A program made the translations under genes and the position numbers. 24,345 bases of DNA from Acinetobacter lwoffii. GTDB lineage: Bacteria; Pseudomonadota; Gammaproteobacteria; Pseudomonadales; Moraxellaceae. Shown here one piece after another: positions 1-24,345 of the stretch (the first letter of the stretch is position 1; every line of letters begins with the position of its first letter). Below the pieces are notes generated by a model. It saw only the letters and a program-made list of their open reading frames with translations, was not told where the DNA came from and did no database searches. The stretch lies in assembly GCF_019048525.1 (NCBI RefSeq), contig NZ_CP077372.1, forward strand, positions 1 to 24,345, in the 5' to 3' direction.

Positions 1-401
1 ACGGTGCATGTTCACAGTATTGATCGTCTGGCACGTAATACAAATGATCTGAAGACTTGTGAATAGTCCTTAATGATCGTGGCATAACTATTATTTTTCA
101 TAAAAGAGAATCTGATTTTCAGGTCATGATTATTGCTCAATCGGCAATGAATAAACTTATGTTCCAAATGCTCGCTGCATTCGCAGAGTTTGAACGCTCT
201 ATGATCCGTGAACGCCAAAGAGAAGGAATTAATAAAGCCAAAGCTAAAGGCTTATATAAAGGTAGAAAACGAAAAATAGATTATGCAGAAATACAGAAAG
301 CTATGAAGGTCGAAGGGGCAACTTTTAGAAGTGTTGCTAAACAGTTCGATGTAGGTGTTGCAACTGTACAAAGAGCGTTAAAAGTAGCTACTACAGAATA
401 A
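1..401 (+). pseudogene. Serine recombinase (resolvase/invertase), C-terminal part, frameshifted
   Basis: C-terminal part of a site-specific serine recombinase of the Tn3 resolvase / Pin invertase family; the gene begins before the window. Visible in order are HSIDRLARN near position 13 (catalytic-domain helix), LMFQMLAAFAEFER and RERQREGI from about 150 to 230 (the long E helix and arm), and a C-terminal helix-turn-helix (SVAKQFDVGVATVQRAL) ending at the TAA at 399-401. The frame breaks around 58-125, where in-frame stops appear and KENLIF is read in another frame; one or two single-base indels explain this. Such genes are common on plasmids, in transposons or multimer-resolution systems. No res site or terminal inverted repeat is visible here, so the specific role is unknown. 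Confidence 0.85.
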
Positions 402-470
402 GGGGTTACACATAAATTTTTCTACCATTTATCTTTAATACATTGTATTTCAATTAGATTAAGTTTACTA

Positions 471-493
471 TTTGATTTTGTCACAAAATCAAA
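471..493. promoter_or_regulatory. Perfect 23-bp palindrome upstream of umuD, probable SOS-type operator
   Basis: TTTGATTTTGT (471-481) and ACAAAATCAAA (483-493) are perfect 11-bp arms around a single central C. The palindrome ends ten bases before the umuD start codon and abuts its ribosome binding site (AGGGG). Acinetobacter lacks LexA; a UmuD-like repressor (UmuDAb) with DdrR represses error-prone polymerase genes through a palindrome of TTGA-n13-TCAA form, which this matches in outline. That this is the operator for the plasmid umuDC is inferred from position and symmetry. Confidence 0.7.
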
Positions 494-502
494 GGGGTTT
501 TT

Positions 503-1039
503 ATGAATGAAATTAGAAAAGGTGGTCCATAGGGAAGGTGCAGGAAGAAAGGCAATTTTACAATGAACCCACTAAGACTATGCGTGTACCAATATCACGT
601 ATTGTAGAGATTAAGAAGTTTTTAGCGAATCATAAAAAGACTACCTTAAATGATGTAGCTACTATAACTTTAATTAATCCTTCAACCTTTAAAACGTATT
701 CCTTTAGCTTCAGAAAAAGTAGCTGCTGGTTTCCCTTCTCCCGCACAAGATTACATTGATAAAACTTTAGATATGAATGAACACCTTGTGAAAAATGAAG
801 CTGCAACATTTGTTGTCAAAGTAGCTTCTCTTTCCATGCGTGACGCAGGCATTGAAATTGATGACGAGCTTTTAGTGGATCGTAGTCTTGAAGCTAAACA
901 CGAAGATATTGTTATTGCCTTAATTGACAATGAGTTCACCGTTAAGCGGTTAATGGTTGAAGGTGATAAGTGTTGGCTTAAAGCTGAAAATCCAGATTAT
1001 GACTCGATATTCACCTTAATGATTGCCAAGAATTATTAA
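503..1039 (+). pseudogene. umuD: UmuD-like S24 peptidase, DNA polymerase V accessory protein, frameshifted
   Basis: Self-cleaving S24/LexA-fold protein of the UmuD family, the accessory subunit of error-prone DNA polymerase V. The start ATG at 503 follows AGGGG. The N-terminus reads MNEIRKGGP then, after a shift, GAGRKG and NEPTKTMRVPISRIVEIKKF, the extended N-terminus typical of Acinetobacter UmuD. Next come the cleavage region AAGFPSP near 725, the nucleophile serine in SLSMRDAG near 830 (GDSMIDGG in E. coli UmuD) and the catalytic lysine in EFTVKRL near 940. From 773 to the TAA at 1037-1039 the frame is clean; upstream at least two or three indels break it. It is followed by umuC and preceded by a palindromic operator, so SOS control is likely. 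Catalytic residues are intact, so loss of function is not certain. Confidence 0.88.
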
Positions 1040-1113
1040 TATGGGGTGTAGTGACCCTTTGTCATTATAGCCATTTAGAAACATAAATAATCTAATCCTA
1101 TTGGTCTAATTAC

Positions 1114-2440
1114 ATGGAAAATCAAAATAAGATCTCTTGCTTTGGTAGACATAAATAACTGTTATGTAAGTTGTGAACGTGTCTTTAATCCAAGCCTGCA
1201 ATAATAAGCCCGTAATCGTATTCTATAATAATTACGGTTGTGCTGGTGGCTCGGTTACACACGAAGCTAAAGACTTACGGAACTCAAAGATGGGATGAAC
1301 CTCTTTTTTCAACTCAGGAAGCTAGTAGAGCAGCACAATATACAGTCCTCTTTCGAGTACTTATCGCTCTATATGCGGAAAGTCCCGCCAGATTTATAAA
1401 AGTACTAGCTGAATTAGTTACACCTCAAGAACAAGAAATTTATTCAGATTGATAATGCTTTTTAGATCAAACTGCTATGCCTTCAAATTATGATCTAACT
1501 GATGTATGCTCATTAATCTGGAATCGGCTCTCACGTTGGCTAGGTTTGCCGGCCTGTATTGGCATTGGGCGGACTTAAAACAGAAGCAAAAAATGGCTAA
1601 TCATATCGCTAAAAAGAATAGTTATTTAAAAGGTGTATGTAACCTTGTTTCAATGGACTATTGTTCGATTGAGGGCTTATATCAATCTATAGAAGTTAGT
1701 GAAGATATGGGGGATTTGGTAGAAAGCATACTAAACAGCTGAATAGCCTAAGCATTAATACAGTTCTAGATTTTGTCTGTGCTTCACCCTTACATGAATA
1801 GCAGATCAATTCTCTGTAGTCATGCACCAGAACACTATTAGAATTACAGGGAATTCTTGCATTGAAATTGAGCAAAGTCCTAAAGCAAAAAAACAAATAA
1901 TAGCACGCCGTTCCTTGGCCAGAATAGTTTATAGCTGTGAGGATCTTAAAGAAGAACGATTACGCTTATGTTCAGGATGCCCGTAAGCCGTTTAAGAAGT
2001 GAAAATTTACTATGTGGCTGTATTATTAGTATTTGTTCAATCTAATCCATTTGATACTTCTGAGCCTTTTTAATAAATCTTTGTCTTACGCTTTACCCCG
2101 ATCCATCAGACAATAGTTTAGTACTTTCTAAATTTGCTACCTCAATGGTTGATCAGCTCCTACCTAGAAGAATATTGGATTTAAAAAATGTGGAGCTTAT
2201 CGCTCACTTGTCTTGAACCTAAGCCACTCATATTCTATGACTTATTCACGGACATGAACCCAAGTAGAATCAAGTAATAAACTTATGGATTGCACTCGAT
2301 GCATATACAGAATAAATTTGGTAAGAGAAAATAGGATTAGGTGCCAGTATGCTACCTGATAGAAATTGGATATGTCACGTAATAGCTGTACTCCCAATTA
2401 CTTTAAATGGTGATCAACTTCATGAGTGTTTAATAATTAG
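1114..2440 (+). pseudogene. umuC: UmuC, Y-family DNA polymerase V catalytic subunit, badly broken
   Basis: Translesion polymerase of the Y family, recognisable over its whole expected length (about 425 residues) but only by jumping frames. Landmarks are ALVDINNCYVSCERVF at 1140 (first catalytic Asp), NKPVIV at 1205, LVTPQEQEIYS at 1415, CFLDQTAMPSNYDLTDV at 1458, WLGLP.CIGIG.TK at 1538, MANHIAKKN at 1590, GLYQSIEVSE at 1675, then QSNPFDTSEPF at 2038, KLMDALDA.. at 2278 and LGASMLPDRNW at 2338. The active-site motif expected as SIDECFLD is destroyed at 1444-1457: S and CFLD remain, with two stop codons between. There are at least ten frame breaks. The start at 1114 is the first ATG that leads into the N-terminal motif; the end is approximate. 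Of all the genes here it is the best candidate for a real pseudogene. Confidence 0.87.
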
Positions 2441-2983
2441 TCATCGACTAAGATAATTTTTTTGCATGTGACTTGCCACCTGGCTCTAAAGGAATAACAG
2501 GAATTGAAATTACACAAATCATGCAGCCGTTTATAAGCTCTTTTAATAGTAGAGTCTTGTTATGGCCTTAAACAGGTGTATAACCCTACTTTGATCATAG
2601 ATAAAAGAAGTAAAGACGTTAGCTTTAATGAGAAAAAATAACGGCCTCTGTACCTATATAGGTGAGCTATGATCAAGAAATAGTTTTTAAAGAAATCCTC
2701 ATTAAAGCCTTTAGTCATTACGTGGAAAACGCCGATTTATACCTGTTTTTAATATGGTCAATGTACCTTATGACCTTAGAGATACTTTTACTTTAATACA
2801 GATAAAAAAATTATTGGATCGGCCTGTCATGAAAAGTTTTCCCAAAAGCAGTATTGCCCTAATGAAAAGTAGTATATGCACTAGAAATTGTGAGAGAGCA
2901 ATAAATTCTATAGTTTAAATATAGACTTTCTACTACGATTATAAATATTTAATAAAGTGACGAACTATTTTTAGGAAAAAAGA
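2440..2983. other. Unassigned stretch with no convincing gene
   Basis: No frame stays open for more than about 55 codons. Two short open stretches on the plus strand could belong to one eroded gene: EIVFKEILIKAFSHYVENAD near 2680 and NVPYDLRDTFTLIQIKKLLD near 2755. I do not recognise either. No IS ends, tRNA or clear terminator is seen. It may be a decayed gene between umuC and the next hypothetical gene. Confidence 0.5.
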
Positions 2984-3698
2984 TGGCTGTTGATATTAAT
3001 GATATTGTTTCGATTGGAAAACATCTCTTTCGTTTAGTGGTAGTACCACTAAAAATTTTTGCCAAATATGTAGGTGAAAATTCGCGCGTCATTATAAAGA
3101 GTACTTGAAACAATACGACAAATTGCCAAAAAATTCTCCCTAAGCCCTTCCTTCAATTACCGCAGACACCACCTGATGATGTTTTAGTATTAAAGCACAA
3201 GGCTTTAGAACGCAAATACCAAGTAGGTATTCAATCAATATTCAGAATATTATCTCGATGTTTTTGATACTACAAACAACTTAAAGATTCCTGTAATTCG
3301 ATTAACTCACAGATAGAAAATTTTGATAGATATTTATCTCATCATGCACTTAGGTCAAGATCAAGTAAAAATTTTTAGTGATGATGAGTTAACCTTACCG
3401 AATTACAATGGATGAATTAAAGTCCTTCTGATCTCATAACTAGGATTGAATCAAATAGTTTGATTGACTACAGGCCGATAGTAGAACAACTAATATAAAA
3501 GTGTCACCTAATGAGTATCTCTATTTCTGCATGCGAATATACTAAAGATCTTATATTGCTAGCTTATTTTTTAATGATGGTTCTCCATTACCCGCAGGTT
3601 ATGGCCATACTATAGAGGTGTGGGATAGCCGCGATTTAGTTGAATATATCCAACGCTATAAACCAATCCTAAGTATTGAAAATAAATCACAATTCTAG
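2984..3698 (+). pseudogene. Hypothetical protein, about 235 residues, frameshifted
   Basis: A probable single gene read through several frame shifts. It starts at ATG 2984 after AGGAAAAAAG with MAVDINDIVSIGKHLFRLVV, continues as YDKLPKN.PKPFLQLPQTPPDDVLVLKHKALERKYQVG near 3117-3225, then YLDVFDTTNNLKIPVIRLTH near 3250-3310, ILIDIYLIMHLGQDQVKIFS near 3325-3380, and finishes with FNDGSPLPAGYGHTIEVW and RDLVEYIQRYKPILSIENKS before the TAG at 3696-3698. The N-terminus has a hydrophobic stretch (LFRLVVVPLKIFA) that could be a membrane anchor. I do not recognise the family. It lies next to umuC and converges on the minus-strand relaxase gene. Confidence 0.6.
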
Positions 3699-3741
3699 AG
3701 AAACCTGATCGGAAAGATCATTATATGTATCTAGAATTGTA
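3690..3741. repeat. Perfect 11-bp inverted repeat between convergent genes
   Basis: ACAATTCTAGA (3690-3700) and TCTAGAATTGT (3731-3741) are perfect inverted copies separated by 30 bases. The left arm overlaps the stop codon of the hypothetical gene, and the relaxase gene ends at 3770. There is no T-run after either arm, so this is not a standard intrinsic terminator, although it could stop transcription between convergent genes. Confidence 0.6.
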
Positions 3742-3769
3742 AGAGCAATTCAGTACGATAACTATCTCG

Positions 3770-4838
3770 TTAGCGTTCTTGTTCCTTCCCTTTGTTCAAT
3801 CTTTGTTGTGGATCTGGCTTATTAGGTTGAATCTGTGGCTGTGGTTTTTTCACTTCTACCTGTTTCCGTAAATAGTCCACTAGATCAACTGCTAGTTTTC
3901 TATCTTGCGGATCTGGTGACTGTGATAGAGCTTTAGTAATTTCCTTGTAATGCGTCAATGCTTCTTTTTCTTGCTGTTTAGCTTTCTGGACACGTTCTGG
4001 ACTTGCCTTATTTTTACCATATCGCTTAAACGATTTGCCCTGCTCTTTCATTTGTTTAACTGACTGCTTATCACTTCTATTTTTTTGAAGCCTAGCTATA
4101 CCGTTTTGTCGCATTCGCTTCAATCCCTCTGGATCTTAATTTTTCAGCAAAACTTTCTCGCCATTCCTGAAGATCAGCCTTCCTGATATTTAACCGATCC
4201 CCTTTTTCAGAAACAGCTTTAACAACAACATGCACATGCGGGTTTTCACTTGGATCTTTTGAAGGGTCATTGGTAAAGGTATGCTGCACCATCATATATT
4301 TATGGTCTTTAAAATGTTCCTCTGCAAATTCTTTTGCAGCATCATAAAACGCCTTTTCATCCGTACCTTTCGGCATAGATAACACAATATTAAAAGCCTG
4401 CTTATATTTAGATTCTTCATCAGAAATAGGTGTACCTGACATTTGCCAATCTTCAGCAGTATCTTCTATATCATCCTTACCATTAACTTTATTTCCGTCC
4501 TGATCAATTCCCTCTAATTGCCCATTTCGTGTGATATATCCCATGTGGGCTTTCACCTTCCCCATAGAATTACCTCCACCAGTAACCTTGACCATTACTT
4601 CAGGGGTCTTTTTACTGATTCTATTTAAAGTTTGCCTTAACGCTATTTGGAGATGATTTAGGGCTGATTTAGCTGAATGGCCAGATCCATTTTTAGGCTT
4701 AGACAGATCATTTAAAAAAGTATCTAAACTTTGGGTCTGATTAACACGCTTAACTTTAGATCCGTTAAGTAGCTGCTCACCATGAGCAAGCAAAGTGCTT
4801 TGCACTTCTCTGGTAGTCTTACTGCTTCCGTTAGCCAT
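3770..4838 (-). CDS. mobA: MOBP-type relaxase (mobilization nuclease), one frameshift
   Basis: DNA-strand transferase that nicks oriT and pilots the single strand into the recipient. The N-terminal nuclease domain shows GYITRNGQLEG (residues about 93-103), which carries the likely catalytic tyrosine, and a metal-binding motif NPHVHVVVKAV (about 202-212) with paired histidines. The C-terminal ~100 residues are lysine/glutamine-rich. The frame breaks near 4095-4120: residues ending EANATKR are followed in another frame by ARLQKNRSDKQS, giving a protein of about 355 residues ending at 3770. I prefer ATG 4838 (MANGSSK) because it overlaps the stop of the upstream accessory gene by one base (TAATG), implying translational coupling; an in-frame GTG lies at 4847. 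The oriT about 0.75 kb upstream has an RP4-like nic, which fits a MOBP enzyme. Confidence 0.87.
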
Positions 4839-5497
4839 TATTCCCACCTCTTTTTATTGCGCTCTAATAGAGTGAAAACATGCCTAACTTGAGCTTTTAC
4901 TAGCTGATGCACTCGCTCGACAAATTCTCTATCGTAAGACTCATAAATACCCTGATTCATATTCTAGCCATTTGGTTTAGGTTTCTACCAATCGCCAAAA
5001 GCTGACTATTTGATTCGCCAAGTTTAAGAGCTTCTTCCTGGCTAAAGAATATTGAATCTTTTGTGACATTAGCTGTTAAAACCGAAATGATATAATGATT
5101 CGGTTTCATACCGACCTGTGCTGCTTTTTCATTAATGGCTTTCATCAAACTTGGTTTAAGCCGTAATTCTTTGCGTGATGTTTTTTCAAATACATCTATA
5201 ACGTCTTGCGTTTTTTCTATTTCAGATAACTTATCCTTGATCATTTTTTTGAGCAGGTTGTCTGGATCTACTTCTTCAAACTTAGCTAACTGATAGAATT
5301 TTTTCGGCTAAGTCCTTTTCAAGATTCAAGGAAAAATCTTGTCCTGAATATTCTGGATCATTCTCTTTTTGATAAGAAAGTTCTAACGCTTTTTGGAAAG
5401 GTGCGCCTTTCTTAATTCCCTGTTTTTCACACTTTGCCTCCCACCAATCAAGCACTGCCCGATCAACTCTGAAAAAGATTTTATTGTCTTTAGCCAT
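4838..5497 (-). CDS. mobC: MobC-like relaxosome accessory protein, split by two frameshifts
   Basis: Probable relaxosome accessory protein that binds oriT and assists the relaxase. It is one gene in three frames. The first part starts at ATG 5497 (MAKDNKIFFRVDRAVLDWW) and runs to EKDLAEKILS near 5285; the second continues AKFEEVDPDNLLKKMIKDKL and ends with the MobC-type signature LLAIGRNLNQMAR near 4960; the third continues NMNQGIYESYDREFVERVHQ to TAA 4840-4838. Joined, it is about 218 residues. KIFFRVD followed by helices suggests a ribbon-helix-helix-like N-terminus, and the middle (LKPSLMKAINEKAAQVGMKPNHYI) resembles the DNA-binding part of MobC. Its stop overlaps the relaxase start. Both breaks need only a single-base change, so the gene is probably intact in reality. 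Confidence 0.78.
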
Positions 5498-5534
5498 GAT
5501 TAATTCCATAAGCAAAGTGATATTTTTGCTTATC

Positions 5535-5596
5535 CCATTTTATCAACTGGGTGACAAAATGGCAATTTTAACGGCTGCTGCCTATCCTGCCCTAGA
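5535..5596 (+). other. oriT: oriT with RP4-like nic site
   Basis: CCTATCCTGCCCT at 5581-5593 matches the nic core of the IncP plasmid RP4 (YATCCTG followed by a pyrimidine), placing the predicted cut between G5589 and C5590 on the plus strand. On its 5' side is an 11-bp inverted repeat with one mismatch, CCATTTTATCA (5535-5545) and TGACAAAATGG (5552-5562), in the position where RP4 has its accessory-protein binding repeat. It lies directly upstream of the divergently read accessory and relaxase genes. The core is seen; cleavage is inferred from RP4. Confidence 0.82.
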
Positions 5597-5628
5597 TTAT
5601 ATACTCTTCTTTTTTCCCTCTTTTCTCC

Positions 5629-5642
5629 TTAGTCATGACTAA
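5629..5642. repeat. 14-bp palindrome TTAGTCATGACTAA, copy next to oriT
   Basis: Perfect self-complementary 14-mer. Eight exact copies occur in the window (5629, 7637, 8163, 8788, 8814, 9478, 10293, 10739), plus near copies at 9684 and 19398. All are intergenic. This copy lies 39 bases past the predicted nic. Confidence 0.85.
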
Positions 5643-5686
5643 GGGTAATCAAGGCTAGGTGGTCGGGATAACCCGCCAAAAAAAAA

Positions 5687-5704
5687 ACCTTGCATAAGCA
5701 AGGT
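5687..5704 (-). terminator. Intrinsic terminator downstream of parB
   Basis: ACCTTGC (5687-5693) and GCAAGGT (5698-5704) form a perfect 7-bp stem with an ATAA loop. On the minus strand it is followed by a run of T from the A-tract at 5679-5687. A T-run also follows on the plus strand, so it may work both ways and insulate the par operon from oriT. Confidence 0.85.
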
Positions 5705-5733
5705 CTTTTTTCCATTGATAGGTTTAGGCTTCT

Positions 5734-6761
5734 TGTAAATACTCGATTCAAGGCTGCTGCAATCTACAGATACCTCTGTTCCATCTTCGTATTTGATCCA
5801 TGCAAAACCCAAGAAGTAGGCTTTTTATTTAGCATCAGGTTCGCTTGTCGGCCGTCATGAATAACAAACTAAAAGCGGTTTTTTGATTTTGTCTGGATCT
5901 TCTTCTTTAGCTTCTGGCTGCTCTTTCTGATTCGATTGATCCATCAGTTTTTTAACTTCTGGTTCTTCTGGTTCTTCAGTCGCTTCAGCTTGATCATCCC
6001 CTCAAATTGAAAGATTCATTATCATCAATAATGGCGGTTTGCTCTTGCTTTCTTGCGCCTGTGGTTCTTGATCTACTTCAGTCGCTTCAGCTTGCTTAGG
6101 TTCTTTTAACTTTTTAGATAAAAGCCTGAACTCTAGATCTGATAATGTCCTGACCATTCTCTAAAGATCATCCACCCAAGCGTTTACTTCTTCAGGGAAG
6201 GATTCCAAAGTTTGCGTAAGTCATACAAAGTCTTTGGAGATTTAAACCTGCATCATAAGCCTTAGATAAGCATTCTGGCATATCTACTAAAGCTAAGTGA
6301 GTAGAAATGAAAAACAGGATCTTCATTTAACTTTTTAGCGATTACGTTTTTCTTCTCACCTTGCTTAATTTTCTTCTTGGATGAAAAGTGCAAGCTCAAT
6401 AGGTGAATGGTTAAGGCGTTCTTTATTCTCCATGACTTGATCATATCAATCATGATCATTATCAACAAAGCAGGGATAGTTTCCCTTGCCAGCCATCACT
6501 GAAGCTCTAAAACGTCTAGCTCCATAAATTGATGATCCACTTGCCTTGTTCTGTTGGGTGGGGTTTAACACTAATTGGTGTTTTAACTCCACGAGCCTTG
6601 ATTGATTCGACCATTTTTTGCATCTGATCTTCTGGAAACTCAACACGCGGCTGATCTGGATCTTCAAGAATATCTGTAAGTGGAATCTGCTTAGGTGTTC
6701 CGTCTGCTACTGGTGCAGAATTACCTAGATCAATACCTTCCAAAGCTGATAAATCTAACAT
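5734..6761 (-). pseudogene. parB: ParB-like partition protein, frameshifted
   Basis: Centromere-binding partition protein. It starts at ATG 6761 with AAGG six bases upstream: MLDLSALEGIDLGNSAPVAD, then PLTDILEDPDQPR and EDQMQKMVESIKARGVKTPI, the typical ParB/Spo0J N-terminal domain. After a shift the conserved GARRFRASVMAGKG appears near 6535-6490, followed by FVDNDHDMIDQVMENKERLN, the helix-turn-helix region KQGEKKNVIAKKLN (6340-6380) and a low-complexity tail rich in E, P, Q and K with repeated EATE motifs (6100-5900). The last recognisable part is GFAWIKYEDGTEVSVDCSSLE near 5800-5755; the end is approximate. There are at least six frame breaks. It begins four bases after the parA stop and shares the parA promoter; a terminator follows. 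Confidence 0.85.
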
Positions 6762-6764
6762 TCC

Positions 6765-7542
6765 TTAAATCTCCATAAACTTGTTAATGCTTTCAACAAA
6801 CTGTTTTTAATTCAGCCCATGCGGTAAAACCGCTAGTTTTACCCAATTTATTTGTAGGTATGCCTTGCGCTTGCGCTTCAGCGATTGCAGTCGTTTTTTA
6901 ACGAAGGCATAGCTACCGTCTGAGTTTTTGATCAGGTTACTTTGAAAAATGCTGAACAATAGCTTTTAGGTTGTCTTTCTGAAATGGAGTTGGTTCAACA
7001 ATATTCGGAAGGATGCCGATTAATTTTAAATTTGGGTTTAGCTTTTGATTAATCGCTTGGATCTGCTTGAGTAATCCACCGATGCCGTCAATAGCTTCCT
7101 GATTCAATTGAATTGGACTTAAAACATAGTCACTAACAATTAATGAAGCTACTTGGCGAATGTCGGGATTTGGATTGGTATCAATCAGGCAAACATCAAA
7201 TAAAGAATCAACTGATTTTAAAAACTTCTGGTAATTGGTGGCAAAGTTGTTATGCAAAGTGCCATTTTTTTCAATAGCTGTTAATTCTGGTGTTGCTTGT
7301 ACCAAAGTAAAGGCTTCAGGATTTGAAATAGTTTGATCTTCTTTGGTCAGCATGTCGAATGCAGATACATTAGCTACAGTCACAGCCCCGCCAGTAATCA
7401 ATGCTTTTGTAGTGTTCTTCTGGTGGTCTAGATCAATGACTAATACACGCAAGCCCAAAGAATTTAAATAGTGTGCATACTGGCAAATGATTGCAGATTT
7501 ACCCACACCGCCCTTTTGATTTGAAGCAACAACTTTTTTCAT
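6765..7542 (-). CDS. parA: ParA partition ATPase, C-terminus frameshifted
   Basis: Deviant Walker-type ATPase that positions plasmid copies with ParB. ATG 7542 follows AGGTGAAAT. The P-loop is QKGGVGKSAIICQYA at residues 9-23, Walker A' is VLVIDLDHQKN at about 34-44, and Walker B is DVCLIDTNPNPD at about 115-126. The frame is clean to residue 201 (6937); then single-base shifts lead through NSDGSYAFVKK and IAEAQAQGIPTNKLGKTSGF to TAA 6767-6765, giving about 259 residues, normal for the family. There is no long N-terminal DNA-binding domain, so autorepression by ParA itself is less likely. Transcription probably starts from the module at 7568-7650. All catalytic motifs are intact. Confidence 0.93.
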
Positions 7543-7567
7543 ATTTCACCTAGTTTAATGGCTTATT

Positions 7568-7650
7568 AAGGGTCGCCCTATTGCGTCCTTATGCTGTATA
7601 TTCTAACGTCCACCTGTGGACATTGCAAGCATTTTCTTAGTCATGACTAA
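7568..7650 (-). promoter_or_regulatory. Promoter/operator/leader module of parAB (diverged copy)
   Basis: Read on the minus strand: palindrome TTAGTCATGACTAA (7650-7637), -35 TTGCAA (7628-7623), a 17-bp spacer containing the inverted repeat GTCCAC-AG-GTGGAC (7621-7608), -10 TAGAAT (7605-7600), and a 23-nt leader hairpin (7590-7568) with arms AAGG/CCTT and inner CGC/GCG. The hairpin begins about ten bases after the -10 hexamer, so it lies at the predicted 5' end of the RNA. Confidence 0.8.
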
Positions 7651-7669
7651 GTTTTTTATCATAAAAAAA

Positions 7670-7688
7670 TCCTCCCATAAAGGGAGGA
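7670..7688 (-). terminator. Intrinsic terminator of the 7695-8075 gene
   Basis: TCCTCCC (7670-7676) pairs with GGGAGGA (7682-7688) around a five-base loop. The A-tract at 7662-7669 gives a T-run on the minus strand. Confidence 0.88.
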
Positions 7689-7694
7689 CGTAAA

Positions 7695-8075
7695 TTAAAA
7701 ATCTTCAGGATAACCGATTGTTATGACTGGCTCTCCTTGATCTCCACCATGAACGTGCAATTCTAAAATATGATTTCTCTTGCGACCTGCGCCTGTGATA
7801 ATCACAGTAAAACGTACCGCACTAGGGCTTAGGTGTGTCTTATATACTCGGCTCATCCATAAAATGTCATGAATAACGCCCTCTAAGTCATTAAGCCATT
7901 TTTCATTTTTTACCGCCTTATCAACTACCGCCCAAAGCGCAGAAGTGAAACAGATAGGATGCTTATAATGTTCTTTTGCCAGTCCATCTAATTTAGGACT
8001 AAGAGAATTGATTGCAACTAAAAAACCATCTTCAATGGCTTGCTGACGTGTGTAAACTGAAATGTATTGTTCCAT
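7695..8075 (-). CDS. DUF6573-like small plasmid protein (126 aa)
   Basis: Intact 126-residue protein starting at ATG 8075. The opening YTRQQAIEDGFLV resembles the YTRxQAIxDGxLVD start of a small plasmid/phage family I know as DUF6573; I assign it from memory of that motif, so only moderately. The middle (HPICFTSALWAVVDKAVKN) matches the expected PVxxTxAxW segment, and the C-terminus has a beta-rich HILELHVHGGDQGEPVITIG. There is no signal peptide or membrane segment. It is a single-gene unit with its own promoter module (8096-8176) and terminator. Lying in the predicted leading region beside oriT, it could act early after transfer, for example against host defence; that is inference from position only. 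Confidence 0.75.
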   Translation of the reverse strand: MEQYISVYTRQQAIEDGFLVAINSLSPKLDGLAKEHYKHPICFTSALWAVVDKAVKNEKWLNDLEGVIHDILWMSRVYKTHLSPSAVRFTVIITGAGRKRNHILELHVHGGDQGEPVITIGYPEDF

Positions 8076-8095
8076 GATTTTTAACCTGTTTTATT

Positions 8096-8176
8096 TCAGG
8101 TCGCCCGATGCGTCCTGATAAAGTCATTATATCAGTCCACCTGTGGACATTCAAGCAAAAGCTTAGTCATGACTAA
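8096..8176 (-). promoter_or_regulatory. Promoter/operator/leader module, copy 1
   Basis: Minus-strand order: palindrome TTAGTCATGACTAA (8176-8163), -35 TTGAAT (8154-8149), 17-bp spacer carrying GTCCAC-AG-GTGGAC (8148-8135), consensus -10 TATAAT (8131-8126), then the 23-nt leader hairpin (8118-8096) with arms TCAGG/CCTGA and inner CGC/GCG around ATCGG. A CAGG, the likely ribosome binding site, follows the hairpin and lies about ten bases before the ATG. It drives the 126-aa gene. Confidence 0.85.
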
Positions 8177-8262
8177 TTTTTTTATAGGGAAAATTGAGTA
8201 GAAAAATATCCGTTTTAATACCTGGCTAAACCGCTTTTCAGATGCTCTTATTTGCGATTCTT

Positions 8263-8284
8263 AGGCTGCTGACAGCCTTTTTTA
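8263..8284 (+). terminator. Plus-strand intrinsic terminator with no plus-strand gene
   Basis: AGGCTG (8263-8268) and CAGCCT (8273-8278) form a perfect stem with a CTGA loop, followed by six T. No plus-strand open frame precedes it. The same element, with its upstream TTATTTGCG, recurs at 9577-9597. It could end an unannotated small RNA or block read-through. Confidence 0.7.
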
Positions 8285-8413
8285 TATATGAAGCTAGGTT
8301 ATCCTAGCACCGACCTGAACAGGCCAAAATGAGCGTATATAAAGCAGAACAGATAGACAATTTTTTATGTTTTTTAGGCAAGCTAAAAACCAAAAAAATC
8401 GCCACCAAAAAAA

Positions 8414-8432
8414 ACCTCCCATTGTGGGAGGT
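8414..8432 (-). terminator. Intrinsic terminator of the 8438-8699 gene
   Basis: ACCTCCC (8414-8420) and GGGAGGT (8426-8432) pair around ATTGT; the A-tract at 8407-8414 provides the minus-strand T-run. Confidence 0.88.
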
Positions 8433-8437
8433 CTAGC

Positions 8438-8699
8438 TTAAACGGCTAAGTTATAAGTAATTCTGTAATCTTCAAAATAACCGTTTTCATTATCTCCCCT
8501 TCTGATTCTTTCAATATGAGTAACATTGTGGGCTACTCGGCAACTAATCATGATTTTTTCAATTTCTTGAAATAGTGTTTTTTCATCAAAGATTGGAAAC
8601 CAAATATTATTAGATCCAGTTAAAACCTCATGACCGCAAAAATGAACCAGTTTACCTGTAGGAATAGTTTGTAAAGATTGCAACTATTGAAGCTCGCAT
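8438..8699 (-). CDS. Hypothetical small protein (about 86 aa)
   Basis: Unrecognised acidic small protein. The open frame runs from QSLQTIPTGKLVHFCGHEVL (about 8680) to YFEDYRITYNLAV and its stop at 8438. The only start in that frame near the leader is a TTG at 8683; ATG 8699 sits about ten bases after the AGGA of the module leader, as in the sister genes, but is one base out of frame. I take 8699 as the true start with a single-base error between. No signal peptide or membrane helix is seen. It has its own promoter module and terminator, like its neighbours. Confidence 0.65.
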
Positions 8700-8718
8700 A
8701 ATGAATTCCTGTTTTTAT

Positions 8719-8801
8719 TCAGGTCGCCCGATGCGTCCCTGATAAAAGTCATTATATCAGTCCACCTGTGGACATTCAAGCAAAAACTTAGTCATGACTA
8801 A
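8719..8801 (-). promoter_or_regulatory. Promoter/operator/leader module, copy 2
   Basis: Same architecture as 8096-8176: palindrome (8801-8788), -35 TTGAAT (8779-8774), 17-bp spacer with the GTCCAC/GTGGAC operator (8773-8760), -10 TATAAT (8756-8751), and leader hairpin (8742-8719) with one extra C in the CCCTGA arm on the plus strand. It drives the 86-aa gene. Confidence 0.84.
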
Positions 8802-8813
8802 GGATAATAAGGC

Positions 8814-8827
8814 TTAGTCATGACTAA
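8814..8827. repeat. Second 14-bp palindrome upstream of module copy 2
   Basis: An exact extra copy of TTAGTCATGACTAA, 12 bases beyond the module's own copy; centres are 26 bp apart, near two and a half helical turns. It may double the binding site at this promoter. Confidence 0.8.
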
Positions 8828-8846
8828 GAGAATTGATAAAAAAAGC

Positions 8847-8858
8847 CCCCTTTCGGGG
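8847..8858 (-). terminator. Intrinsic terminator of the J-domain gene
   Basis: CCCC (8847-8850) and GGGG (8855-8858) around TTTC, extended by flanking G/C pairs; the A-tract at 8838-8844 gives the minus-strand T-run. Confidence 0.8.
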
Positions 8859-8874
8859 ACTTATTCATTAAGCG

Positions 8875-9389
8875 TTAAAAGTTGTCTTTCTTCTGCCATT
8901 CTGGTTTTTTTAACTTTCTGGCTGCCGTGTAACTCTCGCATTTTGATCTAAAGTCATTCGACCTCGACCATTTGATTTTTTTACCAATGAAAACCCATTT
9001 ACATTGCACTCGATTCCATACAAAACCCGCTTCTTTTAATTTGTCTTGTGCTGCTTAGTATCACCAGAAACCCAAACCCAAACGCCATAATTTCAATATC
9101 TAAACCATCCAGATTGATAATTGCATCAATAGCCTGTTTTACTTTTTTCTCAACTTCAGAGTGTTCTGAACGGCTTGACCAGAAACCACGCCCATTTTCG
9201 AACTATCTTGATATTACTGATCTTTTGAAGCTTCATTAATAATGCGATTTAAAAGCTGTTCATATTCGCTGTTAATCTCCTGCATAACTTCGGTTTTACC
9301 GCCACGATCAGGATGATTTTTAAAAGCAAGTTTTTTTGTACGGAAGTTTTAACTCGTCTAATGATGTAACTGATGAAAAATGTTTTCAT
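8875..9389 (-). pseudogene. J-domain (DnaJ-like) small protein, frameshifted
   Basis: A gene with a J-domain helix-loop-helix core. It starts at ATG 9389, about eight bases after CAGG, with MKTFFISYIIRRVKT. After a shift it reads KNHPDRGGKTEVMQEINSEYEQLLNRII (about 9310-9230), containing the HPD tripeptide that stimulates Hsp70 ATPases. The C-terminal part (VEKKVKQAIDAIINLDGLDIEI; SGDTKQ..; LKEAGFVWNRVQCKWVFIGKK) resembles a small domain often paired with plasmid/phage J-like proteins. It ends at TAA 8877-8875, about 170 residues, with at least five indels. The role could be recruiting host DnaK, or the fold may have been reused. It has its own promoter module and terminator. Confidence 0.75.
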
Positions 9390-9409
9390 TTTAAATACCT
9401 GTTTTTATT

Positions 9410-9491
9410 TCAGGTCGCCCGATGCGTCCTGATAAAATCATTATATCAGTTCCACCTGTGGACATTCAAGCAAAAACTTAGTCATGACTAA
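9410..9491 (-). promoter_or_regulatory. Promoter/operator/leader module, copy 3
   Basis: Palindrome (9491-9478), -35 TTGAAT (9469-9464), operator GTCCAC..GTGGAC with one extra base (9463-9449; spacer 18 instead of 17), -10 TATAAT (9445-9440), leader hairpin (9432-9410). It drives the J-domain gene. The extra base in a run of T may be a sequencing error. Confidence 0.83.
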
Positions 9492-9576
9492 TTTTTTAAA
9501 TGATATAAATTCATAAAAATAGCTATTTAAGTATTTTGTCTGGTCTGCTTTTCTAATGCTTATATTTGCGTTTCTT

Positions 9577-9597
9577 AGGCTGCTGATAGCCTTTTTT
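9577..9597 (+). terminator. Plus-strand intrinsic terminator, second copy
   Basis: AGGCT (9577-9581) and AGCCT (9588-9592), followed by seven T. It matches 8263-8284 including the upstream TT(A)TTTGCG.TTCTTAGGCTGCTGA segment, with scattered differences. No plus-strand gene precedes it. Confidence 0.68.
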
Positions 9598-9683
9598 TAC
9601 CCTACGTCTAGCTACCCCCACATTAAACACACAAACACCCTAAAACGAGCATAAAACACACAAGATGAACAACCTTTTTCCCC

Positions 9684-9697
9684 TTAGTCATGATTAA
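9684..9697. repeat. Near copy of the 14-bp palindrome
   Basis: TTAGTCATGATTAA, one mismatch from the palindrome consensus. It lies between the plus-strand terminator and the terminator of the next minus-strand gene. Confidence 0.6.
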
Positions 9698-9712
9698 GAA
9701 TGTATAAAAAAA

Positions 9713-9727
9713 ATCCCCTTTCGGGAT
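9713..9727 (-). terminator. Intrinsic terminator of the 9786-10201 gene
   Basis: ATCCC (9713-9717) and GGGAT (9723-9727) around CTTTC; an A-tract at 9706-9713 provides the minus-strand T-run. Confidence 0.75.
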
Positions 9728-9785
9728 CTCTTTTAAATTGGACAAGAATTAAAAATTTTATGGAATGGATCATTCCTATAAGCTG

Positions 9786-10201
9786 TCACTCTATATACGC
9801 TTTAAGGCGTTTTTTAGTGTATGGCTCAAAGATCACTAAAAAGTGTGAGAATAGCCCACCTCCCAACTGTTCGGGACGCAGCATGAACATTTCAAAGTTA
9901 AAACCTCCATACGTGCGGGCAGGGGGAAGGATATTAAACTTTTCATCATATTCAGTAGTGAAATTTCAATCGGTTCTAAATAGTTATTCTCTTCTGAAAG
10001 ATAATCTTTTTCAGTCATAACTGAAGCAGCAGCAAAGCTTCTCCATAACTGTTTTGTAATTCTAGTATTAATTGACCTACATTCTTTTTAGTAAGACAGC
10101 AAACATATTGATCATTAAGATTGTCTAAGTAACCAAAAAAAATGGACTGATTCAACTTCAGATTTCTTTAATGTATAGACTAAAACTAAATCCTGATTCA
10201 T
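9786..10201 (-). pseudogene. Hypothetical protein (about 138 aa), frameshifted
   Basis: Unrecognised soluble protein read through several shifts: ATG 10201 (MNQDLVLVYTLKKSEVESVH), LDNLNDQYVCCLTKKNVGQL near 10130-10075, SVMTEKDYLSEENNYLEPIE near 10025-9965, then YDEKFNILPPARTYGGFNFE near 9945-9890 and MFMLRPEQLGGGLFSHFLVI, ending KRLKAYIE at TGA 9788-9786. A minus-strand open frame ending at 9836 is an out-of-frame continuation. The start is supported by the CAGG eight or nine bases upstream, as in the other module-driven genes. No signal peptide is seen. Position in the module array suggests early expression after transfer; function unknown. Confidence 0.65.
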
Positions 10202-10222
10202 AACTAAATACCTGTTTTTATT

Positions 10223-10306
10223 TCAGGTCGCCCGATGCGTCCTGATAAAAAATCATTATATCAGTCCAACCTGTGGACATTCAAGAAATAACTTAGTCAT
10301 GACTAA
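10223..10306 (-). promoter_or_regulatory. Promoter/operator/leader module, copy 4
   Basis: Palindrome (10306-10293), -35 TTGAAT (10284-10279), operator with one extra base (10278-10264, spacer 18), -10 TATAAT (10260-10255), leader hairpin (10245-10223). It drives the 138-aa gene and is the last member of the array before the replication region. Confidence 0.83.
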
Positions 10307-10342
10307 GAAATAAAATAATGTTTAGTTAAGATCCCTAGAGGT

Positions 10343-10414
10343 TATATCAGAGCAAAGTGTCTACTTTGCGAACGTGGTGCAATCAGTTAATTTTCCCTTC
10401 CCTGATTACCGTTG
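10343..10414. repeat. Left copy of a ~73-bp inverted repeat, partner at 19238-19311
   Basis: Starts TATATCAGAGCAAAGTG and ends CCCTGATTACCGTTG. It matches the reverse complement of 19238-19311 with a few differences, mostly around 10370-10382. Inside is a small palindrome, GCAAAGT..ACTTTGC. The two copies bound an 8.8-kb segment holding rep, oriV, the mob remnant and the TPR/MFS island. Confidence 0.85.
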
Positions 10415-10738
10415 CAAGGGGGCAAGCGAAGCCGATAAAATCTGTGATTTTGTCGAGCTGACCGCAGCACCGCAACTGCTCCCATTTGATCTAAAACGGG
10501 ATACCTAACGCCAGCCCGCATGGGGTGGCGACCAGATAGCATAGAAAACTAAAAAATGTAGGAGGTAAGTAAGGCAAAAACTAAATATTTAAAAACTAAT
10601 CAGCTAGATTTATTGGCAAAATATTACAGGTTTTGGCCAAATCCTGGGAAACATTAAGTTATTGTTTTTATTATATGGTTGTAAATTGAAATTCTAAAAA
10701 AAATGGCAAAATATTCCACTTAGGCTAAACGTAAACTT
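10415..10738. other. Gene-free GC-richer segment, then AT-rich DNA
   Basis: No credible gene. 10415-10545 is clearly GC-richer than its surroundings and has small inverted repeats such as AAAATC..GATTTT (10438-10452) and a TGGCGACC (10526-10533) that resembles the GGCGACC core of the module leaders. 10560-10738 is AT-rich and carries two direct copies of TGGCAAAATATT (10614 and 10704). The GC-rich part could be a structured RNA or a recombination or transfer site; I cannot tell which. Confidence 0.4.
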
Positions 10739-10752
10739 TTAGTCATGACTAA
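10739..10752. repeat. 14-bp palindrome TTAGTCATGACTAA, isolated copy
   Basis: Exact copy in the gap between the repeated-module array and the replication genes, about 100 bases downstream of the replication accessory gene. No promoter module accompanies it. Confidence 0.8.
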
Positions 10753-10851
10753 GGTATCAATTAGCTAATTATTAAATTTTAATATTTGGATGCGAATAGA
10801 AAAGATACTTTTTATATAGATTAATAAGAATTTTGAAGGTTTTAAATTGAA

Positions 10852-10900
10852 CCACCATATTGTCTTAAATTAGCGAAGTCTGTTTAAGACATTATGGTGG
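10852..10900. repeat. 18-bp inverted repeat overlapping the end of the replication accessory gene
   Basis: CCACCATATTGTCTTAAA (10852-10869) and TTTAAGACATTATGGTGG (10883-10900) match at 17 of 18 positions around a 13-base loop. The right arm lies inside the last codons of the minus-strand gene and the loop holds its stop codon. No clear T-run follows on the minus strand, so termination would be atypical. Confidence 0.75.
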
Positions 10901-11270
10901 GTATGCTTTTTAGATATTAATCCTGATCGTCCCGTGTCCTGATCGTTCTTCTTATCATTATTGTTATTGGTGATAATCCCTCGTTTTGCCTGTAACCAGA
11001 AGTAATAATCCATATCTATCGGCTTATGAGCATTAAGCTTATCTAACTTTTCAGTCAATAGAGTTCTCATGATTACCTTAGAAGTATCCTCGTCTAGATT
11101 ACCTAAGAAATATCCGTAATCATTTAAAAATTCTTTGCAATTTACTAAGGTGCTGATTTGTTTGGAGATACCTTTACTGGTGGTTTGAAATGCTTAATAC
11201 GATCAGGTGCTTTAAAGTGTGATCCATCATCACTAAATGGAATTGCAGCAGCCAGATAGCCCTTTTTCAT
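10870..11270 (-). CDS. Plasmid replication DNA-binding protein (rep accessory), frameshifted
   Basis: Second gene of the rep operon, resembling the small 'plasmid replication DNA-binding protein' that follows rep in many Acinetobacter plasmids. Its ATG (11270) overlaps the rep stop as ATGA, implying translational coupling. It begins MKKGYLAAAIPFSDDGSHFK and PDRIKHFKPPVKVSPNK; after a shift near 11150 it continues CKEFLNDYGYFLGNLDEDTS, then MRTLLTEKLDKLNAHKPIDM, DYYFWLQAKRGIITNNNNDK and an asparagine/histidine-rich tail, about 133 residues. The frame is clean from 11070 to 10870. Its exact role in replication is not established. A large inverted repeat overlaps its 3' end. Confidence 0.75.
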
Positions 11271-12136
11271 TTATCTATAAATTTGATGTGTCCTTGCTCT
11301 TTATATTCAGTTTTAAAGCTAAAAATAAACTTAATAGCAACTACTTCCTTTCCGTTTTTTACGTTCTCAAAACTGACATTAATATTGCTAAGTTCGTTAA
11401 TTTCATCCTGAGCCACATTCAAAACACGGTTTTTAAAATTGGCCAACTCTTTATATTTATCCTCACATTCAAGCATCCATCTTAATTCTTCCAGATCAAT
11501 AGTGACCTCTGATGTACGCCACATATAGCTCATTAAGATCCGATACAAACGAAGGGAATAGCTCGAATTAAATAAGATAATATGCTTCAGTTCATGGCTA
11601 CTAAATGACTTAGTTTTTTCATCTACTTTCTTAACTAGATCATAGAAATACTCAAAAAATTCTTTTGCGAATCTAACCTTAATACATTTAGTTGCTTTGT
11701 CATAATGGCAATAAGTCATCATCGGAACTTTAGCAGGTTCGTCAGATTCCCCATCTTTAACCAACATAGTTGGGTTATCAAATTTTGTATAAATACGTTT
11801 TAAAGCAGTTTCAGCATTTCGCTGAATTTCACGTTTATCTGTTGCAGTAAGCACTTCCTTTCTAGCCATTGGGGAGGTCAATTCTCCAAAGTTTTCGCTG
11901 CTCACATAAATGAAGTCGTCATGAGTAATTGAGGTCTTATTTTTAAGCTCATTCTTTCTCACGATGATCATTGCACAGTACATAAGCTTCTCAAGATTGA
12001 GATCAATGCTATATCTGGCAGTAGGAAAATCATTGCGGGTCACAACTAAATCGGTCAATTTTGCCCTTGTATTAGATTGTGTATAGTCCTCTAAGCCTTG
12101 TGAGCCAATAATTTTCTGCATTTTTTGTAAATCCAT
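11267..12136 (-). CDS. rep: Rep_3-family replication initiator
   Basis: Intact initiator protein with two winged-helix domains, binding the iterons upstream to open the origin. Recognisable parts are the N-terminal LTDLVVTRNDFPTARYSIDL, DLNLEKLMYCAMIIVRK (WH1), the central SFSSHELKHIILFNSSYSLR followed by LYRILMSYMW (a strongly conserved Rep_3 segment), and IDLEELRWMLEC with ANFKNRVLNVAQDEINELSN (WH2). I choose ATG 12136 (MDLQKMQK) because AAGGA lies just upstream. An in-frame ATG at 12154 gives 295 residues but sits almost against the operator. The gene is probably autorepressed through the inverted repeat at 12158-12188, which reuses the iteron half-site. It heads a two-gene operon. Confidence 0.93.
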   Translation of the reverse strand: MDLQKMQKIIGSQGLEDYTQSNTRAKLTDLVVTRNDFPTARYSIDLNLEKLMYCAMIIVRKNELKNKTSITHDDFIYVSSENFGELTSPMARKEVLTATDKREIQRNAETALKRIYTKFDNPTMLVKDGESDEPAKVPMMTYCHYDKATKCIKVRFAKEFFEYFYDLVKKVDEKTKSFSSHELKHIILFNSSYSLRLYRILMSYMWRTSEVTIDLEELRWMLECEDKYKELANFKNRVLNVAQDEINELSNINVSFENVKNGKEVVAIKFIFSFKTEYKEQGHIKFIDK

Positions 12137-12157
12137 TATTCCTTTTGAAATCATTAT

Positions 12158-12188
12158 AACTATACAAGTATATTTATCAAGTATAGTT
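12158..12188. promoter_or_regulatory. Probable rep operator: inverted iteron half-sites
   Basis: AACTATAC (12158-12165) and GTATAGTT (12181-12188) are perfect inverted copies; each is the CGTATAGTT end of the iteron less its CG. In Rep_3 plasmids Rep dimers repress their gene at such inverted half-iterons while monomers bind the direct repeats. It lies immediately upstream of the rep start. Confidence 0.8.
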
Positions 12189-12330
12189 ATTAATTAAGTT
12201 TATAAGATATTGTTTTTAAAATATATATTTATTAAAAATCAGTAAAATTACTTTATAACCCTGTAGTAGTATAAATAAAATAAATGTTTTTCCTGTTTAA
12301 GTATTTTCTTTTATTTCAATTAGTTACGCT

Positions 12331-12921
12331 GCGACAAAAACGTATGGCTATTTTTAACACTAAAACCAGTTAAAAAATATTGAATTTTGAATATTTATAA
12401 CTATTATTTAAATATCAATAACTTACGCTGCGACAAAACGTATAGTTTATGATTTTAAGCCTATACAAATATCTTTTTTAGCACCAAAAAATAAAAATCG
12501 TTCTTTAATATAATTATTTATATAAAACAACAACTTATTAGATTGTTAAGAATCTAGTTAATTCCTGAAAAATATATATAATCGTATCCAGTACGCATAA
12601 TCGCAGGTTTGCGACAAAACGTATAGTTATGCGGGGAAGTTGCGACAAAACGTATAGTTTGAGATTGCAGCATGGATTAAGGCTAAAAAATACGCAAAAA
12701 TATAATATGTTAGAGCTAAACACCTAATTAATTACTGATTTTTAAAAAATAATTTAGCCATTTTTTGTATGCTGTTGATAAGTCTGTGGATTATTTGCGA
12801 CAAAACGTATAGGTATGTGACAAAACGTATAGTTGTAGCGACAAAACGTATAGTTATAGCGACAAAACGTATAGTTATAGCGACAAAACGTATAGTTATA
12901 GCGACAAAACGTATAGTTATA
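12331..12921. other. oriV: Replication origin oriV with about ten iterons
   Basis: The unit GCGACAAAACGTATAGTTAT occurs six times in tandem, starting at 12797, 12817, 12838, 12859, 12880 and 12901 (spacing 20 then 21 bp, two helical turns), all in the same orientation. Four further copies are spread upstream at 12331 (degenerate), 12430, 12611 and 12642. The last tandem copy is followed by very AT-rich DNA. This is the classic Rep_3 origin, 0.2-0.8 kb upstream of rep. The scattered copies may serve copy-number control by handcuffing. Confidence 0.93.
12785..12793 (-). other. DnaA-box-like sequence beside the iterons
   Basis: TGTGGATTA is one base from the reverse complement of the DnaA box TTATCCACA and lies four bases before the first tandem iteron, the usual place for a host DnaA site in iteron origins. 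Confidence 0.6.
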
Positions 12922-12962
12922 GGCTTGTAAACTTATGTTTTACAAAAAGAAATTAAGGCTCT

Positions 12963-13009
12963 TAAACTGTTCTAAACACTCCTAAACTCTATTTAAACTC
13001 TTTTTAAAC
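12963..13009. repeat. Helically phased TAAAC repeats, candidate unwinding element
   Basis: TAAAC recurs at 12963, 12973, 12983, 12994 and 13005, steps of 10, 10, 11 and 11 bp. The block lies just past the iterons in an AT-rich stretch that continues to about 13260, where nothing else is coded. It is plausibly where the duplex opens; that is inference from sequence and place. Confidence 0.6.
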
Positions 13010-13311
13010 CCGATTCTAGTTTTTTTTAAAAAGTTTTTAGAAATGTTTAGAAGATTATTAAAGTGATATTTACATGACAAAAAGGGAAGGGATCTTAAAA
13101 AAAATATGAGCTTTGATATATACAAACTTTTTACAAATGTTTTAAATTATTCATTAAAATTTTAAACTTTTTGATATATATTAAAAGCGTTTAAAAATAA
13201 TTGATGTTTTTGTGTCTTTTACACACAGTTACACTTCAGTTACATTTTTAAATTAATTATATTTTGTAAGAATCCGCACTTCACTTTTAAAAAACTAGGG
13301 ATCTTGCAGAA
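13010..13311. other. AT-rich gene-free region beyond the origin
   Basis: No gene is seen. The stretch is dominated by A- and T-runs (for example 13020-13060 and 13130-13200) with repeated TTTTAAA. It probably belongs to the origin and also holds the promoter of the 13312 gene; no promoter stands out from the background. Confidence 0.45.
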
Positions 13312-13585
13312 ATGGCTTTAACGATGAATGACTTGAAAACAGTAGATGACTTCAACGCCAATAACTATGGTGTTGAAATTGGTATGAACGAGCAGTTCCA
13401 ATATTTTTGTGACTGTTAAAGTAAATGATGTTGATCACATCATTCATACCGCATCAGGAAAAATTCGATTCACACGGAATTTACCCTTCTTGATTCAAGA
13501 GATTTGTTCAATGTGCAGCAATGCCAAAACAATATCTCTAAACTTTGAAGGCAAGTTATTCGTAATGGAAAACTCATCTAAATAG
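13312..13585 (+). CDS. Hypothetical small protein (about 90 aa), one frameshift
   Basis: Unrecognised. It begins MALTMNDLKTVDDFNANNYG at ATG 13312 (AGGG lies about 14 bases upstream); a second in-frame ATG is at 13324. It runs clean to NEQFQY near 13400; one extra T there shifts the frame, after which it reads VTVKVNDVDHIIHTASGKIR, FTRNLPFLIQEICSMCSNAK and ends LFVMENSSK at TAG 13583-13585. It is mostly alternating polar/hydrophobic with no signal peptide. It ends 11 bases before the TrbM-like gene, so the two are probably one operon. Confidence 0.65.
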
Positions 13586-13596
13586 AGTGACTACTT

Positions 13597-13917
13597 GTGT
13601 ATAAAAAATTTATTTTAGGTTTAACTTTAGCTAGTGCATCTGCCTTAGTTGCAGCTAAAGATGAAAATTATGGCTGTCGTGCTTTTATGTGCTTTGCTGG
13701 CGGTCTTAATGTTTCTGAATGTCAGTCTACAATTAGGGACGTAAAAAAAGATCTGGCTAAAGGTAAAGGCTTTCCTCACTGTTCATTCGTCAGCAGTAAT
13801 CAAGACGGATCTGTTGGAGGTGGAGAAGGACAACCTAAAATTTCATCTTATACACATAATAAAAGAGTTTATCTGTATGTAGATGACAAGTTAGTCACTA
13901 CAGTTAAAAAGTCCTAA
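13597..13917 (+). CDS. TrbM/KikA/MpfK-like secreted protein
   Basis: Small exported protein of 106 residues. GTG 13597 begins MYKKFILGLTLASASALVAA, a good signal peptide with probable cleavage after ALVAA, followed by a mature part with conserved cysteines: GCRAFMCFAGGLNVSECQST and GKGFPHCSF. The C-x4-C...SEC arrangement matches the TrbM/KikA/MpfK family of conjugation-associated periplasmic proteins (ACExxLCLSSG..PSEC). Four cysteines suggest disulfides. The C-terminus (SYTHNKRVYLYVDDKLVTTV) is beta-rich and not part of the usual family core, so the assignment is to the N-terminal half. It lies apart from the VirB cluster. A bidirectional terminator follows. Confidence 0.75.
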   Translation: MYKKFILGLTLASASALVAAKDENYGCRAFMCFAGGLNVSECQSTIRDVKKDLAKGKGFPHCSFVSSNQDGSVGGGEGQPKISSYTHNKRVYLYVDDKLVTTVKKS

Positions 13918-13932
13918 GTTTTTGCAAGAAAA

Positions 13933-13953
13933 AAGCCTGATTTAATCAGGCTT
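13933..13953. terminator. Bidirectional intrinsic terminator
   Basis: AAGCCTGA (13933-13940) and TCAGGCTT (13946-13953) form an 8-bp stem around TTTAA, flanked by an A-run on the left and a T-run on the right. It serves the convergent TrbM-like gene and the minus-strand 13946-14200 gene, whose stop codon lies in the stem. Confidence 0.92.
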
Positions 13954-14200
13954 TTTTTTCTTGTAATTGTTTATAGAAAATTCTTAAAACTTCTTTGACT
14001 GCTACACTTTTTCCGTGTTTTTCCCCGCCATAAATATCTTTTAAATATTCTAAGGCTTCCAGTGCCTCAACATCTTCAGGAACATCCATATTGAAATAAA
14101 CTGAAAGTGGAGTTTTGGTAGTAGGCTTTTTTCTATATCTTTTTCTGCGATCTAATACCTTTCCTTCTGTTTCTGTTTCTGTTCCTAGTTCTTCAGTCAT
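13946..14200 (-). CDS. Small basic/acidic protein, possible ribbon-helix-helix regulator
   Basis: Intact 84-residue protein starting at ATG 14200. The N-terminus is acidic then very basic (RRKRYRKKPTTKTP). It is followed by a short strand LSVYFNM, helix VPEDVEALEALEYLKDIY, a GGEKHGKS turn and helix VAVKEVLRIFYKQL, an order compatible with a ribbon-helix-helix DNA-binding fold. I do not recognise a named family. A copy of the GTCCAC-AG-GTGGAC operator lies 20-34 bases upstream of its start, so it may be controlled with, or be the repressor of, the module-driven genes; that is a hypothesis. A terminator is shared with the convergent TrbM-like gene. Confidence 0.7.
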   Translation of the reverse strand: MTEELGTETETEGKVLDRRKRYRKKPTTKTPLSVYFNMDVPEDVEALEALEYLKDIYGGEKHGKSVAVKEVLRIFYKQLQEKKA

Positions 14201-14220
14201 AACTTATCCATTTAATAAAT

Positions 14221-14234
14221 GTCCACAGGTGGAT
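14221..14234. promoter_or_regulatory. Sixth copy of the GTCCAC/GTGGAC operator
   Basis: GTCCACAGGTGGAT, one mismatch at the edge of the inverted repeat found between -35 and -10 in the five modules. It is just upstream of the 84-aa gene but lacks the 14-bp palindrome and the clear hexamers. A TGGCGACCCG (minus strand, 14278-14269) lies about 35 bases farther out. Confidence 0.65.
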
Positions 14235-14359
14235 ATTAAGTCCTTTTTAAATAATTTACTACTTATATCGGGTCGCCATTTATGAGAAGTAGCATTGCAA
14301 TAGTATGTTTTAACGTGGGGTTATAACGATGCGTGGCTCCGTCAGCCTATCAGGTTAAA

Positions 14360-14422
14360 TCGGCAATACTTAGGGGATGTGTCATTTTTTTAGATGACCG
14401 CCCTTAGGGTGAGTATTGCCGA
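14360..14422. repeat. Large stem-loop 1 at the mob remnant
   Basis: TCGGCAATACT (14360-14370) and AGTATTGCCGA (14412-14422) are perfect 11-bp arms; inside, GTCAT and ATGAC form a second stem. It is directly adjacent to stem-loop 2. It could be a remnant oriT or a structured RNA. Confidence 0.75.
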
Positions 14423-14486
14423 AACTCTCTCCACGTTCACCATCTGCCTGAACGAAGTGAAGGCTGTGGGGAATGTGGAGAGAGTT
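14423..14486. repeat. Large stem-loop 2 at the mob remnant
   Basis: AACTCTCTCCAC (14423-14434) and GTGGAGAGAGTT (14475-14486) are perfect 12-bp arms; GTTCA and TGAAC inside form a second stem. It starts on the base after stem-loop 1 ends, and its right arm overlaps the first codons of the relaxase-remnant frame. Confidence 0.8.
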
Positions 14487-14593
14487 GAGCGCCTTTAGTT
14501 TTACAAGATTCATGCCAGTACCTACTAGAATTTATATACCGTGTCATTTGATTAAATTTTTAGTCTGTACGACTGCCTTAATTTTAATAAGTA

Positions 14594-14824
14594 TTGATTA
14601 TTGCGCTAGGTTTTGTGGGCAAAAGCAAATACAGCGAGATTCAGACCTTGAACAGCGTTATCAACGAGAAAGAAATGCGAGTCGATCACCTGAACAAATC
14701 AGGGGGGAGTCTGAATATCAGCACATGCACCAGTCAAACAGGCAAGAATCCTCGACTTTGTATTCAGATCAACAAGAAAGCAGGGGAATGGCAGGGCAGT
14801 TACATGATTCCAATGGGATACTAG
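14594..14824 (+). CDS. MbeB-like mobilization protein, C-terminal part
   Basis: A 76-codon frame, one base off the relaxase-remnant frame, with a possible TTG start. The end of a membrane helix (IIALGFVG) is followed by KSKYSEIQTLNSVINEKEMR, HLNKSGGSLNISTCTSQTGK, CIQINKKAGEWQ and YMIPMGY. MbeB-like proteins have this plan: a coiled N-terminus, one membrane helix, then a short C-terminal domain ending in a ...IPLGY/IKGY-like motif. The upstream hydrophobic run at about 14543-14590, read in the other frame, suggests a frameshift in the helix and a missing N-terminus. It ends four bases before mbeD. Confidence 0.6.
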   Translation: MIIALGFVGKSKYSEIQTLNSVINEKEMRVDHLNKSGGSLNISTCTSQTGKNPRLCIQINKKAGEWQGSYMIPMGY

Positions 14825-14827
14825 ATA

Positions 14828-15244
14828 ATGACCGAATTAGAAACACAATTATTGAGAATCATCGAAGAACAACAGCAGCAATTACTGGAACAACAAAAGC
14901 AGTTGAAACAGCAACAGCAGAGTTTAGAAGTGATGCAAGGCAAAATTATCCAAGCCTTGTCAGCACAATCAAAGACAATGGAGAGCGTGCAGAAAGACTT
15001 AGTGCAAACACAAAAGTCATTAGCGACAACACAGACGCAATTTCACGAACTGGAAAGAAATACAGCGACCTATACCGAGCAGATCAATGGCAAAGTCAAA
15101 GAGATGAGCCAAATTACAACGAACTACGAGGACGTACTGGAGAAAATCTCAACCGTACAGCGTTCAGTCTCGTCACAAGTAGCCAAAGCACAGCAGAATT
15201 TGCTCGAAACATCCGAGATATTGAAGCGAATATCATCCAAATGA
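14828..15244 (+). CDS. mbeD: MbeD-like mobilization protein (coiled coil)
   Basis: 138-residue protein, almost entirely coiled coil. The N-terminus MTELETQLLRIIEEQQQQLL closely resembles MbeD of ColE1 (MTELEKQLL). Then come QKQLKQQQQSLEVMQGKIIQ and heptads through SQVAKAQQNLLETSEILKRI. It is longer than ColE1 MbeD (about 78 residues). MbeD-type proteins are linked to mobilization or entry exclusion in ColE1-like plasmids. It starts at ATG 14828, four bases after the MbeB-like stop, and lies wholly inside the relaxase-remnant frame. Without an intact relaxase in this cluster its role here is unclear. Confidence 0.72.
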   Translation: MTELETQLLRIIEEQQQQLLEQQKQLKQQQQSLEVMQGKIIQALSAQSKTMESVQKDLVQTQKSLATTQTQFHELERNTATYTEQINGKVKEMSQITTNYEDVLEKISTVQRSVSSQVAKAQQNLLETSEILKRISSK

Positions 15245-15312
15245 AAGAACGGCAAAAGGAGATGGATAAGCCCCAACCTAAGCAAGATCGGGGCATGAGT
15301 TGGGGGATATAA

Positions 15313-15508
15313 TGTAATATATATATGATCTAGAACTAAAAAAGTGCATTAATTGTTATATATTGGTGCTTTTTACACCAACATGGGTCGTTGAATATCA
15401 TGACACAATGTGACTTTATAAATATTATTTAATTTTCAACAACTTATATTTTCTAACTTTTGGTATAAAGTTTGCTTAAATAAAAAAAAATTTTAATAAG
15501 GTTCTTAT
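15313..15508. promoter_or_regulatory. AT-rich intergenic region with hairpin, upstream of the TPR gene
   Basis: Contains the hairpin TTGGTG (15363-15368) / CACCAA (15376-15381) and AT-rich DNA likely to hold the promoter of the TPR gene; AAGG precedes its ATG. No gene is seen. Base composition drops sharply from here, marking the start of the AT-rich island. Confidence 0.45.
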
Positions 15509-17127
15509 ATGCTTAGAGATAAATTGGTGATAAATGTTTCTCATCATGATAGTAGTTATGTTTCTCTTAGTTCTGTGAAAGATTTATTGAATCAGCTCGA
15601 TATAAATGAAGAAAAAGTACCACAAACCATATTGAAATACCTTTATTTATTTTTTCCATTAAATGAAAATGTTAGAGTTAGATTTTATAATTCAAATTTA
15701 AGTCTAACTGAATCTATTTCTCCAGATCAAAGAATTAGATATAGATTTAAAGAAATTTTAGATAAAAATTATATAGCAGTAATACAATATATAAATACAT
15801 TGTTTAATTGTGATATTAAAGTAAATATAAAAACAAGAAGAGATTTGGATGAAAATAGTTTAACTTTTTATAGAATTGCAAGAATTATTGGAAAGTGGGA
15901 TGTAAGTATAGATTATAGTAATTCTGAATATAGTAGTTATATTAATAATGATGACTTAAAAGTAAATAATTTAATTTTTGATTTTTAAAATATGATTTTG
16001 AAAAAAGTAAATATCATGATCTTATAGATATTGCATTTGAATATATAAATGCAGGAGATGCTTTAACAGCATTAAATATTGGAGAAATACTGAAAACTAA
16101 ATTTCAGGATAAATATATTTGGAATTTGTTATCTATATCAGAGTTGATTTTAGGAAATAAAATTAAATCTGAATATTATTCTAATAAATGGGTGGAATCT
16201 GATGATGATTTATTTAAAATAGACTCTACTAGAGCTTTATACTCAAAAGCAATGCTATATGTTAGATTACATTCGAAAGAGTTGTTAGATGTAGAAAGTC
16301 AAAAAATCTTCTGAATGAAGCATATGAGCTTATGCTTAATAGTACAATAACAGAAGAAAATGATGATTTTGAAAAATTGACTTTTGAAAAAATATTTAAT
16401 AGAAATGGATATGCTTTAATTTTATTTAAAGAAGGTAAATTGTTGGATGCTAAACTCCAAATATTAGAATGTCTAGATAATATAAATAAATATCATGGGG
16501 ATGATATAAATAATAAAATTAATATCCATAAATCTGTACTTTTATATAACTTAGCTCAATGTTATGAGAAATTAGGAATGATAGATGATGCTATATCAAC
16601 ATTTAAAATTTTACTTGAACTAGATCCTAATATGGATGAATATTATTTAGATTTATCAAGATGTTATGGTGTATCTGAGCAAGTTGAAAATGCAATATTT
16701 GCATGTGAAACGGCAACAAAGATAGAGCCATATAATTATCAAAATTGGGCAAATGTTAGCATATTGGCAGAATCATATGGGACATTATGATAAATCGTCT
16801 AATAGTTACCTTAAAGCTTATAATTTATGTCCAGAATATGAAGAGAGACTTAGAAATATTAATATTATGCTTATAATTTTTTGTTATTAGATGAAAACAA
16901 TAATTACAGTGATATATTAGGTTTAATTAAAGATAGTTTTTTATAAAAATTCAATTTTAAATGATGAGAATGAAATTGTAAGAGGGTATTCACTTATGGC
17001 TGAGATTTATTTAAGATCAAATGATTATGTTCAAGCTAAAAATGTAATTAATGATGCTTTAAGTATTTTTGAAAATAATGAGAGCTTAATCAATAATCTT
17101 GAATTTATTAATGATTTAACTAACTAA
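15509..17127 (+). pseudogene. TPR-repeat protein (about 530 aa), frameshifted
   Basis: Very AT-rich gene for a tetratricopeptide-repeat protein. The N-terminal 159 residues (MLRDKLVINVSHHDSSYVSL; TFYRIARIIGKWDVSIDYSN) are unrecognised. After a shift near 15985, helical repeats follow: AFEYINAGDALTALNIGEIL near 16030; NGYALILFKEGKLLDAKLQI near 16405; LYNLAQCYEKLGMIDDAIST with LLELDPNMDEYYLDLSRCYG (a textbook TPR pair, 16540-16670); ACETATKIEPYNYQNWANVS; and GYSLMAEIYLRSNDYVQAKN near 16985. It ends at TAA 17125-17127. There are at least four shifts. TPRs mediate protein or peptide binding. It is followed by a terminator and an MFS transporter of similar composition. Island membership and low GC suggest separate acquisition. 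Function unknown. Confidence 0.75.
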
Positions 17128-17140
17128 TAAATTATAATAA

Positions 17141-17171
17141 AAAAATCAGCTAATTAAATTAGCTGATTTTT
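17141..17171. terminator. Bidirectional intrinsic terminator after the TPR gene
   Basis: AAATCAGCTAATT and AAATTAGCTGATTT form a long, nearly perfect stem, with an A-run before and a T-run after. Confidence 0.9.
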
Positions 17172-17186
17172 TTATATCATATTATT

Positions 17187-17291
17187 ATGCTTTCTACTTT
17201 TAAAGCATAAGCAGTTTTGTATGATACTTTAACAATAGCAGGTGATGATACAAATAAATTTCATTTTAAGTTTCCTTTTGAGTATATTTAA
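17187..17291 (+). other. Possible very small open frame between TPR and MFS genes
   Basis: From ATG 17187 a frame of 34 codons reads MLSTFKA, one TAA (17208-17210), then AVLYDTLTIAGDDTNKFHFK and FPFEYI before TAA 17289-17291. If the inner stop is an error, it would encode a short peptide. No clear ribosome binding site is present. Listed only because of its place beside an exporter-like gene. Confidence 0.2.
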
Positions 17292-17311
17292 TACACCATT
17301 TTATGGTGTAT
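17291..17311. repeat. Perfect 9-bp inverted repeat upstream of the MFS gene
   Basis: ATACACCAT (17291-17299) and ATGGTGTAT (17303-17311) around TTT, about 90 bases before the MFS start. No T-run follows, so it is more likely an operator than a terminator. Confidence 0.55.
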
Positions 17312-17401
17312 ATTTATAAATATACTAAAAATTTATAAAATCAAATTTTTTATGTAAAAATAAAGTATAATTATATAATTTTATTTGAAGTTTAAAAAAT
17401 T

Positions 17402-18620
17402 ATGGAAAAGGATTATTTTATAAAAATTTTGTTTCATTTAATATTTTATTTTATTTTGGTATGATAGGTCCTCTACAACTATAATGCCATTATATTTTAA
17501 AGAAAATAATGCCCTGTTTTCTTATGGTTTTGCTTACTCTGCTATGGCTCTATCTGGTGCTTTATCATTTTTTGTACGGAAAAATAGTTGATAAGTATGG
17601 TTGGAGAAAAATTATTTTAATTGGTACACCATAATTTATTGTATAGCACTTTTTGGAAGAATCTCACAAATATTTATTTATCTGTTTTTTTTTGCCTTTT
17701 ATAGGTGGTTTAGGTGCATCATTAACTTTAACTCAGCATTCGCTCATGGATGGTTGAAAAAAATAATAATGAAACATTAAAAAAAATCTGCAATAATTAG
17801 AAATATGGTAGTTCAATTTTCTACATTTATTGGAATGCTATTAGTTTTAATTTTAAGTTTTTTTAAAGGATGAAATAAATAATATATATTTTTATAATAC
17901 TTGTTTTTTTCTAGTTTTATTATTTTTCTTCAGTTGTTTTTCTTTTTTTATTAAGAAAAATATAGATAAAAATATAGATAATAAAAATAATTTAAAAGAA
18001 GTAAAAAATTTTTAAGAAAATAGAGTGGGTCTATTGTTGTTCTATGGTATTCTCATTAGCTCTGTTATATCGGGGTCTTTATACTGGAATAATAAAACCT
18101 TATATTATTATAATTCTTGTAGATCAAGGCTTGTCTGATAGTTACTCATTAGTAATTTATATGACTATGACTTTTTGTACAATATTATCAACATCTATTC
18201 TCTTAAAAAATAGTAATAAATTTAATCATAGTTCAATTTAATTCATTAATATTCTTTGTACTAATGCTTATGTTTATTATTATGTTTTATGTTTTTATCC
18301 ATAAGTTTTAATTGGGGCTATTTCTATTTGTTACGTTTTTTTTAATAAGATCCATAATTTTATCTATTACGACATGCTTTGAAGAATTTTACATTACGAA
18401 TTTCGTGATAAAGATATTATGGCTTCACTTATAGGTTTTGTTCAATACTTGTTTTTTAATAGGGGATTCTTTAGGCTCAGCTAATATCATCGTATTTGTA
18501 ATTAAAAATAATTATGGCTTTATCTGTTGATTAGTTCTGGAATTCTAGTTTTTTTTAATGTTTTAGGTTTTTTTTATAGTTAAAAAAACTTTCTGTTAGT
18601 AGAATAATTACGGTTTATAA
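17402..18620 (+). pseudogene. MFS transporter, frameshifted
   Basis: Twelve-helix-type membrane transporter of the major facilitator superfamily, about 400 residues if read through at least eight shifts. The N-terminus is MEKDYFIKILFHLIFYFILV. Then come LTTIMPLYFKENNALFSYGF and AYSAMALSGALSFF, leading to the diagnostic loop 2-3 motif KIVDKYGWRKIILIGT near 17585. Further helices are AFIGGLGASLTLTSAFAW near 17700, MVVQFSTFIGMLLVLILSF near 17805, MVFSLALLYRGLYTGIIKPY near 18044 and the C-terminal FFLIRSIILSITTCFEEF near 18340. Isoleucine/phenylalanine-rich codon use matches the TPR gene. Substrate unknown; export of a drug or small peptide would be typical. The end is approximate and converges on the ribbon-helix-helix gene. 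Confidence 0.75.
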
Positions 18621-18626
18621 GTAAAA

Positions 18627-18858
18627 TTACAGATGTAGCAAGTTACGTAACTTAGATATTAAGTGTTTTATAACAGCTTCTTGTAATTCATCCTTTAGAT
18701 AGTCTGTTCAATTCTTCTATGGCAGCTTTTAATATAATTGATCTATTTGCCCTTGCTACTCGACAATTTATCAAGAGTTCATCTATATCTCTATCGACAT
18801 CCTCTGTAAGTGAAACAGTAAGTCTTCGATAGGTTGTTTTATGGCTTTTTAGTTTGCT
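18627..18858 (-). pseudogene. Ribbon-helix-helix (CopG-like) protein, start unclear
   Basis: Small DNA-binding protein: KTTYRRLTVSLTEDVDRDID (strand plus helix A), LLINCRVARANRSIILKAAI (turn with N-R-S, then helix B), EELNRLSK, and after a shift DELQEAVIKHLIS ending at TAA 18629-18627. RRLTVSLTEDV...ANRS is a typical RHH pattern seen in CopG-, ParG- and antitoxin-type proteins. No ATG or ribosome binding site is visible in frame; an in-frame stop lies upstream near 18865, so the 5' end is either altered at the junction with the GC-rich segment or frameshifted. No toxin partner is visible. It overlaps or abuts the end of the MFS gene. Confidence 0.65.
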
Positions 18859-18869
18859 AAAGGGAATAT

Positions 18870-19237
18870 AGTGTCACTGGTGGCAACGTAGTGATAGTGA
18901 GAATCCGAGAGGAAAGAGAGCTAAACCGTTACAGGGGAATCCCCAAAAGCGGAACGTTGAGAGGTAGTTGTATAGGTCAGCTTTACAGTTGCATGTTGGG
19001 GAAACCCTCGCAAGAGATACCTGCCATACTTCGACAGGGAGCGTGTGGGGAGAGGTGCAAAACTTTTAGTCCTTGTCTGCCATGTCAGCAAAAACATGGT
19101 GCGGATACGACCCCTTTTAATAACCTCATATTATGTACTATGTACTATTTAAATCCCGCTACTAGATCAAATTGTGCAGTTTATTTTCTGCGGGTCGCCA
19201 TTTAAAAAGCACAGCTTTTTAAAGCTCACTTGAAAAT
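18870..19237. other. GC-richer structured segment without a convincing gene
   Basis: A 104-codon plus-strand open frame (18891-19205) covers it, but its translation (MIVRIREERELNRYRGIPKS...) looks like no protein I know and has no good ribosome binding site. Composition jumps from very AT-rich to about half GC, then falls again near 19110. Short inverted repeats are present (TCACT 18873-18877 / AGTGA 18891-18895; GGGGAAT/ATTCCCC-like at 18937). Near 19190-19203 lies CGGGTCGCCATTTA, an exact copy of 14269-14282. It could be a structured RNA or a transfer or recombination site. Confidence 0.4.
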
Positions 19238-19311
19238 CAACGGTAATCAGGGAAGGGAAAATTAACTGAATTGCGTCAGTTTCGCAAAGTAGACCACTTT
19301 GCTCTGATATA
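19238..19311. repeat. Right copy of the ~73-bp inverted repeat, partner at 10343-10414
   Basis: CAACGGTAATCAGGG ... CACTTTGCTCTGATATA, the reverse complement of 10343-10414 with a few differences. Together the copies bracket the replication, mob-remnant and TPR/MFS segment. Confidence 0.85.
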
Positions 19312-19351
19312 TCTGCTATGGATCTGGATTAGATAGGTAATATAGATGACT

Positions 19352-19382
19352 GGATAAACGCTGCAGCTTGCAGCTTTTATCC
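19352..19382. repeat. Stem-loop just outside the right inverted repeat
   Basis: GGATAAA-CGCTGCA pairs with TGCAGC-TTTTATCC around GCT, a long, nearly perfect stem. No T-run follows at once; T5 appears ten bases later. It could be a weak terminator or a protein site. Confidence 0.55.
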
Positions 19383-19397
19383 AAGCATCGAGGTTTT

Positions 19398-19411
19398 TAA
19401 GTCATGACTAA
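19398..19411. repeat. Near copy of the 14-bp palindrome
   Basis: TAAGTCATGACTAA, 13 of 14 positions identical to TTAGTCATGACTAA. It is the only copy found outside 5.6-10.8 kb, just beyond the right inverted repeat, mirroring the copy at 10293 beyond the left repeat. Confidence 0.65.
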
Positions 19412-19523
19412 AGCAGAATTTAGCTAAAATATTTAAAATTTCTTTAATTATTTAAAAAAACTTTACCAAGATTACCTAAATTGATGATAATGCACCTTGT
19501 TTCTGGGTGCTTTAAAAGGTTTT

Positions 19524-19790
19524 ATGGATGACTGATTTTATAAATAATTGATCCTGATTTTTCTATTTCAGAGGTGGTGCTAGAGGAATCTAATAAACAA
19601 GGATTTATTAAAGAGTTTAATTATTAATGAATTTGAGGTGGATTTTTTATCAGCAGCAAAACTGGCATGGTCAGGCCAAAAGGTTTGGACTTAACAACAA
19701 GACGAGAAAAAGATAAAGCTAGGATCTTTAAGGATCTGACTAGGCTTAATGATTTCTTGAAAAGAAAAAAATTTATACAGAAGAAGTAAA
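19524..19790 (+). pseudogene. Hypothetical small protein, frameshifted
   Basis: Pieces of one probable gene in three frames: ISEVVLEESNKQGFIKEF (about 19565-19620), IINEFEVDFLSAAKLAWSGQ (19620-19680) and GLDLTTRREKDKARIFKDLT with RLNDFLKRKKFIQKK (19685-19789). ATG 19524 is a candidate start but a stop follows at once in the current frame. The C-terminal half is basic and helical. Not recognised. It precedes topA with about 300 bases between. Confidence 0.4.
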
Positions 19791-20097
19791 AATAATAAGA
19801 ATCAAGTAAAAAAAATACAAAAGCCCTTTCCAATATGGTATATTTTGGATTGTATTCTTTAAAGCTCTAAGACGGGATTTAAGAAAATGGCTATAAGTTT
19901 AAATATAATATGGAAATTTTTTAAAATTTTTTCTAGTTATTCATGTGTTTTATCTTGTGTGCTTCATGCCACAAGATGCAGCCGCTTTTAGAAATCCTTG
20001 TAGATTTCACTAAATTTCAAGTAGTTGCTTTCTTATATTCATCTTTTCTTTGTGGGCTTTCGAGTTTCCTAAATTTCACAATTTGGAAATAACCCAT
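19791..20097. other. Region upstream of topA, possibly a small hydrophobic gene
   Basis: No confident gene. From ATG 19888 a 35-codon frame (MAISLNIIWKFFKIFSSYSC...) stops at about 19993; further hydrophobic residues continue in other frames (VFYLVCFM; VVAFLYSSFLCGLSSFLNF), so a small membrane protein broken by indels is possible. The topA promoter should also lie here. Confidence 0.35.
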
Positions 20098-22360
20098 GAA
20101 TCTTGTAATCGTTGAATCTCCTAACAAATGTTCAAAAATTGGAAGTTTTTTAGGATCTGATTTTAAAGTTGTGGCCAGTGTTGGCCATGTTCGGGATCTA
20201 CCAAAGAAAGGCTTAGGTATTGATATAGCCAATGATTAGGCAATGGAATATTCATTTATCCTGATGCCAAAGTTATATGACAGAACTTTTGACGGTGGCG
20301 AAAAACGTATTGAAAAAATAAAAGCCTTTTGAATAAAGCAGAGACAAGATTTATTTAGCTACCGATCCAGACAGGGAAGGTGAAGCTATTTCATGGCATT
20401 TAAAAGAATGTTTAGGTCTGGAAGTATTGGTCGAATTTGAACGAATAGAATTTAATGAAATTTCAGAAAAAGCTATTAAGAAGCCCATAATTAATGGGCG
20501 TGGTTTAGATTATCAGCTTGTATATCTCAAGAAGCACGTAGGGCTTTAGATCCGTCTGGTGGGCTATCTAGTTTCCCCTATTGCAGATCTAATCTTATGG
20601 GTCAGCCTTCATCTGCGGGGCGGGTACAATCTCCTGCTGTTTTAATCGTTGTCCTTAGAGAAATCGAAATCCAGAAATTCAAAGTTACTAACCACTTTGG
20701 CGTTAATTTGAGTTTTGATAAAGAGCCTAAAAATAGGATCTCGCAATGGTTACAACGGAATTTGTAACTGAGGATCAGCCTTATGTTTTAGATCGTTCCT
20801 TAGCTGAAGAAGTTGCAAAAACTAAGAAAGTTTAAAGTTTTAAACTGCAATGAAAAAACAGAGTATTCAAATGCTCCTTCTCCTTTCTCTACAGCCCTAC
20901 TTTTACAAGCTGCTAGTGTAGCGTTTAGGCTTTAGCCCTCAACAAACAACCAAAGCAGCACAGGCATTATTTGAACAAGGGGGCAATTACTTACATTCGG
21001 ACTGACGGCCTAAACATAGCTGATGAAAGTGTAGAAGAAATCTTTGCTTATGCTAATGAACATCAATTTTCTTTACCTGAAAAGCCTAATAAGTTTTAAG
21101 GAAAAAGATGGGGCGCAAAACGCCCATGAAGCAATCCGACCTGTTCACATAACTGATAAAGATCTAGGAAAGTCACAGAACAAAAAGCTTATATCAATTG
21201 ATTGGGAACGTACTATTTCAAGGTCAATTGGCCAAAGCTGAATATAAAGCCGTGTACTTTGGAATTACTGTCTGAAGATGGAAAATATAAGTTCCATGCT
21301 AAAAGCCGTGAGCTAATAAAAAAAAGGGTGGATGGTTTTTTGGTAAAGACTGCCTGAATGAAGATGAAAACGAGCCTTCAGGCGTGGTGCCGGTCTTAGA
21401 AGTGTTGGTTCTGTTGTTGATGTTGAAAGCGGTGAAGTTATTGCAAAACAAACTAAGCCACCAAAACGCTATACAGAAGCTTCACTAAATTAAAAAATTG
21501 GAAAGCTGCGGGATTGGGTCGCCCTTCTACTTATTCATCAATTATGGCCAATATTCTGAATAAGGGCTTTCTGGAGGTAGAAAAGAAAGTCTTAAAACCA
21601 ACTAAATTAGGGAATGATCTAATTGGTAGTCTGTTAAAAGCTAAGTTTAGCTTTCTGGATCTGCACTATTCAAAAGAGATGGAGTTGCAGCTAGATAAAA
21701 ATTGCATCTGGTGAAACTTCATATAATTCGTTGTTTCTGCCTTATACACTCAACTTGCTCAAGAGCTAAGTACAGCTTCAAAACTGACAGCTATAAACGC
21801 AATTACCTTGTCCAAAGTGTAAAAGCCAGTTAAAAAAATTTAAGAATACTTAAAACCAATCAATTTTTTGGATTTGTAGTAATGAGGACTGTAAGCACTC
21901 GATGAATGACGACAAGGGTAAACCAGTCGAAAAAGTTATTCATTCATGCCCTAAATGTAAAACAGGTCGCTTAAATAAATTTCCAAAATTCGCAAACTAA
22001 AGAATTTTTTGGATCTGCAATGATCAGAATGTAAGCACTCGATGGATGACAAGAAAGGTCTGCCAGTAGAGAAAATCAAATATCCTTGCCCTAAATGCTC
22101 AACGCCATTATTCAGATCCAAAAAAGAAGGTAAAGATCCGATCTGGTTCTGTCCTAATCGGAAAACAGATTGCAAAGTCTTTTGCCTGAATTAATAAAAA
22201 GCCACTTCTTGAAGTCTATTCATTTCCTCAATGTGCCAGTGATTTAAGACGGATCAATGGGGCAAATGGCTATTTTTGGGGTGTACCAACTATAAAAAAT
22301 GGGTGCTCCGCTACTTATCCAGATCAAAAAGGTAAGCCAAAATTTGAGGTGAAAAAGTAA
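20098..22360 (+). pseudogene. topA: Type IA DNA topoisomerase (TopA-like) with C-terminal zinc ribbons, frameshifted
   Basis: Plasmid-borne topoisomerase I-type enzyme, about 750 residues if read through some twenty shifts. Landmarks in order: MNLVIVESPNKCSKIGSFLG with VVASVGHVRDLPKKGLGID (Toprim start), ATDPDREGEAISWHLKECLG near 20360 (Toprim metal motif DxD), FERIEFNEIS, GYLVSP and GQPSSAGRVQSPAVL (20555-20645, across shifts), TYIRTDGLNIADESVEEIFA near 20990 (active-site tyrosine), DGAQNAHEAIRPVHITD, GRPSTYSSIMANILNKGFLE at 21515, then four cysteine-rich zinc ribbons from 21810 to 22345 (CKSQLKKF; HSCPKCKTG; PCPKCST; QCASDLRR..GCSATYPD). The stop TAA overlaps the virB1 ATG by one base, so it is probably co-transcribed with the VirB genes. 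Type IA topoisomerases recur in conjugative plasmids. Confidence 0.87.
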
Positions 22361-23017
22361 TGATTGATTTCGTAGTTTTGGCACAACAATGTGCGCCACA
22401 AGTTGATGTAAATATTGCGTCTGCAATTGTTAAATCTGAATCCTCATTAATCCTTTTGCGATAGGGGTTAATCGGCCGCAGGTCTTAAAAAACAGCCGAC
22501 TAGCTATGAAGAAGCTGTATCTGTGGCCAAAAGATTAATTAGCCAGGGACGAAATATTGATTGTTGTTTTTGCTCAAATTAATAGTGCTAATTTCAAAGA
22601 TTAAATCTTAGTGTCGAGCAAGTTTTTGATCCCTGCACTAATCTAAGCGCAATGCAATTTATCTTTAATGACTGCCGAAATAGGTGCAAATAGGCAAAAG
22701 ATATTTATAAAGCATGTCTTGCTATAACACTGCAACCATTCATCAGGATTTAGAAATGGTATGTAGCGAAAGTATCAAGAAATTTGAATTATTTTGCTAA
22801 TGGTTCACTCAATACCATGCCTGTAAAAGTCAATCCTCCCTCACCTCCTATGAATAGCTCAGAACAGCTTGCATAGATTGCTACTAATGCAGATATGCCT
22901 AACTCCAATGGATATACCGAAAATACAGACTTCAAAGCCTTCGCAGTAGTGGAGAAACGGGCTTCATTTTTCTTAACTAACGGCACAAATATTAAAGAAA
23001 AAGAGAAAAAGTTTTAA
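22360..23017 (+). pseudogene. virB1: VirB1-like lytic transglycosylase, frameshifted
   Basis: Peptidoglycan hydrolase that opens the wall for the type IV secretion channel. ATG 22360 overlaps the topA stop (TAATG). MIDFVVLAQQCAPQVDVNIA, then ASAIVKSESSLNPFAIGVN with the catalytic glutamate in KSES, QPTSYEEAVSVAKRLISQGR, an interrupted FAQINSANFK..LNLSVEQVFDPCTN and SAMQFIFNDC, the usual VirB1 order. After about 22700 the frame is lost several times; a linker and AVVEKRASFFLTNGTNIKEK bring it to TAA 23015-23017. No N-terminal signal peptide is visible, as in some plasmid VirB1 proteins. There are at least six shifts. Confidence 0.83.
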
Positions 23018-23084
23018 AATCTTCTATGATCTTTTAAAATATTTTCAAAAAGTTTAAAACTTAGTGTAATATATTAAATATACA

Positions 23085-23131
23085 GTACCAATGAACAATA
23101 TTTGATTTTCCAAAAATATTGTTCTTGGTAC
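23085..23131. promoter_or_regulatory. Long inverted repeat upstream of virB2
   Basis: GTACCAAtGAACAATATTT and AAATATTGTTCtTGGTAC form about 18-bp arms with one mismatch around a short loop, about 40 bases before the virB2 start. No T-run follows the right arm. A large operator or an RNA element that sets virB2 expression is likely. Confidence 0.7.
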
Positions 23132-23171
23132 TTAATGCGCTAGGTCTTAATTGCTTCACTTGGAGAAAATA

Positions 23172-23477
23172 ATGAAAGCAAATCAAACGCAAATAACAAC
23201 GACTAAAACGACTGGTATCAAAGCAAGCGTATTGATGTTGTTCATGACGTTAATCTCAAGCCCTGCTTTTGCTCAAATCTCAAAAGTTAATACGGTTATG
23301 GCTAATGTTCAGTCAGTCTTAGCGGGTGTGGCTGTAACTGTATTTACCATCACTATCATGTGGGCTGGCTTTAAATTGGCTTGGCAACAAGCGAAGTGGT
23401 CAGACATTTCTAACATCGTTATCGGGGGGATTTTGGTAGGTGGTGCTGCGGGTATCGCTGCTTGGCTGATTAACTAA
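23172..23477 (+). CDS. virB2: VirB2/TrbC-family pilin
   Basis: Major pilus subunit precursor, about 101 residues. ATG 23172 is chosen because GGAG lies eight bases upstream and it yields a good long signal peptide: KANQTQITTTKTTGIKASVL, then LMLFMTLISSPAFA with cleavage after AFA. The mature protein has two hydrophobic helices (VLAGVAVTVFTITIMWAGF and ISNIVIGGILVGGAAGIAA) separated by a short basic loop (KLAWQQAKW), the VirB2 plan. An in-frame ATG at 23151 is less likely. The stop TAA overlaps the virB3 ATG. It is intact, unlike its neighbours virB1 and virB4. Confidence 0.93.
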   Translation: MKANQTQITTTKTTGIKASVLMLFMTLISSPAFAQISKVNTVMANVQSVLAGVAVTVFTITIMWAGFKLAWQQAKWSDISNIVIGGILVGGAAGIAAWLIN

Positions 23478-23803
23478 TGTCGAATTTTTCTGATCCAATT
23501 TTCAGGGGTTGCACTCGTCCTGCCATGCTTTTTGGCGTTCCAATGTTGCCTTTTTTGTTGGTGACGGGGGTAGCAATTCTTTTAGCGGGTTGGTCTTTTT
23601 ATCTACTTAGTGCCTATGTGACTTTATTTATAGCAGCTATTTATGTGCCTATTTACTTCTGGATGCGGGCAATAACAAAAGTAGATGACCAACGATTAAA
23701 GCAAGTATTGATGCGGTGGCGCATAAGAGGGAAACAGATCCAGAACCATCAAAAATGGGGAGCAATCTCATTTTCGCCACTTAAATTAAAGAAAAGGAAA
23801 TAA
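23477..23803 (+). CDS. virB3: VirB3-like type IV secretion inner-membrane protein
   Basis: 108-residue protein starting at ATG 23477 within the virB2 stop (TAATG). It opens with FSDPIFRGCTRPAMLFGVPM, the typical VirB3/TrbD start, then two membrane helices (PFLLVTGVAILLAGWSFYLL and VTLFIAAIYVPIYFWM) and a basic cytoplasmic tail (RWRIRGKQIQNHQKW). VirB3 works with VirB4 at the inner membrane in pilus assembly. Intact and of family length. virB4 starts seven bases later. Confidence 0.93.
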   Translation: MSNFSDPIFRGCTRPAMLFGVPMLPFLLVTGVAILLAGWSFYLLSAYVTLFIAAIYVPIYFWMRAITKVDDQRLKQVLMRWRIRGKQIQNHQKWGAISFSPLKLKKRK

Positions 23804-23810
23804 CAATATC

Positions 23811-24345
23811 ATGCGTTCAAAACAGCAAGTTAAAGATAGCGCAAATGCTGAAGTCGCAATTTCAGACTATCTGCCGTTTGGTAATCATGTTTCCACAATG
23901 TTATTAAGCTTAAAAATGGTGAATACATTGCCTACAAGGAAATTAGAATGCATTTCGTTTGAAACAGTTGAAGCCGATTATTATTAGAATCCGTAAAGAA
24001 GGATTAAATAATTTTATCGTGCTTAGGTGGCGGTCACTTGCTGTTTGGGACGCATAAGATCTAGGGGAGTTAATGAACGTCTAAATGGCGTTTATGAAAA
24101 TGATTTTTATTGCTGATTTTAATGAAAGATATTATCAGCAGTTTCAGGGTGAAAAGAATAAACAGATGGCTACTGAATTGTATTTAACAATTCTTTATCG
24201 TCCTGAAATTTCCAGATTAACAAAGATTTTTAAGAGTAAAGCTAGTCGTGATCCAGTAGCCCTGAAAAAGCAGATTAAGCGGGATCTCGATATTTTGGAT
24301 GATGTAGCCAAACAGGTTGAAGCAAGTCTATATCACTACAATCCA
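23811..24345 (+). pseudogene. virB4: VirB4 ATPase, N-terminal part, frameshifted and cut by window end
   Basis: Start of the large ATPase that powers type IV secretion. ATG 23811, with AGGA about 12 bases upstream: MRSKQQVKDSANAEVAISDY, LPFGNHVS, KNGEYIA (after a shift), LECISFETVEADYY, then GGHLLFGTHKI, FNERYYQQFQGEKNKQMATE and LYLTILYRPEISRLTKIFKS, typical of the VirB4/CagE N-terminal domain. It ends at the window edge with VEASLYHYNP, before the Walker motifs. At least five indels occur between 23890 and 24120; from about 24115 the frame is clean. Confidence 0.88.

Follow-up and report, generated by a model that had tools for sequence, protein, structure and literature searches.

In the IncP-1 plasmids RP4/RK2, several different genes are preceded by almost the same promoter region, and a passage of PMC2680271 interprets these regions as having been propagated 'as preformed units'. 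These regions belong to the KorA/KorB regulon (korA, trfA, klcA, kleA, and kleC promoters), in which the KorB operator lies just upstream of the -35 and the operator of the second repressor lies over the core promoter. As described in a portion of PMC7314908, leading-region operons of IncP-1 are induced in transconjugants. The IncN plasmids pKM101 and R46 have the CUP regulon under ArdK (Delver and Belogurov 1997, as cited in one section of PMC6289460), and in R46 we saw the promoter units before ardA, ardB, ccgAI, and ccgD. In the pLS20 family, a section of PMC8708921 describes a repressor that keeps establishment promoters silent in the donor and does not itself pass to the recipient. The repressor Aca2 has an inverted repeat within its own core promoter (excerpts of PMC8434428 and PMC9410906). 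For the Acinetobacter conjugative plasmid families considered here, our literature search found no description of an entry programme. In this study, we describe an arrangement in these plasmids of a kind that is already known from IncP-1 and IncN.

Results

The window, that is, the whole 24,345-nucleotide stretch analysed, matches contig C3 of the same genome over its full length with 98.2% identity and 360 gap positions. Judging from this alignment, the window duplicates C3 but is riddled with indels, whereas in C3 the ORFs of the module region are unbroken. Five copies of a promoter-operator module were confirmed on the minus strand of the window where a preliminary description had placed them. 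The module has a regular layout, both in C3 and in related plasmids of the LowGC type, consisting of a KorB-like palindrome, the -35, a 14-bp operator in a 17-bp spacer, the -10, and a hairpin, so that the operator indeed sits exactly within the -35/-10 spacer as had been claimed. The spacer length of 17-18 bp given earlier was not borne out: all five spacers are 17 bp in C3, and the 18-bp spacers of modules 4 and 5 in the window look like assembly indels.

Module 1 (7568..7650; palindrome 7637-7650, -35 TTGCAA 7628-7623, operator 7608-7621, -10 TAGAAT 7605-7600, leader hairpin 7568-7590) precedes parA (6766..7542) and the adjoining parB (5722..6762), both on the minus strand with frames broken in the window and bounds transferred from C3, where they encode 258 and 346 aa. 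The plasmid ParB is, by its matches, a member of the KorB family, with ParB_N, KorB, and KorB_C in Pfam and a KorB match at E 2e-43 in PDB. Module 2 (8096..8176; palindrome 8163-8176, -35 TTGAAT 8154-8149, operator 8135-8148, -10 8131-8126, hairpin 8096-8118) lies before a gene for a DUF6573 protein (7695..8075), and module 3 (8719..8801; palindrome 8788-8801, -35 8779-8774, operator 8760-8773, -10 8756-8751, hairpin about 8719-8742) before a gene for a small protein without Pfam family (8438..8700; 87 aa in C3). Module 4 (9410..9491; palindrome 9478-9491, -35 9469-9464, operator about 9449-9463, -10 9445-9440, hairpin 9410-9432) precedes a gene for a J-domain-like protein (8868..9389; 172 aa in C3) whose DnaJ match is slightly under the Pfam cut-off. 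Module 5 (10223..10306; palindrome 10293-10306, -35 10284-10279, operator about 10264-10278, -10 10260-10255, hairpin 10223-10245) precedes a gene for a protein of 154 aa in C3 without Pfam family (9733..10203). These genes are likewise on the minus strand, and the frames behind modules 4 and 5 are broken in the window.

The downstream coding regions are unrelated, as had been noted: the four small proteins and ParA have no convincing mutual similarity (best non-self E 0.12). Defence and phage families were considered for the four small genes and rejected. The sole PADLOC matches were weak ones between the J-domain protein and one DRT-associated family; in PHROGs the J-domain protein matched families without known function, and the 87-aa protein had a single weak match. 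The claim that each small gene has its own terminator holds for three of the four in the scan of pAb-B004d (minus strand, just 3' of the gene); for the fourth, the 154-aa gene, a hairpin was listed on the opposite strand only, and a T run 3' of the gene was seen by eye.

Allowing up to two mismatches, the operator GTCCACNNGTGGAC has 5 matches in the window against 0.14 expected, a number reached in 0 of 100 shuffles. These are modules 1-4 and a sixth site with one mismatch (14221..14234, minus strand), which is not flanked by a clear -35/-10 on inspection by eye; the operator of module 5 was missed because of its length difference. On C3 the spacer operator occurs at seven places (up to one mismatch), six of them in 17-bp spacers. 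The 14-bp palindrome TTAGTCATGACTAA, allowing one mismatch, has 10 matches in the window against 0.02 expected and stands upstream of the -35 in all five modules, where it looks like an operator to which the KorB-family ParB would bind. It is not restricted to the modules: a KorB-like palindrome adjoins oriT (5629..5642), and further ones lie at 8814, 9684 (1 mismatch), 10739, and 19398 (1 mismatch).

Rather than being absent or unconserved in related plasmids, the module was found in 20 related plasmid records, and from copy to copy and plasmid to plasmid the -35, -10, spacing, and leader stay associated. The parA module, identical in all six sources aligned, is the divergent one, and modules 2-5 are 86-94% alike inside one plasmid; pHH1107 lacks both module 5 and its gene. 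With module 1 left out, paralogous copies within a plasmid differ by 5.7-14%, whereas orthologous copies differ by a mean of 0-5% (largest 7.5%). Most of the copying therefore appears to predate the divergence of these plasmids, and recent duplication of the modules was rejected. The same plan is used by the pNDM-BJ01-like plasmids, which typing assigns to a different relaxase class; their operator differs, the leader hairpin is similar, and the 128-aa protein described below has a homologue there. One of their modules precedes an ardC-like gene. Resistance genes carried by these families include blaNDM-1 (pNDM-BJ01) and tet(X3) (pHH1107).

A nic-like motif, TATCCTGC, lies between mobC and parB (5583..5590, plus strand), and a part of PMC7031236 places the oriT of this plasmid group between par and mobC. 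From the orientation of the motif, the transferred strand is the plus strand. With oriT at about 5583-5590, the gene order and this predicted nic place the module genes in the leading region and have them read toward oriT, so that the transferred strand is the template. The modules had been described as beside oriT; the leading-region position stands, with the distance corrected to about 2.0-4.7 kb from the nic-like motif. A repeated element at 10329-10480 was rejected as oriT, as it has several copies and occurs in plasmids typed MOBP, MOBQ, and MOBF. A structured element of about 150 bp matches 377 plasmid records; the Rfam search found nothing reaching gathering score anywhere in the window, and for this element nothing even at E values up to 1.

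The candidate repressor, a 128-aa protein, is encoded on C3 (1238-1624), outside the window and hence out of view of the preliminary description. Its own promoter carries the module operator within a 17-bp spacer, as in all six LowGC loci aligned. Along almost its entire length, the predicted structure (a model only) agrees with the fold of the Aca2 repressor, showing an HTH domain and a helical dimerisation fold as in Aca2/YdiL repressors. The identity to Aca2 is about 20%, under Pfam detection: Aca2_YdiL (PF08965) was not among its hmmscan matches at E 0.1 and had no match in the genome, and a sequence search of PDB with the repressor alignment gave nothing meaningful. Homologues were found in 14 of 175 genomes of the genus, the same 14 being recovered among 348 genomes of the family; five are LowGC-type with the operator, and nine have no operator near a distant homologue. 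In viral contigs, no distant homologue was confirmed. KorA (TrfB, PF16509) has no match in the genome at E 0.001, and the Aca2-fold protein apparently takes its place as repressor of the regulon, with GTCCACAGGTGGAC as the proposed DNA target.

In each module a hairpin near the mRNA 5' end follows the -10. Among seven leaders the RNA z-scores lie between -2.8 and +0.3, and neither the parA leader (-0.2) nor that of the repressor gene (+0.3) stands out. Covariation in the second-type leader hairpin is thin: pairing is kept in 96 of 108 cells, the shuffles averaging 91.3 and 1 of 2000 doing as well.

Discussion

We favour, at a probability of about 0.62, the reading that the modules are repressible promoters of an establishment regulon under the Aca2-fold protein and KorB, transiently released in the recipient. 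What the sequence shows is the anatomy, conservation, and position of the modules, the KorB membership of ParB, and the predicted fold of the candidate repressor; binding, repression, transient induction, and the role of the hairpin are what we infer. The modules would act as sigma-70-type promoters. In a plasmid-bearing cell, the 128-aa protein would occupy the -35/-10 operator of parA-korB, the four leading-region genes, and its own gene, while ParB would occupy the palindrome just upstream of the -35 at the five modules. Upon conjugation the transferred strand would arrive without either repressor protein, and the leading region, entering with the T-strand as template, would be strongly expressed once the DNA is double-stranded. 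Both repressors, each made from an operator-bearing promoter, would then reaccumulate and shut the set off. The 5' hairpin may stabilise a short-lived mRNA burst or give the repressor a further target at the RNA level.

The earlier observation is thus partly confirmed and its interpretation partly supported. That one repressor could block all five promoters fits the spacer operator and the sixth promoter of like design before the predicted repressor, but there are probably two operators rather than one, the upstream palindrome for ParB and the spacer repeat for the Aca2-fold protein. A cassette copied before different genes fits both the conservation in the 20 records and the unrelated downstream genes.

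Alternatively, the repressor may be another protein: KorB-family ParB alone could act at the palindrome while an 84-aa product or an unrecognised protein binds the spacer repeat, the 128-aa protein being just another target. The 84-aa ORF (13946..14200, minus strand) is preceded, at about 20 bp from its start, by the near-perfect sixth operator, as also in L012, L013, L024, and L027; its helix order permits a ribbon-helix-helix, the kind of repressor that does the same job in p576 (in a part of PMC8708921), and in the pNDM-BJ01 family the operator was not found next to the 128-aa homologue. However, this mismatched operator has no recognisable promoter around it and the structure predicted for the 84-aa product is of low quality (pLDDT 57), whereas the 128-aa gene has both the operator in its own spacer at every LowGC locus aligned and a repressor-like predicted fold. 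We consider a different repressor unlikely, and the 84-aa ORF may be a regulon member or a second regulator.

It is less probable still that the repeats serve chiefly for partition or handling, as ParB centromere palindromes, or act as decoys, their promoter-like spacing being incidental or constitutive. Such a role fits the 11 exact palindromes on C3, of which six do not belong to the five modules, and a promoter scan of the module region found 8 promoters, not above the 11.8 expected from shuffles; nevertheless, nearly all spacer operators on C3 sit in 17-bp spacers, and the promoter elements and leader are conserved jointly. Single-stranded promoters of Frpo/ssi type, reported in leading regions (Samuel et al. 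2024, in a part of PMC11541004), would fire on the incoming T-strand ahead of second-strand synthesis, for which the template strand and the position are suitable. All five T-strand folds (four modules and one second-type module) are stabler than the shuffle mean (z -2.1 to -5.4), but none of them joins the -35 and -10 in a single duplex; short palindromes form hairpins of their own, and in three of four modules one such hairpin takes up part of the -10. An Frpo-like promoter was rejected on these folds, and we regard such an origin as very improbable, as the modules look like complete double-stranded promoters.

Returning to repression by the Aca2-fold protein and KorB, a wider and more tentative version, in our view doubtful, is that the Aca2-fold protein controls conjugative establishment in Acinetobacter plasmids as a master repressor at two levels, acting on the spacer operator, with KorB upstream, and on a hairpin with an A-N-N-G-G loop close to the 5' end of each leading-region mRNA to block translation, a plan that would recur in pNDM-BJ01-like plasmids. 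Aca2 itself reportedly also binds mRNA stem-loops (Birkholz et al., 2024). Near-identical repressible promoters in front of early-entering genes would probably mean a joint switch-on at arrival and a switch-off as repressor accumulates. If so, this would be a compact, testable switch choosing which plasmid genes wake on arrival, candidate anti-defence genes could be found by the promoter module alone, and the Aca2 fold would have a role beyond phage anti-CRISPR operons.

Among known systems, the IncP-1 regulon resembles the present one in its near-identical promoter regions before different genes, in the incC-korB type operon among the regulated units, and in the placing of a KorB operator, here a putative one, just upstream of the -35 and a second operator over the core promoter. 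Unlike in IncP-1, the second operator here is inside the spacer and not over the -10, and an Aca2-fold protein seems to fill the role of KorA. The unit described here also includes a leader hairpin. The pLS20-family system EGeRS2 / p576 of Bacillus likewise has an autoregulated repressor silencing several establishment promoters, but there the repressor is a ribbon-helix-helix protein and the host Gram positive; the transferred strand of pLS20 is the non-template strand according to the authors of PMC8708921. With Aca2/YdiL repressors, such as that of phage ZF40 acrIF8-aca2, the 128-aa protein shares the predicted fold and an inverted repeat in the core promoter of its own gene, whereas it would govern a multi-promoter plasmid regulon. 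The IncN CUP regulon also has near-identical promoter units before several leading-region genes, and the first hairpin of its leader is built and placed alike, with 5 bp, a 1x1 mismatch, 3 bp, and a loop of 6 (here 5). However, ArdK is of the KORA family, for which this genome has no match, the shared stretch is longer in IncN, and the leader and promoter letters differ. Three plasmid groups are now seen to have copied promoter-operator units whose transcripts have a hairpin close to the 5' end.

Anatomy and distribution of the promoter modules

The window is contig C4 (24,345 bases), one of the nine contigs of a 3.47-Mb genome. Over its full length it aligns with C3:12032-36258, on another contig of the same genome (98.2% identity, 76 mismatches, 360 gap positions). 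The open reading frames from mobC through par and the leading region to rep are whole in C3, and several are broken in the window. C4 is taken to be a redundant, indel-ridden copy of C3, its broken frames probably reflecting assembly error rather than decay, so the anatomy of the modules was taken from C3 and from named plasmids. The nearest plasmid relatives of the window come from Acinetobacter. Megablast with window 7500-10800 matched 78 plasmid records; among the 40 matches listed, 20 cover at least 80% of this query in one place and the remaining 20 are confined to about 10342-10488. Full-length relatives include pHHV216, pHH1107, pAb-B004d-c_1 and pHHV35, the last a member of the 'Low-GC' plasmid group (PMC7031236).

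Five modules precede parA-parB and the genes for a DUF6573 protein, an 87-aa protein, a J-domain protein and a 154-aa protein. On the minus strand, the five C3 copies consist of the palindrome TTAGTCATGACTAA, a short spacer, the -35 element (TTGAAT; TTGCAA for parA), the operator GTCCACAGGTGGAC within the promoter spacer, the -10 element (TATAAT; TAGAAT for parA) and a hairpin. The preliminary description had put the operator inside a spacer of 17-18 bp; its position holds, but the spacer is exactly 17 bp in all five C3 copies. Across seven sources, the operator is found within one substitution upstream of all 28 starts of the five module genes (exactly in 27), and further loose matches to the gene-start words, lacking the operator, fall elsewhere. 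The expected recurrence of the modules in related plasmids was also borne out, as a 93-base module query matches 20 plasmid records out of 72,556; all 20 are predicted to be conjugative, and the query matches at five places in 17 of them and at four places in three. Both module 5 and its gene are missing from pHH1107. In species genomes, a pattern search limited to a single promoter form gave four contigs. The four small module proteins comprise one DUF6573 protein, one J-domain-like protein and two without a family.

ParB and the upstream palindrome

The ParB of this plasmid has three Pfam domains above cut-off and matches RP4 KorB in PDB with an E value of 2e-43. TTAGTCATGACTAA occurs in 11 exact copies in C3, whereas none was found, allowing up to two mismatches, in the first 50,000 bases of R46, in pNDM-BJ01 or in pALWED2.2. 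Its arms are similar to those of the RK2 KorB site, TTTAGC(C/G)GCTAAA (PMC2680271), and we infer from the sequence that it may be bound by the plasmid's ParB. The centres of palindrome and operator are 28 bp apart in four modules and 29 bp apart in the parA module.

Leading region and proposed working

In the window, C3, pAb-B004d and pHH1107, the nic-like motif CTGCCTATCCTGCCC, which we take to be the MOBP nic consensus, is found between mobC and parB. The 8 bases used for the scan are at window 5583-5590, and this 8-base pattern is present at three further places of C3. pAVAci14 has an oriT-like region between par and mobC, and the oriT of pHHV35 was localised to the same position (PMC7031236). 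We read the plus strand as the T-strand (the strand transferred in conjugation), starting at about 5590. It would carry parB, then parA and the genes of the modules into the recipient, and the relaxase gene and mobC last. The modules would thus lie in the leading region, with the T-strand as their template: both par genes and every module gene are on the minus strand.

In RP4, the leading-region operons controlled by KorA/KorB and the anti-restriction gene klcA are strongly upregulated in new transconjugants, and the T-strand is the template of these operons (PMC7314908). In p576, an autoregulated repressor stays behind in the donor, which results in a transient burst (PMC8708921). The modules of the LowGC plasmids (the group of the window and C3) possess the sequence features that such behaviour requires, and they would probably act likewise, being repressed in the donor and giving a transient burst on arrival in the recipient.

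The core of the LowGC leader hairpin, consisting of five pairs, a 1x1 mismatch, three pairs and a loop of five, formed in all 22 copies folded, a set without the parA leader, and begins 7-8 nt past the -10 element. Four folded leaders of the CUPs, the repeated promoter units of IncN plasmids, from R46 have the same pattern at the same place, but a loop of six. Such a hairpin is absent from the leader of the gene for the 128-aa protein, the candidate Aca2-fold repressor (C3:1238-1624). Either a message-protecting stem or a target for the repressor at the RNA level would fit, and Birkholz et al. 2024 reportedly described Aca2 as an RNA binder. The message-protecting stem is favoured because CUP plasmids have the hairpin alongside a KORA-family regulator.

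A second plasmid family with the same plan

A different module, 110 nt long, is present five times in pNDM-BJ01. The promoter of this second family was recognised by eye as TTGTAC, 17 bp and TATAAT, with a long dyad spanning the -35 element and spacer, and its leader hairpin has the loop ATTGG. Thirty leader hairpins of 18 distinct sequences were found across five plasmids (L015, L018, L020, L021 and L057), on a single strand within each; stem pairs 1-6 are formed in all 18, and pair 5 is changed on both sides in three. In p2014S07-126-3, one such module stands before a gene whose product has ArdC N-terminal and metallopeptidase domains. The 128-aa protein has homologues (26-34% identity) in four of the five plasmids, encoded in the leading region at its traD end; the homologue in the fifth plasmid is 99% identical to that of pNDM-BJ01. 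No clear copy of the second-family operator was seen directly before the homologue in any of the five.

On a small MOBQ plasmid (L056, about 1500-1590), the second-type operator is an almost perfect dyad with a T run after it, and another operator-like stretch comes soon after; both are apparently outside a module.

Other repeated elements

A noncoding element of about 150 bp is located at window 10329-10480 (plus strand) and 19238-19325 (minus strand), at C3 about 937-1022 (minus strand) and at 563-762 and 4316-4515 of pNDM-BJ01, where these two stretches form a perfect 200-nt inverted repeat around about 3.5 kb of leading region, possibly through inversion or gene conversion. Plasmids carry the element several times, in either orientation; it was matched at 1102 places in 377 plasmid records, 367 of them from Acinetobacter, and spans plasmids typed MOBP, MOBQ and MOBF. 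The consensus fold from eight copies, including two near-identical pairs of copies, has two hairpin regions; both partners have changed in several base pairs, and some pairs are broken in two or three copies. There was no Rfam match to the element, nor anywhere in the window at gathering score. The element may act as an ssDNA promoter or a single-strand initiation site, or may specify an RNA. In plasmid L059, it is followed downstream by a minus-strand gene and then by one for an N-6 DNA methylase.

By eye, two noncoding stretches (window 14271-14500 and 18880-19200) stand out from the A+T-rich plasmid as rich in G+C and in hairpins. Two pALWED2.2-like plasmids (L017 and L019) contain 14 and 18 copies of one word, mostly at steps of about 197 bp. 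The palindrome TTTTCGTTAACGAAAA, which may be a further plasmid-wide operator, is also scattered through them.

Comparison with known systems

No description of these modules was found in the literature searched, which did not take in the original CUP paper or the founding paper on LowGC plasmids. In the main text of Samuel et al. 2024 (PMC11541004), Acinetobacter does not occur, and DUF6573, DnaJ, Aca, ArdK, operator and inverted repeat are absent as whole words. The overall plan is already known from IncP-1, IncN and pLS20-type plasmids; what is new, as far as seen, is a putative Aca2-fold regulator with a KorB partner, an operator within the promoter spacer, and occurrence in two Acinetobacter plasmid families.
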